Shown: piece after piece, positions 1-64,000 of the stretch
Layout: every line of letters starts with the position of its first letter
How positions within the stretch are numbered: the stretch's first letter is position 1
NCBI RefSeq assembly: GCF_003955715.1
Contig: NZ_CP034463.1
Coordinates: forward strand, 4,340,001 to 4,404,000
Length of the DNA stretch: 64,000 nt
Source of the DNA: Streptomyces aquilus
GTDB lineage: Bacteria > Actinomycetota > Actinomycetes > Streptomycetales > Streptomycetaceae
Reading direction: 5' to 3'
Program-made: the position numbers and the translations under genes
Notes under the pieces: model-generated
What the model was told of the DNA's origin: nothing
Database searches by the model: none
What the model saw: only the letters and a program-made list of their open reading frames with translations

Positions 1-140
1 TTGAACAGGCCTTGGGCGCGCAGGGTGTTGAAGAGGCCGACGACCCGGGCCTCCCAGTCCGCGTGGAAGGGTTCGGTGTCGTCGGCGGTGTCGATCGCGC
101 CGAAGCCCTGGGTGCCGCCCACGTCGTTGATCCTCGCCAT
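1..140 (-). CDS. nthB: Nitrile hydratase beta subunit, 5' end (partial)
   Basis: The complement reads from an ATG at 140 to the window edge and gives about 46 residues. It opens with MARINDVGGTQGFG, followed by a segment containing HADWEARV and LFNTLRAQG. The N-terminal DxGG..GFG and the DWE motif are characteristic of the beta subunit of nitrile hydratase, which with the alpha subunit hydrates nitriles to amides at a cobalt or iron centre in the cytoplasm. The rest of the gene lies outside the window, so completeness and the metal-binding alpha partner cannot be judged. A related SH3-fold accessory protein is the main alternative. Confidence 0.75.
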   Translation of the reverse strand, partial: MARINDVGGTQGFGAIDTADDTEPFHADWEARVVGLFNTLRAQGLF

Positions 141-158
141 GGGGCCAGCCTACGGCCG

Positions 159-229
159 TACGACGACGGTGGCTCGGCTACGACGGTGGCTCGGCTACGA
201 CGGTGGCTCGACTACGACAGTGGCTCGGC
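159..229. repeat. 17-bp tandem repeat, about four copies
   Basis: Four head-to-tail copies of TACGACGGTGGCTCGGC occupy the short gap between the nitrile hydratase start and the stop of the next gene. The first copy has an extra GAC, and the third and fourth carry one substitution each. The last copy touches the TAG stop of the downstream gene. Confidence 0.9.
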
Positions 230-1083
230 TAGGCCAATGGCTTGGCGTACAGGGAGAACCGGCGGGCGCCGGCCGCGCCCGACGCGAGGCCGAGGTAGAG
301 GCCCTTCCCGGTCCGGTGGCGGACGGCGAGGCCCTCCGGCTCGCGGTGGGTGAGGGAGCGGCCGGCCTGAGTGCGCATGCGCTGGAGCAGTTCGCCGGTG
401 GTGAGGTCGACGCAGGAGAGGTGGGCGTTGCCGAACTTGGCGGCCGGGTTGGTTTTGGGGTCGTAGGCGGTGCCGGCGAGTTGGTAGAGGTGGTCGCCGT
501 GCAGGGCGTACCCCTGGAAGGGGATCTTGGGGTCGGGGTGCGGGGCGGGCTGGGCGATGTCGGTGATGGGGTCGTCGTACGCGCGGTGGACGAAGGCGTC
601 GAGGTCCCAGACCCGGTAGCGGGGCTTGCCCTTGATGCGGTAGCGGACGGCTATGCGCTTGCTCGCCATGCAGACCGTGGGCTGGTTGTTGGTCGAACCC
701 GGTATCGGCTTGCGGGTGTTGACGTCCGCGACGGTGCGGGTGGCGCCCGCGGCGAACTGGAAGCGGGTGACGGACTGGCCGTAGCCGCGCTTCGCCTCGC
801 TCTCGGTCCAGATCCACACCTTGCCGTCGGCGGCGTTCTGCACACCCATGCTGACGCCGTGCCCGAAGCCCTGGAGGTGCATGTGGCCGAGCAACGTGCC
901 GTCGTACTCGAGCTTGTTGAGGCAGAGGTTGCCGGCGCCGATGCCGCCGCGGCGGACCTGGAGGACGTACAGGTGCTGGTGGACCTCGTCGAAGGCGAAG
1001 GACTGGAGGACCGTGCCCTCGTGCAGGGCCTTCTCCTTCAGCCGGCGCTTCGCCGGTACGTCGAGGTCGACGCGGTCGGTCAC
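229..1083 (-). CDS. TagC/P68 receptor-binding-type beta-propeller protein
   Basis: About 284 residues with repeated short beta-strand blocks typical of a propeller (VLQSFAFDEVHQHLYVLQ near the N-terminus, GKVWIWTES mid-protein, LSCVDLTTGELLQR late). In Streptomyces such proteins are usually annotated as teichoic-acid biosynthesis protein C or phage-baseplate-like, and their biochemical role is not established. I place the start at the GTG at 1083, because GGGGAG lies seven bases upstream. An in-frame ATG at 1122 would add 13 residues but lacks a ribosome binding site. No signal peptide is visible from either start. It is a single gene, separated from hppD by about 150 bases. Confidence 0.65.
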   Translation of the reverse strand: MTDRVDLDVPAKRRLKEKALHEGTVLQSFAFDEVHQHLYVLQVRRGGIGAGNLCLNKLEYDGTLLGHMHLQGFGHGVSMGVQNAADGKVWIWTESEAKRGYGQSVTRFQFAAGATRTVADVNTRKPIPGSTNNQPTVCMASKRIAVRYRIKGKPRYRVWDLDAFVHRAYDDPITDIAQPAPHPDPKIPFQGYALHGDHLYQLAGTAYDPKTNPAAKFGNAHLSCVDLTTGELLQRMRTQAGRSLTHREPEGLAVRHRTGKGLYLGLASGAAGARRFSLYAKPLA

Positions 1084-1235
1084 GGTGGTGCTCCCCGGGT
1101 GCCACGGACGCCCTGACGGCATCCACAGGACCAGAGAGTGTCAACTCCCGTTCACCGGTTTCAAGATGATGCGAAAGCGCTTGTGGATTCACGGCACTTT
1201 CACAGGTTGCAGCGGCGTCACAGGTTGTCGCGGCT

Positions 1236-2988
<1,753 letters not shown>

Positions 2989-3008
2989 CCTACCTGGGGT
3001 GACCGCGT

Positions 3009-3656
3009 GTGAGCTTCTGGGAGTATCTCGGCAACCGCCATCAGCAGCTGCTCACCGACGCCTATCAGCACGCCAGCGCCGTCTTCCAGTGCATGGTGGT
3101 GGCGACGCTGCTCGGGGTGCTGATCGGGGTCGTCACCTATCGCAGCGAATGGGCCGGGAACCTCGCCACGCTGACCACGTCGACCATTCTGACCATCCCG
3201 TCGCTCGCCATGATCGGTCTGCTGATCCCGATGGTCGGTCTCGGCGTACCCCCCACGGTGATCACGCTGACCCTGTACGGGCTGCTGCCGATCGTGCGCA
3301 ACGCGATCGTCGGCCTGCGCGGGGTCGATCCGTCGCTGGTGGACGCGGCGACGGGCATCGGGATGTCCCGGCCGATGCGGCTGGTGCGGGTCGAGCTGCC
3401 GCTGGCCTGGCCGCCGATCCTGACCGGGATCCGCGTCTCCACGCAGATGCTGATGGGCATCGCGGCCATCGCCGCCTACGCCTCCGGCCCCGGCCTCGGC
3501 AACGAGATCTTCCGCGGGATCGCGTCGCTGGGCAGCAAGAACGCGCTCAACCAGGTGCTCGCGGGCACGCTCGGGATCATCGTCCTGGCCCTGCTGTTCG
3601 ACGCCGCGTACGTCCTGATCGGGCGGCTGACCATTCCCAGGGGGATCCGTGTCTGA
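3009..3656 (+). CDS. Compatible-solute ABC transporter permease (OpuC/ProW type)
   Basis: 215 residues, strongly hydrophobic, with about five to six membrane helices and the EAA-like loop GLRGVDPSLVDAATGIGMS, which contacts the ATPase. This is the single-domain permease format of OpuBB/OpuCB importers for glycine betaine, choline, carnitine or proline. It starts at GTG 3009, and its last eight bases overlap the ATPase gene. It is the first of four genes: permease, ATPase, permease, binding protein. Confidence 0.93.
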   Translation: MSFWEYLGNRHQQLLTDAYQHASAVFQCMVVATLLGVLIGVVTYRSEWAGNLATLTTSTILTIPSLAMIGLLIPMVGLGVPPTVITLTLYGLLPIVRNAIVGLRGVDPSLVDAATGIGMSRPMRLVRVELPLAWPPILTGIRVSTQMLMGIAAIAAYASGPGLGNEIFRGIASLGSKNALNQVLAGTLGIIVLALLFDAAYVLIGRLTIPRGIRV

Positions 3657-4896
3657 GACGTCCACGTCCACCGCCTCCGGCGCGTCGATCGAGCTGGAGA
3701 ACCTGACCAAGAGGTATCCCGGCAATCCGCAGCCGTCCGTCGACAACGTCTCCATGGAGATCAAGGCGGGCGAGATCGTCATCTTCGTCGGTCCGTCCGG
3801 CTGCGGTAAGTCGACGACGCTCAAGATGATCAACAGGTTGATCGAGCCGTCGGGTGGCCGCATCCGGATCAACGGTGAGGACGTGACCGACATCGATCCG
3901 GTCAAGCTGCGCCGCAAGGTGGGCTATGCGATCCAGTCGGCAGGGCTGTTCCCGCACATGACGGTCGCGCAGAACATCGCGCTGGTGCCGAAGATGGTCG
4001 GCTGGGGGAAGACCCGGATCAAGGACCGGGTGGAGGAGCTGCTGGACCTGGTGGGGCTCGACCCGGGCGAGTTCCACGGCCGGTATCCGCGTCAGCTCTC
4101 CGGCGGCCAGCAGCAACGCGTGGGCGTGGCCCGGGCGTTGGCGGCGGATCCACCGGTGCTGCTGATGGACGAGCCGTTCGGCGCGGTCGACCCGATCACC
4201 CGGGACCATCTCCAGGACGAGTTGATCAGGCTCCAGCACGAGCTGCACAAGACGATCGTGTTCGTCACGCACGACTTCGACGAGGCGATCAAACTGGGCG
4301 ACCGTATCGCCGTGTTGCGCGAACGCTCGCACATCGCGCAGTTCGACACCCCGGAGGCGATCCTCACCAACCCGGCGGACGACTTCGTGTCGGGGTTCGT
4401 GGGGGCGGGCGCGGCGCTGAAGCGCCTGAATCTGACCCGCGTACGGAACGTGGAGATCACCGACTACCCCACGGTGACCGTCGACGACCCGCTCCAGGAC
4501 ATCTTCAACCGGCTCCGGGACAGCGGTACGAACGAGATCCTGCTCCTGGACAAGCGGGGCCGCCCCTACAAGTGGCTGCGGCGCGGCGACCTGATGCGGG
4601 CGAAGGGTTCGCTGGCGCGGGCCGGGACGCTGGTCCACGACACGGTGACGCGGGACGCGACCCTGCGGGACGCGCTGGAGGCCGTGCTGACGGACAACGC
4701 GGGGCGGGTGGCGGTGACCGGGCGGCGCGGGGAGTACACGGGCGTCGTCGACATGGAGACGCTGATGAACTCCGTGCACGAACTGCTGGAGGCGGACCGG
4801 CTGGAGGCCATGGAGCACCAGCACGAGCTGGAGGAGGCCAGGGCCGCGCAGACCCACGCCGAACAGGAGGGCGACGGAGGGGAGAAGAAGGCGTGA
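3649..4896 (+). CDS. Compatible-solute ABC transporter ATPase with CBS domains (OpuCA/ProV type)
   Basis: 415 residues. Walker A GPSGCGKST is at 48-56, the signature LSGGQQQR at 150-157 and Walker B LLMDEP at 171-176; the switch histidine (VTHD) follows. The C-terminal half (about 255-380) holds two CBS units, which in OpuA-type systems sense ionic strength or nucleotides and gate osmotic uptake. The tail is acidic and coiled (EADRLEAMEHQHELEEARAA). It starts at GTG 3649 inside the previous gene and is joined to the next by a GTGA overlap, implying one translationally coupled operon. Confidence 0.95.
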   Translation: MSETSTSTASGASIELENLTKRYPGNPQPSVDNVSMEIKAGEIVIFVGPSGCGKSTTLKMINRLIEPSGGRIRINGEDVTDIDPVKLRRKVGYAIQSAGLFPHMTVAQNIALVPKMVGWGKTRIKDRVEELLDLVGLDPGEFHGRYPRQLSGGQQQRVGVARALAADPPVLLMDEPFGAVDPITRDHLQDELIRLQHELHKTIVFVTHDFDEAIKLGDRIAVLRERSHIAQFDTPEAILTNPADDFVSGFVGAGAALKRLNLTRVRNVEITDYPTVTVDDPLQDIFNRLRDSGTNEILLLDKRGRPYKWLRRGDLMRAKGSLARAGTLVHDTVTRDATLRDALEAVLTDNAGRVAVTGRRGEYTGVVDMETLMNSVHELLEADRLEAMEHQHELEEARAAQTHAEQEGDGGEKKA

Positions 4897-5744
4897 GCGT
4901 CCCCGACCTGGAGCGGCAGGAGGACTCCCCGGACTCCCCGGAGTCCCTGGAATCCCTGGAATCCCTGGAGGAGCGGGAGGCGCCTGCGCCGCAGGTGGAC
5001 CTGCGGCGCAGGATCACCTGGCAGAAGCTGACCTTCCTGCCGGCCGTCCTGGTGGCGGTGCTGCTGGCGACCTGGCTGTGGTTCCAGCAGGCGGACCTGG
5101 ACTCGATCTCCGAGAACGCGCTGTCCAACGGGCAGGTGTCTAAGGCCCTCTGGCAGCATGTGAAGCTGACGGTGATCTCCACCTTCTTCGTACTGATCAT
5201 CGCGATCCCGCTGGGCATCCTGCTGACCCGGAAGATGTTCCGGAAGGCCACCCCGGTCGCCATGGCCGTCGCCAACATGGGCCAGGCGACCCCGGCGATC
5301 GGCCTCCTCGCGCTGCTGGTGATCTGGCTGGGCACGGGGACGAAGGCGGCGCTGATCGGCATCATCATCTACGCGGTGCTCCCGGTGCTGTCGAACACGA
5401 TCGCGGGCCTGAAGGCCAACGACCCGACGCTGCTGGAGGCCGCGCGGGGCATCGGGATGTCGTCGGTGGGAGTGCTGACCCGGGTGGAACTCCCGCTCGC
5501 GGTCCCCCTGATCCTCGCGGGCGTCCGAACCGCCCTGGTCCTCAACGTCGGTACGGCGACGCTGGCGACGTTCGGCGGCGGTGGTGGCCTGGGGGTCCTG
5601 ATCACGACCGGCATCACCAACCAGCGCATGCCGGTGCTGATGCTGGGCTCGATCCTCACGGTGGCTCTGGCGCTGCTGGTGGACTGGCTGGCCTCGCTCG
5701 CGGAACTGGTGCTCAGGCCCCGGGGGTTGGAGGTGGGGCGATGA
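4893..5744 (+). CDS. Second compatible-solute ABC permease (OpuC/ProW type)
   Basis: 283 residues from the GTG that overlaps the ATPase stop. The first 45 residues are an acidic, repetitive cytoplasmic tail (DSPDSPESLESLESLEE), followed by six or so membrane helices and the ATPase-contact loop GLKANDPTLLEAARGIGMS. It pairs with the first permease to form a heterodimeric channel, as in OpuC/OpuB systems. The stop is joined to the binding-protein gene through ATGA. The internal direct repeats in the N-terminal codons (CCGGACTCC, GGAATCCCT) look like recent slippage. Confidence 0.93.
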   Translation: MSVPDLERQEDSPDSPESLESLESLEEREAPAPQVDLRRRITWQKLTFLPAVLVAVLLATWLWFQQADLDSISENALSNGQVSKALWQHVKLTVISTFFVLIIAIPLGILLTRKMFRKATPVAMAVANMGQATPAIGLLALLVIWLGTGTKAALIGIIIYAVLPVLSNTIAGLKANDPTLLEAARGIGMSSVGVLTRVELPLAVPLILAGVRTALVLNVGTATLATFGGGGGLGVLITTGITNQRMPVLMLGSILTVALALLVDWLASLAELVLRPRGLEVGR

Positions 5745-6703
5745 AGCGGGCGGTTGCTCTCACCGGCGTGGTGTTGCTGCTGGCCTCTGCCTGCGGTCTG
5801 ACGAGCGGCTCCCCCATGGTCGACGACGTGCGGCCGGGGTCGATCGGCGCCGGGGAACCACTGAAGGGCGCGAGCCTGACGGTCACCTCGAAGGAGTTCA
5901 CGGAACAGCTGATCCTGGGCGCGATCATGGGGATCGCGTTCGAGGCGGCGGGCGCGGACGTACTCGACCGCACCGGCATCCAGGGATCCATCGGAGCGCG
6001 GGAGGCGGTCAAGTCCGGTGACGCGGACGGGATGTACGAGTACACCGGTACCGCGTGGATCACGTACCAGGGCAACAGCGAGCCCATCGCCGACCCGCGG
6101 GCGCAGTGGGAGGCGGTGCGCGAGGCCGACCTGAGGAACGGCCTGACATGGCTGCCCCCCGCGGCACTGAACAACACGTACGCGCTGGCCATGAACGCGG
6201 CCAACGCCCAGAAGTACGGCACGAAGACGCTGTCGGACGTGGCCGCGCTGTCGAAGTCCGATCCCGGTGCGGTGACGCTGTGCGTGGAGAGCGAGTTCGC
6301 CAACCGCGCGGACGGGTTGCCGGGCATGGAGAAGGCGTACGGGATGAGCGTGCCGGCGAAGAACATCACGCAGATGGACACCGGGATCATCTACACCCAG
6401 GTGAAGAAGGGCAGCTGCACCTACGGCGAGGTCTTCACGACCGACGGCCGCATCAGGTCCATGAACCTCGCGGTCATGCGGGACGACAGGAAGTTCTTCC
6501 CCAACTACAACGCCGCTCCCGAGATCAACTCCAAGGCCCTGAAGAAGTGGCCGGCGATCGAGAAGGTCCTGGACCCGGTCACGAAGAAACTGAACAACAC
6601 GGTGGCGCAGGAGCTGAACGCCAGGGTGGACGTGGACGGGGAGGATCCGCACCAGGTGGCGCTGGACTGGATGAAGGCGGAGGGGTTCGTGAAGGAGGGG
6701 TGA
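5741..6703 (+). CDS. Glycine betaine/choline-type substrate-binding lipoprotein (OpuCC/ProX type)
   Basis: 320 residues. A short positive N-terminus, a hydrophobic segment and the lipobox LASAC predict lipoprotein processing, leaving the protein anchored outside the membrane. The mature part starts with the SKEFTEQ block conserved in OpuAC/OpuC binding proteins and carries aromatic residues suited to a cation-pi cage (MYEYTGTAWITYQ). It delivers quaternary-amine osmoprotectants to the two permeases. It is the last gene of the operon; the substrate cannot be told from sequence alone. Confidence 0.93.
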   Translation: MKRAVALTGVVLLLASACGLTSGSPMVDDVRPGSIGAGEPLKGASLTVTSKEFTEQLILGAIMGIAFEAAGADVLDRTGIQGSIGAREAVKSGDADGMYEYTGTAWITYQGNSEPIADPRAQWEAVREADLRNGLTWLPPAALNNTYALAMNAANAQKYGTKTLSDVAALSKSDPGAVTLCVESEFANRADGLPGMEKAYGMSVPAKNITQMDTGIIYTQVKKGSCTYGEVFTTDGRIRSMNLAVMRDDRKFFPNYNAAPEINSKALKKWPAIEKVLDPVTKKLNNTVAQELNARVDVDGEDPHQVALDWMKAEGFVKEG

Positions 6704-6738
6704 CCCGGCCTCCGGCGGTGACCCGACTTCCGGCGACT

Positions 6739-6784
6739 TACAAAGAAGGCGTTGCAAAGGAACCTTTGCATAGCTATCTTTGTA
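6739..6784. promoter_or_regulatory. Nested palindromic operator and leaderless promoter
   Basis: An inner palindrome TGCAAAGG-AA-CCTTTGCA (6753-6770) lies inside an outer inverted repeat TACAAAGA (6739-6746) / TCTTTGTA (6777-6784). A promoter overlaps it: TTGCAA (6752-6757), a 17-base spacer and TATCTT (6775-6780). Transcription would start at or next to the ATG at 6788, and no Shine-Dalgarno precedes that ATG. Confidence 0.7.
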
Positions 6785-6787
6785 CGC

Positions 6788-7372
6788 ATGCCGGAAGAGC
6801 CGAACCTACGGAAACTAGACGCGCGTTCACTGCGGGGGCTGGCGCATCCCCTGCGGATGCAGTTGCTCGACGCCCTGCGCTTCGGAGGGCCCGCCACCGC
6901 GTCCCAACTCGCCGAGAAGCTGGGCGAGTCGAGCGGGGCCACCAGTTATCACCTGCGCCAGCTCGCCGCGCACGGCTTCGTGGCCGACGATCCCGAGCGC
7001 GGTAAGGGTCGGGAGCGCTGGTGGAAAGCAGTCCACACCGGGCTGACCTTCGACGACGCCCTCCTCACGGACAGCGACCCTGCCGTCCGCGGGGCCGCCG
7101 ACCTGTACCTCCATGAGGTCGCCACCACCCAGGTCCAGAACCTCTCCACCTGGCTGGGAAACCGCGCCACCTGGCCGGAGGCATGGAACCGGGTCTGGGA
7201 CATGAGCAGCGCGACGCTACAGCTGACGCCGGAGCAGAGCCGCGAGCTCATCGAGAAGATGCACGCGCTGATCGAGACCTACCGCGATCTACCCGCGAGC
7301 GACGACACGGCTCAGGTACGCATCCACACCCACGCCTTCCCCATCACGACGGACGGAAAGGAACCCCAGTGA
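6788..7372 (+). CDS. ArsR-type winged-helix regulator
   Basis: 194 residues. The winged helix covers about residues 15-90 (LAHPLRMQLLDALRFGGPAT, then ASQLAEKLGESSGATSYHLR). The remainder resembles the helical C-terminal half of Streptomyces ArsR/SmtB-like regulators that lack obvious metal-binding cysteines. A longer frame from TTG 6752 would run through the operator, so I choose the ATG at 6788, which fits a leaderless transcript. The palindromes at its own promoter suggest autoregulation. Its stop overlaps the next small gene by GTGA. Confidence 0.85.
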   Translation: MPEEPNLRKLDARSLRGLAHPLRMQLLDALRFGGPATASQLAEKLGESSGATSYHLRQLAAHGFVADDPERGKGRERWWKAVHTGLTFDDALLTDSDPAVRGAADLYLHEVATTQVQNLSTWLGNRATWPEAWNRVWDMSSATLQLTPEQSRELIEKMHALIETYRDLPASDDTAQVRIHTHAFPITTDGKEPQ

Positions 7373-7554
7373 TAGACCCCGAGACCCACCTCGCCCTGCA
7401 CCAGCTCCGCGCCGCCGACCTCCGCGCCCAAGCCGAGGCCCACCGCCTCGCCACCGAGGCCAAGCCCCCACGCGCCCTGCGCTCCCGCGTCGGCTGGACC
7501 CTCGTAGAGCTCGGTCTGCGTCTCGCGGCGAGCCCCCGCCCCGCCCTCGCCTAA
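7369..7554 (+). CDS. Small conserved protein coupled to the ArsR-type gene
   Basis: 61 residues from a GTG overlapping the upstream stop. It is amphipathic and Ala/Leu/Arg rich (HLALHQLRAADLRAQAEAHRL, then a short hydrophobic stretch VGWTLVELGLRLA). No named family is recognised, but small partners like this commonly follow ArsR-type regulators in Streptomyces. The coupled start argues for real translation. The TAA stop is interleaved with the TAG stop of the convergent gene in the tetranucleotide CTAA (7551-7554). Confidence 0.65.
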   Translation: MIDPETHLALHQLRAADLRAQAEAHRLATEAKPPRALRSRVGWTLVELGLRLAASPRPALA

Positions 7555-8342
7555 CAGCTCGGAACCGAACCCTTCCCCGACTCCAGCGCCACGAGGGAGC
7601 CCACCGCCCCCTTCAGCGTCGTCACCGGGATGAGTCGCAGCCCCTTCGGGAGTTCCGCCTTCGCGTCGCCGCATTCGTCCTCGGGGACGAGGAACACCGT
7701 CGCCCCGTCCCGCTTCGCCGCCTGCGTCTTCAGGGAGACGCCGCCCACCGCGCCCACTGTCCCGTCGGCGTCGATCGTGCCCGTACCGGCGATCACCCGG
7801 CCGCCCGTGAGGTCACCGCCGTTGCCGTCGCCGTGCAGCTTGTCGACGATGCCGAGGGAGAAGAGGAGCCCGGCACTGGGGCCGCCCACGTCCGCCAGCT
7901 TCAGGGTGACCTTGATGTTCTTGTCGGAGAGGTCCAGGTAGTTCAGCGCGGCCTCGGTCGCCGCGTCCTGGGACTGCTTCATCTGCTCGGTGTTGTGCCG
8001 CTCGATCTGCTGCGTGGACTGGCCGCTCGGGTAGACCGAGTCGCGCGGCATGACCGCCTGGTCCGTGGCGAACCACGCGTCGAGCACGTCCCCGAGCGAG
8101 ACCCGGGTGTCCGGATTGGTCGCCTCGATGGTCGTCATCCGCAGCTGCCCGGTCGTCTTACGCGTCTCGGCACCCGTGATCGTGATCACCGGGGTGTCCT
8201 GGTTCTCGCCGAGGACGTTCGCCGTCATGCCGGGCTGCGTCAGCGAGAACGGCAGGGGCGCGAACGCCGCGGTGGCGAGCAGGGCCACGACGGGCAGGGC
8301 GCAGACGGCGACGGCCCGGGGGCGCGTGAGGCGAGAGAGCAC
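7551..8342 (-). CDS. Secreted or anchored S16 (Lon-like) serine protease domain protein
   Basis: 263 residues. An N-terminal membrane segment (about 8-30) serves as signal or anchor. The catalytic domain shows the S16 serine in GGPSAG (Ser156) and a candidate dyad lysine in GGVSLKTQAAK (Lys205). Related actinobacterial and Bacillus YlbL-type proteins have a PDZ domain before the S16 fold; here only a short 45-140 region remains and no clear PDZ is visible. It starts at GTG 8342 with a poor Shine-Dalgarno. The ends are convergent with the preceding small gene, overlapping by four bases. Confidence 0.85.
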   Translation of the reverse strand: MLSRLTRPRAVAVCALPVVALLATAAFAPLPFSLTQPGMTANVLGENQDTPVITITGAETRKTTGQLRMTTIEATNPDTRVSLGDVLDAWFATDQAVMPRDSVYPSGQSTQQIERHNTEQMKQSQDAATEAALNYLDLSDKNIKVTLKLADVGGPSAGLLFSLGIVDKLHGDGNGGDLTGGRVIAGTGTIDADGTVGAVGGVSLKTQAAKRDGATVFLVPEDECGDAKAELPKGLRLIPVTTLKGAVGSLVALESGKGSVPSC

Positions 8343-8375
8343 GGGATCAATCTAACGCGACGGTCACTTCCGGCC

Positions 8376-8400
8376 ACGGGGTGGCCCGCGGCCACCCCGT
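8376..8400 (-). terminator. Intrinsic terminator after the IclR gene
   Basis: A perfect 11-bp stem ACGGGGTGGCC/GGCCACCCCGT with a CGC loop lies 17 bases past the IclR stop. It has no U-tract, which is usual in Streptomyces. Confidence 0.75.
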
Positions 8401-8417
8401 TCCCCTCGCCGAACCCC

Positions 8418-9059
8418 TCAGCGCAATGCCTCCGCCACCTCCCGTGCCGCGTCCATCACGCGCGGGCCCACCCGTTCGGGCACCGCGTCCGCCAGCATCA
8501 CCACGCCGACACTGCCCTCGACGCCCGTGACGCCGAGCAGCGGGGCGGCGGCGCCGCTGGCTCCGGCCTCCAGTTCGCCGTGGGTGAGGGTGTAGCCCGG
8601 CTCGCCGGGCGGCTGGGTGCGGGCGGACAGGATCGCCCGGCCCGCGGCGCCCCGGTCCAGGGGGTGGCGGAACCCGGCACGGTAGGCCACGTGGTAGTCC
8701 GTCCACGTCGGCTCGACCACGGCGACGGCCAGCGCCTCCGCCCCGTCCACCAGCGTGAGATGGGCCGTGGCCCCGATGTCCTCGGCGAGGGAACGCAGGG
8801 CCGGCAACGCGGCCTCGCGCACCAGCGGATGCACCTGGCGGCCCAGGCGGAGCACGCCGAGGCCGACCCGGGCACGTCCGCCCAGATCACGTCGTACGAG
8901 AGCGTGCTGTTCGAGGGTGGCGAGCAACCGGTAGACGACAGTCCGGTTCACGCCCAGTTTGTTGGATAGCTCGGTGACGGTCAGCCCGTGGTCCGTATCG
9001 GCCAGCAGCTTGAGGACACGCAGTCCTCGGTCGAGCGTCTGAGAGGTCTCCGCGGTCAC
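8418..9059 (-). CDS. IclR-family transcriptional regulator
   Basis: 213 residues. An N-terminal winged helix (LTVTELSNKLGVNRTVVYRLLATLEQHALVRR, about 25-55) is followed by a GAF-like effector domain (about 75-205). I chose the GTG at 9059, nine bases after GGAGGA; the GTG at 9068 abuts that Shine-Dalgarno. IclR proteins usually control adjacent catabolic genes, but neither neighbour suggests a pathway, so the target is unknown. The effector domain is slightly short compared with the usual 250-residue family length. Confidence 0.9.
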   Translation of the reverse strand: MTAETSQTLDRGLRVLKLLADTDHGLTVTELSNKLGVNRTVVYRLLATLEQHALVRRDLGGRARVGLGVLRLGRQVHPLVREAALPALRSLAEDIGATAHLTLVDGAEALAVAVVEPTWTDYHVAYRAGFRHPLDRGAAGRAILSARTQPPGEPGYTLTHGELEAGASGAAAPLLGVTGVEGSVGVVMLADAVPERVGPRVMDAAREVAEALR

Positions 9060-9391
9060 GACGCCCACTCCTCCAAGTGGTGAGGTCGGCGGCCTTGTCG
9101 CGGCGGTGCGTCATCGAGTCCCGTCGGTGACGCGCGTCAGAGGCCGCCGATCGGCCGGCGGCCCGGCATGCGTACCGGGCCGCGTCGCTTCACGGCTGCG
9201 CTCCGCGGCGGCGCTGCCACGGGGCGTGTGCGTAGCGGGACATTAGCGAAGCCGGTTCGCTGAGCGGAAGGCTCCGTCCAGAATCCGGTCACTGGCCGGT
9301 ACGGAGTACTTCTGTTTGTCCTGATACGTACGGCGCACAGCATCCTGCGGGCACAGCATCTGACACGCCCCGCGCCCCCTCGGCCAGCGGC
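9060..9391. other. Intergenic region without a recognisable gene
   Basis: About 330 bases between the IclR start and the end of the helicase gene. Open frames here overlap one another, have no ribosome binding sites and match nothing I recognise. The right part is relatively A/T rich (near 9300-9345) and may hold the IclR promoter. Confidence 0.6.
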
Positions 9392-11191
9392 TCAGCGCAT
9401 CCGGGTGGCCCACTCCTGCACCTTGGCGATGCGCTGCCGCAGCTGCCCGGCCGTGGCCTCGGCGCTCGGCGGTCCGCCGCACACCCGGCGCAGCTCGGTG
9501 TGGATGACGCCGTGCGGCTTGCCGCTCTGGTGGACGTAAGCACTCACCATCGTGTTGAGCTGCTTCCGCAGCTCCATCATCTCCTTGTGGGAGACGACGG
9601 GCCGCCGCTCGGCGGGCAGTTCCAGCAGGTCCGCCTCGGCGTCCGGCTTCTTGCGGCTGTGCGCGATCTGCCGGGCCTGCCGCTTCTGGAGCAGCAGCTG
9701 CACCTGGTCGGGTTCGAGGAGGCCGGGGATGCCGAGGTAGTCCTGCTCCTCCTCGCTGCCCGGGTGCGCCTGCATGCCGAACTCGGCGCCGTCGTACAGC
9801 ACCCGGTCGAAGACGGCCTCCGACTCCAGCGCCTCGAAGGCGAACTGCTCCTGCTCGCCGGTGTCCTCGTCCTGCTCCTTGTTCGCCTCCTCCATCTCCT
9901 TCTCGGACTCGGCGTACGGGTCCTCCTCGCCCTCCTTCTTCGGCTTGTCGAGGGCGTGGTCCCGCTCCACCTCCATCTCGTTGGCGAAGGTGAGGAGGTC
10001 GGGGACGGTCGGGAGGAACACGGAGGCGGTCTCACCACGCCGCCGGGACCGCACGAAACGCCCGACGGCCTGCGCGAAGAAGAGGGGCGTGGAGATGGTG
10101 GTGGCGTACACCCCGACGGCGAGGCGCGGCACGTCGACGCCTTCCGACACCATCCTGACGGCCACCATCCAGCGGTCGTTGCTCTCGCTGAAGTCGTCGA
10201 TGCGCTTGGACGCGCCCGCGTCGTCGGAGAGCACGAGCGTCGCCTTCGTCCCCGTGATCTCACGGATCAGCTTGGCGTACGCACGTGCGGAGTCCTGGTC
10301 GGAGGCGATGACGAGCGCGCCCGCGTCCGGGATGGCCTTGCGGACCTCGGTGAGCCGCTGGTCGGCGGCGCGCAGCACGCTCGGCATCCACTCACCGCGC
10401 GGGTCGAGCGCCGTACGCCAGGCCTGCGAGATGGCGTCCTTGGTCATGGGCTCGCCGAGCCGGGCGGCGATCTCGTCGCCGGCCTTCGTCCGCCAGCGCA
10501 TGTTGCCGCTGTAGGACAGGAAGATCACCGGGCGCACGACATGGTCGGCGAGCGCGTTCCCGTAGCCGTAGGTGTAGTCGGCGGCGGACCTCCGGATCCC
10601 GTCGTTCCCCTCCTCGTACGTCACGAAGGGGATGGGGTTGGTGTCGGACCGGAACGGCGTACCGGTGAGCGCGAGCCGGCGGGTGGCGGGCTCGAAGGCT
10701 TCGAGGCAGGCCTCGCCCCAGGACTTGGAGTCACCGGCGTGGTGGATCTCGTCGAGGATGACGAGGGTCTTGCGCTGCTCGACGCGGTTGCGGTGCAGCA
10801 TGGGGCGGACGCCGACGCCGGCGTACGTCACGGCGACGCCGTGGTAGTCCTTGCCGAGCGGGCCCGCGCTGTACTCCGGGTCCAGCTTGATCCCTATCCG
10901 GGCGGCCGCCTCGGCCCACTGCTTCTTCAGATGCTCGGTCGGCGCGACCACGGTCACCTGCTGCACGACGTGGTGGTGCAGCAGCCAGGAGGCGAGGGTG
11001 AGGGCGAAGGTCGTCTTGCCGGCGCCCGGGGTCGCCACCGCGAGGAAGTCACGCGGCTGCTCCTGGATGTACTTCTCCATCGCCCCCTGCTGCCAGGCAC
11101 GCAGCTTGCTGGCGGTGCCCCAGGGGGCACGGCCGGGGAAGGCGGGCGAGAGGTGGTGGGACGTGGTGGTGGAGGCGGCGGTGGTAGTCAC
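9392..11191 (-). CDS. DEAD/DEAH-box (SF2, ResIII-type) helicase
   Basis: 599 residues. Walker A VATPGAGKTT is at about 52-61, the DEAH-like motif II DEIHH at 147-151, motif III LTGTPFRSD after it, and motif VI QAVGRFVRSRR in the second RecA domain. An acidic, Glu-rich linker (about 425-455) separates the helicase core from a C-terminal region of unknown role. The protein is conserved in Streptomyces as a stand-alone helicase without restriction subunits nearby. It probably acts on DNA or RNA in the cytoplasm, with unknown substrate. It is monocistronic; a long upstream spacer leads to the Doc gene. Confidence 0.92.
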   Translation of the reverse strand: MTTTAASTTTSHHLSPAFPGRAPWGTASKLRAWQQGAMEKYIQEQPRDFLAVATPGAGKTTFALTLASWLLHHHVVQQVTVVAPTEHLKKQWAEAAARIGIKLDPEYSAGPLGKDYHGVAVTYAGVGVRPMLHRNRVEQRKTLVILDEIHHAGDSKSWGEACLEAFEPATRRLALTGTPFRSDTNPIPFVTYEEGNDGIRRSAADYTYGYGNALADHVVRPVIFLSYSGNMRWRTKAGDEIAARLGEPMTKDAISQAWRTALDPRGEWMPSVLRAADQRLTEVRKAIPDAGALVIASDQDSARAYAKLIREITGTKATLVLSDDAGASKRIDDFSESNDRWMVAVRMVSEGVDVPRLAVGVYATTISTPLFFAQAVGRFVRSRRRGETASVFLPTVPDLLTFANEMEVERDHALDKPKKEGEEDPYAESEKEMEEANKEQDEDTGEQEQFAFEALESEAVFDRVLYDGAEFGMQAHPGSEEEQDYLGIPGLLEPDQVQLLLQKRQARQIAHSRKKPDAEADLLELPAERRPVVSHKEMMELRKQLNTMVSAYVHQSGKPHGVIHTELRRVCGGPPSAEATAGQLRQRIAKVQEWATRMR

Positions 11192-11302
11192 GGTCTCCGT
11201 AGGGGTCCGGTGCGTATGACGACCGGGTCACCTTACCGGCGCCCCGGCGGTGTCAACGCGCGGACGGGGCCGGGTCGCCGGTGGGTGGGACCGAGGTCAC
11301 AG

Positions 11303-11671
11303 TCAGCGCGCGAAGCGCGGCAGATGGGCCGCGATCTTGGGCACGTCCAGGGCGCCCTGACAGACGTCGAAAACGAAGCGCTCGGCCTCGTCCACGTCGA
11401 AGCCGGCGTCCAAGGGGTGCCCGTTCATGTGCAGGAAAACCCAGGTCGCGTACCAGGCGATGCGCTTGTTCCCGTCGACGAGCGCGTGGTTGCGGGCCAG
11501 CGACTCCATCAGTGCGGCAGCCTTCTGCCATACGTCCGGATAGGCGTCCTGCCCGAACACGCTGGACTGCGGACGGGCCGAGGCCGAGTCCAGCAGCCCG
11601 TAGTCACGCACCTCATCTGCCCCGAGCCGCATCGCCAGGTTCAGCAGCTCGGGCAACGTGAGGTAGTGCAT
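11303..11671 (-). CDS. doc: Doc-type toxin (Fic fold)
   Basis: 122 residues with the Fic core HALVDGNKR (62-70), the shortened Doc form of the HxFx(D/N)(G/A)NxxR motif. Doc toxins phosphorylate EF-Tu and stop translation until neutralised by the partner antitoxin. All motif residues are present, so the toxin looks active. It starts at an ATG that shares one base with the upstream antitoxin stop (TGATG), the usual antitoxin-first order. Confidence 0.92.
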   Translation of the reverse strand: MHYLTLPELLNLAMRLGADEVRDYGLLDSASARPQSSVFGQDAYPDVWQKAAALMESLARNHALVDGNKRIAWYATWVFLHMNGHPLDAGFDVDEAERFVFDVCQGALDVPKIAAHLPRFAR

Positions 11672-11868
11672 CAGGCGAGCCTCCGGTTCAGCTCGGCGCT
11701 CGCCTTCAGGACGTGATCCGCCGCCTCGTTGAACAGACGTGAGTGCTCGTTTATGGCCGCGATCACCGCGTCGTGCGCGAACGCCTGCATGCTGCGTCCT
11801 TCCGCCGCCGCACGCTCACGCAGGGCATCAAGCTCTTCGTCCGTGAAACGCAGATTCAGTCCAGCCAT
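11671..11868 (-). CDS. Antitoxin of the Doc pair (ribbon-helix-helix type)
   Basis: 65 residues beginning MAGLNLRFTDEELDAL, a beta-strand followed by two helices as in ribbon-helix-helix DNA-binding antitoxins, then a C-terminal helix (FNEAADHVLKASAELNRRLA) likely to wrap the toxin. Its position directly upstream of doc, with a one-base overlap, supports the role. Antitoxins of this type usually repress their own operon. It is not the Phd fold of the P1 system. Confidence 0.85.
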   Translation of the reverse strand: MAGLNLRFTDEELDALRERAAAEGRSMQAFAHDAVIAAINEHSRLFNEAADHVLKASAELNRRLA

Positions 11869-11900
11869 ACCTCGACGGTACTACGCGGTACCACTCGGTG

Positions 11901-13364
11901 TCATCGAGATTCGACCCGCAACCGCCGCGTCACCCAAGCCCCCACCAACGCCACCCCCGCCATCGGCAGGAACACCGCCGCGAACGCCGCCGGATGAGAC
12001 CCCGCACCGGACGCCTCCGTCGCCTCCGTCGCCGTATGGCTCACCGCGCCGCCGCCCAGGGACGCGAACGCGGCGCCGCCCGCGGCCAGCAGGACGACGT
12101 TGGCGAGGGCGTCGGAGATCTGGAGGGACGCGGAGTTGGTGCCGGCCTCCTCGGGGGCGGAGAGCTGGAGCAGCAGCACGCTGGTCGACGAGATCACCAG
12201 GCCCATGCCGAAGCACCCGAAGGCCCACGCCACCGCGACCGTCCAGGCCGGCACCGAGTCGATCAGCACACTCGGCGCCGCCGCGATCGACGCCGCCACC
12301 AGCACCATCCCGGCCGTCATCAGCCGCTCCCGGTACGGCTCCACCCGCGCCCGTGACTGCACCCACGACCCCAGCGCCCATGTCAGCCCGCCCGCCGCGA
12401 GCGAGAACCCGGCGAGCGTCGGCGTGAGCCCCCGCTGGGTGACCAGCATCAGCGGTACGAAGGACTCGGCGGCGATGAAGGACCCCGCGGCGACCCCGCG
12501 CAGCAGTACGACGGAGGGCAGGCCGCGGGCGGCCCGGTAGGTGCCGCGGGGCAGCAGCCCCAGCACGGCCGGCACGAGGAGCGCGGCGCCCGCGACGCCC
12601 GGGAGCAGGGAGAGCCACCTCAGATCCTGGGCGGCGTACTGCAACAGTCCCGCACCCAGCGAGATGCCGAGGGCGAGGCGGATGCGACGCCGGTCGAACG
12701 CGCCCCCGGCCTTGCCGTCGACCGGCCCGGCCGCCCGCCGGCGGATCTGCGGCAGCGCGAGGGCGAGGGGGAAGACGACGAGTACGGGGATGCCGACGAA
12801 CACCCACCGCCACCCGAGATGCTCGGTCACCGCGCCCGCCGCGAGCGGCCCGACGATCGACGGCACCACCCAGCCCGCGGCGAAGGCGGCCATGATCGCG
12901 GGCCGCAGCCGCTCGGGGTAGGCCCGCCCGACGACGACGTACAACGCGACGATGACCAGCCCGCCGCCGAACCCCTGCACGGCCCGCCCGAGGATGAACA
13001 GCCACATCGCCCCCGCGGTGCCGGACAGCATCAGCCCGGCGGCGAAGGCGGCGATCCCGGTGGTCAGCGGGCCGAGCGGCCCCCGCCGGTCGGACCACTG
13101 GCCAGAGAGGACCATCCCGAGCAGCGAGGTCGTGAAGTACCCCGAGAACGCGAACGCGTACAGCGACACCCCGTCCAGCTCCCGCGCCGCCACCGGCATC
13201 GCCGTCCCGACCGCGGTCGCCTCGAAGGCGATGAGCAGCACGACCGACACGATCCCGACACTGAGCGCCCGGTAGGACCGGCTCAGCACTCCGTCCTCGA
13301 TACCGGCGGGCAGGTCAGGGGCGGTTTCCGCGACGTCGGCGTCGCGCGGTTCGAGGGTGGTCAT
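11901..13364 (-). CDS. MFS drug-efflux-type transporter (14-TM class)
   Basis: 487 residues with about 14 hydrophobic helices and the MFS motif A region (SGQWSDRRGP) after helix 2; the motif-C-like stretch GWVVPSIVGPLAAG fits a drug/proton antiporter. The ATG at 13364 begins MTTLEPRDADVAET; a longer frame upstream has no family similarity. Substrate unknown. It is a single gene, with the tRNA-Cys gene upstream on the other strand. Confidence 0.9.
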   Translation of the reverse strand: MTTLEPRDADVAETAPDLPAGIEDGVLSRSYRALSVGIVSVVLLIAFEATAVGTAMPVAARELDGVSLYAFAFSGYFTTSLLGMVLSGQWSDRRGPLGPLTTGIAAFAAGLMLSGTAGAMWLFILGRAVQGFGGGLVIVALYVVVGRAYPERLRPAIMAAFAAGWVVPSIVGPLAAGAVTEHLGWRWVFVGIPVLVVFPLALALPQIRRRAAGPVDGKAGGAFDRRRIRLALGISLGAGLLQYAAQDLRWLSLLPGVAGAALLVPAVLGLLPRGTYRAARGLPSVVLLRGVAAGSFIAAESFVPLMLVTQRGLTPTLAGFSLAAGGLTWALGSWVQSRARVEPYRERLMTAGMVLVAASIAAAPSVLIDSVPAWTVAVAWAFGCFGMGLVISSTSVLLLQLSAPEEAGTNSASLQISDALANVVLLAAGGAAFASLGGGAVSHTATEATEASGAGSHPAAFAAVFLPMAGVALVGAWVTRRLRVESR

Positions 13365-13585
13365 GGTCGCCAGGGTAAGGGCCGAAGCCGGGTTTGACCC
13401 CTGTCGGGGGGCGGGCTGACGCTGGGACCTTGGTCGTACGACCAGGGCCGTGCCCGCGCCTTTCATGAACGGCGTATGGCAGTCCCGTTGCAGGGCGGGC
13501 GATTCCCTTGAGCCCCTTCTCGCCCCGCCCGTACGGTCGTCTCACCGAGGTCGGAACGGAGTCCGAGGCTCTGATCCCGGTGAAC

Positions 13586-13657
13586 GGCCGTGTGCCCGAG
13601 TGGCTTAGGGACTCGCCTGCAAAGCGAGGTACGTGGGTTCAATTCCCGCCACGGCCT
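13586..13657 (+). tRNA. tRNA-Cys (anticodon GCA)
   Basis: The cloverleaf folds cleanly: acceptor GGCCGTG/CACGGCC, D-stem CCC/GGG, anticodon stem CTCGC/GCGAG with loop CTGCAAA (anticodon GCA), T-stem GTGGG/CCCGC with loop TTCAATT, and discriminator U73, a cysteine identity base. The 3' CCA is not encoded. Confidence 0.96.
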
Positions 13658-13670
13658 CTGTGTCGAGCGC

Positions 13671-13712
13671 GCCGAAAGGGCGGCGCCCCGGTGGGGGTGC
13701 CGCCCTTTCGGC
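13671..13712. terminator. Bidirectional terminator between tRNA-Cys and a secreted-protein gene
   Basis: A 19-bp stem GCCGAAAGGGCGGCGCCCC/GGGGTGCCGCCCTTTCGGC with one G-U type mismatch and a GGTG loop. It sits between two convergent transcription units and can serve both. Confidence 0.8.
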
Positions 13713-13721
13713 TGGTCGGGG

Positions 13722-14126
13722 TCAGGCCCTGGCGTACTCCCAGCCGCCGCACCTGTACGGGGTGCCGTCCGAGCCGTCCTGGAGGCAGGCGCGGATCTGG
13801 AGGGTGGTGCCCTCGGCGAAGGACAGGTCCCAGTCCTTGGCGACGGCGTAGCCGTTGCCGTTGTAGTACGAGTGGGTCGAGGAGCTGGAGTTGTAGCGCC
13901 ACTGGGCGGCCGTGCCGTGGCCGTCCTTCAGCATGTCGAGGGCGGTGAGGATCTCGCCGTCGGCGGCGAAGTACGTCTTCGCGGTGACGTCCGACGAGAC
14001 GATGGAGTTGGAGGCCTCGTAGACCTCACCGGCGGCCTGGGCGGGGGCGATGCCCAGGGCGAGCGCCGACGCGGAGGCCGCGGCCACCCCGAGGGCGGTC
14101 GTCATTCGACGGTGGAGCTTGCGCAC
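13722..14126 (-). CDS. Small secreted protein
   Basis: 134 residues. The signal peptide starts VRKLHRRMTT, has an Ala-rich hydrophobic core and a probable cleavage site after APAQA. The mature part is about 100 residues with two cysteines near the C-terminus (RACLQDG...YRCGGWEYA) that could form a disulphide. It resembles the short extracellular proteins common in Streptomyces, but I recognise no function. The start is GTG 14126 with AGGA eight bases upstream. Confidence 0.8.
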   Translation of the reverse strand: MRKLHRRMTTALGVAAASASALALGIAPAQAAGEVYEASNSIVSSDVTAKTYFAADGEILTALDMLKDGHGTAAQWRYNSSSSTHSYYNGNGYAVAKDWDLSFAEGTTLQIRACLQDGSDGTPYRCGGWEYARA

Positions 14127-14309
14127 AGCAGCGGTCCTCTCTTCGAACAACCGGTCGCGCCCGAACTTACCTGAGGGGAACGGGAGTTGACTGATTATTA
14201 AAGAGGGAGGCCGCGGCCCGTACCCGGCCCCATCCGGTCCTGGAGTCACCCGAGGCACCGGCACCGGAGTCGCCGGAGGAGTGGGCTGGAAGGGCCGAGG
14301 CGGGTGCGG

Positions 14310-15488
14310 TCAGAGCAGGCCGCCCGCCTCGTCCCGCAGCGCCTCCGTCCAGTAGTGCCAGTCGGCGTCCGGTGCGCTGCCGGTGCGGTCGACGGTCGAC
14401 AGGACCTGGATCATCGTGGCCGCCAGCTGGGCGTGCGGCCCCAGCGGCTCGCCCAGCACGCGGTCGCGGCCCTGCGACAGCTCCTCGTCGAGCGTCGCCT
14501 CGCGGCTCAGCAGCCAGAGCGTGAAGGCGAGCGTGGAGACGTCCGTGTTCAGCGGGTGGAGCACCGCCTCGGGCTCGCTCCAGTGCAGGACCGCGCCGGT
14601 CCGGCCGTCGACCACCAGGCTGCTGTCCTCGACGAGATGGCCGAGGCGTATCAAGTGGTCGGCGCCGTCGGGGAGTTCGGCCGCCGGGTCGTCTGCGTGG
14701 TGCTCGGCCAGGGTCGGCAGCGGGACGTCCGTGTCCAGACGGAAGAGCGCTGTGTCCTCGGGCAGGCCCGTGTCGCGCAGGAAGCGGCGGGTGGGTTCAT
14801 GGGTGAGCGTCGCGGGGAAGTCGACCTCCTCGAAGCGCCAGATCTCGCCCTGCCCGAACTCCTGGTCCAGCAACCGGGACGGAAGGTCCAGCGCCAGCCC
14901 CGAGGCCCTGCCGGGACCCGCCGTCAGGGACAGCGGACGGATCAGGGCAGCCGCCCGCCACAACGCCGGCACCTCGCCGCCCGTGCCCTCCTCGAAGATC
15001 GCGAGCAGCTGCCGCGAGGCCTCCGCCGCCACCTGCGGGCCGTGCCGGTCGGCGTAGGCCGCGAACTGGCCGCGCAGCTGAGTCAGTTCCTCCGTCGCCG
15101 TCGCGAAGCGCACCAGCTTCTCCAGCGACGGGGCGAGCGGGCGGCGCTCCATCAGGTCCGGGCGGTCCCACCAGAACTCGGTCGTCGACACCTCGCCCGT
15201 CACGCCGTCGAGCAGGACCGACTCGGTCTCCCGGCCCTCGTCGTCGAGCAGTCCGCCTATGACCAGCTGGTCCCGCATGTCCACGGCCAGCCGCCCGTCG
15301 GGGTCGCCGGTCGCGTCCGTCAGGGTCCGCAGGCCCTCGCGGCCGAGCTCCGCGAAGCTCAACAGGCCGATCTCGGTGGGCAGTCCGGGGCCCGTCAGCC
15401 AGGTGCGCGTGGACGCGTGCGTGACGAGGCGCTCCAGGTCGTCGTCGGTCAAGGTGATCACCGCGGGTGCGGTGCCGGTCGTGCTCAT
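14310..15488 (-). CDS. Double-domain SUKH-4 immunity-type protein
   Basis: 392 residues. Two related halves are visible: THASTRTWLTGPGLPTEIGL near residue 25 and THEPTRRFLRDTGLPEDTAL near residue 240. Each begins the strand-helix pattern of SUKH-4 proteins, which are immunity proteins or nucleic-acid-toxin neutralisers in polymorphic toxin systems. The ATG at 15488 follows GGGGGA. No toxin gene is adjacent, so it may act as a stand-alone immunity or regulatory protein. Confidence 0.75.
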   Translation of the reverse strand: MSTTGTAPAVITLTDDDLERLVTHASTRTWLTGPGLPTEIGLLSFAELGREGLRTLTDATGDPDGRLAVDMRDQLVIGGLLDDEGRETESVLLDGVTGEVSTTEFWWDRPDLMERRPLAPSLEKLVRFATATEELTQLRGQFAAYADRHGPQVAAEASRQLLAIFEEGTGGEVPALWRAAALIRPLSLTAGPGRASGLALDLPSRLLDQEFGQGEIWRFEEVDFPATLTHEPTRRFLRDTGLPEDTALFRLDTDVPLPTLAEHHADDPAAELPDGADHLIRLGHLVEDSSLVVDGRTGAVLHWSEPEAVLHPLNTDVSTLAFTLWLLSREATLDEELSQGRDRVLGEPLGPHAQLAATMIQVLSTVDRTGSAPDADWHYWTEALRDEAGGLL

Positions 15489-15791
15489 CGTTCCCCCGTG
15501 CGTGCGAGCTCTGTGTCCCCGAGCGGGGCTCCGTGTCCCCGAGCAGGGCAGGGCAGGGCAGGGCGGGTTCGTCGTGAAGATCTCGCCGTCGTTCCCCACT
15601 GACCGGAACACTACGCCGCACCACTGACAACGGCCCCGACAGCCGGACCGCCGGGCGACACGGCAACGCCCCACGACACAGAGACGCTCGAACCACCCTG
15701 GCGCGTTGCCTCCCCGCCAGAATCGCCTCCACCGCTCCCCGCCGAGCATCACGTCACACGCACCCGCGCATCACGAGACCGCCCCCGCGGG
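15489..15791. other. Gap with GGGCA pentanucleotide repeats
   Basis: No gene seen. It contains a near-duplicate of GTGTCCCCGAGC (about 15513 and 15533) followed by four tandem GGGCA-type units (15546-15565). The rest is presumably the promoter region of the SUKH-4 gene. Confidence 0.6.
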
Positions 15792-15926
15792 TCACGTCAG
15801 GTACACACCGCCCAGCACGACCACCAGCGCGGCGAGCGCGAACACCAGGATCCACACCAGCAACTTCCCGACGCTGGGCGGCGGTTCGTAGCGCTGCGGG
15901 TCCAGGTCGGGGTCCTGGGAGCTCAC
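15792..15926 (-). CDS. 44-aa single-pass membrane protein coupled to the molybdoenzyme genes
   Basis: Starts at a GTG that overlaps the stop of the molybdopterin subunit (GTGA), so it is the fourth gene of that operon. A polar N-terminus (SSQDPDLDPQRYEPPPSVGK) precedes one transmembrane helix (LLVWILVFALAALVVVLGGVY). It could tether or stabilise the complex at the membrane; this is inferred only from coupling. Confidence 0.7.
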   Translation of the reverse strand: MSSQDPDLDPQRYEPPPSVGKLLVWILVFALAALVVVLGGVYLT

Positions 15927-18232
15927 TGTCCCGTCACCACCGCGGCCTGCGGGCGGATCGGCAGCCGGTTCACCGGGCGGCCGGTCGCGGCCCGTACGGC
16001 GGAGGCGACGGCCGCCGGTGACGTCACCACCGGCACCGCGCTCACCGCCTTCGCGCCGAAGGGCGCGACCACGTCCCGTTCCTCGACGAGCTTCACGATC
16101 CGGATGTCCGGCGCGTCCAGGGCCGTCGGCAGCGCGTACCCGGTGAGGTCCGGGTGCCGGATCAGCCCGCGCGCGGTGCGCAGGTTCTCGGTCAGCGCGA
16201 TGCCCACGCCCTGGGTGACACCGGCCTCGATTCGGGCCGCCAGCTGCGCCGGGTTCAGCACCCGCCCGACGTCCTGGGCGACGGCGAGTTCGACGACCCG
16301 GACGGAGCCGAGTTCGATGTCGACGTCGACCACCGCGCGGATCGCGCAGAAGGCCATGCCGACGAACGCGTCGCCCTGGCCCTGCGCGTCGAGCGGTTCC
16401 GTCGGGTGCGGGCGGCACTGGGCGGTGGCCCACAGCTCCTTGCCGTCCAGGGCCTCGGTGACGGTGGTCGACAGGACGCCGTCGTACGAGGTGATCTTGC
16501 CGTCGGTGATCTGGAGCAGCTCGGTGGACATCCCGAACTTGTGCGCCAGCGGCTGGAGGAGCTGGGTGCGGACCATCTTCGCCGCGCGTTCCACCGCGCC
16601 GCCGGAGACCCAGGTGTGGCGGCCTCGGCAGCCCGCGCCGGCCGGGGGCTGGTCGGTGTCGACGGGGGCCACGTGGACCTCGTCGATGCCGAGGGTCTCC
16701 TGGACGATCTGGCGGGCCAGCGTGGTGAAGCCCTGGCCGGTCTCGACGGCCGCGCAGAGCACGGTCGCGATGCCGTCGTGGACCTTGACGGTGGCCGTGG
16801 AGACCTCGTCGGCGCCCTCGGCGCCGAGCATGTGCACCATGCCCAGGCCGTAGCCCACGCCGCGGCGGATCGCGCCCGGTTCACCCGCGCCTTCGGGGCC
16901 GCCGGGCAGCAGCCACTCGTCCTCGGGGGTGTCCTTGGGCAGCGCGGGCAGCGGGAAGTCCCGTACCGCCTGGAGGAGTTCGGCGACCGGGGCCGGGCAG
17001 GTCACGGTCTGGCCGGTCGGCAGGACGTCGCCGGTGGCCATGGCGTTGCGCAGCCGGAGTTCCGCGGGGTCGATGCCCAGCTTCTTCGCCAGCTTGTCCA
17101 TCTGGGCCTCGTAGGCGGCGCACACCTGCATGGCGCCCTCGCCGCGGACATGGCCGGAGGGCGGGTTGTTGGTGCGCACGGCCCAGCCCTCGATGAAGGC
17201 GTTCGGGACGACATAGGGGCCGCAGGCGAAGCCGACGGCGGCGGCGAGCGCCTCGGAGGAGGTGTCGGCGTAGGCGCCCGCGTCGAGCAGGATCTGCGCC
17301 TCGACCTTCACCAGCTTGCCGTCGGCGTCGGCGTGGTGGCGGTAGCGCAGGAGGGTGGGGTGGCGGTGGGCGTGGCCGAGGAAGGACTCCTCGCGCGTGG
17401 CCGTGAGTTTCACCGGGCAGCCCGTCTTGAGCGCGAGCAGGCCGAGCGGGAGCTGGATGCCCTGGTCCTCGCGGTCGGCCGTGGCGCCGGGGACGCCGGT
17501 GACGACGATCTTGACGCGCTCGGGTTCCAGGCCGTAGCAGGCGGCGGCGGTGTCCCGGTCGGTGTGCGGGTCGGTGGAGGCGAGGTAGAGCTCGACGCCG
17601 CCGTCGGGGCGGGGCACGGCGAGTCCGGCCTCGGCGCCGATGGGGGCCGGATCCTGGCGGCCGATGCGGTACTGGCCCTCGACGACGATCTCGCCGGTCG
17701 CGGCCGGGTCGCCGTGGTGCAGCGGGATGTGCCGGATCAGATTGCCGTCGGCGTGCAGCGGCTCGGCCTCGAAGGCCAGCTCGGGGTCGGTGACCGGGTC
17801 GAGCACCTCGTACTCGACGATGACGGCCGCGGCGGCCATCCGCGCGGTGTCGGGGTGGTCGGCGGCGACGGCCGCGATGGGCTCGCCGTGGTGGCGTACG
17901 ACCTCGGAGGCGAAGACCGGGCGGTCGGCCTTGCCGCGGCCGTACAGCGGGTGGCCGGGGACGTCCTCGTGGGTGATGACCGCGCGGACGCCGGGCATCT
18001 CCCGCGCGTGGGTCGTGTCGATGGACACGATGCGCGCGTGCGGGTGCGGGGAGCGCAGCACGGCCGCCCACAGCAGGCCCTCGGCCCACAGGTCGGCCGC
18101 GTACGGGAACGTGCCCTCGGACTTGGCGCGCGCGTCGGCGGCCGGGAGGGAGGCGCCGAGGCCGTGCGGGATCGGCTCGGGGGCAGGGGCTGCCTCCGCG
18201 GGAGTGGTCGCCGTGGCGGCTTCGTTGCTCAC
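15923..18232 (-). CDS. Xanthine-dehydrogenase-family molybdopterin-binding subunit
   Basis: 769 residues. An N-terminal a/b hammerhead domain (about 45-150, HHGEPIAAVAADHPDTARMA) is followed by the two molybdopterin-binding domains. The family segment normally reading RGFG.PQ appears as VRGEGAMQ. The C-terminal segment that normally ends GxGEP, with the catalytic Glu, reads FGAKAVSAVPVVTSPA (about 725-740), so Ser-Ala replaces Gly-Glu. The fold and partner subunits are right, but activity on purines is doubtful. It starts at GTG 18232 overlapping the Fe-S subunit stop, in an operon of FAD, Fe-S, Mo and small membrane subunits. Confidence 0.88.
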   Translation of the reverse strand: MSNEAATATTPAEAAPAPEPIPHGLGASLPAADARAKSEGTFPYAADLWAEGLLWAAVLRSPHPHARIVSIDTTHAREMPGVRAVITHEDVPGHPLYGRGKADRPVFASEVVRHHGEPIAAVAADHPDTARMAAAAVIVEYEVLDPVTDPELAFEAEPLHADGNLIRHIPLHHGDPAATGEIVVEGQYRIGRQDPAPIGAEAGLAVPRPDGGVELYLASTDPHTDRDTAAACYGLEPERVKIVVTGVPGATADREDQGIQLPLGLLALKTGCPVKLTATREESFLGHAHRHPTLLRYRHHADADGKLVKVEAQILLDAGAYADTSSEALAAAVGFACGPYVVPNAFIEGWAVRTNNPPSGHVRGEGAMQVCAAYEAQMDKLAKKLGIDPAELRLRNAMATGDVLPTGQTVTCPAPVAELLQAVRDFPLPALPKDTPEDEWLLPGGPEGAGEPGAIRRGVGYGLGMVHMLGAEGADEVSTATVKVHDGIATVLCAAVETGQGFTTLARQIVQETLGIDEVHVAPVDTDQPPAGAGCRGRHTWVSGGAVERAAKMVRTQLLQPLAHKFGMSTELLQITDGKITSYDGVLSTTVTEALDGKELWATAQCRPHPTEPLDAQGQGDAFVGMAFCAIRAVVDVDIELGSVRVVELAVAQDVGRVLNPAQLAARIEAGVTQGVGIALTENLRTARGLIRHPDLTGYALPTALDAPDIRIVKLVEERDVVAPFGAKAVSAVPVVTSPAAVASAVRAATGRPVNRLPIRPQAAVVTGQ

Positions 18233-19857
18233 GCCTGGCCTCCGTCCGTTCCGTACGCCTGGTCGTGCCGCGGCTCGAAGGCCGACGGATTCACACCGCC
18301 GGCTCCCGGGCCCGCCTGGTGGGGAATACGTGCCTCGTCGCCGTCCGACTCGGAGTTCGCGGCGGCGTGTGCCTCGCGCTCGGCGACGACCTCCTTGACG
18401 GCGTCGACGACGCCCCGGTAGCCGGAGCAGCGGCACAGGTTGCCGCACAGCGCCTGGCGGGTCTCCAGCTCGGTCGGCGCCGGGTTGCCCTCCAGCAGGT
18501 CGTGCACGGTCATCGCCATGCCCGGCACGCAGAAGCCGCACTGCACGGCGCCGCACCGGGCGAGCGCCCGCTGCACGTCGGAGGGGCGGCCGTCCTCGGC
18601 GAGGCCCTCGACGGTCCGGACCTCGCTGCCGGCGGCGGTGACGGCGGGGACCAGGCAGGAGGCGACGAGCCGCCCGTCCACCTGGACGTTGCAGGCCCCG
18701 CACTCGCCCTGCGAGCAGCCGTCCTTGGCCCCGGCGAGGCCGAGCCGCTCACGCAGCACGTAGAGCAGCGACTCGCCGATCCAGGCGTCGGCCACGGGCC
18801 GGTCGACGCCGTTGACGCGCAGGACGTAGGCGGCGAGGGGGTGTTCCTCGCCGGGGAAGGCGGGGGGCTGTTCGGCGGTGTTCTCTTCCGCGTCCTCGGC
18901 CGCGGGAGCGGTGTCGCCGTCCGGGGCGTGCTCGACGGGCGGCTCGGACGCCTCTTCAGCGGCTTCCACGGCCCCCTGGGAGCCCTCGGGGGCCTCGGCC
19001 GCGACGGCGTCCTCACCGTCGCCCGCAGAGGGCTGTGAGGCGGCTGCGGCGGGGGCGGCGTCGGAGGGGTGGTCCGATGGCTCGGCGGAGGCGTGCACCG
19101 CGTCCGGGGCGGACTCGTCCAAGCCCGCCTCCACGCGCGCGTGGACGTCCGCGTCACCCGCGGCCTCCGGCGGCACGTGTACGTGCTCGTCGCCGGCCGG
19201 CAGGCCATGACCGCCGTCGGCGGGGACGTGCGCGTGTCCGAGCTCGGCTCCGGGAGCCGCCGGCTGCCCGGCGTCCACCGCCCCGGTGTCCCACGGCTGT
19301 CCCGTCTGCGTCGCCCAGGGGGCCGGCGCGCCGCCGGGCAGTGTGGCCGGAGGCGTGCCGCCGCCCCACTGCTCGACGAGGGACGACGTGGTGAACTCGC
19401 CCGATTCGTCCGGAAGGTCACCCCCGGCGACGGGGATGGACCACTGTCCCGTGACGTCGTGGCCGGGCGCCGGGGCGGAGTCCGACGCGTCCTGGAAGGT
19501 CCACTGCCCGGTCGCCCCCGGGTGGTACGTGAACTGGTCGTTCCCGGTCTGGTGCCCGTCCTGCGGCACGGCGTTGGGGTCGGGCCACTGCGCGCCACCG
19601 GCCGGGGTCGCGGCCCAGCCGCCGGTGGCCGCCGGGTCGGTGTCCGCCGTGCCGCCGGGCGCCGCCGTTATCTGCGGCGGCACATAGCCGTGGCCTCGCG
19701 CCGCGAGCGGGCTGTCGGAGGCCAGCAGCGCGTCGATGCCGCCCTCGGGGAGCTTCACGAAGGCGGTGGCGCCGTCGTCGTAGTCGCCCTGGGGCAGCGG
19801 GTCCCAGCGGCCGCCGCCGTGGGGCGCGGCGCCTTCTCCGTGCTGGTCGTCGGTCAC
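18229..19857 (-). CDS. [2Fe-2S] subunit of the molybdoenzyme with long disordered N-terminal extension
   Basis: 542 residues; the family norm is about 160. Residues 1 to about 360 are low-complexity, Gly/Ala/Pro/Glu/Asp/His rich, with short repeats such as ATGQWTFQ and VTGQWSIP. The C-terminal part has the plant-type ferredoxin cysteines (CSQGECGAC...C) and the helical second cluster (CGAVQCGFC...CGNLCRCSG), so both clusters can form. It transfers electrons between the Mo and FAD subunits. GTGA overlaps on both sides show translational coupling. Confidence 0.88.
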   Translation of the reverse strand: MTDDQHGEGAAPHGGGRWDPLPQGDYDDGATAFVKLPEGGIDALLASDSPLAARGHGYVPPQITAAPGGTADTDPAATGGWAATPAGGAQWPDPNAVPQDGHQTGNDQFTYHPGATGQWTFQDASDSAPAPGHDVTGQWSIPVAGGDLPDESGEFTTSSLVEQWGGGTPPATLPGGAPAPWATQTGQPWDTGAVDAGQPAAPGAELGHAHVPADGGHGLPAGDEHVHVPPEAAGDADVHARVEAGLDESAPDAVHASAEPSDHPSDAAPAAAASQPSAGDGEDAVAAEAPEGSQGAVEAAEEASEPPVEHAPDGDTAPAAEDAEENTAEQPPAFPGEEHPLAAYVLRVNGVDRPVADAWIGESLLYVLRERLGLAGAKDGCSQGECGACNVQVDGRLVASCLVPAVTAAGSEVRTVEGLAEDGRPSDVQRALARCGAVQCGFCVPGMAMTVHDLLEGNPAPTELETRQALCGNLCRCSGYRGVVDAVKEVVAEREAHAAANSESDGDEARIPHQAGPGAGGVNPSAFEPRHDQAYGTDGGQA

Positions 19858-20747
19858 GACAGTGCCCTCCCCAGTGCTCGTCGGGCCAGCGCGGCGACGG
19901 TGCGCCGCAGGTGCAGTACGGCGGGCGGAAGCTGCTGCACGGAGCCGTCGGGCTCCGGGGCCGGGTCGGGGATGCAGGCCGCGGCGACGTACTCGCCGAA
20001 GGCGTGCAGCGCCTCCGGGACGAGCGCGCGGTTGTTGTCCCAGTCGATCAGCCGGCCGACCCACTGCTCGGCGTCCAGGGGCCGCAGCGGCATCGGCGCT
20101 ATGGCTCCTACGGCGCACCTGACTCCGCGCCGGGCGGGGTCGAGGACCAGCGCGACGGAGGCGATGGCCCGGCCGGGGCCGGTGCGGCCGGTGGCCTTGA
20201 GGAAGACCTGCGGCGCGTGCAGCAGCGGCACGCGCACGAAGCCGATGAGCTCGCCGCCGCGCAGCATGTCCACCCCGGCCAGCAGATGCGACACCGGGAT
20301 CTCCCGGCGGGCTCCGCCCTGGCCCGCGATGATCAGCGTCGCCTCCAGGGCGGCCAGCACCGGGAGCGCGTCGCCGGTGGGGGACGCGGTGGCGATGTTG
20401 CCGCCCAGGGTGCCCGCGTTGCGGATCTGCGGCGGGCCCGCGGCGCGCGCGGAGGCGGCGAGCGCGGGGATGAGGGCGGCGAAGTCGGGGCGGCCCATGC
20501 GCGCGTGCGTGAGCCCGGCGCCGAGCAGGGCGTGCCCGTCCAGGTACTGCCAGCCGCGGATCTCGCTGATCCGGCCGAGGCCGACCAGCGCGGCGGGCCT
20601 GAGCTGGCCGGAGTTCACCGCGGCCATGAGATCGGTGCCGCCCGCGACGGGCACGGCGGCGGGCGTGGCGGCCAGTGCCGCCACGGCCTCGTCGAGCGTC
20701 GTGGGCAGCGTGACGGCCTGCGCCGCCTGCGGTGCGTGCGTGGTCAA
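19854..20747 (-). CDS. FAD-binding subunit of the molybdoenzyme (CoxM type)
   Basis: 297 residues from TTG 20747, with AGGGG eight bases upstream. The FAD-contact motifs are present: AGGTDLMAAVNSG near residue 40 and TLGGNIATASPTGDALP near residue 115. The C-terminal CO-dehydrogenase-flavoprotein domain is complete. It accepts electrons from the Fe-S subunit and passes them to an external acceptor. It is first in the operon; a longer upstream frame lacks family similarity. Confidence 0.9.
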   Translation of the reverse strand: MTTHAPQAAQAVTLPTTLDEAVAALAATPAAVPVAGGTDLMAAVNSGQLRPAALVGLGRISEIRGWQYLDGHALLGAGLTHARMGRPDFAALIPALAASARAAGPPQIRNAGTLGGNIATASPTGDALPVLAALEATLIIAGQGGARREIPVSHLLAGVDMLRGGELIGFVRVPLLHAPQVFLKATGRTGPGRAIASVALVLDPARRGVRCAVGAIAPMPLRPLDAEQWVGRLIDWDNNRALVPEALHAFGEYVAAACIPDPAPEPDGSVQQLPPAVLHLRRTVAALARRALGRALS

Positions 20748-20982
20748 ACCGGCTGCCCCTTCCCGCTGCCCCACCTGGTCCCAGCTGGTCCCGCCTGTTG
20801 CTGCCGTACGGTACGTGCTGACAGGGCGGACGTGGCAACTCTGGCACATCTTCGCAGGGCCCGAAGAACGGGGTCCGGTAGGAGGCATTCGCCCACCTCA
20901 TCAGGGAGATGGTCCGTTTTCGTACGGCATCACCGGTGTGAGCGAATTGCCTCTCTTCAGTGATCCTGCCGGGGTTTCTCCG

Positions 20983-22593
20983 CTACTTGTGCGGCGGCGC
21001 CCCCTCGATCGGGCGACCCGGCACACCGGGGCGCCGCTGCCAGGGCAGGGGACCCGTGGGCGGCCGGTAGCCGACGCCGAGGGCGTCAAGTCGCCGGTAA
21101 TGGGCGGCCATCCGCCGCTCGAAGTCGGCGAAGTCCCGCTCGGCGGGGGCCGGCAGGCCGCTCCAGGCGACCTCGGCGAAGGCCGCGAGCCGGGGGAACG
21201 CCTGGTAGTCCACGCGCGCGGGGTCCTCCATCACCTCGGTCCACAGGTTGGCCTGGGTGCCGAGCACGTGCGCCGCCTCGTCCAGGGTCAGCTCCGCCGG
21301 AACGGGCTCGAACCGGTAGACGTCCTCCAGGGTGCGGACGTAGCCGATGGGCACCGGCTCGTCGGGGCCGTCGGCCTGCCGGTGGTCCAAGTAGACGTGC
21401 TGCTCGGGGCACATGACGACGTCGTGGCCCGCGCGCGCGGCCGTCACCCCGCCCTCGTAGCCGCGCCAGGAGGACACCGCCGCGCCCGCCGCGAGCCCGC
21501 CCTCGAGAATCTCGTCCCAGCCGATGAGCCTGCGCCCGCGCGCGGAGAGCCACTTGTCGAAGTGCCGTACGAACCAGGCCTGAAGTCCGTCCTCGTCCCC
21601 GACGCCGAGTTCCTTGATACGGGCCTGTGCCGTGGCCGACCGCCGCCACTGGTCCTTGAGGCATTCGTCACCGCCGATGTGGACGAACTCCCCGGGGAAC
21701 AGCTCCAGCACTTCCTCGAAGACCCCTTCGTAGAAGCGCAGGGTGTTGTCAGTGGGGGCGAGTACGTTCGGAGAGATCCCCCAGTTGTCCCAGACGGAGA
21801 GGGAAGTCGTGTCGATCACATCGGTGTTGCCGAGTTCCGGGTACGCGGCGATGGCGGCCTGCGAGTGGCCGGGTACGTCGATTTCCGGGACGACGGCGAT
21901 ATGCCGCTCGGCGGCGTAGGCGACGATCTCGCGGATGTCGTCCTGGGTGTAGTAGCCACCGTGCGGCTTCTCCTCCCACAGCGGCGAGGCCCGGTGGCCG
22001 AATTTCGTTCGCGCCCGCCATGAGCCGATCTCGGTGAGCCGGGGGTGCCGCTTGATCTCGACGCGCCAGCCCTGGTCGTCCGTCAAGTGGAAGTGGAAGA
22101 CGTTGAGTTTGTGGGCGGCCATCAGGTCGAGCCAGCGCAGCACTCCGTCCTTGGGCATGAAGTGCCGGGCGACGTCGAGCATGAGGCCGCGCCAGCGGAA
22201 TCGGGGCGCGTCCTGGATCTCCGTCAGGGGCAGCCGCCAGGTACGGCCGGGAAGGGGCGCGCGCCGGAAGGCGTCGGGGCCGAGGAGCTGACGCAGCGTC
22301 TGGGCGCCCCGGAAGACACCGGCGGGCGAGCCGCCCTGGAGGTGGACGCCGTGGGGATCGACGACGAGGCGGTAGGCCTCCTCCCCCAGCCCGGGCCGGA
22401 CGGACAGGTGCAGGACGTCGTGCTCGTCCCCCTGCCTGGGCGGCAGGGCGAGTCCGGTCGCCGCGCCGAGCGTCGCGCGCAGCCAGCGCGCGGTGCCCTC
22501 GGTGCCCGGCCCGGCCTCGATCCCGAAGCCGTCGCCGAGCTCCAGGTAGCGCTCGGTCCGCTCCACCCGGTCAGGGGCCGGAATGAGATCCAT
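20983..22593 (-). CDS. Beta-N-acetylhexosaminidase (GH20)
   Basis: 536 residues without a signal peptide, so probably cytoplasmic. The GH20 catalytic Asp-Glu pair is in HIGGDEC (near 305-311), and substrate-binding blocks such as FHFHLTDDQGWR and PEIDVPGHSQA are intact. The N-terminal GH20b domain is present. It removes terminal GlcNAc from chito-oligosaccharides. It follows a sugar ABC importer in the same direction with a 15-base gap, implying that imported chitobiose-like sugars are cleaved inside the cell. Confidence 0.95.
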   Translation of the reverse strand: MDLIPAPDRVERTERYLELGDGFGIEAGPGTEGTARWLRATLGAATGLALPPRQGDEHDVLHLSVRPGLGEEAYRLVVDPHGVHLQGGSPAGVFRGAQTLRQLLGPDAFRRAPLPGRTWRLPLTEIQDAPRFRWRGLMLDVARHFMPKDGVLRWLDLMAAHKLNVFHFHLTDDQGWRVEIKRHPRLTEIGSWRARTKFGHRASPLWEEKPHGGYYTQDDIREIVAYAAERHIAVVPEIDVPGHSQAAIAAYPELGNTDVIDTTSLSVWDNWGISPNVLAPTDNTLRFYEGVFEEVLELFPGEFVHIGGDECLKDQWRRSATAQARIKELGVGDEDGLQAWFVRHFDKWLSARGRRLIGWDEILEGGLAAGAAVSSWRGYEGGVTAARAGHDVVMCPEQHVYLDHRQADGPDEPVPIGYVRTLEDVYRFEPVPAELTLDEAAHVLGTQANLWTEVMEDPARVDYQAFPRLAAFAEVAWSGLPAPAERDFADFERRMAAHYRRLDALGVGYRPPTGPLPWQRRPGVPGRPIEGAPPHK

Positions 22594-22608
22594 GAGTGAT
22601 CAGACCTT

Positions 22609-23454
22609 TCAGTCCTTGACCGCTCCGCCCAGCCCCGAGACCAGACGTCGCTGTACGAGTACGAAGAACACCAGCACCGGAATCGTCATCACCGTGGAGG
22701 CCGCCATGACCCCGCCCCAGTCCGGCTCGTCCGGCTTGTAGAAGACCAGCAGCGCCATCGGCAGGGTCGACTGAGAGGTGTCGCTGATGATGAACGACTT
22801 GGCGAAGAGGAAGTCGTTCCAGGCCGAGATGAAGGAGAACACGCTCGTCGCCACCAACCCCGGGAACACCAGCGGGAAAAGGATCTGCCACAGGAATCGC
22901 CCCCGGCTCGCCCCGTCCATGTACGCGGCCTCCTCCAGGGCCTCCGGCACGGCTTTCACGAACCCCCGCAGCATCCAGATCGCGAAGGGCAGCGAGAAGG
23001 CGATGTGGGGCAGGATCAGCGAGCCCAGCGAGTTCAGCAGACCGAAGTCCCGCATCTGGAAGAACATCGGAATCGTCAGCGCCTCCACCGGCACCATCTG
23101 GGCCACCAGAAACATGATCAGCAGGGTGGTCCGGAAGCGGAACCGGAATCGGGTCACGGCGGTCGCGGCGAGAAACGCGACGAGCGCCGAGACGATCACC
23201 ACACTGCCTGCCACGACAAGGCTGTTGACGAAATACCGACCAAAATCCTGTTGGCCGAACACCCTCCGGAAGGAATCCAGAGAAGGCGAAAGCGTCCACG
23301 GCCGCGGCTCGCTCGACTCGATCTCCCCGGCCGGTTTGAAGGCGCTCAGCACCATCCAGTAGAGGGGGAAGGCGACGACGGCCGCGACCAGCAGCGCCGA
23401 CAACTCCGCCGCAAGCCGCCAGGGACGGTGCAGTTGGGCCCGTACAAGATTCAC
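22609..23454 (-). CDS. Carbohydrate ABC transporter permease (MalG type)
   Basis: 281 residues with six helices and the conserved EAA loop EALEEAAYMDGASRGRFLWQ, which docks the shared ATPase. It starts at GTG 23454 overlapping the previous permease stop (GTGA). No ATPase gene is present locally; Streptomyces sugar importers of this class usually use the common MsiK ATPase encoded elsewhere. Confidence 0.93.
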   Translation of the reverse strand: MNLVRAQLHRPWRLAAELSALLVAAVVAFPLYWMVLSAFKPAGEIESSEPRPWTLSPSLDSFRRVFGQQDFGRYFVNSLVVAGSVVIVSALVAFLAATAVTRFRFRFRTTLLIMFLVAQMVPVEALTIPMFFQMRDFGLLNSLGSLILPHIAFSLPFAIWMLRGFVKAVPEALEEAAYMDGASRGRFLWQILFPLVFPGLVATSVFSFISAWNDFLFAKSFIISDTSQSTLPMALLVFYKPDEPDWGGVMAASTVMTIPVLVFFVLVQRRLVSGLGGAVKD

Positions 23455-24341
23455 AGTTCCTCCCCCTGTCGGCGCAGCAGCCGCAGATAGCCGAGGGTCA
23501 CGGCGAGCAGGATCAGCAGCATCACGACCCCGATCGCCGAGCCGAGGCCGTACTGCGAGGAGGCGAACGCCTGCTGGTAGGCGTAGACGTTCAGGACGAG
23601 GTTCTGGCCCGCGATGCCGCCGCCGTTCGTCATGACGTAGATCTGCGTGAAGACCTTGAAGTCCCAGATCACCGACTGGATGGTGACGACCACCAGGATC
23701 GGCCGCAGCATCGGCGCCAGCACGGACCGCCAGATCCGCCACTGCGAGGCACCGTCGAGGGCGGCGGCCTCCAGCACCTCGCCGGGGACGGCGCGGATAC
23801 CGGCGTAGACGGTCACCATCACGAACGGGAAGGAGCACCACACCACTTCGAGCAGCACAAGGAAGAAGGCGGACCAGCGCCCGTACGTCCAGGAGTGGTC
23901 ACCGAGACCGAGGACGCGGTTGACCGGGCCGAAGTCCGGGTCGAACAGGAACAGCCAGACCGTCGACCCGGTCACCGCCGGAGTCGCCCACGCCCCCAGC
24001 GCGGCCAGCATCAGCGCCAGCCGCGGCACCGCTCGCACGCGCGTGAGCAGCACGGCGAGCGCGCAGCCGACCGCGAGGGTGCAGACGACACAGGCGGCCG
24101 CGAACACCACGGTGGCCAGCAGCACCTGCCAGAACTGCGGGTCGCCGAAGAGCGCCGAGTAGTTCCCGACCCCTGCGAAGGTGGTGGGTTCACCGCCACT
24201 GACCTGGGCCTGGGTGTACCGGAAGAGGGAGATGAGGCCGAGCTGGTAGATGGGGTAGGCGAGCAGGCCACCGAGGACGACGAGAGCGGGGGTGAGATAG
24301 AGCCACGGTGTCCAGGGGGTGCGGCGCGTCACGGAGGTCAT
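23451..24341 (-). CDS. Carbohydrate ABC transporter permease (MalF type)
   Basis: 296 residues, six membrane helices, EAA loop VPGEVLEAAALDGASQWRIW. Start ATG 24341 overlaps the binding-protein stop (ATGA). It forms a heterodimer with the following permease for uptake of an oligosaccharide, probably a GlcNAc oligomer given the GH20 gene at the end of the operon. Confidence 0.93.
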   Translation of the reverse strand: MTSVTRRTPWTPWLYLTPALVVLGGLLAYPIYQLGLISLFRYTQAQVSGGEPTTFAGVGNYSALFGDPQFWQVLLATVVFAAACVVCTLAVGCALAVLLTRVRAVPRLALMLAALGAWATPAVTGSTVWLFLFDPDFGPVNRVLGLGDHSWTYGRWSAFFLVLLEVVWCSFPFVMVTVYAGIRAVPGEVLEAAALDGASQWRIWRSVLAPMLRPILVVVTIQSVIWDFKVFTQIYVMTNGGGIAGQNLVLNVYAYQQAFASSQYGLGSAIGVVMLLILLAVTLGYLRLLRRQGEEL

Positions 24342-25630
24342 CCGGCGGAGCCGAACGCGTCGTTCATCTTCTTCGCCGCGTCCTTCGATGCCGCCGCGAC
24401 CGACTTCCTGCCGCTGATGACCTCCTGGAACATCGTGGGCAGCACCAGCGAGGAGTCGATCTGGGACCAGGCGGGCGACGCCGGTACGAACTTCGTCCCC
24501 GCCCCCAGCGTCTGCACGAACGGCTTCACGAACGGCTCCTTCTCCGCCGCCCGCTGCCGCACGTCCGAGTACGTCGGCAGAAAGCCCATCGCGTCGAACA
24601 GCGCGCCCTGCGTCTTCTTCGACGCGAGCTGCTCCATCAGCTGCACGGCCAGCGTCCGGTGCGAGGTGCTCTTCAGTACGCCGATGTTGTTGCCGCCCGC
24701 GAAGGCGGGAGCGATCGAGCCGGCCGTGGCCCCCGGCAGCGGTACGACCGCGTACTTGCCCTTCACCTTGCCCGCCTCGACCGCCGCGTGGCTGAAGTCG
24801 CCCCCGATCGCCATGCCCGCCTTGCCCGCGGCGAACGCGGAGACCGTGTCGTTGCCGCCGAAGCCGGCGCACTTCGCGGCGGGACAGTTGTCGTCGGAGA
24901 ACAGGGACGTGTACGCCTTGATGCCCTTCCGGGCCGCCGCGCCGTCGATCGCCGAGGTGTACGAGCCGCCCTCGGCCGTGGCGATCTCACCGCCGTCGGC
25001 CCAGACGAAGGGCATCGCGCCGTACGTGTAGGCGCCGCCGACGACCAGGCCGTACAACTCGGGCTTCGCGGACCGGATCTTGCGGGCCGTGGCCGCCAAC
25101 TCGGTCATCGACCGGGGCGGTTGCAGTCCCAGTTCCTTGAAGACGTCCGTGCGGTAGTACAGCGCGCGGACGCCGACGTAGAGCGGCGCCCCGTAGACCT
25201 TGCCGTCCACCGTGACGGACGCCTTCGCCGTGGGGTCGGTGTCCTTGGCCTCGGGCCAGGCGCCGAACTCCCGGGTGACGTCGAGGAGTCCGCCGTCCTT
25301 CACATAGCCGGCGGTGTCGGTGTTGCCGTACTCCATCACGTCGGGGGCGGACGCCGGGTCGTTGAAGGCGGCCTTGACGCGTTGGGCGCGGGTGTCGACC
25401 GGGATGTACTCCACCTCGACCTTCGTGCCGTCGTGGGCCTTCTCGAAGGCGGCGACCACGGAGTCGACGACCTTCTCCTTGGGTGTGTTGCCGACCTCCT
25501 GGAAGAGCCAGACCCGCAGGGTGCCGGAGGTGTCGTCCTTGTCGGAGGAGGAGTTGGAGGAGGTCTGGGGTGCGCAGGCGGTGAGGGCGAGGGCGGTCAG
25601 GAGGACGGTCAGCCGGGGGGAGAGCTTCAT
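24338..25630 (-). CDS. Sugar-binding lipoprotein of the ABC importer
   Basis: 430 residues. A lipoprotein signal with lipobox (LALTAC at about 14-19) is followed by a Ser/Asp linker and an extracellular solute-binding domain of family 1 (GTLRVWLFQEVGNT at the start). The ATG at 25630 has GGAGG nine bases upstream. It is the first gene of the four-gene operon binding protein, permease, permease, GH20. The chito-oligosaccharide specificity is inferred only from context. Confidence 0.93.
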   Translation of the reverse strand: MKLSPRLTVLLTALALTACAPQTSSNSSSDKDDTSGTLRVWLFQEVGNTPKEKVVDSVVAAFEKAHDGTKVEVEYIPVDTRAQRVKAAFNDPASAPDVMEYGNTDTAGYVKDGGLLDVTREFGAWPEAKDTDPTAKASVTVDGKVYGAPLYVGVRALYYRTDVFKELGLQPPRSMTELAATARKIRSAKPELYGLVVGGAYTYGAMPFVWADGGEIATAEGGSYTSAIDGAAARKGIKAYTSLFSDDNCPAAKCAGFGGNDTVSAFAAGKAGMAIGGDFSHAAVEAGKVKGKYAVVPLPGATAGSIAPAFAGGNNIGVLKSTSHRTLAVQLMEQLASKKTQGALFDAMGFLPTYSDVRQRAAEKEPFVKPFVQTLGAGTKFVPASPAWSQIDSSLVLPTMFQEVISGRKSVAAASKDAAKKMNDAFGSAG

Positions 25631-25652
25631 GGAGTGGGGCCTCCGAAGTGCG

Positions 25653-25667
25653 TTGCAACATATGCAA
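25653..25667. promoter_or_regulatory. Inverted-repeat operator upstream of the sugar importer
   Basis: TTGCA-ACATA-TGCAA lies about 23 bases upstream of the binding-protein start, where a repressor would block the promoter or leader. It does not match the DasR consensus (ACTGGTCTAGACCACT), so a LacI- or other GntR-type repressor encoded elsewhere is more likely. Confidence 0.5.
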
Positions 25668-25779
25668 TGGCGATTTCGCTCTGCACAACGGAGGCTAGGG
25701 ACTCCATGAACATGCCCACAAGAGGTCTCAACCACTTCGTGACCGGCCGACGCACCCCGTGCAACGGCGGACAGCACAA

Positions 25780-25816
25780 AGGCCCCCAAGGCACGCCGAA
25801 ACGCGCCTGGAGGCCT
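25780..25816 (-). terminator. Imperfect hairpin after the DUF3039 gene
   Basis: AGGCC and GGCCT arms with internal CCA/TGG pairing and two mismatches lie about 30 bases past the DUF3039 stop. The loop is about ten bases. Probably a weak terminator. Confidence 0.45.
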
Positions 25817-25843
25817 CAGGGGGACTCAGCCGGGCAGACGGAC

Positions 25844-26131
25844 CTACTTGTCGCCGCCGCCCTTGCCGTCGCCGTCCCCGCCGGCGCCCATGGACTCGTA
25901 GATCTCCTTGCACATGGGACACACGGGGTACTTCTTCGGATCGCGGCCCGGCACCCACACCTTGCCGCACAGCGCCACGACGGGGGTGCCGTCGAGGGCG
26001 CTCGCCATGATCTTGTCCTTCTGGACGTAGTGGGCGAAGCGCTCGTGGTCGCCGTCGCCGTGGGACACCTGTGGCGTCGGCTCTACGAGGGTCCCCGTAC
26101 CAGTCCCGCGCTCGGGCTCAAGAGTGCTCAT
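25844..26131 (-). CDS. DUF3039 zinc-ribbon-like protein
   Basis: 95 residues. Cysteines in CGKVWVPGRDPKKYPVCPMC form a probable zinc ribbon, preceded by the conserved HERFAHYVQKDKIMASAL block and followed by a Gly/Asp/Lys-rich tail. This actinobacterial family has no known function. I use the ATG at 26131 (MSTLEPERG). It is adjacent to the YqgE gene, as in other streptomycetes. Confidence 0.85.
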   Translation of the reverse strand: MSTLEPERGTGTGTLVEPTPQVSHGDGDHERFAHYVQKDKIMASALDGTPVVALCGKVWVPGRDPKKYPVCPMCKEIYESMGAGGDGDGKGGGDK

Positions 26132-26160
26132 GAAAGCCAGGGTACTTAAGGTCACACCCT

Positions 26161-26733
26161 TCAGTTGAGCGAAGGGTCGTCCGGATACGTGGCCACCATC
26201 GCCAGCTCGTTGCGCTGGCGGCGCAGGACCTCGCGCCAGAGTCTCTCCGGGGACGGCGAGGACACGTCACCGGGCTCGGACTCCACGACGTACCAGGCGC
26301 CCTCCACCAGCTCGTCCTCCAGCTGGCCGGGGCCCCAGCCGGCGTACCCCGCGAAGATCCGCAGGGAGCCGAGGGCCGAGGCGAGCAGCTCCGGCGGGGC
26401 CTCCAGGTCGACCAGGCCGATCGCGCCGTGCACCCGGCGCCAGCCCAGCGGGGCTCTCTCACCGGACGCGCCGCCCGGGATGACGGCGACCCCGAGCGCC
26501 GAGTCGAGGGAGACCGGGCCGCCCTGGAAGACGACCCCGGGCTCACCGGCGAGGTCCGCCCAGCCCTCCAGGATGTCGCCGACGTCCACCGGGGTCGGCC
26601 GGTTGAGGACGACACCGAGGGAGCCCTCCTCGTCGTGGTCGAGAAGGAGCACCACCGCACGGTCGAAGTTCGGGTCCGCCAGGGCGGGCGTTGCCACGAG
26701 CAACCGCCCTGTGAGCGAGGACACCTCGGTCAT
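26161..26733 (-). CDS. YqgE/AlgH family protein (DUF179)
   Basis: 190 residues with the family signature FDRAVVLLLDHDEEGSLGVVLNRPT near the N-terminus and the VFQGGPV block mid-protein. Function is unresolved; AlgH was once called a regulator. The start is taken at ATG 26733 (MTEVSSLTG); ATG 26742 would add MSG, and neither has a strong Shine-Dalgarno. Confidence 0.9.
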   Translation of the reverse strand: MTEVSSLTGRLLVATPALADPNFDRAVVLLLDHDEEGSLGVVLNRPTPVDVGDILEGWADLAGEPGVVFQGGPVSLDSALGVAVIPGGASGERAPLGWRRVHGAIGLVDLEAPPELLASALGSLRIFAGYAGWGPGQLEDELVEGAWYVVESEPGDVSSPSPERLWREVLRRQRNELAMVATYPDDPSLN

Positions 26734-26985
26734 GCCAGACATGATCCCGCATCTTCCCCTCGAAGGGGGAGGCAATGCGGGGACGGGAGGGAATGCAGCT
26801 CAGGGCTGAAAGAGGCATGCCCGGCGCACGGCCGGGCCGGTGACCCCATGTACCCGTGAGCGAACGGTGGGTGTTGTGACACAGCTATGACGTAGCTGGG
26901 CGGTACTTGGGCTTACGGAAGGGGGGTGGACGGCGATTACCCTTTCCCTTCTGGCCCCTGCCCCACCAATCGGAACGCGAGATAC

Positions 26986-28332
26986 ATGACCGTCAACGGC
27001 AATGACGACGTACTGCTTGTCCACGGCGGAACCCCGCTGGAGGGCGAGATCCGTGTCCGCGGTGCGAAGAACCTCGTACCGAAGGCCATGGTCGCCGCCC
27101 TGCTGGGCAGCGGGCCGAGTCGACTGCGCAACGTTCCGGACATCCGTGACGTGCGTGTCGTACGCGGTCTGCTGCAACTGCACGGTGTGACGGTCCGTCC
27201 GGGCGAGGAGCCCGGCGAGCTGGTGATGGACCCGACGCACGTCGAGAGCGCCAACGTCGCTGACATCGATGCCCACGCGGGTTCCAGCCGTATCCCGATC
27301 CTGCTCTGCGGTCCGCTGCTGCACCGCCTCGGGCACGCCTTCATCCCGGGCCTCGGCGGCTGTGACATCGGCGGCCGTCCCATCGACTTCCACTTCGAGG
27401 TGCTGCGGCAGTTCGGCGCGACCATCGAGAAGCGTGCGGACGGGCAGTTCCTGGAGGCGCCGCGGCGGCTGCGCGGTACGAAGATCCGGCTGCCGTACCC
27501 GTCGGTGGGCGCGACCGAGCAGGTGCTGCTGACGGCCGTGCTGGCGGAGGGCGTCACCGAGCTGTCCAACGCCGCGGTGGAGCCCGAGATCGAGGACCTC
27601 ATCTGCGTTCTGCAGAAGATGGGCGCCATCATCGCGATGGACACCGACCGCACGATCCGCATCACCGGTGTGGACTCGCTCGGCGGCTACACCCACAAGG
27701 CCCTGCCGGACCGCCTGGAGGCCGCGTCCTGGGCTTCCGCCGCGCTCGCGACCGAGGGCAACATCTACGTCCGCGGCGCCCAGCAGCGGTCGATGATGAC
27801 GTTCCTCAACACCTACCGGAAGGTGGGCGGTGCCTTCGAGATCGACGACGAGGGCATCCGCTTCTGGCACCCCGGTGGCCAGTTGAAGTCCATCGCGCTC
27901 GAGACCGACGTGCACCCGGGCTTCCAGACGGACTGGCAGCAGCCGCTGGTGGTCGCGCTGACGCAGGCCACGGGTCTGTCGATCATCCACGAGACGGTGT
28001 ACGAGTCCCGGCTCGGGTTCACCTCCGCGCTGAACCAGATGGGTGCTCACATCCAGCTGTACCGCGAGTGCCTGGGCGGCTCCGACTGCCGCTTCGGCCA
28101 GCGCAACTTCCTCCACTCGGCGGTCGTCTCCGGACCCACCAAGCTCCAGGGCGCCGACCTGGTCATCCCCGACCTCCGCGGCGGCTTCTCGTACCTCATC
28201 GCGGCCCTCGCGGCCCAGGGAACCTCGCGGGTGCACGGCATCGACCTGATCAACCGCGGCTACGAGAACTTCATGGAGAAGCTCGTGGAGCTGGGCGCGA
28301 AGGTGGAGCTGCCGGGCAAGGCGCTCGGGTAA
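26986..28332 (+). CDS. murA: UDP-N-acetylglucosamine 1-carboxyvinyltransferase
   Basis: 448 residues, the usual length. It catalyses the first committed step of peptidoglycan synthesis, adding enolpyruvate to UDP-GlcNAc in the cytoplasm. The active-site cysteine is present (Cys126 in GLGGCDIGGRPIDFH), so the fosfomycin target is unaltered. The early GAKNLVPKAMVAALL block binds UDP-GlcNAc. ATG 26986 (MTVNGNDD) is preferred over an upstream GTG-region extension without similarity. It is a single gene ended by a strong hairpin. Confidence 0.96.
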   Translation: MTVNGNDDVLLVHGGTPLEGEIRVRGAKNLVPKAMVAALLGSGPSRLRNVPDIRDVRVVRGLLQLHGVTVRPGEEPGELVMDPTHVESANVADIDAHAGSSRIPILLCGPLLHRLGHAFIPGLGGCDIGGRPIDFHFEVLRQFGATIEKRADGQFLEAPRRLRGTKIRLPYPSVGATEQVLLTAVLAEGVTELSNAAVEPEIEDLICVLQKMGAIIAMDTDRTIRITGVDSLGGYTHKALPDRLEAASWASAALATEGNIYVRGAQQRSMMTFLNTYRKVGGAFEIDDEGIRFWHPGGQLKSIALETDVHPGFQTDWQQPLVVALTQATGLSIIHETVYESRLGFTSALNQMGAHIQLYRECLGGSDCRFGQRNFLHSAVVSGPTKLQGADLVIPDLRGGFSYLIAALAAQGTSRVHGIDLINRGYENFMEKLVELGAKVELPGKALG

Positions 28333-28346
28333 CAGGCAGTCGTACG

Positions 28347-28396
28347 AACGCCGATGGGGCGGTCACCCGAGTCCGGGTGACCGCCCCATCGGCGTT
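28347..28396 (+). terminator. Very strong terminator after murA
   Basis: A perfect 23-bp stem (28347-28369 with 28374-28396, arms beginning AACGCCGATGGGG) closes on a four-base AGTC loop. It starts 15 bases after the murA stop. Confidence 0.9.
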
Positions 28397-28410
28397 GACA
28401 GCGGCGCGCC

Positions 28411-28445
28411 CCTCAGGGGCGCGGGGAACTGCGCGACCAGCCACG
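28411..28445. repeat. Streptomyces intergenic repeat element, copy 1
   Basis: Contains GGGGCGCGGGGAACTGCGCG (28416-28435) followed by ACCAGCCACG. From experience this element recurs in intergenic DNA throughout streptomycete genomes. A second copy lies at 63874-63905. Confidence 0.8.
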
Positions 28446-28507
28446 GCGGTCCCGTCGGCCGAAGGACGGCCCGCAGTTACCCGGCGCTCAAAGCGGAGCG
28501 CTTTCGC

Positions 28508-28789
28508 TTACTTGCCCTTGGCGGCTTCCTTGAGCTTGGAGCCCGCCGAAACCTTCACGCTGTAGCCGGCCGGGATCTGGATCGGGTCGCCGGTCTGCGG
28601 GTTGCGCGCGGTGCGAGCGGCACGGTGGGTGCGCTCGAAGGTCAGGAAGCCGGGGATGGTGACCTTCTCGTCGCCCTTGGCGACGATCTCGCCAACGGTC
28701 TCGGCGAAAGCGGCCAGAACGGCGTCGGCGTCCTTGCGGGTCACCTCGGCGCGGTCGGCCAGCGCGGCCACCAGCTCACTGCGGTTCAT
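28508..28789 (-). CDS. hup: HU-family nucleoid protein
   Basis: 93 residues: MNRSELVAALADRAEVTRKDA opens the dimerisation helices, GDEKVTIPGFLTFE follows, and the DNA-binding arm contains RTARNPQTGDPIQIPA. This is the short HU form (the second Streptomyces HU has a Lys-rich tail, absent here). It bends and compacts DNA. Start ATG 28789. Confidence 0.96.
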   Translation of the reverse strand: MNRSELVAALADRAEVTRKDADAVLAAFAETVGEIVAKGDEKVTIPGFLTFERTHRAARTARNPQTGDPIQIPAGYSVKVSAGSKLKEAAKGK

Positions 28790-29147
28790 GTTCTTACTCC
28801 CGTGTTCTTCTTGCCGTTGAGGCGTGCCACGCGGCGGAGCCGCATGTTGGGCGCTGTCGTTTGCCGATGCGCCGCGCCCAGAGACGCATCCTGCCCCTAC
28901 CTGCGGCGGGAAAGCCAATCCGGCACCCGTAGGAGTCGTGAGAACACCCTAGGGAGTCACACGAAAGGCCTGAGCGTGCCCGCCAACCTAACGGGCGGCC
29001 GTCGGCCAGGGGTTCCGCGACGCGCCGATGCAGGGGCCGTGGTGGTGATGCTCACAAGCCGCACAACCACCCACAGCCCTTGCACAGTACGACACGGCTA
29101 CGACAACGGCCCGCGGTGCCCGGCGTCACCGGGCCCCGGCGCCCGGG
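28790..29147. other. Promoter-containing gap upstream of hup
   Basis: About 360 bases with no credible gene. The left part must contain the hup promoter; the right part, just past the malic enzyme stop, is GC-rich with a short GCCCGG-n5-CCGGGC hairpin near 29118-29134 that may act as its terminator. Confidence 0.55.
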
Positions 29148-30563
29148 TCAGGCGGTGGCGCCCGCCGCCTTCGCCGCCTCGCGCACCGCACCGGCGACCG
29201 CGCCCGCGACCTTGTCGTTGAAGACGGACGGGATGATGTAGTTCGGGTTCAGCTCGTCCTCGCTCACCACGTCCGAGAGGGCCGTCGCGGCGGCCAGCAT
29301 CATGTCCGTGTTGACCGTGCGGGACTGGGCGTCCAGCAGACCGCGGAACACACCCGGGAAGACCAGCACGTTGTTGATCTGGTTCGGGAAGTCGGAGCGG
29401 CCGGTGGCGACAACCGCCGCCGTCTGCCGGGCGATTGCCGGGTCGACCTCGGGGTCCGGGTTCGCGAGCGCGAACACGATCGCCCCCTCGGCCATCGCGG
29501 CCACGTCGTCGCCGTCGAGGACGTTGGGCGCGGAGACGCCGATGAAGACGTCGGCGCCGCGCACCGCTTCCTTCAGCGTGCCGGTCAGGCCCTCGGGGTT
29601 GGTGTTGTCGGCGATCCAGCGCAGCGGCGAGTCCGCGGCGGCGTCGACGAGGTCCTCGCGGCCGGCGTGCACGACGCCGTGGATGTCGGCGACGACGGCG
29701 TTCTTCACACCGGCGGCGAGCAGCAGCTTGAGGATGGCCGTACCGGCCGCGCCGGCGCCGGACATGACGACGCGGATGTTCTCAATTGCCTTGCCGGTGA
29801 CGCGAAGTGCGTTCTTCAGGGCGGCGAGGACGACGATCGCGGTGCCGTGCTGGTCGTCGTGGAAGACGGGGATGTCGAGGGCCTCGCGCAGGCGCGCCTC
29901 GATCTCGAAGCAGCGGGGGGCGGAGATGTCCTCCAGGTTGATGCCGGCGAACCCGGGGGCGATCGCCTTGACGATCTCGACGATCGCGTCGGTGTCCTGG
30001 GTGTCCAGGCAGATCGGCCAGGCGTCGATGCCGGCGAACCGCTTGAAGAGGGCCGCCTTGCCCTCCATGACCGGCAGCGCGGCCTTGGGGCCGATGTTGC
30101 CCAGGCCCAGCACGGCCGAGCCGTCCGTCACGACCGCAACGGAGTTGCGCTTGATGGTGAGGCGGCGGGCGTCCTCGGGGTTCTCGGCGATCGCCATGCA
30201 CACGCGGGCGACACCCGGGGTGTAGATCATCGAGAGGTCGTCGCGGTTGCGGATGGGGTGCTTGGACTGCATCTCGATCTTGCCGCCGAGGTGCATCAGG
30301 AACGTACGGTCGGAGACCTTGCCGAGCGTGACGCCCTCGATGCCGCGCAGCTGTTCGACGATCTCGTCGGCGTGCGCCGTGGAGGTGGCCGCGATGGTGA
30401 CGTCGATCCGGAGCTTCTCGTGGCCGGAGGCGGTCACGTCGAGGCCGGTCACCGAGCCTCCGTGGGACTCGACGGCCCCGGTGAGCTGGGAGACCGCGGT
30501 TCCGCTCGCGGGCACCTCCAGCCGGACCGTCATCGAGTAGGAGACGCTGGGCGCCGTTGCCAT
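29148..30563 (-). CDS. NAD(P)-dependent malic enzyme with N-terminal ACT domain
   Basis: 471 residues. Residues 1-85 form an ACT-type regulatory domain (VSYSMTVRLEVPASGTAVSQ). The catalytic part has MIYTPGVARVCMAI, the metal-binding INLEDISAPRCFEIE and FHDDQHGTAIV blocks, and the dinucleotide fold VVMSGAGAAGTAI. It decarboxylates malate to pyruvate. Good Shine-Dalgarno AGAGGAAG six bases before ATG 30563. The ACT domain suggests allosteric control by a small ligand. Confidence 0.95.
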   Translation of the reverse strand: MATAPSVSYSMTVRLEVPASGTAVSQLTGAVESHGGSVTGLDVTASGHEKLRIDVTIAATSTAHADEIVEQLRGIEGVTLGKVSDRTFLMHLGGKIEMQSKHPIRNRDDLSMIYTPGVARVCMAIAENPEDARRLTIKRNSVAVVTDGSAVLGLGNIGPKAALPVMEGKAALFKRFAGIDAWPICLDTQDTDAIVEIVKAIAPGFAGINLEDISAPRCFEIEARLREALDIPVFHDDQHGTAIVVLAALKNALRVTGKAIENIRVVMSGAGAAGTAILKLLLAAGVKNAVVADIHGVVHAGREDLVDAAADSPLRWIADNTNPEGLTGTLKEAVRGADVFIGVSAPNVLDGDDVAAMAEGAIVFALANPDPEVDPAIARQTAAVVATGRSDFPNQINNVLVFPGVFRGLLDAQSRTVNTDMMLAAATALSDVVSEDELNPNYIIPSVFNDKVAGAVAGAVREAAKAAGATA

Positions 30564-30869
30564 GGCCGACTTCCTCTGCTTTCAACGTGACGCTGTATGC
30601 CGTCCGATCGTCGCACCTACTGATGAGTAGGCGTTAGCCGCGCTGGATTGCGATCGTTGTGTTCACAGCAAAAGAGGCCCACGTCACGTTTTCCGTGACG
30701 TGGACCTCTTCTTCCGCTCAGTGACACCGACCCGCCATGCTCGCCTCGCGGCAAGTGGTCCCTCTAAGGGACGAAGGTTGGGCCCGGGGGCTTGGATCGG
30801 GCCGGTGCCACACCCAGGCTAACAAACGGATCCCGTAAGGCCATTCCCGTCTCGAGAGTTCTTCGAGCG
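30564..30869. other. Gap between helD end and malic enzyme start
   Basis: About 300 bases holding the malic-enzyme promoter on the left and the helD terminator (30672-30710). No gene seen. Confidence 0.6.
30672..30710 (-). terminator. Intrinsic terminator after helD
   Basis: A 17-bp stem with a single mismatch (AAGAGGTCCACGTCACG on the minus strand) and a five-base loop is followed on the minus strand by a short TTTTGC run, the classical terminator form. Confidence 0.85.
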
Positions 30870-33215
30870 CTAATCCCTCAGCAGGTCAGGCACCCCGGTC
30901 CCGTCCGGCTGGTCACGGTCGCCCGACACGATCGTCAGCTGCTGGGTCGCCCGGGTGAGGGCGACGTACAGCACCCGCAGGCCGGCCGGGGACTCGTCGG
31001 CGATCTCGGCCGGGGAGACGACGACCGTGGCGTCGTACTCCAGGCCCTTGGCCTCCAGGCTGCCGAGGGCCACCACCCGGTCGCCGAGCCCGGCGAGCCA
31101 GCGGGTGGCCTCCTCGCGGCGCTGCATGGCGACGACGACACCGACGGTGCCGTCGACGAGGTCGAGGAGGCGGGCGGCCTCGGCGCGGACGGTGGCCGCG
31201 AGCGAGTCCCGTACGACGGCGAAGCGGGGCTCCACCCCGGTGGAGCGGACGGCCGAGGGGGAGGTGGACCCCGGCATGGCCAGGGCCAGTACCTTCGCGG
31301 CCAGCTCGGCGATCTCGGCCGGGTTGCGGTAGTTCACCGTGAGCTGGAAGCGGCGGCGGGGACGGGTGCCGAGGGCCTCGTCGCGGGCCTCGGCCGCCTC
31401 GTCGGGGTCGGACCAGGAGGACTGGGCCGGGTCGCCGACGACCGTCCAGGTGGCGTGCCGGCCGCGGCGGCCGACCATGCGCCACTGCATCGGCGTGAGG
31501 TCCTGCGCCTCGTCGACGATGACGTGGGCGTACTCGGTGCGCTCCTGGGCGAGCCGCTCGGCACGCTCGCGCTGCGACTCCTCGCGCACCGGCATCAGCT
31601 CCTCCAGGCCGGTGAGCTGGTCGAGCGGGTCCAGTTCGCGCTTCTTCCGGGGGCGCGCCGGGGTGCCGAGGATGGCCTGGAGCTCGTCGAGCATGGCGAT
31701 GTCGTGCACGGAGTACCCGTCGCGCTTCAGCGAGCGGGCGACCCTGCGGACCTCGCCGGGGTTGAGGATGCGCCGGGCCCAGCGGCCCAGCCGCCGCTCG
31801 TCGGCCATGGCCGCCATGACGTCCTTCGGGGTGAGCTCGGGCCACCAGGCGTTCAGGAAGTCGATGAAGGCGTCCTCGGAGCTGACGTCCTCGTCGAAGG
31901 AGGAGCGCAGCTCGGCGGCGAGCTCGGGGTCGGTGTGCCGGCCGGCCGCGCCGGACTGCGCCCACAGGGCGTCCAGGAGGAGCTTGCGGGCGCGGGGGCG
32001 CAGCAGGTTCACGGGCGCGGTGCCGCCGAGGGCGCTCTGCCGGATGCGGTCCAGCTCGGCGGACTCCAGCTCCAGGCGGCGGCCGAAGGCGACGACGCGG
32101 AGGCGGGTCGGCGCCTCCGAAGGACGGCTCTCGTCCTCGCCGAGGGTGAGCTGTCCGGCGGCCGGCCTGGTCTCCAGCGCCCCTCGGGCCGCCTTCCGCA
32201 GGACCTTGAGCATGCGGTACGAGCCCTTGGCGCGGGCGACGGCCGGGCTGTCGTACAGCGTGGCCTCGGCGCCGTCGACGAGGGAGCCGATGGCGCGGAT
32301 GGCGACCTGGCCCTCCTCGCCGAGGGAGGGCAGGACGCCCTCGGTGTAGGCGACGAGCAGGGGCGTGGGCGAGACGATGAGGATGCCGCCCGAGTAGCGG
32401 CGCCGGTCCTGGTAGAGGAGGTAGGCGGCGCGGTGCAGGGCGACGGCCGTCTTGCCCGTGCCCGGGCCGCCCTCGACGTACGTCACGGACGCGGCGGGGG
32501 CGCGGATGACCAGGTCCTGCTCGGCCTGGATGGAGGCGACGATGTCCCGCATGGTGTGGCTGCGGGCCTGGCCGAGGGCGGCCATCAGGGCGCCGTCGCC
32601 GATGACGGGCAGTTCGTGGCCGTCGAGGAAGGCCCTGAGCTCGGGGCGCATCAGGTCGTCCTCGACGCCGAGGACGCGGCGGCCCTTGGAGCGGATGACC
32701 CGGCGGCGCACGACCCGGCCCGGGTCCACCGGGGTGGACCGGTAGAAGGGGGCGGCGGCCGGGGCCCGCCAGTCGATGACGAGCGGGGCGTACTCGGAGT
32801 CGAGGACCCCGATGCGCCCGATGTGCAGGGTCTCGGCGATGTCGGCGGTGTTGTCCTCCCGCACGGCGCCTTCGGCGGGCTCCACGGCGGTGTAGGCGCC
32901 GTCGGGTCCCTTCTTGCCGTCCTTGCCGAGGAGGAGGTCGATCCGGCCGAAGAGGAAGTCCTCGAACTCGTTGTTGAGGCGGTTGAGGTGGACGCCGGCC
33001 CGGAAGACCTGGGCGTCCCGCTCGGCGAGCGCGCCGGGCGTGCCGACCTGGCCTCGCTTGGCCGCGTCGTTCATGAGGAACTCGGCCTCGTGGATCTTCT
33101 CCTCAAGGCGCCGGTAGACCCGGTCGAGATGGTCCTGTTCGACGCTGATCTCCCGGTCACGAACGGAGTCGTGATCCGGATCGACCGCGGTTTCCTGCTG
33201 AGCCTGAGCGGCCAC
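30870..33215 (-). CDS. helD: HelD-like RNA polymerase-associated SF1 helicase
   Basis: 781 residues. An N-terminal coiled arm (EQDHLDRVYRRLEEKIHEAE) is followed by Walker A GGPGTGKT (near 260), motif II VDEAQDL and motif III GDPAQSSW. The insertion between the RecA halves is large, as in HelD, which dislodges stalled RNA polymerase and, in some streptomycetes (HelR), protects it from rifamycins. Start ATG 33215. No rifamycin-associated element palindrome is seen upstream, so this is more likely the housekeeping class. Confidence 0.9.
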   Translation of the reverse strand: MAAQAQQETAVDPDHDSVRDREISVEQDHLDRVYRRLEEKIHEAEFLMNDAAKRGQVGTPGALAERDAQVFRAGVHLNRLNNEFEDFLFGRIDLLLGKDGKKGPDGAYTAVEPAEGAVREDNTADIAETLHIGRIGVLDSEYAPLVIDWRAPAAAPFYRSTPVDPGRVVRRRVIRSKGRRVLGVEDDLMRPELRAFLDGHELPVIGDGALMAALGQARSHTMRDIVASIQAEQDLVIRAPAASVTYVEGGPGTGKTAVALHRAAYLLYQDRRRYSGGILIVSPTPLLVAYTEGVLPSLGEEGQVAIRAIGSLVDGAEATLYDSPAVARAKGSYRMLKVLRKAARGALETRPAAGQLTLGEDESRPSEAPTRLRVVAFGRRLELESAELDRIRQSALGGTAPVNLLRPRARKLLLDALWAQSGAAGRHTDPELAAELRSSFDEDVSSEDAFIDFLNAWWPELTPKDVMAAMADERRLGRWARRILNPGEVRRVARSLKRDGYSVHDIAMLDELQAILGTPARPRKKRELDPLDQLTGLEELMPVREESQRERAERLAQERTEYAHVIVDEAQDLTPMQWRMVGRRGRHATWTVVGDPAQSSWSDPDEAAEARDEALGTRPRRRFQLTVNYRNPAEIAELAAKVLALAMPGSTSPSAVRSTGVEPRFAVVRDSLAATVRAEAARLLDLVDGTVGVVVAMQRREEATRWLAGLGDRVVALGSLEAKGLEYDATVVVSPAEIADESPAGLRVLYVALTRATQQLTIVSGDRDQPDGTGVPDLLRD

Positions 33216-33298
33216 CGGGCCCCCTTCTGACGTGCTGGGCAGCCGTCAACCCTAAGTGAAGGGGGCCGGTGGAAGCTACGCGTCGGCCGTCACGCGTT

Positions 33299-34126
33299 CT
33301 ACGCGTCGACCTGGACGAGCTTCTTGCCGTCGAAGGTCATGACCTCGAAGTGGTCGATCTGGTTGGGGTCGAAGGCCGCGCCGCCGTGGACGTAGAGGGG
33401 CTGCTTGGCCTCTTCCGACTTGGCGTTCGGGATGCCGTAGCCCCAGTTCGGGACGGACCAGGAGGTGACCGTCTCGCGTTCGCCGTTCTTGCCGACGGCG
33501 ATCAGGGAGCACTTCTCGGGACCCGTCACGTTCTTCAGCTGGAGGACCGCGTGGGTGCCCCAGTCCTTCTTCTCCACCGCGACGGTCGCGGTGACGTCGG
33601 TGCTGGGGTCGGTCGCGGTGACCTTGTCCTTGATGACGTCGAAGGCTTCCTTGGCGGGGCTGACGGTGGTGTGCGCAGAAACGTTCCCACCCGAGTCGTC
33701 GCCCGTCGCTCCCACGGCGACCAGCGGACCGCCGATGATCAGCGCGGCGGCCGCGGCGACCATGTAGAAGCTTCGCCGGCGCTTCTGGGCGCGGCGTTCG
33801 GCGACCTCGTCGACCAGCTTGTTCACCAACCGCGGGCTGGGCTTGGCGGACAGCGACTCACCGATCGCCGGCGATCCGGTCCCGGGCAGGTCCGCGAGCG
33901 CGGCCAGCATCGGTTCCATCCCGGCGAGTTCGTCGAGCTGCTGGGCGCACCACTCGCATCCGGCGAGATGCATCTCGAAAGCGGTTGCCTCGGCGTCGTC
34001 GAGGATCCCGAGGGCGTAGGCGCCGACGGTCTCGTGCTCGCTCGGCACCGGTGATCCCTGCATAGCACCAGACATACCCGAACCACCTGTGCCGAATCCC
34101 TGGTTTCCCCCGTAAACACTCATCAC
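33299..34126 (-). CDS. rsuA: Membrane zinc anti-sigma factor (RsuA-like)
   Basis: 275 residues. The ZAS motif H-x3-C-x2-C is at about 52-59 (HLAGCEWC) in the cytoplasmic part, with one transmembrane helix (SFYMVAAAAALIIGGPLVAVGA, about 118-140) and an extracytoplasmic C-terminal domain. It binds and inhibits the ECF sigma encoded just upstream and would release it on an envelope signal. It starts at GTG 34126 overlapping the sigma stop (GTGA), or at ATG 34123. The name follows the S. coelicolor SigU/RsuA order. Confidence 0.88.
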   Translation of the reverse strand: MMSVYGGNQGFGTGGSGMSGAMQGSPVPSEHETVGAYALGILDDAEATAFEMHLAGCEWCAQQLDELAGMEPMLAALADLPGTGSPAIGESLSAKPSPRLVNKLVDEVAERRAQKRRRSFYMVAAAAALIIGGPLVAVGATGDDSGGNVSAHTTVSPAKEAFDVIKDKVTATDPSTDVTATVAVEKKDWGTHAVLQLKNVTGPEKCSLIAVGKNGERETVTSWSVPNWGYGIPNAKSEEAKQPLYVHGGAAFDPNQIDHFEVMTFDGKKLVQVDA

Positions 34127-34704
34127 GCCGTCACCCCCCGCTCCTCCAGTGCCAGCTTCATCGACCGCAGGGCATAGAAGACCCGCGAGCGGACGGTGCC
34201 GCTGGGTATTCCGAGCGTCTCGGCCGCCTCATTGACGGTACGCCCCTTGAAGTACGTCTCGACGAGCACCTCCCGGTGGGCGGGAGTCAGGTCGTCGAGC
34301 GCGTCCGACAGCGTCATCAACCACAGCGCCTTGTCGATCTCGTCCTCCGCGGGGATGACCTCCAGCGGCGACGGATCGACCTCCTGCGGCCGGGCCTGCC
34401 GGCTTCGGTGGCCGTCGATGACGATGCGCCGGGCGACCGTCACCAGCCAGGGGCGTACAGATCCGGTCGCTCGATTGAGCTGACCGGCGTTCTTCCAGGC
34501 ACGGATCAGCGTCTCCTGCACGACGTCCTCGGCTCTTTGCCGGTCTCCGGCGACCAGCCTGAGCACATACGCGAGCAGGGGTCCCGCGTGCTCTCTGTAC
34601 AGAGCACGCATGAGCTCCTCATCAGGTTCCGAGGGCTGGGACATGCGATGTCGGGCCCTCGATCCACGTTCATTGGCCACGACGGAATCCTTGCGCACGC
34701 CCAC
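34123..34704 (-). CDS. sigU: ECF sigma factor (SigU-like)
   Basis: 193 residues. Region 2 (LMRALYREHAGPLLAYVLRL through AWKNAGQL) contains the -10 recognition segment; region 4 (LTPAHREVLVETYFKGRTV, then AAETLGIPSGTVRSRVFYAL) contacts the -35. Group ECF39/SigL-like by pairing with a ZAS anti-sigma. GTG codons at residues 8 and 9 are alternative starts. Assigned as SigU by synteny with hup, malic enzyme and helD; in S. coelicolor excess SigU blocks aerial growth and alters secretion. Confidence 0.88.
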   Translation of the reverse strand: MGVRKDSVVANERGSRARHRMSQPSEPDEELMRALYREHAGPLLAYVLRLVAGDRQRAEDVVQETLIRAWKNAGQLNRATGSVRPWLVTVARRIVIDGHRSRQARPQEVDPSPLEVIPAEDEIDKALWLMTLSDALDDLTPAHREVLVETYFKGRTVNEAAETLGIPSGTVRSRVFYALRSMKLALEERGVTA

Positions 34705-34984
34705 CTCCGATGTCCGGGGGTTCCCCCGACCGGTCGCTCAACACGGGGTACGGACGTGGGCCGTTGAGTGTTCAAAGTGACGTGACAGTTTTCTTCCGGG
34801 TGACGTGACGAGGGGGGACATGCACGCACATTCCCACCGTGCGATCTTTACATTTCCACCACATCGGCAAGATCGGCTCGGCTGCCCGGGACGCGGCCGG
34901 AGTAAACGGCGTGTAATCGAAATCACTTCGACGCCCGCTCCACAGAAGCCGCATAACGGACTCCCGGCTTCCGCCGTGACCCCC

Positions 34985-35566
34985 TCAAGCGCGGGCGAGG
35001 GCCGCTCGACGGCGGTGCCGGGCGACCCTTTCGCGGTTCCCGCAGACCTCACTGGAGCACCAGCGCCTCCTGCGTCCCCGTGACGTGTCCAGGTAGACGA
35101 TCGGGCAGTTGTCGCCGGCGCACTGCCTCAGCCCCGCCCGCGCGAGCGGATCGGTGAGCAGCTCTACGGCGTCCCGGGCGATCGCCCCGAGCAGCGCGGC
35201 CAGTTCGGGTGGGCCGTCCAATCGCCGTACGAGCGTGCCGTCTTCGGCCGACACGGCGCGCGGGGCCGGGGGCGCGACCCGGGCGAGCTCGTTGACGCGG
35301 GCGAGCGCGATGTCCGTACCGGCGGACCCCGTGCGCACCAACTGTCCCAGGCGGCCCCTCAGTTCACGGAAGCCCACCAGCCAGGAGACGCCGGCGTGCG
35401 TCAGGGGGGTGTCCGCCGGGACCAGCCCGGAAGCGACGATCCAGGCGCACAGCACCTCGACCGAGTCGAGCCGTTCGACGGGGTGGGTGGTCGCGAGGAG
35501 ATCGAGGCAGATCCGTCCGGCGTCGAACCGCAGCTCGTACGGGGCCGCGGCCGTATCAAGTGCCAT
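34985..35566 (-). CDS. CGNR zinc-finger / ABATE-domain protein
   Basis: 193 residues. The ABATE N-terminal domain (ELRFDAGRICLDLLATTHP) precedes the C-terminal CGNR finger: CAGDNCPIVYLDTSRGRRR then CSSEVCGNRERVARHRRR. Such proteins are thought to be stress-linked transcription regulators. Start ATG 35566 (MALDTAAAP). Three direct repeats sit just upstream, between this gene and the divergent DUF1772 gene. Confidence 0.9.
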   Translation of the reverse strand: MALDTAAAPYELRFDAGRICLDLLATTHPVERLDSVEVLCAWIVASGLVPADTPLTHAGVSWLVGFRELRGRLGQLVRTGSAGTDIALARVNELARVAPPAPRAVSAEDGTLVRRLDGPPELAALLGAIARDAVELLTDPLARAGLRQCAGDNCPIVYLDTSRGRRRRWCSSEVCGNRERVARHRRRAALARA

Positions 35567-35593
35567 GTGCCTGTCACCGCCTAGGGGTGCCGT

Positions 35594-35631
35594 GAGAAAC
35601 GGTCGGGAGAAACGGTCCCGGGAGAAACGGT
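35594..35631. promoter_or_regulatory. Three direct repeats GAGAAACGGT
   Basis: Exact 10-mers start at 35594, 35607 and 35622 (spacings 13 and 15), 28-65 bases upstream of the CGNR gene start and about 130-165 upstream of the divergent gene. They look like an iterated operator. Confidence 0.7.
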
Positions 35632-35759
35632 TCCCTCTCACAGTGCCCTCCCGTCCGCGCCGCCGGAAGTCCTCGTACCGGAGGCGCGTGGACGCAGGCG
35701 TATGGGGCTGGGCGTCTCGGCCATGTCAGCGGCGGTTCCGGGCCCGTTGACTGGAGGAC

Positions 35760-36284
35760 ATGACGAAGCGAAGCGGGACGACGGGCGGGGTACTGGGGGC
35801 GGCCACGGTCGCCATGGGGCTGATCGCGGGGACGTTCTACGTTTTCGCGTGCGCGGTGATGCCGGGGCTGGCCCGCAGCGACGACCGGGTCTACGTCGAG
35901 GTGATGCGGAACATCAACGACGTCATCCAGAACCCGGTGTTCATGCTGAGCTTCCTCGGGGCGCTGCTGCTGACCGGGGTGGCGGCGTGGCAGGGCCGCG
36001 GGGAGCCGCACCGCCGGTGGGTGTGGGCGGCCCTCGCCGCGTACGCCCTCGCCTTCCTGGTGACGGTCGCCTTCAACATCCCGCTCAACAACGCCCTGGA
36101 CACGTCCACCGACCCGACCGCCGCACGCACCGACTTCGAGGACGCGTGGGTGGCGTGGAACGTGGTGCGGTCGGTGCTGTCGACGGTGGCGGTGGGGTTC
36201 CTGGCGAGGGCGCTGCTGGTGCGGGGGCGGTCCTACGCGTCGGCGGCCTCGGTGTCGGCGACCGGGGCGAGCGTCGGCGGGTGA
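35760..36284 (+). CDS. DUF1772 membrane protein (anthrone-oxygenase-like)
   Basis: 174 residues with four hydrophobic helices; the conserved Asn/Pro positions of DUF1772 are visible in NINDVIQNPVFM and FNIPLNNALD. Relatives include AgnL4-like anthrone oxygenases, but most bacterial members are of unknown role. Its divergence from the CGNR regulator, with shared iterated repeats, suggests it is the regulator's target. Confidence 0.85.
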   Translation: MTKRSGTTGGVLGAATVAMGLIAGTFYVFACAVMPGLARSDDRVYVEVMRNINDVIQNPVFMLSFLGALLLTGVAAWQGRGEPHRRWVWAALAAYALAFLVTVAFNIPLNNALDTSTDPTAARTDFEDAWVAWNVVRSVLSTVAVGFLARALLVRGRSYASAASVSATGASVGG

Positions 36285-36296
36285 CCTCGCCGACTT

Positions 36297-37451
36297 CTAC
36301 GTGTCCGCGTACTTGGCGTCGGCTGCCGGGTCCAGGGCGAGGCGGTAGCCCCGTTTCACCACCGTCTGGATGAGCTTCGGGGCGCCGAGGGACGTACGGA
36401 GGCGGGCCATGGCCGTTTCCACCGCGTGTTCGTCGCGGCCCGCGCCCGGCAGGGCCCGCAGGAGTTCCGCGCGGGCGACCACCCAGCCGGGCCGGCGGGA
36501 CAGCGCGCGCAGCAGGGACATCCCGGCCGGTGGTACGGGGCGCAGGGCGCCGTCGACGAGGACCGCGTGGCCGCGGATCTCGACGCGGTGGCCGGCGATG
36601 GGCAGGATGCGGGCCCGGGCCGGGAGCTCCTGACAGAGGAGCTGGACGAGCGGGCCGAGGCGGAAGCGCTCGGGCTGGACGGTGTCGACGCCGCGGGCCT
36701 GGAGGGGAAGGGCCGTCACCGGGCCCACGCAGGCCGGGAGGACGTCGTGGTTGAGGGCGGCCAGCAGCTCTGGGAGCAGGCCCCGCTCCTCGGCCCGGCT
36801 CAGGAGCGACGCCGCCGCGGGGGCGCTGGTGAAGGTCAGGGCGTCCAGGCCCCGGGAGACGGTGGCGTCCAGGAGGCGGTCCACCGGGCCGATGTCCTCC
36901 GGTGGCATCCACCGGTAGACCGGCACCCCGAGCACGTCCGCTCCCCCGGCACGGAGCGCCTCCACGAAACCGGGCAGCGGCTCGCCGTGCAGCTGGACGG
37001 CGATACGGCGCCCTTCGACACCTTCCTCCAGCAGCCGGTCCAGCACCTCGGCCATGGACTCGGACGACGGCGACCAGTTCTCGGTCAGCCCGGCGGCCCG
37101 GATCGCGCCCTTCACCTTGGGACCGCGCGCCAGCACCTCGACGCCCCGCAGCCGCTCGAGCAGGTCCTCGCCCAGCCCCCAGCCGTCGGCGGCCTCGATC
37201 CAGCCCCGGAACCCGATCGCGGTCGTGGCCACCACGACATCCGGTACGTCGTCGATGACCTGCTTGGTCGCGGCGAGCAGCTCGCTGTCGTCGGCGAGCT
37301 GCACGATCCGCAGGGCCGGTGCGTGCAGGACGGCGGCTCCCCGTCGCTGCAGCAGTGCGCCCAGCTCGTCGGCCCGGCGCGCGGCTGTCACCCCGACGGT
37401 GAAGCCGGCCAGGGGGCCGTGTTGTTCTGGTCGCTGCTGTTCGTCGTACAT
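36297..37451 (-). CDS. nnaR: HemD-like / winged-helix nitrogen regulator (NnaR type)
   Basis: 384 residues. Residues 15 to about 265 form a uroporphyrinogen-III synthase fold (FTVGVTAARRADELGALLQRRGA; LTFTSAPAAASLL); residues about 285-375 are an OmpR-type winged helix (GMSLLRALSRRPGWVVARAELLR). This fusion is the layout of NnaR, which with GlnR activates nitrate/nitrite assimilation genes in S. coelicolor. The neighbouring narK supports this. It may or may not retain synthase activity. Confidence 0.88.
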   Translation of the reverse strand: MYDEQQRPEQHGPLAGFTVGVTAARRADELGALLQRRGAAVLHAPALRIVQLADDSELLAATKQVIDDVPDVVVATTAIGFRGWIEAADGWGLGEDLLERLRGVEVLARGPKVKGAIRAAGLTENWSPSSESMAEVLDRLLEEGVEGRRIAVQLHGEPLPGFVEALRAGGADVLGVPVYRWMPPEDIGPVDRLLDATVSRGLDALTFTSAPAAASLLSRAEERGLLPELLAALNHDVLPACVGPVTALPLQARGVDTVQPERFRLGPLVQLLCQELPARARILPIAGHRVEIRGHAVLVDGALRPVPPAGMSLLRALSRRPGWVVARAELLRALPGAGRDEHAVETAMARLRTSLGAPKLIQTVVKRGYRLALDPAADAKYADT

Positions 37452-37513
37452 AACTCTCGTCCCGCAGTCGAGTCGTTAGCACCTACACCGGGTGTGGCGG
37501 CACCTGCATGCCG

Positions 37514-37547
37514 ACCGAGCCTGTCAACGGCGCGTGACAGGCTCGGT
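37514..37547 (-). terminator. Terminator after narK
   Basis: A 13-bp stem ACCGAGCCTGTCA/TGACAGGCTCGGT with an ACGGCGCG loop, 26 bases past the narK stop and upstream of nnaR. Confidence 0.85.
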
Positions 37548-37572
37548 TCGGCTTCATTGCGCCGGTGTTACG

Positions 37573-38955
37573 TCACACCTCGGCGTAGCTGAGCTGGGGC
37601 TTCGTCTCGGCGGCAGCCGTCGCCTCCGTCTTGGCGGCCGTGCGGCGAAGGTATACGGCCCACGTCACCGCGAAGCAGAGGGCGTAGTAGACGAGGAAGG
37701 TGACGAAGGCGCCGGTGCCGGAGCCGTTCGACAGGAACGACTGCCGGAAGGCCAGGTTGATGCCCACGCCGCCGAGCGCGCCGACCGCGCCGATGAGCCC
37801 CATGGAGGCGCCGGAGAGCCGGCGGCCGTAGGCGACGGCCTCGTCGCCCTGGAGCCCCTTGGCGAGGGCCTTGGTGTGGAAGATGCCGGGGATCATCTTG
37901 AACGTCGAGCCGTTGCCGACCCCGCTGAGGACGAACAGCACCACGAAGGCGGTGGTGAACAGCGGCAGCGACTTCTGCATGCTGGCGAAGACCAGGACGG
38001 CGGTGGCGGCGCCCATGCCGACGTAGTTGTAGAGGGTGATCTTCGCGCCGCCGTACTTGTCGGCGAGCCAGCCGCCGACCGGCCGGATCAGCGAGCCGAG
38101 CAGCGGGCCGATGAAGGTGACGTACGCGGCCTGGAGCGGCGTACGGCCGAACTGGACCTGGAGCACCTGGCCGAAGGCGAAGGAGAAGCCGATGAAGGAG
38201 CCGAAGGTGCCGATGTAGAGGAAGGACATGATCCAGGTGTGGCCGTCCTTCGCCGAGTCGATGGCGGCACCGGTGTCGTTCTTCACCGTGGCGAGGTTGT
38301 CCATGTACAGCGCGGCGAGGACGGCGGCGACGACGATGAACGGGATGTAGATCCCGAGCAGCACGCGCGGGCCGCCGCTGGCGCCGATGACCGCGAGGGC
38401 GATCAGCTGGATGACCGGGACGCCGATGTTGCCGCCGCCCGCGTTGAGGCCGAGCGCCCACCCCTTCTTACGCAGCGGGAAGAAGGCGTTGATGTTGGTC
38501 ATCGAGGAGGCGAAGTTGCCGCCGCCGATGCCGGCCAGCAGACCCACCAGCAGGAAGGTGGAGAAGGAGGTCCCCGGCTCCATCACGGTGAACGCCGCGA
38601 TGGTCGGGACGAGCAGGAGCCCGGCGGAGACGATGGTCCAGTTCCGGCCGCCGAAGAGGGCCACGGCGAAGGTGTACGGCACGCGGACGACGGCGCCGAC
38701 GAGCGTGACCATCGAGGTCAGCAGGAACTTGTCGGCCGGGGTCAGGCCGTACTCCGGGCCCATGAAGAGCACCAGCACGGACCACATGGTCCAGATCGAG
38801 AATCCGATGTGCTCGGAGAGCACGGAGAAGAGGAGATTGCGGCGGGCGACCTTCTCTCCCGTCTCGTTCCAGAAGGTCTCGTCCTCCGGATCCCACTGCT
38901 GGATCCAGCGGCCGCCCCTGCTCGGGGGTGCGGGGGCTGTGCTAGGGGCTGTCAT
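37573..38955 (-). CDS. narK: Nitrate/nitrite MFS transporter
   Basis: 460 residues, about 12 helices. The nitrate-signature glycine-rich segments are present (GLLAGIGGGNFASSMTNINA; LGLNAGGGNIGVPV). The N-terminal cytoplasmic stretch WIQQWDPEDETFWNETGEKVARRNL is typical of actinobacterial NarK2-like proteins. It imports nitrate or exports nitrite. Start ATG 38955. It is next to nnaR, which probably regulates it. Confidence 0.94.
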   Translation of the reverse strand: MTAPSTAPAPPSRGGRWIQQWDPEDETFWNETGEKVARRNLLFSVLSEHIGFSIWTMWSVLVLFMGPEYGLTPADKFLLTSMVTLVGAVVRVPYTFAVALFGGRNWTIVSAGLLLVPTIAAFTVMEPGTSFSTFLLVGLLAGIGGGNFASSMTNINAFFPLRKKGWALGLNAGGGNIGVPVIQLIALAVIGASGGPRVLLGIYIPFIVVAAVLAALYMDNLATVKNDTGAAIDSAKDGHTWIMSFLYIGTFGSFIGFSFAFGQVLQVQFGRTPLQAAYVTFIGPLLGSLIRPVGGWLADKYGGAKITLYNYVGMGAATAVLVFASMQKSLPLFTTAFVVLFVLSGVGNGSTFKMIPGIFHTKALAKGLQGDEAVAYGRRLSGASMGLIGAVGALGGVGINLAFRQSFLSNGSGTGAFVTFLVYYALCFAVTWAVYLRRTAAKTEATAAAETKPQLSYAEV

Positions 38956-39162
38956 GACGCCTCCACGGTGCTTCGGGGCTCGGGGCTCTCTGAGCGGCTG
39001 GTTCCCGAAGGTAGGGAGGGCGCGTTTCCTCGCTGTGGCAGTGAGTGACCGGAAGGGAACTTTGCTCTCACCCGGCGGGTGGGCGGGATGAGAGGTACTT
39101 GCGGCCCTTTGTTACGAACGGCTCCCAGCGGCGCGGGCCGCCCCCGGAGGTCACCCCCGAGG

Positions 39163-40065
39163 TCAGCCCTGAGGCGCCTGCCAGTTGGGGTTCTGCTGGG
39201 GGTAGGGCTGCGGGGCCTGCGGCTGCTGCGGGTACGGCTGCTGGTGGGGGTAGGGCTGTTGGGGGGCGTACGGGCCGGGGGCGGCCGGGGGCTGCTGGGG
39301 GTAGCCGTAGGCCTGGGGCTGGGGCTGGGGCTGGGCGTAGCCGGGCTGAGGCGGGTACGGCTGCTGACCGTACCCGGGCTGGGGCTGCTGGCCGTACCCC
39401 GGCTGCTGACCGTACCCGGGCTGGGGCTGCTGACCGTACGGACCGGCGGCGAAGGGATTCGCCTGCCCCGGCACCTGAGCGCCCGGCGGCAGATACCGCA
39501 CCCGCCCGCCCTCGTCGGTGACCGGCATGAACCCGGCGGCCTGGAGCCGGCCGGCGAACTTGACGTTGCGCTTGCCGTTGACGACGAAGCCGACGCCGAT
39601 CACCGCGAGGAGCACGACCCAGATGACGGCCGCGGCAACGAAGTCCTCGGACTGGCCGCCGAAGCGGTACGCGAGGACCAGGCAGGCGACGCTGGCACCG
39701 GCGACGGCGTAGCCCAGGCGCTTCTTGGCCTGTCCGGTGAGGTCGAAGTTGATCCGGGCCTTGAGGAGTTCGAAGGCGTCGGGGACGAGGGGCGGCACGG
39801 AAACCCCGTCACCGGCGTTCGGATACTGCGCCCAGTTCTGCGCGGCGCGGGCGCGGGCCTGCGGGCTGGGGTCGGGGACGAGGAGCATGACGAGGGCGTT
39901 GTTGCGGCCGCCGCCCTGGCGTACGTCGGCGTACTCGTACCCGAACTGCTGGGCGATGAAGGCGAGTCGGGCGAGCTTCTTCACCGAGGCCATGGGGCTG
40001 GTGAGTTCGACTGGCTCGCCGCTCGCCATCAGCCGCAGCATCTTCTGCACTTGCCGCTTGCTCAT
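39163..40065 (-). CDS. Membrane protein with Pro/Gln/Gly/Tyr-rich tail
   Basis: 300 residues. Residues 1-105 are a soluble domain (MSKRQVQKMLRLMASGEPVE), two transmembrane helices follow (about 115-165), and the C-terminal 95 residues are PGYGQQ/PYPQQ repeats, probably disordered. No function is recognised; the family is conserved in Streptomyces. Start ATG 40065 after GGGGAGCGGG. The repetitive codons create tandem DNA repeats at 39180-39440. Confidence 0.8.
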   Translation of the reverse strand: MSKRQVQKMLRLMASGEPVELTSPMASVKKLARLAFIAQQFGYEYADVRQGGGRNNALVMLLVPDPSPQARARAAQNWAQYPNAGDGVSVPPLVPDAFELLKARINFDLTGQAKKRLGYAVAGASVACLVLAYRFGGQSEDFVAAAVIWVVLLAVIGVGFVVNGKRNVKFAGRLQAAGFMPVTDEGGRVRYLPPGAQVPGQANPFAAGPYGQQPQPGYGQQPGYGQQPQPGYGQQPYPPQPGYAQPQPQPQAYGYPQQPPAAPGPYAPQQPYPHQQPYPQQPQAPQPYPQQNPNWQAPQG

Positions 40066-40237
40066 CGCCGTCCCGCTCCCCACCGGCCCCTTCGGGCCAC
40101 CCCGTTCACTTCCGCAACCGGGGCAGTCTCGCATGCCGTATGCCACGGGGACACCGCTGTCCCCCGCGGTTTACGGGATCTTGGCGTGCGCACCCATGCC
40201 GGTAATCTCTGGGTCACGTGTGATCTGTGGGGGGACT

Positions 40238-40909
40238 GTGCGAAGTAGAGCGGTGGCGGTGCTGGCGTGCCTGTTGGTGGCCGGGTGCTCAGGCGGCGGC
40301 GAGGACAAGCGCTCCGGTCAGGAGATCCTCGACGAGGCGAACAAGACGATGAGCGGGCTGACGTCCGTGACCGTCGAGGGGACGACCACCAACCCGGAGG
40401 GCAAGGGTTTCACCGGCCGCATCACGACCGACCTCCACAGCAGGTGCACCTCGAAGACCACCTGGAACTGGAACAAGGCCGCCCTGGAACAGATCCGGAT
40501 CGGCAAGACGGACTACGTCCGCCCGAACCGCGCGTACATCGAGTGGTGGTCGGACAAGCCCATGAGCGGACCCCAGAACACCTGGATCAAGACCCCCACG
40601 AGCAAGGCCGAGCCGGGCGACGGGCTGGCCGCCTGTCCCCGGGACTTCTCCTCCTTCGGCACGGCGAAGAGGGGCGAGCCGACCGAGGTCGACGGCAAGG
40701 CGGCGATCGCGGTGATCGTGACGGACAAGTCGGTGCGGACGGGGAAGTACACGTTCTACGTGGCGACGGAGGGCAAGCCGTACCTGTTGAAGGTCGTGTA
40801 CAAGGGGACGGACTTCCACACGACGACCACGTACGGCGCCTTCAACAAGCCCTTGGACGTGAAGCCGCCGACGAAGGTGCTGGACACGGGGGCCTTGGAC
40901 CCTTCGTGA
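40238..40909 (+). CDS. Secreted lipoprotein (LppX/LprG-like fold suspected)
   Basis: 223 residues from GTG 40238 with a G-rich Shine-Dalgarno. Signal and lipobox LVAGC are followed by a GGGEDKRSGQ linker. The body (DEANKTMSGLTSVTVEGTTT; RIGKTDYVRPNRAYIEWW) has the alternating strand pattern of the LppX_LprAFG-type fold that binds lipids in actinobacteria. No partner genes are obvious. Confidence 0.8.
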   Translation: MRSRAVAVLACLLVAGCSGGGEDKRSGQEILDEANKTMSGLTSVTVEGTTTNPEGKGFTGRITTDLHSRCTSKTTWNWNKAALEQIRIGKTDYVRPNRAYIEWWSDKPMSGPQNTWIKTPTSKAEPGDGLAACPRDFSSFGTAKRGEPTEVDGKAAIAVIVTDKSVRTGKYTFYVATEGKPYLLKVVYKGTDFHTTTTYGAFNKPLDVKPPTKVLDTGALDPS

Positions 40910-40929
40910 GAGCCGATTCAGCGCCCGGC

Positions 40930-41095
40930 CTACCTCCCACCCACCTCGAACCAGAGCAGTTTCCCGGCCCCCCGATCGAGCAACCCGTCGCCGAGAGCCC
41001 ACCCACCCCAGGAGTCGGCGTACTCCTGGACGAGCAGCAGCCCCCGCCCACCCTCGGCCTCGACCGCGACGGGCGGAACCCGATCACCGGGTGCC
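40930..41095 (-). pseudogene. C-terminal fragment of an HATPase (anti-sigma regulatory) protein
   Basis: About 55 residues ending at a TAG (40930-40932). EAEGGRGLLLVQEYADSWG and the final KLLWFEV match the G-box and last strand of the small ATP-binding regulators abundant in Streptomyces. The N-terminal two thirds are missing: the frame runs into integrase-coding DNA at about 41095. It appears to be an ordinary resident gene clipped by the adjacent element. Confidence 0.7.
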
Positions 41096-41096
41096 C

Positions 41097-42238
41097 TGGC
41101 CAAACTCACCGCGAAGATCGCCGCCAGCAACCGCGGCCTCCCCGTACTCTCCGCGCAAGGCAGCGTGTCCGCGTACCTGACCTAATTGGCTGGAGAACGT
41201 CGGCGTCCACCAGCTCCACGAGAACACCCACACCCGCTACACGGCCTGCGTGAACCGGTACCTCGTCCCCGGCCAGGGCAAGAAGAAGCTCGCCAAGCTC
41301 ACCGCCAAGGACGTCCGCACCCGGCTCAACCAGCTCCGCACCACCTGCCAGTGCTGCTGGCGCGGCATCGACGCCCGGCGTAATGAACCCCGTTGCTGCG
41401 CCGTCGGAGCATGCTGCTCCAAGCGGCTCTCTCCGCTGACACTGACCTACATCCACTCCGTGCTCAATCCGCACTTGAACACGCTCTCCGCGAGGAAGAG
41501 ATCCCGCGCAACGTCGCCCGCAACAGCCGCACCGGCACACTCCGCCCCCGACGCTTCGAACCCCTCACCACCGACGAAGCCCGCCAGTTCCTCACAGCCG
41601 CCCGCGGACACCGGCTCCATGCCCTGTTCGAACTCGCGCTCCACACTGGACTCCGCAAAGGCGAACTCCTCGGCCTGCGCTGGGAAGACCTCGACCTCGA
41701 CCGGAGCACGACTGCCATCCGCCGCACCCTCCAGCGCACCAACACGGGCGGACTCACCACATTGCCCACCAAGACCCGGGCCTCCGAACGCCGCATCGCC
41801 CTACCGACGCCGTGCCTGCGCTCTCTCAAACAGCACCGCGCCCGACAACTCCAGGAACGCGAAGCGGCGGGGACGGGCTGGAAGGACAGCGGCTACGTCT
41901 TCACCAGCCCCGACGGTGCCCCGGTCGAAAGGTCCACCCTCACCCGCCACTTCAACGCCCTGCTCCGCCGGGCCAGACTCCGCCGCATCCGGTTCCACGA
42001 CCTCCGCCACTCGGCGGCCACCCTCCTCCTGGAACAAGGAGTGGAACTCGTCGTGATCAAGGAACTGTTGGGCCACGCCCACATCGGCGCCACCGCTACC
42101 GTCTACGCCCACGTCCGGCTCCGTCTCCAGCGCGACGCCATCGACCTCCTCGGCCACGCCCTCCGCAACCCCGCCGAGATCACCGGCAAGCCCGACGATG
42201 GCGACGCACCACCGCTCTGCGCGGCCCCCGTCCGCTGA
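41097..42238 (+). pseudogene. Tyrosine-type integrase, double-frameshifted
   Basis: The protein can be read across three segments. The first is an N-terminal segment ending at an in-frame TAA (41183). The second, WLENVGVHQLHENTHTRYTA onward, is shifted by one base. At 41466, where CTCAA(A)TCC has lost one A, the frame returns to the original and SALEHALREEEIPRNVARN onward continues to 42238. The catalytic Arg (TGLRKGELLGL), HDLRH and Tyr (TATVYAHV) are all intact. A 281-aa frame from 41393 could make a catalytic-only product. Related to phage/ICE integrases of Streptomyces. Confidence 0.88.
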
Positions 42239-42269
42239 CGTTGCCGTCAACTACTGCCGTCACGGCACG

Positions 42270-42306
42270 CTGAAGCCCCGCCGGGCACTGCCTGGCGGGG
42301 CTTCAG
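42270..42306. terminator. Hairpin after the integrase remnant
   Basis: CTGAAGCCCCGCC pairs with GGCGGGGCTTCAG (13 bp, 11-base loop), followed by ATTTG. It separates the integrase from the convergent immunity gene and may terminate both. Confidence 0.7.
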
Positions 42307-42325
42307 ATTTGCGTGTGTACGTGAG

Positions 42326-42673
42326 CTACTGGCCCCCGATGGACTCGCGGAACCGCCGCACCTCAGAGACGGTCGTCGACCACTCAGAAATTTGGTTCCC
42401 GTCCTCGTCAACCAAACTCCGAGCCTCCACATATCGCCAAGGCTCTTGCGGATTGAACTCTTCTTCGAGGCCATCCAGGAAGATGATCGAATTTTGCACG
42501 TGGACAGATTCCCCTTCCCGGTAAATGGGCCAGCAGAAGATGAAGTTAGCGGTCTCCGGGTCTGTGATCGAAGAGATGAGGCACGAGGTCGAATTGTCGC
42601 TCGCCTCAAGCTCCCTCAGGGCTCTCTCCCAACTTCGAGAGTAGTCAGCCACCGTCCAGAAGATCAGGTCCAT
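42326..42673 (-). CDS. CdiI_2-type immunity protein
   Basis: 115 residues. The diagnostic CdiI_2 core is present: SSITDPETANFIFCWPIYRE, then VQNSIIFLDGLEEEFNP and DGNQISEWSTT. Members neutralise the toxic tip of contact-dependent or polymorphic toxins. Codon use is less GC-biased than the flanking genes (AAT, ATT and TTT are frequent), which fits recent transfer. It lies downstream of the toxin tip with one gene between. Confidence 0.85.
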   Translation of the reverse strand: MDLIFWTVADYSRSWERALRELEASDNSTSCLISSITDPETANFIFCWPIYREGESVHVQNSIIFLDGLEEEFNPQEPWRYVEARSLVDEDGNQISEWSTTVSEVRRFRESIGGQ

Positions 42674-42811
42674 CGGGAATTATTCTGAGAAATCCCCGAC
42701 CGTGACCCTACCGGTAGCCTCGGAAGGCGACGAGACGCCACCCTCCGAGGCGGGATAACCGATCACTTCGATCGCGAATCGGCTATTCCTTGAGAGAGCT
42801 GCTACTCCGCC

Positions 42812-43675
42812 TCACCCCTCACCAGGGCTCTCCCATGCTGCTCTGACTACGCCATCTGAATCCGGCACCACGGCGCACCACCCAGCCAAGGCCGCATCCG
42901 CCAGCATGAACGAAAATCCCCTGCCAGCTACTTCGGCGAGACTATCGGCCCCTCCTGGGTGGGCGCGGTAAATAAGTTGGCCAGGCGTGAGCGGGGCTTC
43001 GAACGCAGTGAAATCTTCGTCCAATAGCCCTGCATCGAGCCGCAGGTCCGGGTTTGCGACGACGCAGAGGAGCGAGCGAGACCGTACAACCTGTGCCACC
43101 TCCGTCATATTTCCCGCAGTCACCCGGAACCATCGGCAGCCGTAAGCGCCGTGCGCCCAGCGCTCGCACAAGAGCACTAGCCCATCAGCCGCCGCTCGAA
43201 CCGAGTCCCAAAACTCGTCATCCACGACGCCATCGACAAGTCTTGGTTCCTCCTCCGGGTCCGGTTCCGATGTGCGCCACTCAAGAGACAGGTTGTCGCC
43301 AGTGAGCCCGGTAAGCGAATTGGCTACCGCTGGATCCATTGAGAGATGGATGGCCCCATCCCATCCCGACTCGACGCGAAGCCGCCCCGGCGTGATCAGT
43401 CGGCAGTACGGCCCGAACCCAGCCGCCATCCGCTCAGCGAGATCTATCGCCTCCGCCGGGCTGGCCTGCATCCCGTTGCGGAGCCTCCAGTACCGGTCAG
43501 GGAGCGGTTCGCTGACCAGCAGCTCACTGACCTCAAGATGGTCAGCTCCGCATTCCTCGATCACCACGTTGAGCAACCTCCGCAAATCCGCCGCGTAGGC
43601 ACTCCAGGCCGGCGCCTCTGCCAGGGAGGCGCGCACATGCTGGTCGCTCGGGCTGACGACTAGCTCGGCTGTCAT
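42812..43675 (-). CDS. Unknown protein coupled to the toxin tip, candidate immunity protein
   Basis: 287 residues, no named family seen. It is acidic, with no membrane segments; VIEECGADHLEVSELLVSE and VDDEFWDSVRAAADGLVLLCERW are the more ordered parts. The ATG at 43675 overlaps the toxin-tip stop (ATGA), the standard toxin-immunity coupling; a GTG at 43687 would extend it by four residues. The A/T content is higher than the genome norm. Confidence 0.75.
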   Translation of the reverse strand: MTAELVVSPSDQHVRASLAEAPAWSAYAADLRRLLNVVIEECGADHLEVSELLVSEPLPDRYWRLRNGMQASPAEAIDLAERMAAGFGPYCRLITPGRLRVESGWDGAIHLSMDPAVANSLTGLTGDNLSLEWRTSEPDPEEEPRLVDGVVDDEFWDSVRAAADGLVLLCERWAHGAYGCRWFRVTAGNMTEVAQVVRSRSLLCVVANPDLRLDAGLLDEDFTAFEAPLTPGQLIYRAHPGGADSLAEVAGRGFSFMLADAALAGWCAVVPDSDGVVRAAWESPGEG

Positions 43676-44103
43676 TTGGCTAGCCACTTGAGACCCAACA
43701 CCTCTCCTGTCGGGGATACATCCAGCCCATACGTTCCGTCCCGAGCCGAATCCTTCGTCGACTGGAAAGGATTACGGAAGCTGGCACCCTTGAATACCGC
43801 CTGCTTGTTATGCCCGGTCCGATCGTAGGTGATATATCGAGGTTGACCACCTCCAGCCTTCTTGTTCTCCCAAATTGGGGCCCCGCCTGCAGACTTCATT
43901 TTGGTCTTCGTGTACCCCAAGAAATTCGCAACATCGTCGGACTGTGCACGCGTGAGCGAGTTGCAGTTGCTGTTGTGAACGAGAACCGGCGTCTGCCCAG
44001 CGAGTACATAGTACGTATGCAGGTCATCAACCGTCAGGTTGTACGTACGCGCATCTCCGCTGAAGCCCCGGTTCCCGGTGACGATGACAACGGCACCGAC
44101 GAT
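43672..44103 (-). pseudogene. Orphan polymorphic-toxin tip: end of a pretoxin Hint domain plus Ntox21-like toxin
   Basis: Open frame without a start, bounded upstream by TAG (44104-44106). It reads GDARTYNLTVDDLHTYYVLA, then TPVLVHNS, the hallmark C-terminal end of Hint domains in RHS-type and other secreted toxins. An 85-residue toxin follows: FLGYTKTKMKSAGGAPIW, RYITYDRTGHNKQAVFK and GTYGLDVSPTGEVLG, resembling the Ntox21 toxin C-terminal domain. The delivery part is missing. A TTG at 43920 could start the bare toxin. It is coupled to the downstream immunity candidate. Confidence 0.8.
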
Positions 44104-44844
44104 CTACCGCCCTTTGTCGCAGCGCCCAAGGGCCACTTCAAGGGGGCGTTGATCACCCACAACGGCGACATCTACGGCGGTGACGGCCTCCAAGACCTCG
44201 TCGTACGGTTCGGAAGCAGACTCTGGGTCTACCCGGGCGACGGCTACGGCGCCGTCAACATCGACCGGCGGCAGGAGATCCTGCTCCCCGCTGGGGCCCC
44301 GAGCCCTTCGGTCCTCACCCAGATCCTTGCGGCGGGCGACATCACCGGCGACGGCCGTACCGACTTCTTCGCCACCGCAGGCGACGAGCTGTGGGCCTTC
44401 ACCGGGTACCACGGGGCCACCGTCGACCAGGCGATCCGCCTGTCCGCCACCGGATGGACCAGCCGGGACCTGGTGACCGTCATGGACGTCAGCGGGGACG
44501 GTGTCGCCGACATGATCTACCGCACCGACGCATCGGGGCGCCTGCTGTTCCGCAAGGGCATCGCCGCCGCCGGTGGCGGGACCGATCTCGACTCGCTGGC
44601 GTCCGCGGCGAACTCCTCGGGCGGCGTCGACACCGAGTACGGCGCCTCCGGCTGGTTCAGCACCGACATTCCGCTGCTCATGGGCACGCCGGACGCCAAC
44701 AGTGACGGCACTCCCGACATCTGGGCCGTGCGGCCCAACGGCTCCGTACGGTTCTACGTCGGCAGCAAGACCGCGGGGACGGGCCCCGGAACGGAGGTCG
44801 TCGGAGCCAACGACTACTGGCAGAAGCGCATCGGTATCGGCTGA
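44040..44844 (+). pseudogene. Truncated C-terminal part of an FG-GAP/VCBS-repeat surface protein
   Basis: The open frame runs from 43810, but similarity begins near 44060 (VPGDDDNGTDDLPPF). About 260 residues follow with FG-GAP/VCBS calcium-loop repeats: DITGDGRTDFFATAGDELW, DVSGDGVADMIYRTD and DANSDGTPDIWAVRPNGSV. These are seven-bladed propeller units of large secreted Streptomyces proteins. Signal peptide and N-terminal domains are absent, and the 5' end abuts the oppositely oriented toxin tip. Treated as a remnant. Confidence 0.8.
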
Positions 44845-44904
44845 TGTCGACGGACCGCCGCGCGGCTATCCTCTACCGGACCCCGCAGAGGAATGGGAGA
44901 GTCC

Positions 44905-45435
44905 ATGTCCGCCGAGTCGAGGGCCGAGGGGCCGCGCGCGACGCAGTCCGGTGCGCGGCGCTCTGTTGCCGGAAATGTCGCCTTCGGGGTCGGTGTCGTC
45001 GTCGTGCTGGCGGCCATGGCGCTCGGCGTGTACGCGGCCGTGGCGCTGCTCGGGGACGCGGTGGATCGGGCGCCGCTGTCCGATGTCGTGCCGGAGGACG
45101 GGCGGATCGCCTTCGTCATCGGCGGGATCGCCGTCGGGGGCGTCACCGGGCTGATGGTGCCGGTGATCGTCTTCGGGATGTTCAAGGGGGGCGAGGAGCG
45201 GGTCGGTCTCGGGGCCGCCCTGCGGAAGATCCTCGCCGTGCTCGTCTTCGACGTGTATCTGCTGGTCGTCGCCCTCCTGGTCAGCCAGCTCGGCTGGGTG
45301 TTGCCCAAGGGGCTCGTCAACGTCCTCGGCGTCTTCGCCGTCGGCTTCAGCTGGATGCCGCTCGCGATGCTGCCGTGGGAGCGGTTCGGGCTCGGGGAGC
45401 CTCCGATCAAGCGGCGGTCACGTCAGGCGGAGTGA
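44905..45435 (+). CDS. Four-helix membrane protein of unknown function
   Basis: 176 residues from ATG 44905, which has GGGAG five bases upstream; ATG 44893 is an alternative. About four transmembrane helices (for example VAFGVGVVVVLAAMALGVYA and ILAVLVFDVYLLVVALLV) and a basic C-terminus. Its last 18 bases overlap the end of the convergent T7SS-locus gene. No family recognised. Confidence 0.75.
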   Translation: MSAESRAEGPRATQSGARRSVAGNVAFGVGVVVVLAAMALGVYAAVALLGDAVDRAPLSDVVPEDGRIAFVIGGIAVGGVTGLMVPVIVFGMFKGGEERVGLGAALRKILAVLVFDVYLLVVALLVSQLGWVLPKGLVNVLGVFAVGFSWMPLAMLPWERFGLGEPPIKRRSRQAE

Positions 45436-46011
45436 CTCCGCCAGCTCGTCGGCCATCTTGGCCAGCGCCTCGCCGAGGCCCGGGGAGCTCCAGAGGAGAC
45501 GGCACTCCAGTGCCGTGCCCGTGAAGCGGGTGGGCAGGACGTAGTGGGCGACGCCCTCCACGATCTCGCCGGACGCGGCCTCGGGGGCCGTGGGCTCCAT
45601 GCGCTGGACGCGGAGCGCCGGGCCCAGCGGGAGGTCCACCTCCTCCAGCAGCTGGGTGCCGAAGAACGGGCCCTCCGTCTGTCCGACCTCCGCGCGCAGG
45701 GCCGCGACCGTCGCCGCCTCCGGCGGGACCTTCACCTCGCGGACCGTGTAGCTCGCCAGGACCGGGGCGTCCGGCGGGGTGAGCAGGGACGCGCACAGGG
45801 CGTTCTGGCGGCGGGCCGCACCCCAGTACCAGAGGACGTCCGTGGCGAAGGCGTCGTACAGGTCCGGTCCTGTGCCCTGCGCCAGATGTTCCCCGGCCAC
45901 CTGCCGTGCCCAGGTCTCCGGGTCCTCCGTGCGCAGGTCCAGCACCAGCCAGTTGTGCGGGGCGGGCAGGTCCACGCGGCACTCGGTCCAGTCGGTCGCC
46001 ATGCGGGTCAC
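45418..46011 (-). CDS. T7SS-locus accessory protein A (paralogue of 47683-48318)
   Basis: About 197 residues. GTG 46011 overlaps the stop of the WXG-type gene (GTGA); ATG 46002 is an alternative. Mixed alpha/beta protein without signal or membrane segment. The C-terminal strand-helix ECRLLWSSPGLGEALAKMAD parallels LMLTFSTPLEPIADAMVELF in the first gene of the locus, suggesting a common fold. A chaperone or effector-handling role is possible but unproven. Confidence 0.75.
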   Translation of the reverse strand: MTRMATDWTECRVDLPAPHNWLVLDLRTEDPETWARQVAGEHLAQGTGPDLYDAFATDVLWYWGAARRQNALCASLLTPPDAPVLASYTVREVKVPPEAATVAALRAEVGQTEGPFFGTQLLEEVDLPLGPALRVQRMEPTAPEAASGEIVEGVAHYVLPTRFTGTALECRLLWSSPGLGEALAKMADELAESLRLT

Positions 46012-47399
46012 CGACCCGCCAGCGACGCGTCCGGGCCCGTCACGTCGATGTCCTCGTCGCCGCCGAACAGGCCGATGAAGCTGTTGGTGTCGGAGCCGGC
46101 GCCGGTGCCGGTGGCGCCGAGGGCCCAGGAGTTGTAGGAGAGGGCCTGCTTGAAGGCGTCCGGGGTGCCGATGAAGTTCAGGTCGGTCGGGTCGATGTTC
46201 TTCATGCGGCCGAGTTCGTCGACCATGCCGGGGCCGACGTACATGCTGGCCAGGCCGCGGGCGCCGGCGGTGTTGTAGGCGTTGCGGGCGGCGGTGAGGT
46301 TGTCGCCGACCTTGAAGAGGTCGCGCCAGTTGCCGCGGATGGTGCCGAGGTCGTCGGCGAAGGAGCGGGGCAGGCCCTTGAAGGCGGCGGCGAGGGAGAC
46401 GTCGGGCAGGGCGCCGGCGCCGTTCGCCCCGGCGCGCGGGCCGACCATCGCCTCGACGAGGCGGCGGCGGGCGGCGGAGTTCATGCCCCGGTTCCAGGCA
46501 CGGACGTAGTCGTCGGCGGCCGCCCACACGCGGCTGCGTCCGACGGTCGCGGCGAGCTTGGAACCGGCGGAGAAGACCCGGCCGATGCCGAAGGTGGCCA
46601 GGCCCAGGGCGTCCATGGCCACGTCGCCCCAGGAGCCGTCGCCGTTGATGGCCAGCAGGACGTGGCAGACCAGGGAGATCACGGTCATCACCAGCGCGAT
46701 CGTGCCGAGCACGCCCGCCAGCGCCTGGCCGATGACCGGGATCCAGCCGACGAGCAGCGCGAGGATGCCGCAGACCGCGGCGATCGCCCCCGTGATGTCA
46801 CTGATGATCTTCAGGGCGTCGCGCAGGTCGTCCAGCCACGAGTCGTTGAGGCCGTCGCCCTCGGTGGTGTCGTGGATCTTCTTGGCGGCCTTGTCGCCGG
46901 CCTCCTGGTGGCGCCGCTTGACGTCCGCGAGCTGACCGCGCAGGTCGGCGAGGCCGTCCTGGAGGTCGGTGACCTTCTTGTCGAGCTTCTTCTGGTCGGC
47001 GTCCTCGGTGCCTTTGGGAGGGTTCTCGGCGCTCGACTTCGCCTTGCTCAGGTCGCCGGCCTTGGTCTCCGCGGCGCGCAGCAGCTTGTCGGCGTCCTCC
47101 TGGATGGTCTCCAGGTCGGTGTAGTACGTCTTCAGCGCGGACGCGGCGTCGGCGTAGCGGTCGTGCGCCTTGCTCACCGTCTTCGCGGTGTCGTTCGCCT
47201 TGTCGGCGAAGGCGCGGCCCGCCTCGGAGTCCCAGCTCTCCTGGTTGCCGAGGCGGCGCAGCGCGGCCGCGGTCTCGGTGATGGTCTTCGCGGTGGCCTC
47301 GAAGCGGCGGGAGAGCGCCTTGAGGTCGGTGACGTCGCCGGGGACCGGGTCGCCGCTCTCCCCCAGCACCTCCCAGCGGGGGTCGGCGGGGCGGGTCAC
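46008..47399 (-). CDS. Putative T7SS-secreted protein with WXG-like helical domain
   Basis: 463 residues from GTG 47399 (GTGA overlap upstream). Residues 15-185 are long helices with a WxG-like turn NQESWDSEAGRAFAD and heptad patterns, as in LXG/WXG substrates. Two hydrophobic helices follow (GAIAAVCGILALLVGWIPV; ALAGVLGTIALVMTVISLVC, about 215-265). The C-terminal 180 residues are unknown and could be an effector or toxin domain. It pairs with the 100-aa protein encoded just upstream. Confidence 0.82.
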   Translation of the reverse strand: MTRPADPRWEVLGESGDPVPGDVTDLKALSRRFEATAKTITETAAALRRLGNQESWDSEAGRAFADKANDTAKTVSKAHDRYADAASALKTYYTDLETIQEDADKLLRAAETKAGDLSKAKSSAENPPKGTEDADQKKLDKKVTDLQDGLADLRGQLADVKRRHQEAGDKAAKKIHDTTEGDGLNDSWLDDLRDALKIISDITGAIAAVCGILALLVGWIPVIGQALAGVLGTIALVMTVISLVCHVLLAINGDGSWGDVAMDALGLATFGIGRVFSAGSKLAATVGRSRVWAAADDYVRAWNRGMNSAARRRLVEAMVGPRAGANGAGALPDVSLAAAFKGLPRSFADDLGTIRGNWRDLFKVGDNLTAARNAYNTAGARGLASMYVGPGMVDELGRMKNIDPTDLNFIGTPDAFKQALSYNSWALGATGTGAGSDTNSFIGLFGGDEDIDVTGPDASLAGR

Positions 47400-47698
47400 T
47401 TCTTCTTCCCCTTGCCGATGAGCGCGTTGTAGAGCGCGGTGTCGAGTTCCTTGTACGCCTTGCCGGACTCGTGGGCGACCTGGCCGAGGCCCTGGATCTC
47501 CTCGATCATCTTCTTGCGGTTGTCGTCCCAGCCGTCGGAGAAGTCCTGGAGCCGCTCGTGCAGTTGCTGGTGGCCGACCGTGCGGCGGTCGTACTGGTCC
47601 ATCAGCTTGTCGAGTCCTTCGAGTTCGGTGGCCACCGTCCGCAGTCCGGTGCCGGCCGTCTCCAGGTCGTCCGTGGAGACCCTCAGTCGTTCGCCCAT
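47396..47698 (-). CDS. Small WXG100-like helical protein
   Basis: 100 residues, two long helices separated by a turn with a WxG-like GWD (FSDGWDDNRKKMIEEIQGLG), and a Lys-rich end GKGKKK. Start ATG 47698. Size and layout match Esx partners exported as dimers by type VII secretion; it overlaps the larger T7SS-type gene by four bases and the first gene by 16. Confidence 0.82.
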   Translation of the reverse strand: MGERLRVSTDDLETAGTGLRTVATELEGLDKLMDQYDRRTVGHQQLHERLQDFSDGWDDNRKKMIEEIQGLGQVAHESGKAYKELDTALYNALIGKGKKK

Positions 47699-48318
47699 GT
47701 CTCGTCATCCCCCGTGTCGTCCTGCCGCTGCCAGCGCAGTGTTCCGGCGATCGCGTCGAACAGTTCCACCATGGCGTCGGCGATCGGTTCCAGCGGTGTG
47801 CTGAAGGTGAGCATCAGCACCTCGTCGCGGCCCGGGACCGGTACGAAGTACTCGACGACCGTGTCCTGGAACTCCGACCCCAGTTTCCGCGACTGCCTCG
47901 ACTGCTCCCGCCGCACCAACCGGGCCGCCCGCCCCACCGCGGGCAGCTTCGTCAGCCCGGCCTCGCCGGAGCCGGCGAGCGCGGCCACGGCGTCGAGCGC
48001 GTCGAATCTCTGGTGCAGGCGGGAGACCAGCAGCGAGGCGGACAGCGGGATGCCGCCGACCTCCAGGAAGGAGAGGTACAGCACGACGCCGCCCTGCTCG
48101 ACGCCGGCCTCGGCGGTGTCGCGCAGTTGTTCCTCCGCCTTGCGGCGCAGGACGGGCTGGTCGTCGACGCCGGCGAACTGCCGTCTGATCAGCGCGGCGA
48201 TGGACGCCTCACGGCGGTCCCGCGGCTGGAGCGGCATGCGGTACCAGTCCACGGGCGTGACCAGCCCGAACACCGGCGCGGCTGCGGCGGGCGGGGCGAG
48301 GGCGGGTTCCTGGCTCAA
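47683..48318 (-). CDS. T7SS-locus accessory protein B
   Basis: 211 residues from TTG 48318, which lacks a strong Shine-Dalgarno; an internal ATG (MPLQPRDRR) is an alternative start. First gene of the four-gene locus. Soluble alpha/beta protein with a basic central stretch (RAARLVRREQSRQSRK). Its C-terminal part resembles that of the last gene in the locus, so the WXG-type genes are flanked by two related proteins. Confidence 0.72.
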   Translation of the reverse strand: MSQEPALAPPAAAAPVFGLVTPVDWYRMPLQPRDRREASIAALIRRQFAGVDDQPVLRRKAEEQLRDTAEAGVEQGGVVLYLSFLEVGGIPLSASLLVSRLHQRFDALDAVAALAGSGEAGLTKLPAVGRAARLVRREQSRQSRKLGSEFQDTVVEYFVPVPGRDEVLMLTFSTPLEPIADAMVELFDAIAGTLRWQRQDDTGDDETWAND

Positions 48319-48779
48319 TTTCGTCGGTCTCTCGGTGGTGGTGCGGGCAGCGCCACGGTAGCGGGGGCTCGGAGCGGGCACCAGAGCGACGGGTGGGGTG
48401 CGTGAGGTGTTCCAGGGCGGGCGAGAAAGTGGAAGCAGACTCCTCCGTTTTGCTGGCGTGAGCAACTCACGTGCAGGGACGTTCAGTTGCGCTTACAGGG
48501 TGAGCCCGCACCTTTTGCCGGAGCAACCGCGCGGAGGCACTTGCTCCGGATATCCGGGTCTTGCCGGGGTGATCACGGCTCGCCTAGGGTCTGCGGTGAT
48601 CAAGCGGATCCGTCTTTCTCCGCCGCTGCGGTCGGCTCTGCCGCCGCTTTCCCCTACGGCCTCCCGACGGAACACGCCAAGTGCGTGACGTCCGCAGGCA
48701 GTTCTCTCTTTTCTTTTCTTCTCTTCCCTTCCTCCGGTGCCTTTTCTGTGCGCCGGCATTCCCTCACCTCGAGAGCGAC
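48319..48779. other. Long leader/promoter region of subtilase 1
   Basis: About 460 bases without a credible gene. It contains a divergent promoter space and a pyrimidine-rich stretch (TCTCTTTTCTTTTCTTCTCTTCCC, 48704-48727) shortly before the protease start. I looked for a c-di-AMP riboswitch core and did not find one. Confidence 0.5.
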
Positions 48780-51176
48780 ATGACCAGACGGATCTGGGCT
48801 GCCGTCATCACGTCCGTGATGGCCGCCACCCTCAGCGCGATACCCGCCCACGCCACCGACTCCACGTCCACCACCTCGACGGCCACCACTGCCGACGACC
48901 CGATCGACCCGCCCCTCTACGACGAGACCGCCGACGGCGACACCGTCCGCGTGAACGTCGTCACCGAGACCCGCGCCGACCTCGCCGGCGCGGCGAGCGT
49001 CGGCGACACGTTGCAGTCCTTCGCCACCCTGCCCCTCGTCACCCTGCGCGTCGACAGGTCGGGGCTGGCCGAACTCGCCGCCCAGGACGGCGTCGTGAGC
49101 GTCACCGAGGACGGGCTCTCCGCGCCCTCGCTGGACCAGAGCATCCCAGTCATCGGCGCCGACACCGCGCACAAGGCCGGCAAGACCGGCGCGGGCAGCG
49201 ACATCGCGATCATCGACACCGGGGTCGCCACGAACCACCCGTTCTTCAAGGACCGGATCGTCGCCGAGGCCTGCTTCTCGCCGATCGACGCCGCCTACGG
49301 CGCCACCAGCCTGTGCGGGAACGGCGCCGCCGCCCAGGAGGGCACCGGCGCCGCCAACTCCGCGGCCGGCGCCTGCGCCACCCTCGACGGCTGCGACCAC
49401 GGCACTCATGTCGCCGGTATCGCCGCCGGTGACGGCACCGGCCTGAGCGGCGCCCCCGCCACCGGTGTCGCCCCGGACGCGGGCATCGTCGCCATCCAGG
49501 TCTTCTCCAAGCTCGACTCCACGAAGTACTGCGGCACCACCAACCCCTGCATCCGCAGCTTCACCAGCGCCCAGATCGCCGCGCTGGAGAAGGTGCTGGC
49601 GCTCAAGCAGGCCGGCACCCCGATCGTCGCCGCCAACCTCAGCCTGGGCTCCGCGAGTTACTCCACCGCCTGCACCAAGGACGCCCGCGCCGCGGCCATC
49701 GACAAGCTCTACGCCGCCGGTGTCGCCACGGTGGTCGCGGCCGGCAACAACGGCAGCGCGACCGCGGTGACCGCCCCGGCCTGCGTGCCCAACGCGGTCT
49801 CGGTCGGCGCCACGACCGACGACGACCAGATCGCCTCCTTCTCCAACCACGGCCCGCTGCTCGACGTCCTCGCCCCCGGCAACGGCATCATCTCCTCGGT
49901 CCCCGGCGGCGGTTACGACTCCAAGAGCGGCACCTCCATGGCCACCCCGCACGTCGCCGGTGCCCTCGCCGTCCTCCGCCAGGCCTACCCGACCGAGGGG
50001 CTGGCCAGCCTGATCTCGCTGCTCGCCACCACCGGCAAGCCGGTCACCGACGAGGCGGGCGTGACCGTACCCCGGATCGACGTGGCCAAGGCCGTCGCCG
50101 CGGTCGAGCCGAAGCCCGAGGCGGACAAGAAGCCGCGCGCCTTCCAGGTCGACAACGACAAGGACGTCGCCATCCCGGACGCGCCGACCGGCGCCACCGG
50201 CACCGCGGTGACCTCGCCGATCACCGTCGCCGAATACCCGGGCAACGCGCCGAAGAACCTCAAGGCGTACGTCAACATCACCCACGCCTTCCGCGGTGAC
50301 GTGAAGCTGGAGCTGATCGCGCCGAACGGCACGACCCACCTGCTGAAGGCCGCGAGCGCCTCCGACGGCGCCGATGACATCATCGCCACGTACACCGTGG
50401 ACGCCTCCGCCTCGGTCGCGAACGGCGAGTGGAAGCTGCGGATGACCGACACGGACGACGGGGACGCCGGCACGCTGACCACCTGGTCGCTGATCTTCCC
50501 GACGCCGTTCGAGAACACCACCGCCCAGACCATCCCGGACTCCGGCACCCTCAGCTCCACCATCGCCGTCTCCCAGATCGACGGCAACGCGGCCGGGCCG
50601 CTCCAGGTCTACGCGAACCTCACCCACACCAGGATCGGTGACCTGAAGCTCGCCCTGACCAGCCCGGACGGCAAGTCGTACACCCTCAAGCCGTACGGCT
50701 CCGAGGCCGGCGGCACCCTTCAGACGACGTACGGCGTCGACGCCACGGACGCGGTCGCCAACGGCACCTGGACGCTCAAGGTCACCGACTCCGCGACCGG
50801 TTCGACGGGCACCCTCACCGGCTGGTCGCTCGGCTTCCCGTCGTACGAGAACCAGACCGTGAAGGCCATCCCGGACAAGAACTACACGGAGATCTGGACC
50901 AAGGCGGACGGTCTGTCGGGCGTCGGCTCCGGCAAGCTCAAGGTGTACGTGGACGTCGAGCACAAGTACCTGGGCGACCTCAAGATCGACCTGATCGCGC
51001 CGGACGGCTCGATGCACCTGCTCAAGGACAACGGCGAGGAACCCGGCGGGACCCTGCAGAAGGTCTACACGGTCGACGCCACGGATCTGCCGGTCAACGG
51101 CTGGTGGAAGCTCCGCGTCGACGACGTGGCCACGGGTGACACCGGGACGGTGCGGAACTTCGTCGTGAGGTTCTGA
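48780..51176 (+). CDS. Secreted subtilase (S8) with three P domains
   Basis: 798 residues. Signal peptide ends near AIPAHA (residue 25); an I9-like inhibitory propeptide follows (about 50-115). The catalytic triad is complete: Asp146 (AIIDTGV), His207 (DHGTHVAG) and Ser386 (GTSMATPH). Three proprotein-convertase P/Homo B domains start near AIPDAP, TIPDSG and AIPDKN and each end in a W-x-L/F strand. Extracellular protease. ATG 48780; a longer frame would spoil the signal peptide. It is a close paralogue of the minus-strand gene at 54157-56532. Confidence 0.94.
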   Translation: MTRRIWAAVITSVMAATLSAIPAHATDSTSTTSTATTADDPIDPPLYDETADGDTVRVNVVTETRADLAGAASVGDTLQSFATLPLVTLRVDRSGLAELAAQDGVVSVTEDGLSAPSLDQSIPVIGADTAHKAGKTGAGSDIAIIDTGVATNHPFFKDRIVAEACFSPIDAAYGATSLCGNGAAAQEGTGAANSAAGACATLDGCDHGTHVAGIAAGDGTGLSGAPATGVAPDAGIVAIQVFSKLDSTKYCGTTNPCIRSFTSAQIAALEKVLALKQAGTPIVAANLSLGSASYSTACTKDARAAAIDKLYAAGVATVVAAGNNGSATAVTAPACVPNAVSVGATTDDDQIASFSNHGPLLDVLAPGNGIISSVPGGGYDSKSGTSMATPHVAGALAVLRQAYPTEGLASLISLLATTGKPVTDEAGVTVPRIDVAKAVAAVEPKPEADKKPRAFQVDNDKDVAIPDAPTGATGTAVTSPITVAEYPGNAPKNLKAYVNITHAFRGDVKLELIAPNGTTHLLKAASASDGADDIIATYTVDASASVANGEWKLRMTDTDDGDAGTLTTWSLIFPTPFENTTAQTIPDSGTLSSTIAVSQIDGNAAGPLQVYANLTHTRIGDLKLALTSPDGKSYTLKPYGSEAGGTLQTTYGVDATDAVANGTWTLKVTDSATGSTGTLTGWSLGFPSYENQTVKAIPDKNYTEIWTKADGLSGVGSGKLKVYVDVEHKYLGDLKIDLIAPDGSMHLLKDNGEEPGGTLQKVYTVDATDLPVNGWWKLRVDDVATGDTGTVRNFVVRF

Positions 51177-51194
51177 CGCCCGGTCAACCGCCCT

Positions 51195-51238
51195 GCGACT
51201 GCGCCCCCGCACCTGTTCCGGTGCGGGGGCGCAGTCGC
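51195..51238 (+). terminator. Terminator after subtilase 1
   Basis: A perfect 19-bp stem GCGACTGCGCCCCCGCACC/GGTGCGGGGGCGCAGTCGC with a TGTTCC loop, about 20 bases past the stop. Confidence 0.9.
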
Positions 51239-51249
51239 TTGCGGGGCTT

Positions 51250-51293
51250 ATCGTTTCTCGATAACATCGAAACTCGATACATCGAAAAACGAT
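51250..51293. promoter_or_regulatory. Three tandem ATCG-n5-CGAT operators
   Basis: ATCGTTTCTCGAT (51250-51262), ATCGAAACTCGAT (51266-51278) and ATCGAAAAACGAT (51281-51293) are consecutive palindromes at 15-16 base spacing; the whole block is also flanked by CTTATCGTTT/AAACGATAAG. It ends 17 bases before the DUF2975 start. Confidence 0.8.
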
Positions 51294-51310
51294 AAGTGAG
51301 GCGGGGGACC

Positions 51311-51925
51311 ATGTCCGAGGACCGGAAGATGCTGGAGCCGATGGCGACGGTGGTGTCGATAGCGCTGCGGGTGCTGTTGGCGCTGGTGACGCTGGGGGTC
51401 GTCTTCAGAACCGTGCACGGAGGCTGGGGCGGCGGCCTCGTCTGCATGACCGACGACTCGATGTCCGGATCTACGGGCGCCGAGCGCTTCTTCCCCGAGA
51501 AGGGGGTGTCGGTCGACACGATCCCCCACTACTGCGCGGACTCCCCCAGCATGTCCCTGCACCTCATGGACGAGTTCAGCACACTGCCCTCGGCAGTGCT
51601 GCTGATCGGCGGCCTCTTCCTGCTGCACCAGCTCCTCAAGGGCGCCGCCCGCGACGGCATCTACACCACGCGTACGGCCTCCCGGATGCGGGTGCTCGGC
51701 TGGTGGCTGCTGGCCGGCAGCGTGGTCGCCGAGCTGATCGAGTCCAACCTCAAGGCCGCCGTCCTCGCCGAGCTGACCACGGTAGAGACCTTCTCGGCCG
51801 CCTCCTGGCTGGAGATGTGGTCCACCCCCTACCTGCTCATCCTCACCGGCCTCGGCCTCCTCACCTTCGCCCGTATCACCAGCGCCGGCGCCGCCATGCG
51901 CGAGGACCTCGAAGGGGTCGTCTGA
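51311..51925 (+). CDS. DUF2975 membrane protein
   Basis: 204 residues with four membrane helices (VVSIALRVLLALVTLGVVF; AVLLIGGLFLLHQLLKGAA; WWLLAGSVVAELIES; YLLILTGLGLLTFARI). DUF2975 proteins are typically encoded with a small XRE regulator, as here, and their role is unknown. ATG 51311 follows GGCGGGGG. The stop shares one base with the regulator start (TGATG). Confidence 0.88.
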   Translation: MSEDRKMLEPMATVVSIALRVLLALVTLGVVFRTVHGGWGGGLVCMTDDSMSGSTGAERFFPEKGVSVDTIPHYCADSPSMSLHLMDEFSTLPSAVLLIGGLFLLHQLLKGAARDGIYTTRTASRMRVLGWWLLAGSVVAELIESNLKAAVLAELTTVETFSAASWLEMWSTPYLLILTGLGLLTFARITSAGAAMREDLEGVV

Positions 51926-52158
51926 TGGCCGAGGACGAGCACGAGGGCCACGACATCGAGGTCCATCTCGACAGGCTCCTCAGCGAGCGCGGGATGACCG
52001 TCACCGAACTCGCCCACCGCGTCGGCGTCACCAACGTCAACCTGTCCGTCCTCAAGAACGGGCGCGCCAAGGCGATCCGCTTCACCACCCTCACCCGGAT
52101 CTGCGAGGTCCTGGACTGCCAGCCGGGTGATCTGCTCAGCTACCGCCCCAAGTCATAA
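51925..52158 (+). CDS. Small XRE/Cro-type regulator (YozG-like)
   Basis: 77 residues; helix-turn-helix MTVTELAHRVGVTNVNLSVL with recognition helix NVNLSVLKNGRAKAIRF. YozG-like regulators accompany DUF2975 proteins. It probably represses its own operon through the three ATCG-n5-CGAT palindromes; this is inference from position. Confidence 0.9.
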   Translation: MAEDEHEGHDIEVHLDRLLSERGMTVTELAHRVGVTNVNLSVLKNGRAKAIRFTTLTRICEVLDCQPGDLLSYRPKS

Positions 52159-52169
52159 GGAGACAGGAC

Positions 52170-52274
52170 ATGTTCGGCGTCATGGACACCAGCATGAAGA
52201 TAGTCATCGCCGTCGTCGCGGCCGCTCTCGTCACGGGCGTGATCCTGCTCGGCCGCTGGCTCGCGAAGAAGTAA
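52170..52274 (+). CDS. 34-aa single-pass membrane peptide
   Basis: ATG 52170 is preceded by AAGGAGACAGGAC, an excellent Shine-Dalgarno, 11 bases after the regulator stop. The product MFGVMDTSMK plus a helix (IVIAVVAAALVTGVILLGRW) and a LAKK end is a typical small inner-membrane peptide. It is third in the DUF2975/XRE operon. Too short for family recognition. Confidence 0.75.
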   Translation: MFGVMDTSMKIVIAVVAAALVTGVILLGRWLAKK

Positions 52275-52281
52275 CCGCGGA

Positions 52282-52365
52282 AAGCTCAATTGCGCCTCAA
52301 GTAAACCGACTTGAGTTCCCCGCAAGCTCAATTGATCCTCAGGAAAGGCCATTTGAGCTTCCCGC
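52282..52365. repeat. Two tandem 42-bp repeats carrying the TGAG-n3-CAATTGAG motif
   Basis: Copies 52282-52323 and 52324-52365 both begin AAGCTCAATTG and end TTGAG(T/C)TCCCCGC or similar. On the minus strand each contains TGAG-n3-CAATTGAG (plus-strand 52285-52299 and 52327-52341). They lie 145-228 bases upstream of the secreted-protein gene. Confidence 0.85.
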
Positions 52366-52509
52366 GCCCCCATTCCGTGCGGAAGGATCAAGGCAAGCGA
52401 GAACGCCGAAGGGGAAAGGCGGAATCGCTTGTAGGGGGGCGAATCATCGCGCTTTCCCTACTGCTTATTTCAGTTCGTGTACTCATTTCACGTAACGGAG
52501 GCAGTAGAT

Positions 52510-53274
52510 ATGCGTACCACGTCGAAGATGAACCGTCAGCGGCTCGTCGGGATCGCCGTCGCCACCGCGGCGGCCATCACGATGGCGGCCCTGCCGGGGT
52601 CCGCGTTCGCCGACGACACCACCGGCACCACGCCCGAGGCCTACGAGGCCTACCTGGTGGAGCAGGTGGAGCTCGGCGACTCGGACGCGCAGGAGACCCT
52701 GGACCAGTACTCGGCGCTCTCCGACGGCGACAAGGAACAGTTCGTCGATCTGCTGAACGATCCTCAGCGCGGCCAGGAGCTGGGCGACTTCATCTCGGAC
52801 GTCTCCGACATCGAGTCCATAGACGAGGAGCACTACACCACCGAGACGAGAAAGGAGGCCGCGGACGGCGACGTCGTCCTGGAGGCCACCCTCGCCGTCG
52901 AGGAGACCGAGACGCCCCCGACCACCGACGAGGAGCTCGCCGACCCGAGCGCCCGGTACTACGACCGGAGCGCCTGGTACTCCGTCTCCGACACCATCTT
53001 CGGCGTGAAGGTGACGACCGTGAAGATCGGCGTCAACTACCGCACGACCTCGTCCCGTGTCGTGAAGGTCTACGGCGGCTGGGCCTCGCACCGCAACTTC
53101 GTGCCGTTCGCCGAGTTCTCCAACAGCCCGGTCCAGACGTGGATCTCCGCCGACCCGGCGAACAACGCCACCGCGCAGACCATCTGGCAGGGCAAGTGGT
53201 CCGGGTTCTCCTGGGACGCCCGTGAGCGCATCTGGGCCGACCAGAGCGGCTTCAAGGGCGGCTACCTGAAGTAG
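52510..53274 (+). CDS. Secreted protein of unknown function
   Basis: 254 residues. Signal peptide (MRTTSKMNRQRLVGIAVATA, cleavage near GSAFA) and mature N-terminal acidic helical region (EAYLVEQVELGDSDAQETLD), then a Trp/Tyr-rich beta-type C-terminal half (YYDRSAWYSVSDTIFGVKVT; WASHRNFVPFAEFSN). No cysteines. No family recognised. ATG 52510 has GGAGG eight bases upstream. Confidence 0.85.
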   Translation: MRTTSKMNRQRLVGIAVATAAAITMAALPGSAFADDTTGTTPEAYEAYLVEQVELGDSDAQETLDQYSALSDGDKEQFVDLLNDPQRGQELGDFISDVSDIESIDEEHYTTETRKEAADGDVVLEATLAVEETETPPTTDEELADPSARYYDRSAWYSVSDTIFGVKVTTVKIGVNYRTTSSRVVKVYGGWASHRNFVPFAEFSNSPVQTWISADPANNATAQTIWQGKWSGFSWDARERIWADQSGFKGGYLK

Positions 53275-53290
53275 GCCCCTCCCGTCCCGC

Positions 53291-53345
53291 ACCGGCAGAG
53301 CCGGTCGTGTCGAGCTTCTCGCTCGGTGCGGCCGGCTCTGCCGGT
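53291..53345 (+). terminator. Terminator after the secreted-protein gene
   Basis: ACCGGCAGAGCCGG and CCGGCTCTGCCGGT form a 14-bp stem followed by TTTTCT. Confidence 0.85.
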
Positions 53346-53352
53346 TTTCTGT

Positions 53353-53487
53353 GCGCCAATCCATCGGGCGCCAATCCATCGGGCGCACCTCCACCGTGCG
53401 CACCTCCACCGTGCACACCTCCACCGTGCGCACCTCCACCGTGCACACCTCCACCGTGCGCACCTCCACCGTGCGCACCTCCATGCT
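53353..53487. repeat. 15-bp minisatellite, nine units
   Basis: Two units GCGCCAATCCATCGG, six units GC(G/A)CACCTCCACCGT and one divergent last unit GCGCACCTCCATGCT follow without gaps. In units 3 and 5 of the second type the third base is A. It fills most of the space between the terminator and the GNAT gene. Confidence 0.95.
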
Positions 53488-53544
53488 CGAACGCGCGTGC
53501 AAAACGGTTTGCCGCAGGCCGGTCCGGCCCGATAAGAAGCCTGC

Positions 53545-54087
53545 ATGCTTAGAGGCAGCAAGGTCGGGCTCCGGGCCCGGCACGAGGACGACATCCCGGT
53601 TCTCCAGGCCGAGCTCTACGACGACGTGGTCACCACCTCGCGCGCCGACGGCCGGCCGTGGCGGCCGCTCCCGCCCAGCACCACCGACGGGAAGTTCGTG
53701 GTGGATCCCACGGACCAGGAGAACCTCCCGTTCTCGGTGGTGGACCTGGAGAGCGGCGAGCTGGTCGGCGCGGCGACGCTGTGGGGCATCGACACCCACC
53801 ACCGGTGCGCGCACGTCGGCCTCGGCCTGCTGCCGTCCGCCCGTGGCAAGGGCTACGGCACCGACGTGGTCGCGGTGCTGTGCCACTACGGCTTCGTCGT
53901 GCGGGGCCTGCACCGGCTACAGGTCGAGACGCTGCCGGACAACGTCGGGATGCTGCGGTCCGCCGAGCGCAACGGCTTCGTCCGCGAGGGCGTCCTGCGC
54001 TCCTCGGCCTGGGTGCTGGGCGAGTTCATGGACGAGGTGGTCCTCGGACTGCTCGCCGAGGAGTGGAAGCACGGCACGAACAGCTAG
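53545..54087 (+). CDS. GNAT-family N-acetyltransferase (RimJ/RimL type)
   Basis: 180 residues. The acetyl-CoA pyrophosphate-binding motif reads LLPSARGKGYGTDVVAVLCHYGF (Q/RxxGxG/A form in ARGKGYG), followed by the HRLQVETLPDNVGMLRSAERNGF segment of RimJ/L relatives. It acetylates an unknown protein or small molecule in the cytoplasm. Confidence 0.92.
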   Translation: MLRGSKVGLRARHEDDIPVLQAELYDDVVTTSRADGRPWRPLPPSTTDGKFVVDPTDQENLPFSVVDLESGELVGAATLWGIDTHHRCAHVGLGLLPSARGKGYGTDVVAVLCHYGFVVRGLHRLQVETLPDNVGMLRSAERNGFVREGVLRSSAWVLGEFMDEVVLGLLAEEWKHGTNS

Positions 54088-54104
54088 TTCGCCGCAGCGC
54101 AGAA

Positions 54105-54142
54105 CGAAACGCCCGGCCGGGTCATCCCGGCCGGGCGTTTCG
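54105..54142. terminator. Bidirectional terminator between GNAT and subtilase 2
   Basis: A perfect 17-bp stem CGAAACGCCCGGCCGGG/CCCGGCCGGGCGTTTCG with a TCAT loop between convergent genes. Confidence 0.92.
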
Positions 54143-54156
54143 GTGGTGCGGTCAGG

Positions 54157-56532
54157 TCAGAAGGTCAGCGCCCAGTCGTCCAGCGTGCCCGTCCCGCCCG
54201 CCGACTTGTCGGCGACCTGGAGCTTCCAGGTGCCGGCGATCGGGGAGGCGCTCGCGTCGACCGTGTAGACCTTGGTGAGCGTGCCGCCCGGGTCCGTGGC
54301 GTTGGTGGCCTTCACCGCGTAGACCAGGCCGTTCGGGGCGACCAGGTCGATCTTCACCTCGCCGAGCCACTCGTGGGTGAGCTTGAGGGAGACCTTCAGG
54401 GTCTTCGGCGCGTTGCCGGAGATGCCGGTCAGCGTGATCGGCGCCTGGAGCGTGCCCGCGTCCGGGATCGCGTACGTGGACTGGCTCTCGATCGACGGGA
54501 AGGTCAGGGACCAGTTGTTCAGGGTGCCGGTGCCGCCCGCCGACTTGTCGGCGACGAGGAGCTTCCAGGTGCCGTTGGCCGGAGAGGCGGTCGCGTCGAC
54601 GGTGTACGTCTTGGTCAGCGTGCCGCCCGGGTCGGTGCCGTTGGTGGCCTTCAGGGCGTACGTCCGGCCGTCGGGGGCGACCAGGTCGATCTTCACCTCG
54701 CCGAGCCACTCGTGGGTGACGTTCACGGACGCCTGGAGCGCGCCGGAGGCGTTGCCGGTGACGCCGTCCACGGTGATCTCGGAGGTGAGGGTGGCCGCGT
54801 CCGGGACGGCGGCGGCGGTCGTCCTCGCGAACGGGGTCGGGAACGTCAGCGCCCAGTCGTCGATGGTCCCGGTGCCGCCGGCGGACTTGTCGGCGACCTG
54901 GAGCTTCCAGGTGCCGCTCGCCGGGGAGACGCTCGCGTCGACCGTGTACGTCTTGGTCAGCGTGCCGCCCGGGTCGGTGCCGTTGGTGGCCTTCAGGGCG
55001 TACGTCTGACCGTCGGGGGCGACCAGGTCGATCTTCACCTCACCGAGCCACTCGTGGGTGACGGCCACGGAGACCTGGAGGGTCTTGGGCGCGTTGCCGG
55101 TGACCCCGGAGACGGTGATCGGCGACCGGACGGTGCCCAGGTCCGGGATGGCGTACGAGGCGTCGTTGAGGATCTTCGTACGGCGGGTGGTGTCGGCGGG
55201 CGCCGGGTCCGGCTGGGGCGTCGCGGCACCGACCGCCTTGCCGACGTCGATCCGGGGGACGGTCACGCCCGCCTCGTCGGTGACCGGCGTACCGGTCGAC
55301 TTCAGCAGCGCCTCCAGCTCGGCGAGGGTCTTGTCCGGGTAGGCCTGGCGCAGGACGGCGAAGGCACCGGCGACGTGCGGGGTGGCCATGGAGGTGCCGC
55401 TCATGGAGTCGTAACCGCCGCCGGGGACCGAGGAGATGATGCCGTTGCCGGGAGCGAGGACGTCGAGCAGCGGGCCGTGGTTGGAGAAGGAGGCGATCTG
55501 GTCGTCGTCGGTCGTGGCGCCGACCGAGACCGCGTTGGGCACGCAGGCCGGGGCGGTCACCGCGGTGGGGCTGCCGTTGTTGCCGGCCGCGACGACGGTG
55601 GCGACTCCGGCCTCGTAGAGGCTGTCGATGACGGTCTTGCGGGCGTCCTTGGTGCAGGCGGTGGAGTAACTCGCCGAGCCCAGGCTGAGGTTGGCGGCGA
55701 CGATCGGGGTGCCGGCCTGCTTGAGCGCCAGCACCTTCTCCAGCGCGGCGATCTGGGCGCTGGTGAAGCTGCGGATGCAGGGGTTGGTGGCGCCGCAGTA
55801 CTTCGTGGAGTCGAGCTTGGAGAAGACCTGGATGGCGACGATGTCGGCGCCCGGGGCCACACCGGTGGCGGGGGCGCCGCTCAGGCCGGTGCCGTCACCG
55901 GCGGCGATACCGGCGACATGAGTGCCGTGGTCGCACTCGGCGATGGCTGCGCAGGTGCTCGCGTTGGCGGCGCCGGTGCCCTCCTGGGTGGCCGCGCCGT
56001 TCCCGCACAGGCTGGTGGCGCCGTAGTTGGCGTCGACGGGCGAGAAGCAGGCCTCGGTGGTGACCCGGCCCTTCAGGAACGGGTGGCCGGCGGCGACCCC
56101 GGTGTCCAGGATCGCGATCGCGCTGCCCTTGCCGGTCTTTCCGGCCGCGATGGCCTTGTCGCCGCCGATGATCGGCACGCTCTCGTCGAGCGACGGCGCG
56201 ACCAGCTCGTCCTCGGTGACGCTGACGACGCCCGGCTGGGCCGCCAGTTCGTCCAGGCCGCCCTTGTCCACCTCCAGGGTGACCACGGGCAGCGTCTTGA
56301 AGGACAGCACCGTCTCACCGGCGCTCGCCGCAGTGGCGATATCTCCGCGGTCCTCGGTGACGACATTGACGCGTACGGTGCCGCCGTCGGCGGTCTCGTC
56401 GTAGAGCGGCGGATCGATCGGGTCGGATTCCGTCGCCGTGGTCGAGATGTCCGTGGCGGCGTATGCGGGAATCACCCCGAGGCTCACGGTCATCAGCACA
56501 GTGGCGACCGTAGCCCATATCTGTCTCTTCAT
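54157..56532 (-). CDS. Secreted subtilase (S8) with three near-identical P domains
   Basis: 791 residues. Signal peptide ends near VIPAYA (25). Triad: Asp143 (AILDTGV), His202 (DHGTHVAG), Ser381 (GTSMATPH). The three P domains each carry the blocks THEWLGEVKIDLVAP, ATN(G/A)TDPGGTLTK and VADKSAGGTGT, so they arose by recent tandem duplication. The catalytic domain contains stretches almost base-identical to the plus-strand paralogue. Start ATG 56532. Confidence 0.94.
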   Translation of the reverse strand: MKRQIWATVATVLMTVSLGVIPAYAATDISTTATESDPIDPPLYDETADGGTVRVNVVTEDRGDIATAASAGETVLSFKTLPVVTLEVDKGGLDELAAQPGVVSVTEDELVAPSLDESVPIIGGDKAIAAGKTGKGSAIAILDTGVAAGHPFLKGRVTTEACFSPVDANYGATSLCGNGAATQEGTGAANASTCAAIAECDHGTHVAGIAAGDGTGLSGAPATGVAPGADIVAIQVFSKLDSTKYCGATNPCIRSFTSAQIAALEKVLALKQAGTPIVAANLSLGSASYSTACTKDARKTVIDSLYEAGVATVVAAGNNGSPTAVTAPACVPNAVSVGATTDDDQIASFSNHGPLLDVLAPGNGIISSVPGGGYDSMSGTSMATPHVAGAFAVLRQAYPDKTLAELEALLKSTGTPVTDEAGVTVPRIDVGKAVGAATPQPDPAPADTTRRTKILNDASYAIPDLGTVRSPITVSGVTGNAPKTLQVSVAVTHEWLGEVKIDLVAPDGQTYALKATNGTDPGGTLTKTYTVDASVSPASGTWKLQVADKSAGGTGTIDDWALTFPTPFARTTAAAVPDAATLTSEITVDGVTGNASGALQASVNVTHEWLGEVKIDLVAPDGRTYALKATNGTDPGGTLTKTYTVDATASPANGTWKLLVADKSAGGTGTLNNWSLTFPSIESQSTYAIPDAGTLQAPITLTGISGNAPKTLKVSLKLTHEWLGEVKIDLVAPNGLVYAVKATNATDPGGTLTKVYTVDASASPIAGTWKLQVADKSAGGTGTLDDWALTF

Positions 56533-56713
56533 CGTCACTCTCAACAATGCGCGGGCATGACGAAACATGCGGGCCGAATAGAGAAAAGGCGAATTACCGT
56601 GAATTACCCTGGCGTTGCACCGGGCACGGTTCCGCCTTTCCCCTTCGGCGTTGCCGCGCAGGCATGATCCTTCCACGGGGTCATGGCCGCGAGCGAGAGC
56701 TACTCAGGTGTTC

Positions 56714-56781
56714 TGAGCTTCAATTGAGGCTGATCCATATGCTTGAGCTGCAATTGAGGGTTTATTTGAGGCTCAATTGAG
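56714..56781. repeat. Three TGAG-n3-CAATTGAG motifs upstream of subtilase 2
   Basis: TGAGCTTCAATTGAG (56714), TGAGCTGCAATTGAG (56744) and TGAGGCTCAATTGAG (56767) are spaced 30 and 23 bases apart. The same motif occurs twice at 52285-52341 on the other strand. The copies lie about 180-250 bases upstream of the protease start and just past the stop of the acyltransferase gene. Confidence 0.9.
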
Positions 56782-56790
56782 AGTGCGTCA

Positions 56791-58053
56791 TCAGGCCCGG
56801 TGGGAACCGGACTTGGCGCGGGTCCGCTTCCCCTGGGAACCGTCCGGCCACAGCTGCGGCCTGCGCTTGGCGGCGAGGTCCTCCGCCCAGCCGAACCAGA
56901 CGATGCAGCTGCCGATGAGGATCCAGGTGAAGACGAGCACCGGCCACGGGCTCTCCAGGAACCAGGAGAAGTGCTGCCACATCAGGTCGATGCCCCACAG
57001 CCGGTCCCAGATCGTCATCGCGACCACGATGCAGGTGTTGTGCCACAGATAGATCGTCACGGCACGGGAGTTGAGCAGGGTGATCGGCCGGTCGAAGCGC
57101 TTCAGCCGCCCCGGCCACTCGGACCAGGACGGGCTGACGTGCAGCAGGATCATGACCGTGCCCAGCGACCACAGGGCCTGCGCGAAGGGCATGCTGTCGA
57201 GGTCGTTGCCCTGGGAGAAGTCGTGCTTGGTCGCGTACCAGAGGCCGAGCAGGGCGATGGCGGGCGCGACGGACGGGACGACATAGCGCGGCAGTCGCTT
57301 GAGGATGCCCTCCTGGTGGGCCATGCCGAGGATCCAGCAGGCGCCGAAGGTGCTGAAGTCGGTGAGGGCGGAGGGGATGCGCTCACCGGGCAGCGTGATG
57401 TAGCCGAACTCGAAGGCGGCCGACAGCACGATCGGCGCGAGGACGGTGGCGACCGGCAGGGCGCGCAGCGCCTTGAGGAGGAACGGCGACAGCAGGACGT
57501 ACCAGAGGTAGGCGCGGATGTACCAGAGCGGTCCGGCGAGGTCCACGGCCCAGTTCTCGGCGAGGTAGCCGTGCACTCCGGGCAGGCCCTCGGCGTACGG
57601 CGGGTCGCTCAACGGCAGGACCCAGTAGACGAGGTGGAGCCACCACCAGCCCGGGTGGCCGTCGTCCGACGGACCCCAGCCCTGGACGACCATGCCGGTG
57701 ACGCCCACGACGCCCAGCAGCCACAGCGGCGGCAGCAGCCGGCGGACGCGGCTCTTGATGACCTGCACGGCCGGGCGTTTGAGCGAGCGGGCCATGAGGT
57801 TGCCGGCGAGGGCGAACATCACGCCCATGGACGGGAACACCAGCGGCAGCCAGGCCCAGCCGGTCAGGTGGTAGAGGACCACCCGGAACAGGGCGAGGGC
57901 CCGCAGCAGGTCGAAGTAGCGGTCGCGGACGGGGCCCTTGGGCCGGGCGGCGGCCGGGGGCTGGGGCTGCTCGGGGACGGTCGGCACGAGGGGAACGGTC
58001 ACGTCCACGGCTTTCTGCGGTGAAGAGAAGGAGGGGTGGTACGGCGTGCTCAT
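56791..58053 (-). CDS. Acyltransferase-3 family membrane protein of the mat locus
   Basis: 420 residues, about ten helices, with the acyltransferase-3 features: an early RYFDLLRALALFRVVLYHLTG block with the conserved Arg/His and an NSRAVTIYLWHNTC late helix. It may O-acetylate or help export the polysaccharide made by the adjacent synthase. ATG 58053 shares one base with the synthase stop (TGATG). It corresponds to one of the two matAB genes needed for pellet formation in S. lividans/coelicolor; I am not certain which letter it carries. Confidence 0.88.
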   Translation of the reverse strand: MSTPYHPSFSSPQKAVDVTVPLVPTVPEQPQPPAAARPKGPVRDRYFDLLRALALFRVVLYHLTGWAWLPLVFPSMGVMFALAGNLMARSLKRPAVQVIKSRVRRLLPPLWLLGVVGVTGMVVQGWGPSDDGHPGWWWLHLVYWVLPLSDPPYAEGLPGVHGYLAENWAVDLAGPLWYIRAYLWYVLLSPFLLKALRALPVATVLAPIVLSAAFEFGYITLPGERIPSALTDFSTFGACWILGMAHQEGILKRLPRYVVPSVAPAIALLGLWYATKHDFSQGNDLDSMPFAQALWSLGTVMILLHVSPSWSEWPGRLKRFDRPITLLNSRAVTIYLWHNTCIVVAMTIWDRLWGIDLMWQHFSWFLESPWPVLVFTWILIGSCIVWFGWAEDLAAKRRPQLWPDGSQGKRTRAKSGSHRA

Positions 58054-60242
58054 CAGACGGGCCTCCCGTCCATGACCTGCCGGCGTCCGGCGGGCGCGCT
58101 CGGCGGGGCGGAGACGCCGCCCTTGCGGCGCAGCTTCTGCCAGCGCAGCCGGCCGCCGGTGAGCGCCGTGATCCAGGACTGGAGCAGCACGACGTACATG
58201 AGCTGGCGGTAGAGGATCTGCTGGAGCGGCAGCGAGATCAGCGGGGTGAGACGTTCTCGGTCCAGGACGAACGCGTAACCGGCGCACACCAGTTGGACGG
58301 CGAGGACGCCGAACCAGGCGAGGATCGTCTTGTCGGTGGGCCCGAAGACCAGGCCGTAGACGAGGAACACGTCGATCAGCGGCGCCAGCAGCGGCGCGAC
58401 GACCATGAAGAGGGAGACGAGCGGCAGCCCGACGCGGCCGAAGCGCCCCGAGGGACCGCGTTCCACCAGCGCCCTGCGGTGCTTCCAGATCGCCTGCATG
58501 GTGCCGTACGACCACCGGTAGCGCTGGGACCACAGCTGCTGGACGGACTCCGGCGCCTCGGTCCAGGCGCGGGCCTTCTCGGCGTAGACGACCCGCCAGC
58601 CGTCCCGGTGCATCGCCATGGTGATGTCGGTGTCCTCGGCGAGGGTGTCGTCGCTCATCCCGCCGACCCGCTCCAGGGCGGAGCGGCGGAACGCGCCGAC
58701 GGCGCCGGGGATGGTCGGCATGCATTGCAGGACGTCGTACATCCGGCGGTCGAGGTTGAAGCCCATCACGTACTCGATGTGCTGCCAGGCACCGATGAGG
58801 GTGTCCTTGTTGCCGACCTTGGCGTTGCCGGCGACGGCGCCGACGCGCGGGTCGGCGAAGGGCTGGACGAGTTCGCGGACGGTGGCCGGTTCGAAGACGG
58901 TGTCGCCGTCCATCATCACGATCAGGTCGTGACGGGCGTTGGCCAGACCCCGGTTGAGGGCGGCGGGCTTGCCCGCGTTGAGCTGTCTGATCACGCGTAC
59001 GTTGGGCAGCTGAAGCCCTTCCACCAGCCGGGCGGTGCCGTCGCTGGAGCCGTCGTCGATGACGATGACCTCGATGGGGTGCTCGCTGCGCATCAGGGAA
59101 CGCACGGTGTTCTCGATGCACTTGGCCTCGTTGTACGCGGGCACCAGCACCGACACCGGTTCGGTGACCGGCAGCGGGCCCCAGCGGAAGTCCCGGCGGC
59201 GGGTGCGGCGGGCGTGGATGCCGGAGAGCAGCAGCATCAGGGCGAAGCGGGCAAGGACGAGGAAGCCGATGACCGCGAGGCAGACGACGAGGACACCGGT
59301 GACGTGGTCGGAGGCGTCGACCAGGAGGACCCAGGCCTTGCCCTTCCACAGTTCCACACCGGTGACCGGGGTGTGCGCGCTCGGCGCGTTGAGGGCCTCG
59401 GTGAGGTTCTGGAACTTGTAGCCCTTCGCCTTGAGCTGGGGAAGGAGCTGGTCCAGCGCCTGGACGGTCTGGTGGCGGTCGCCGCCGGAGTCGTGCATCA
59501 GGACGATCGCGCCGTGGCCGGGCTTGGGCGTGGAGTTGCGGACGATCTCCTGGACGCCCGGCTTGCGCCAGTCCTCGCTGTCGGTGTCGTTGACGATCGT
59601 GAGGTAGCCGCGGCTGCCGATGTACTGGGTGACCGGCCAGGAGTTGTTGTCCATGTTCGCGGCCTTGGAGGAGTACGGCGGCCGGAACAGCGAGCTGCGG
59701 ATGCCCACCGAGCCCGCGAGCGCGAGCTGGTTCTGGGACAGCTCCCAGTCGATGCGCTTCTTCGACTGGTAGGACAGGTCGGGGTGGTTGAAGGAGTGCA
59801 GCCCGATCTCGTGGCCCTCGTCCACCATGCGCCGGACGAGGTCGGGGTAGCGGGAGGCCATGGTGCCGGTGATGAAGAAGACGGCGTGCGCGTCGTTCTT
59901 CTTCAGGGTGTCCAGCACCTTCGGGGTCCAGGTCGGGTCCGGGCCGTCGTCGAAGGTGAGCACGACACTGTCGTCCGGCACGGTCATGGTGGTGCTGCGG
60001 CCGCTGCGGGTGTCGATGACCGGGCCGCCCTTGAGGATGTCCTGCGGCACCTTGTCGTTGGCCGTGGCGGGCGCCACCCGGTAGTCGGCGAGGATCTCGC
60101 TGTGGACGTAGCCGCGCAGCATCAGCATCGCCGTCATCGCGACGAGGACGAGCAGCGGCAGCAGCAGGCGCAGGGGCAGACGGCGACGGGAGCCGTCACG
60201 GGCTCCGGTCGCGGGCCCGGGACGGCTTGAGCGGGAGGCCAT
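58053..60242 (-). CDS. Polysaccharide deacetylase-GT2 synthase fusion of the mat locus
   Basis: 729 residues. After an N-terminal helix, a NodB deacetylase (about 90-300) shows TFDDGPD, HSFNHPDL and the FRPPYS and VLMHDS motifs. A membrane linker (about 325-350) precedes a processive GT2 domain with DDGSSDG, MDGDT, AEDTD and the QRYRW motif, then C-terminal helices. It probably polymerises UDP-GlcNAc and deacetylates the chain outside, giving the PNAG-like matrix of the Mat system. Start ATG 60242. Confidence 0.93.
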   Translation of the reverse strand: MASRSSRPGPATGARDGSRRRLPLRLLLPLLVLVAMTAMLMLRGYVHSEILADYRVAPATANDKVPQDILKGGPVIDTRSGRSTTMTVPDDSVVLTFDDGPDPTWTPKVLDTLKKNDAHAVFFITGTMASRYPDLVRRMVDEGHEIGLHSFNHPDLSYQSKKRIDWELSQNQLALAGSVGIRSSLFRPPYSSKAANMDNNSWPVTQYIGSRGYLTIVNDTDSEDWRKPGVQEIVRNSTPKPGHGAIVLMHDSGGDRHQTVQALDQLLPQLKAKGYKFQNLTEALNAPSAHTPVTGVELWKGKAWVLLVDASDHVTGVLVVCLAVIGFLVLARFALMLLLSGIHARRTRRRDFRWGPLPVTEPVSVLVPAYNEAKCIENTVRSLMRSEHPIEVIVIDDGSSDGTARLVEGLQLPNVRVIRQLNAGKPAALNRGLANARHDLIVMMDGDTVFEPATVRELVQPFADPRVGAVAGNAKVGNKDTLIGAWQHIEYVMGFNLDRRMYDVLQCMPTIPGAVGAFRRSALERVGGMSDDTLAEDTDITMAMHRDGWRVVYAEKARAWTEAPESVQQLWSQRYRWSYGTMQAIWKHRRALVERGPSGRFGRVGLPLVSLFMVVAPLLAPLIDVFLVYGLVFGPTDKTILAWFGVLAVQLVCAGYAFVLDRERLTPLISLPLQQILYRQLMYVVLLQSWITALTGGRLRWQKLRRKGGVSAPPSAPAGRRQVMDGRPV

Positions 60243-61390
60243 CAGAGGGAGTTCTCCAGGGGTGGTGCGGTGGAGAGGCCGGGCGCGCTGTCCGCGCCGT
60301 CGGCGAGGTTGTCCGTGCCGGTGCCGGTGCCGCCGGCCGGGGAGTCGGACGGACCGGGCGGGGTGGTCGACGGGGTGAGCGACGGGTCGGGCGAGCTGGT
60401 GGTGGGCTCGTCGGTGGGCTTCGCCGAGACGGAGGGGCGGGTGACCGGGCTGGTGGCGGTCTTGGTCGGCGTCGGCTTCGGGTCGGCGGACGCGCCCGGG
60501 GTGGTGGCGGTCGCGGAGGCACCGGGGGCGGTGGCACTGGCGCCCGGCGACGGGGCGGTGCCGTCGCCGGGGGTCGGCGAGACGCCGGGCGTGACGCCGG
60601 TGGCGTCGGTGGGCGCGACGGAGTCGGTGGGCAGCGGCGAGGTCTCCACCTGCCCGGCCTCCTGGCCCTCCTGGCCCGGCACGGGCAGCCAGGGCGCGTT
60701 GGAGTTGCCGGAGAGCATGGTGGCGACGATGACGACGGCGTAGATCGCGCAGGCGATGCCGACGAAGATGCCGATACGACGGAATCTGCGGCTGCGCCGG
60801 CCCGACTCGTCGACGAACACGGGCCCGTCGGAGCCGTCGGCGTCACCGACGGCGCCGCCACCGGCCTGGCCGACGAGACGGTGGTCGGCCCGCAGGGCGA
60901 CGGCGTCCAGCTGGACGGTCACCTCGTGCGGGTCGTGCGCGTTGCCCCCGGCCTCGCCCCCGGTCTCGCCGACGGCACCGCTCGGGTCCCACGGGTCACG
61001 GAAGGCGGGGGCGTCGGGGCTCGGCTCGACGGACGGCCCGCCGAACGGCTCGGAGAGCGGTCCCCCGGGCAGTCCGACGAGCGGCTCGGAGAGCGATCCC
61101 GCGGGCGGCTCGGCGATCGGCCCCGCGGACGGTCCGCCGAACGGCTCGGCCGTCGGTCCCCCTGGCGATCCGACGAGCGGCTCGGAGACCGGCCCCGCGG
61201 GCGGCCGGGTGGTGGCCGGAAACGGGAACTTCGACAGCGCCTCGGTCTCGTCCCCGGACGCGAGGACTTCGGTTCCTCTCGTCTCCGGGAGCGCCTGGGT
61301 GCCGCTGCCCGTCGCAGGGAACTCCCCGCCCCCGGATGCCGCATCGGGCCATTCCGGTTGGGCGTCTTCCCGCCATTTGTTCTCGCGCAC
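60242..61390 (-). CDS. Repeat-rich single-pass membrane protein, first gene of the mat operon
   Basis: 382 residues from GTG 61390 (GGGGGGA upstream). Residues 75-150 contain imperfect repeats of EPLVG-PGGP and EPFGGPS; one transmembrane helix (IGIFVGIACAIYAVVIVATM, near 230) precedes a Pro/Thr/Ser/Gly-rich extracellular tail of about 130 residues. The stop overlaps the synthase ATG (TGATG). It has no recognisable enzyme domain; a scaffold or matrix-anchor role is only inference. Confidence 0.78.
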   Translation of the reverse strand: MRENKWREDAQPEWPDAASGGGEFPATGSGTQALPETRGTEVLASGDETEALSKFPFPATTRPPAGPVSEPLVGSPGGPTAEPFGGPSAGPIAEPPAGSLSEPLVGLPGGPLSEPFGGPSVEPSPDAPAFRDPWDPSGAVGETGGEAGGNAHDPHEVTVQLDAVALRADHRLVGQAGGGAVGDADGSDGPVFVDESGRRSRRFRRIGIFVGIACAIYAVVIVATMLSGNSNAPWLPVPGQEGQEAGQVETSPLPTDSVAPTDATGVTPGVSPTPGDGTAPSPGASATAPGASATATTPGASADPKPTPTKTATSPVTRPSVSAKPTDEPTTSSPDPSLTPSTTPPGPSDSPAGGTGTGTDNLADGADSAPGLSTAPPLENSL

Positions 61391-61541
61391 GCAATCCCCC
61401 CACGGGACAGTTCCGGGTGCGCATACGACTCCGGGCACCCGTCGGCCGAACCAGGCCCCCACCCGGCCCGAGCGCCCCCTTTATCACACGGTGCTCAGGC
61501 CACGAATGTAGCGCACACGAGGGAGGCGTGTTTGCCGTGTG

Positions 61542-62513
61542 TCACTTGTGGACATTTTCGACCGCCTTGTCGATGGCCGGAAACCACCCATCGGCGGGCC
61601 GGTTCAGCCACCCCTCCGCCGCCGCCAGCTCGACCGCCGCACGCCGAAGAGCATCGAAACCGGGGTGCACCAGCCCCTTTCGCCACACCAGGGACACCGG
61701 CGACAGCGGCACGGGATCGATCAACGGGCGCAACACGGTCGACGGCATGGCCGGAAAGTCCACCACGGCGAGAATCGGGGTCCTCGTCTTCGCCATGATC
61801 CTTTGGAACTCCTCGTGACCGACCGCCATCGGCGCGGGTGACGCCACCTCGATCCCGCGTCCCTCGAACAGGTGCCGGGCGAGGTCGGTCCACTCGGGCG
61901 TCCGGGGATTCCCGGCCCCGGCGTACACCTCCTCGCCGGCCAGCTCGGCCAGCGGCACCGCGTCCAGCGCCGCCAGCCGGTGGTCCTCGGGCAGCACGAC
62001 GGCCATGGGTTCGAGACGGACAAGCAGATGGTCGAGACCCGAGCGCAGCGCCGGGTCCAGCCCGGCGAACCGGCCGAACGACACATCGAGACGACCGGCG
62101 AGGATATCGGCCGCCGCGCCCGTCAGACCGCTCTCGTAGCGGGCCATCAGCTCCTGCTCGGGGGCGAGTTCGCGGGCCCGCCGCAACACCCGGCTCCCGG
62201 TGCCGAGCCCCGGCGAGTTGACGTCGACGAGCAGCGGCCGAGCCTGTCCGAAGGCGGCGATCAGCTCGTCCTGCGCCGCGAGCACCCGGCGCGCGTGCGG
62301 CACCAGCCGCTCCCCGTCGCCGGTCAGCGTGACCTGCCGGGTGGTCCGCACGAAGAGCTCGGCACCCAACTCCCGCTCCAGCCGCCGTACATCACGGCTG
62401 AGCGCCTGCTGGGCGACGTAGAGCCTGGCCGCGGCGCGGGTGAAGTGCAGTTCCTCGGCGACGGCGAGGAAGGCGCGCAGCAGACGGGGATCGAGATGGA
62501 CGGGTCCGGGCAT
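61542..62513 (-). CDS. LysR-family transcriptional regulator
   Basis: 323 residues. N-terminal winged helix HFTRAAARLYVAQQALSRDV with the usual LysR linker helix, then the periplasmic-binding-like effector domain (about 90-300). It is divergent from an MFS gene with a T-n11-A operator between them, so it probably regulates that pump. Confidence 0.93.
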   Translation of the reverse strand: MPGPVHLDPRLLRAFLAVAEELHFTRAAARLYVAQQALSRDVRRLERELGAELFVRTTRQVTLTGDGERLVPHARRVLAAQDELIAAFGQARPLLVDVNSPGLGTGSRVLRRARELAPEQELMARYESGLTGAAADILAGRLDVSFGRFAGLDPALRSGLDHLLVRLEPMAVVLPEDHRLAALDAVPLAELAGEEVYAGAGNPRTPEWTDLARHLFEGRGIEVASPAPMAVGHEEFQRIMAKTRTPILAVVDFPAMPSTVLRPLIDPVPLSPVSLVWRKGLVHPGFDALRRAAVELAAAEGWLNRPADGWFPAIDKAVENVHK

Positions 62514-62538
62514 CCGGTGAACCTACAACGCCCACGGC

Positions 62539-62563
62539 GATTGACAACAGCAGTGCGTCAATC
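62539..62563. promoter_or_regulatory. LysR-type operator
   Basis: GATTGAC-n11-GTCAATC, a perfect T-n11-A type inverted repeat, lies in the 102-bp divergent spacer between the LysR and MFS genes. Confidence 0.75.
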
Positions 62564-62615
62564 ACCGCACAGAAGGTGTTGGACCGCAAGATCACTCACC
62601 GGCGACGGTGGACCC

Positions 62616-63872
62616 ATGCCGCAACCGACCCACCGCCCGCTCTTCACCACCACCGGCGAAACCCTGGTCATCGCCGACTTCACCCCCCGCCCACCCCGCG
62701 CACCCGGCCCCTACCGCCGCCTCTTCACCCACCCCGGCACCCGCGCCTTCACCGCCGGCAACCTGCTGGCCCGGCTCCCCATGGGCATGTTCAGCGTGAG
62801 CGCGGTCGTCATGATCGCCGGGACGCGGGGGTCGTACGCCCTCGCCGGCGCCGTCACCGCGACGGGCCTCGCGGCGACGGCCGTACTGGCCCCCTTCACC
62901 GCCCGCCTCATCGACCGCCACGGCCAGGCCCGCGTCGCCGTACCGGCCACGCTCCTCGCGGCCCTCGGCTCACTCGCCCTCCTCCTTTGCGTGCGCTACG
63001 ACGCCCCGGTCTGGACCCTGTTCGCCGCGTACGCCGCCACCGCCACGACCCCCAACATCGGCGGCATGTCCCGGGCCCGCTGGGCCCACCTCCTCAAGGG
63101 CGACGACACGTCCCTGCACACCGCGAACTCCTTCGAACAGGCCGCCGACGAACTCTGCTTCATGCTGGGCCCGGTGCTCGCGGCCCTGCTGTGCGGAACC
63201 CTCTTCCCGGAGGCGGGCACGCTGGTCGCGGCCGCACTGCTGGTGACGGGCATGCTCCTGTTCACGGCCCAGCGCGCGACGGAACCGCCGGTCCAGGAAC
63301 AGACCCGCACGAAGGCACCGCTACGGGCGCCGGGAATGCCCCCGCTCCTTCTCTGCTGCCTGGCCATGGGCGCGGTGTTCGGCTCCATGGAGGTCGTCAC
63401 GATCGCGTTCGCGGACGCGCGCGGCCATGCGTCGGCGGCCGGGGTCGTCCTCGGCCTTCAGGCTGCGGGGTCGTGCGCGGCGGGCCTGGCGTTCGGCGCA
63501 CTGAAACCGCACGGCCGACCCGAGACCCGCCAGCCGTGGTGCCTGGCCGCGATGACGGCCCTCCTGACCCTGCCCCTGCTGACGGCGGCCACCACGGGCT
63601 CCCTGCTCCTCCTCGCGGGCGCCTTGCTGATCGCGGGCATGGCAACGGCTCCGACGATGGTCACCACGATGACACTGGTCCAGGACCGCACGCCGACAGG
63701 CCGCCTGAACGAGGGCATGACTCTCGCGGTGACGGGCTTGCTGGGCGGCATAGCAGCGGGCAGCGCGGCAGGCGGCTGGATCACCGAGCACCTATCGGCA
63801 ACGGCGGCATACGGCGTACCGCTCACAGCAGCGTCCCTCGCCTTGATGATTTCGCTGACAGCGACGCCCTGA
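62616..63872 (+). CDS. MFS transporter
   Basis: 418 residues, 12 predicted helices, from ATG 62616. The first 40 residues are a Pro-rich cytoplasmic tail; ARLIDRHGQARVAVPATL is the motif-A loop. Similar Streptomyces proteins are called efflux pumps, substrate unknown. Divergent from the LysR regulator. The stop lies at the edge of the second copy of the intergenic repeat. Confidence 0.9.
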   Translation: MPQPTHRPLFTTTGETLVIADFTPRPPRAPGPYRRLFTHPGTRAFTAGNLLARLPMGMFSVSAVVMIAGTRGSYALAGAVTATGLAATAVLAPFTARLIDRHGQARVAVPATLLAALGSLALLLCVRYDAPVWTLFAAYAATATTPNIGGMSRARWAHLLKGDDTSLHTANSFEQAADELCFMLGPVLAALLCGTLFPEAGTLVAAALLVTGMLLFTAQRATEPPVQEQTRTKAPLRAPGMPPLLLCCLAMGAVFGSMEVVTIAFADARGHASAAGVVLGLQAAGSCAAGLAFGALKPHGRPETRQPWCLAAMTALLTLPLLTAATTGSLLLLAGALLIAGMATAPTMVTTMTLVQDRTPTGRLNEGMTLAVTGLLGGIAAGSAAGGWITEHLSATAAYGVPLTAASLALMISLTATP

Positions 63873-63873
63873 A

Positions 63874-63938
63874 GGGGCGCGGGGAACTGCGCGCCCAGCC
63901 ACGACGGCGCCCGCACCCGCACCCGCACCCGCGAAACC
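63874..63938. repeat. Streptomyces intergenic repeat element, copy 2, with CGCACC tandem units
   Basis: GGGGCGCGGGGAACTGCGCG starts two bases after the MFS stop and is followed by CCAGCCACGACGGC and three to four CGCACC units. Matches the copy at 28416-28445. Confidence 0.85.
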
Positions 63939-64000
63939 ACATTCACCCCCGCGAACTGATCCGCACCCGCGCCGCCCCCCTGGCCCTCAACGTCACCTCA
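63939..64000. other. Unresolved end of window
   Basis: Sixty bases open in several frames; a minus-strand frame ending at a TGA near 63957 could be the 3' end of a gene outside the window, but it is too short to assign. Confidence 0.3.

Follow-up and report, generated by a model that had tools for sequence, protein, structure and literature searches.

A 64-kb stretch of the Streptomyces aquilus genome (64,000 nucleotides, analysed as a whole and called the window here) carries five copies of one short motif in two spacers, one before the gene of an uncharacterised secreted protein and one before a subtilase gene. Are these copies the sites of a regulator or members of a repeat family? The answer proposed below is a sharp, testable candidate operator with two boxes, one spacing, and one promoter register. 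It precedes a family of uncharacterised Streptomyces secreted proteins, on chromosomes as well as on plasmids. Once identified, the binder would reveal the signal that turns on these secreted proteins and a subtilase, and it would also tell whether a nearby gene pair, encoding a DUF2975-type membrane protein and an HTH protein, acts as a regulator. Judged by title, none of the literature retrieved with the motif strings is about Streptomyces.

Motif copies in the window and in the genome

All five TGAGN3CAATTGAG copies reported in the preliminary description are present, as found by a sequence search of the window:

52285-52299 and 52327-52341, minus strand: two left copies
56714-56728, 56744-56758 and 56767-56781, plus strand: three right copies

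The starts of the two left copies (52285 and 52327) are 42 bp apart. Read towards the gene downstream of it, each copy is CTCAATTG-N3-CTCA. Under a first-order Markov model of the window, the expected number of exact matches is 0.0014 for 64 kb and 0.22 for the 10.39-Mb genome, against 5 observed, so the copies are beyond chance, as had been claimed. The suggested genome-wide search was run, and the whole 10.39-Mb genome has only these five exact matches.

The left promoter and its target comprise the following features:

52285..52300, plus strand: upstream direct-repeat pair CTCAATTGCGCCTCAA (CTCAR-N6-CTCAR), beginning 98 bp upstream of the -10-like AAGGATC
52327..52342, plus strand: proximal direct-repeat pair CTCAATTGATCCTCAG, conserved putative operator of the secreted-protein promoter, in the same register in 14 distinct promoters
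52358..52363, plus strand: -35 position from the anchored alignment, degenerate here
52383..52388, plus strand: predicted -10-like AAGGAT
52394..52431, plus strand: hairpin opening the predicted leader RNA of the secreted-protein gene, two helices with compensatory changes (covariation, model R1)
52510..53274, plus strand: uncharacterised protein gene with a signal-peptide-like N-terminus (by eye), the target of the left promoter

The right promoter is read in the opposite direction:

54157..56532, minus strand: subtilase 2, with a Peptidase_S8 match and three P-domain matches, the target of the right promoter
56625..56660, minus strand: hairpin of the subtilase-2 leader, a homologue of the hairpin at 52394..52431 (sequence comparison)
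56667..56672, minus strand: predicted -10-like AAGGAT of the subtilase-2 promoter
56713..56728, minus strand: proximal direct-repeat pair CTCAATTGAAGCTCAG, included in the anchored alignment
56743..56758, minus strand: middle direct-repeat pair CTCAATTGCAGCTCAA
56766..56781, minus strand: distal direct-repeat pair CTCAATTGAGCCTCAA

At the level of sequence, the secreted-protein promoter recurs as a second copy before subtilase 2. The secreted protein (52510..53274) has 32 relatives at E <= 1e-3, from Streptomyces wherever the organism is given. Neither it nor any of the 32 matched a Pfam family, a PDB sequence search gave nothing credible (best E 0.09), and no relatives were found in viral contigs.

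Conserved unit and its distribution

The unit was defined on a set of 13 promoters drawn from the window together with seven related loci. The constant part in relatives is a direct repeat of two CTCAR units 11 bp apart, CTCAR-N6-CTCAR in the gene-ward reading, located 44-56 bp upstream of a -10-like AARGATC with the same spacing in 13 of 13. The CAATTG core is confined to the window's clade. The palindrome CTCAATTGAG is thus ruled out as the core, because L073, L074 and distant homologues keep the CTCAR units and not CAATTG. The 12 fixed positions first described do occur in the window copies, but they overstate a core of which relatives keep only the CTCAR units and the 11-bp spacing.

The pattern recurs beyond the definition set. 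Of the secreted protein's 13 more distant homologues on chromosomes, eight have it upstream, on the coding strand, as the sole match in 11-20 kb, and in a blind test it was carried by all nine records of Streptomyces plasmid homologues (4 distinct promoters). The other five chromosomal homologues have no coding-strand site: L108 has a match about 400 bp upstream on the other strand, L109 an upstream match on the other strand, and L110-L112 no match for the pattern. The site was also not found at the single Priestia homologue. The spacer is 6 in 12 of the 17 distinct test promoters; among spacers of 2-5 and 7-15, only 12 was seen, once. A narrower form, TTGAGNNGCAATTGAG with one mismatch allowed, gave scattered matches in 51 of 295 genus genomes, and its reversed control also matched many genomes.

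In this genome the refined pattern has 36 matches, five of them the window sites, compared with 27 for the reversed pattern, and it was not found before subtilase 1 in the same window. Such near-background occurrence speaks for a narrow regulator more than for a core one. The earlier proposal that the motif links genes of extracellular proteins therefore holds for the promoters of the secreted protein (52510) and subtilase 2 and fails as a wide link among secreted proteins. The alternative offered with it, a new dispersed short repeat family that has no function at these genes, would account for several copies within one locus. It is extremely improbable, since the genome has only five exact copies, all within these two promoters, and since position and strand are fixed across separate chromosomal loci and plasmids. 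The pattern is not a dispersed repeat family, and it does not mark secreted proteins in general.

Promoter register

An anchored alignment places the CTCAR pair of 14 distinct promoters in one register with the -35 and the -10, the second unit starting upstream of both elements, about 20 bp before the -35 and 44-45 bp before the -10. Columns 31-36 of this alignment are the -35 position; T is found at column 32 in 14/14 and C at column 35 in 13/14. TTGNC stands at this position in eight of the 14, and the -35 is degenerate within the window's clade. Among the first 10 promoters, agreement in at least 8 is seen at six columns outside the repeat (shuffle mean 0.065, maximum 2). In two further promoters, L106 and L107, the distance from the repeats to the -35 and -10 is about 10 bp shorter. 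Relative to predicted starts, this position, fixed in 14 promoters and shifted by about 10 bp in 2, would permit class I or II activation. Counted from the predicted start, the shared register puts the centre of the repeats near -60, where a class I activator would bind.

Proposed mechanism

The motif may serve a transcriptional activator as its operator. The likeliest binder is an OmpR/PhoB-type winged-helix response regulator whose gene would lie elsewhere in the genome; we regard this reading as evenly balanced between right and wrong. The tandem head-to-tail units with a period of about 11 bp agree with an operator of this type. CTCAR-N6-CTCAR would offer one helical turn between its halves and thus accommodate one protein subunit per half. 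A protein bound to a pair centred near -60 of the predicted start could touch RNA polymerase in the class I manner. Extra upstream pairs may add binding, there being two pairs in total before the secreted-protein gene and three before subtilase 2. With the secreted-protein promoter copied in front of subtilase 2, both extracellular proteins would switch on together. A repressor operator is an unlikely reading, for in the 16 aligned promoters the predicted -35 always comes after the proximal pair, which never falls between the -35 and the start.

There is no response-regulator gene beside the site; the only PF00486 match of the window is, by eye, a HemD-like fusion. A common regulator gene beside the homologues was not found among 17 neighbourhoods. 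The widest shared family there, LysR-type (5/17), and the WhiJ-like and DUF397-like families (3/17 each) were judged coincidental.

Candidate binders

Three genes precede the left promoter:

51320..51925, plus strand: predicted membrane protein, without a Pfam match of its own, whose homologues are annotated DUF2975
51925..52158, plus strand: 77-aa Cro/C1-type HTH protein (HTH_26), rival candidate regulator
52170..52274, plus strand: 34-aa hydrophobic peptide gene after the HTH gene

It is possible, if doubtful, that the repeats are bound by the 77-aa HTH protein and that the DUF2975-type membrane protein and the 34-aa peptide serve it as sensor or partner, the three genes forming a local membrane signalling module for the secreted protein. 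The membrane protein-HTH pair is found by or near the secreted-protein gene in five settings (the window's clade, L074, L102, L150, and L151) and three arrangements, across which the HTH protein is 76-100% identical while the secreted protein drops to 42%; L151 also has a 48.6% identical copy of the 34-aa peptide after the HTH gene. However, tblastn did not find the pair in the fetched flanks, some of them short, of the site-bearing L100, L101, L103-L107, L152-L154, L156 and L157. Conversely, the site does not accompany the pair wherever it lies: none was present within 10-12 kb in the four fetched plasmid loci that have the pair without the secreted-protein gene, drawn from 176 records with an HTH match. 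Relatives of HTH_26 are about 60-67% identical even in Bacillota plasmids, thus the conservation of the HTH protein is not special, and Cro/C1-type proteins usually bind inverted repeats, which also counts against it. In a fuller version, which we consider rather unlikely, the membrane protein, the HTH protein and the 34-aa membrane peptide would form a new envelope-to-DNA signalling module that controls the secreted protein through the head-to-tail CTCAR repeats, with the structured leader RNA as a second layer, and that travels with its target between chromosomes and plasmids of Streptomyces. Judged by title, none of the literature retrieved for the DUF2975-HTH pair is about its function.

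Among known regulators, Streptomyces operators of the OmpR/PhoB family (the PHO box of PhoP, the GlnR and AfsQ1 sites) have tandem units 11 bp apart that lie at the -35 or upstream of it. In these consensus forms the arrangement is shared with the pair here, but the unit, CTCARnTnA, is not that of the PhoP, GlnR or AfsQ1 sites; neither spacer contains the form GTNAC-N6-GNNAC, and subtilase 2 is preceded by one single PhoP-like word. The SoxR and MacR boxes contain CTCA or TTGAG halves like those of the unit here but are inverted repeats, and their forms are absent from both spacers. The C. glutamicum MprA motif TKTTAAGAAM has no resemblance to the unit, and published CTCAG matches in pstS repeats and WblI are unrelated.

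SARPs bind direct repeats 11 bp apart (PMC10936776, PMC10972967), the period seen here, and in the afs box of AfsR (PMC10936776) winged-helix proteins bind 11-bp direct repeats. L152 and L153 have a BTAD regulator gene near the plasmid homologue, and a SARP-like gene (by eye) in another genome, L049, has CTCAAATGCGGCTCAA upstream. A SARP is nevertheless improbable: SARP repeats either overlap the -35 or stand 8 bp away from the -10, with the afs box centred at -29.5 and the SARP-LAL PimR as an exception without -35 overlap (PMC10936776, PMC10972967), whereas the second repeat here starts 44-45 bp from the -10 and the predicted centre is near -60. The afs box also differs in sequence, and neither spacer contains TCGAG or the AfsR consensus. 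We think it equally improbable that a known secretion-stress response regulator, CssR or CutR, is the binder. CTCAGGGAGCACTCAGGAAGCTCTCA immediately precedes the htrA start in an operon of HtrA, response regulator and kinase that is read as htrB-cssRS; these CTCA repeats were seen there in this one genome. The CssR regulon is described as undefined (PMC12802291), which leaves room for CssR. For CutR, CAAATAAA, among its listed sites, occurs once before subtilase 2, and its activating sites at -62 and -69 from the start are close to the position of the CTCAR pair (PMC12802291). But the CutR site is a single 8-bp TAWATAAA (PMC12802291), found in neither spacer, while CTCA is the invariant part here. 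Moreover, the likely htrA3 gene (L143) has CATATAAA upstream without a CTCA repeat, and the published htrB CutR site at -17 would place the CTCA repeats downstream of the htrB start.

Leader hairpin

The predicted transcripts of the secreted-protein gene and subtilase 2 both begin with a hairpin, which may stabilise or regulate the mRNA. Neither window leader matches an Rfam covariance model at E up to 5. It is not a widespread RNA: only 4 of 392 genus genomes match at E <= 0.01. Two of these match weakly (25.7 and 24.2 bits), seemingly inside coding sequence by eye, and weak matches elsewhere in the own genome look like chance. The two strong ones are the own genome and G343, where the contig position is that of the S. 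resistomycificus locus L073. Within the hairpin, 4 of 11 pairs are changed on both sides.

The motif in the window and in the genome

G000:C1:4340001-4404000: source stretch, within a single-contig genome of 10.39 Mb
Window 52510..53274 (+): gene of an uncharacterised secreted protein, target of the left promoter
Window 54157..56532 (-): subtilase 2, target of the right promoter

The preliminary description placed five copies of TGAGN3CAATTGAG in the window, and each is found in the sequence where it had been placed. Its view that they do not arise by chance agrees with a first-order Markov model, under which the expected number of exact copies is 0.0014 for the window and 0.22 for the genome. 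The genome-wide search that it called for returned precisely those five exact copies. With up to 2 mismatches there are 66 genome matches versus 91 with the reversed pattern; since the reversed pattern is the more frequent, degenerate copies elsewhere are background.

A conserved direct repeat upstream of the gene

The conserved unit was defined on the window and seven loci whose secreted protein is 71-99% identical, obtained from a single scan of genome contigs. In all of these promoters (8 secreted-protein, 5 subtilase-2), CTCAR is present at -56 and -45 (or -55 and -44) from the -10-like word AARGATC, and more units are located farther upstream. The relatives L073 and L074 have lost the CAATTG core and carry a run of units like GCTCAAATAAA, mostly at 11-bp spacing. 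The unit common to the set, read towards the gene, is CTCAR-N6-CTCAR.

A homologue of the secreted protein occurs in 15 of 392 genus genomes (E <= 1e-5). Setting aside the source genome and G343, the genome of L073, as belonging to the definition set leaves 13 chromosomal homologues. Eight of them (L100-L107; identity falling from 59% to 29%) carry CTCAR-N6-CTCAR on the coding strand ahead of the gene, as the sole match within 10.8-20 kb. The match lies on the opposite strand upstream of the gene at L109 and about 400 bp upstream at L108, and the fetched loci of L110-L112 have zero matches. Dinucleotide shuffles of these promoters yield the pattern in 0 to 11 of 2000. This test was not strictly blind, as CTCAR and the 11-bp spacing were fixed earlier and the combined pattern was run after the promoters had been inspected. 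The plasmid test was blind. Homologues were found in nine Streptomyces plasmid records and one Priestia record; all nine Streptomyces records, which represent four distinct promoters (one common to six records), contain exactly one match in 12-17 kb, on the coding strand 205-222 bp before the annotated start, and the Priestia record has none. NZ_CP108058.1 also has a second, weaker match place for the homologue.

The spacer between units is 6 in 12 of the 17 distinct test promoters and 12 in one; other lengths from 2 to 15 occur in none. The reversed pattern gives 1 match in 226 kb of chromosomal loci versus 10 true ones, and 0 in 122 kb of plasmid loci versus 9. Across the source genome the unit has 36 matches versus 27 reversed, with 48 expected from the Markov model; five of the 36 are the window sites described here. 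Among the other 31, of which one overlaps L117, inspection by eye of 24 loci revealed no second promoter with equal register.

Promoter register

In a gapless alignment of 14 distinct promoters, anchored on the first CTCA, all 14 contain CTCA twice; column 8 is A in 13, column 32 is T in 14, column 35 is C in 13, and column 56 is A in 11. In eight promoters (L101-L105, L150, L152, L154) TTGNC begins at column 31 or 32. At these -35 columns L151 carries TTGCA, and the four promoters of the window clade and L073/L074 lack TTG; in L100, TTGTC precedes this position by two to three columns. The -10-like word occupies roughly columns 55-57. Among the first ten promoters, six non-repeat columns agree in at least eight (1000 shuffles: mean 0.065, maximum 2), a comparison that takes no account of kinship, several of the ten being related.

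Taking the transcription start, by convention, to lie about 7 bp past the -10 puts the centre of the repeats near -60 relative to this predicted start, which is a class I position. PMC10936776 gives a cap box at -61.5 for class I, and activating CutR sites at -62 and -69 (PMC12802291) are near the predicted -60 of the CTCAR repeats. L106 and L107 have their -35 and -10 about 10 bp closer, a shift of one helical turn.

Candidate regulators

Given how winged-helix response regulators behave, head-to-tail repeats of 11 bp at around -60 suggest a regulator of that family as the putative binder. The HTH_26 protein, a 77-aa Cro/C1-type protein encoded beside the left site and paired with a DUF2975-type membrane protein, is a serious alternative, as in five settings the two lie with the secreted-protein gene. 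However, the neighbourhoods of the other site-bearing genes that were checked yielded no such pair, and where it occurs without the secreted-protein gene the site is absent at 4 of 4 fetched loci. No regulator family is common to more than 5 of 17 neighbourhoods, the widest being LysR-type in 5. The geometry of SARP repeats mismatches that of the CTCAR repeats, and the CutR consensus is absent from both spacers.

The element is read as a putative activator-type direct-repeat operator. Among the non-subscription papers searched, none with the motif strings is about Streptomyces by title, and the titles and passages on CTCAG/TTGAG direct repeats and SARPs show no match to CTCAR-N6-CTCAR.

The DUF2975-HTH pair lies 3' of the secreted-protein gene, in an apparent operon, on plasmids (L151 8870-9937, with a 34-aa peptide; L150 8884-9773) and on a chromosome (L102 1124-1965). 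At L117/L138 (G000:C1:2273308-2273334), three tandem CTCAG units with 11-bp spacing occur in a response-regulator promoter (OmpR type); a ferric-reductase-like gene is divergent from it. At L132/L137 (G000:C1:5116966), CTCAGGGAGCACTCAGGAAGCTCTCA stands directly ahead of the htrA start in an HtrA-response regulator-kinase operon, which reads as a putative htrB-cssRS. These two response-regulator settings, both with tandem CTCAG, are leads only. In another genome (L049), CTCAAATGCGGCTCAA is located in the promoter region of a SARP-like regulator gene. The sole PF00486 match of the window (36320-37450, -) is a winged-helix domain on what by eye is a uroporphyrinogen-III synthase-like protein.

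Two promoters as copies and their leader

Aligned in gene direction, both window spacers contain CTCAATTG-n-GCCTCAA-r-TAAACC, and about 45 bp after the last unit begins they have a second common block, GGAAGGATCA...AACGCCGAAGGGGAAAGGCGGAA; in the stretch between the two blocks, ungapped identity is 35%. A gapless pattern of the second block has 0 genome matches, but it misses the window's own copies as well and so is uninformative. A leader RNA model gives two strong genome matches, both window leaders (77.9 and 75.3 bits; the runner-up scores 20). Because the subtilase genes of L074 and L100 have upstream regions without such a repeat, and window subtilase 1 has a different leader (common to L074 by eye), the promoter of subtilase 2 is probably an acquired copy of that of the secreted-protein gene.

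Downstream of the -10, the block forms two short helices in both window leaders and those of relatives. Across 13 sequences, 11 of them distinct, pairing holds in 99.1% of cells, and both sides have changed in 4 of 11 pairs. Pairing, two-sided changes and covariation score are unmatched by any shuffle or slid version; the count of further pair types, however, is equalled in 296 of 500 shuffles, and the leaders compared are related. The window's two leaders have no match in Rfam, and a scan of genus genomes indicates that few of them carry the element. Several distant leaders have a predicted hairpin of different sequence in the corresponding position (clear in L100, L102 and L104), with none predicted there in L106 and L107; as the RNA is GC-rich, these hairpins are weak evidence. 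The role of the leader hairpin may be in stability or regulation.

Subtilase 1 is preceded by a conserved leader of its own, GCGGTCGGC..GCCGCTTTCCCCTACGGCCT (window 48560-48760; L074 about 4900-5150), whose 3' end partly resembles the secreted-protein leader (CGCTTTCCCTAC). In three genomes (L053, L061, L063), tandem CTCAATTGCG-type 11-bp repeats lie ahead of mutually similar genes, which by eye look like phytanoyl-CoA dioxygenases. Directly 3' of the secreted-protein gene, at window 53360-53485, a unit of about 13 bp (gcgcacctccacc) is repeated in tandem.
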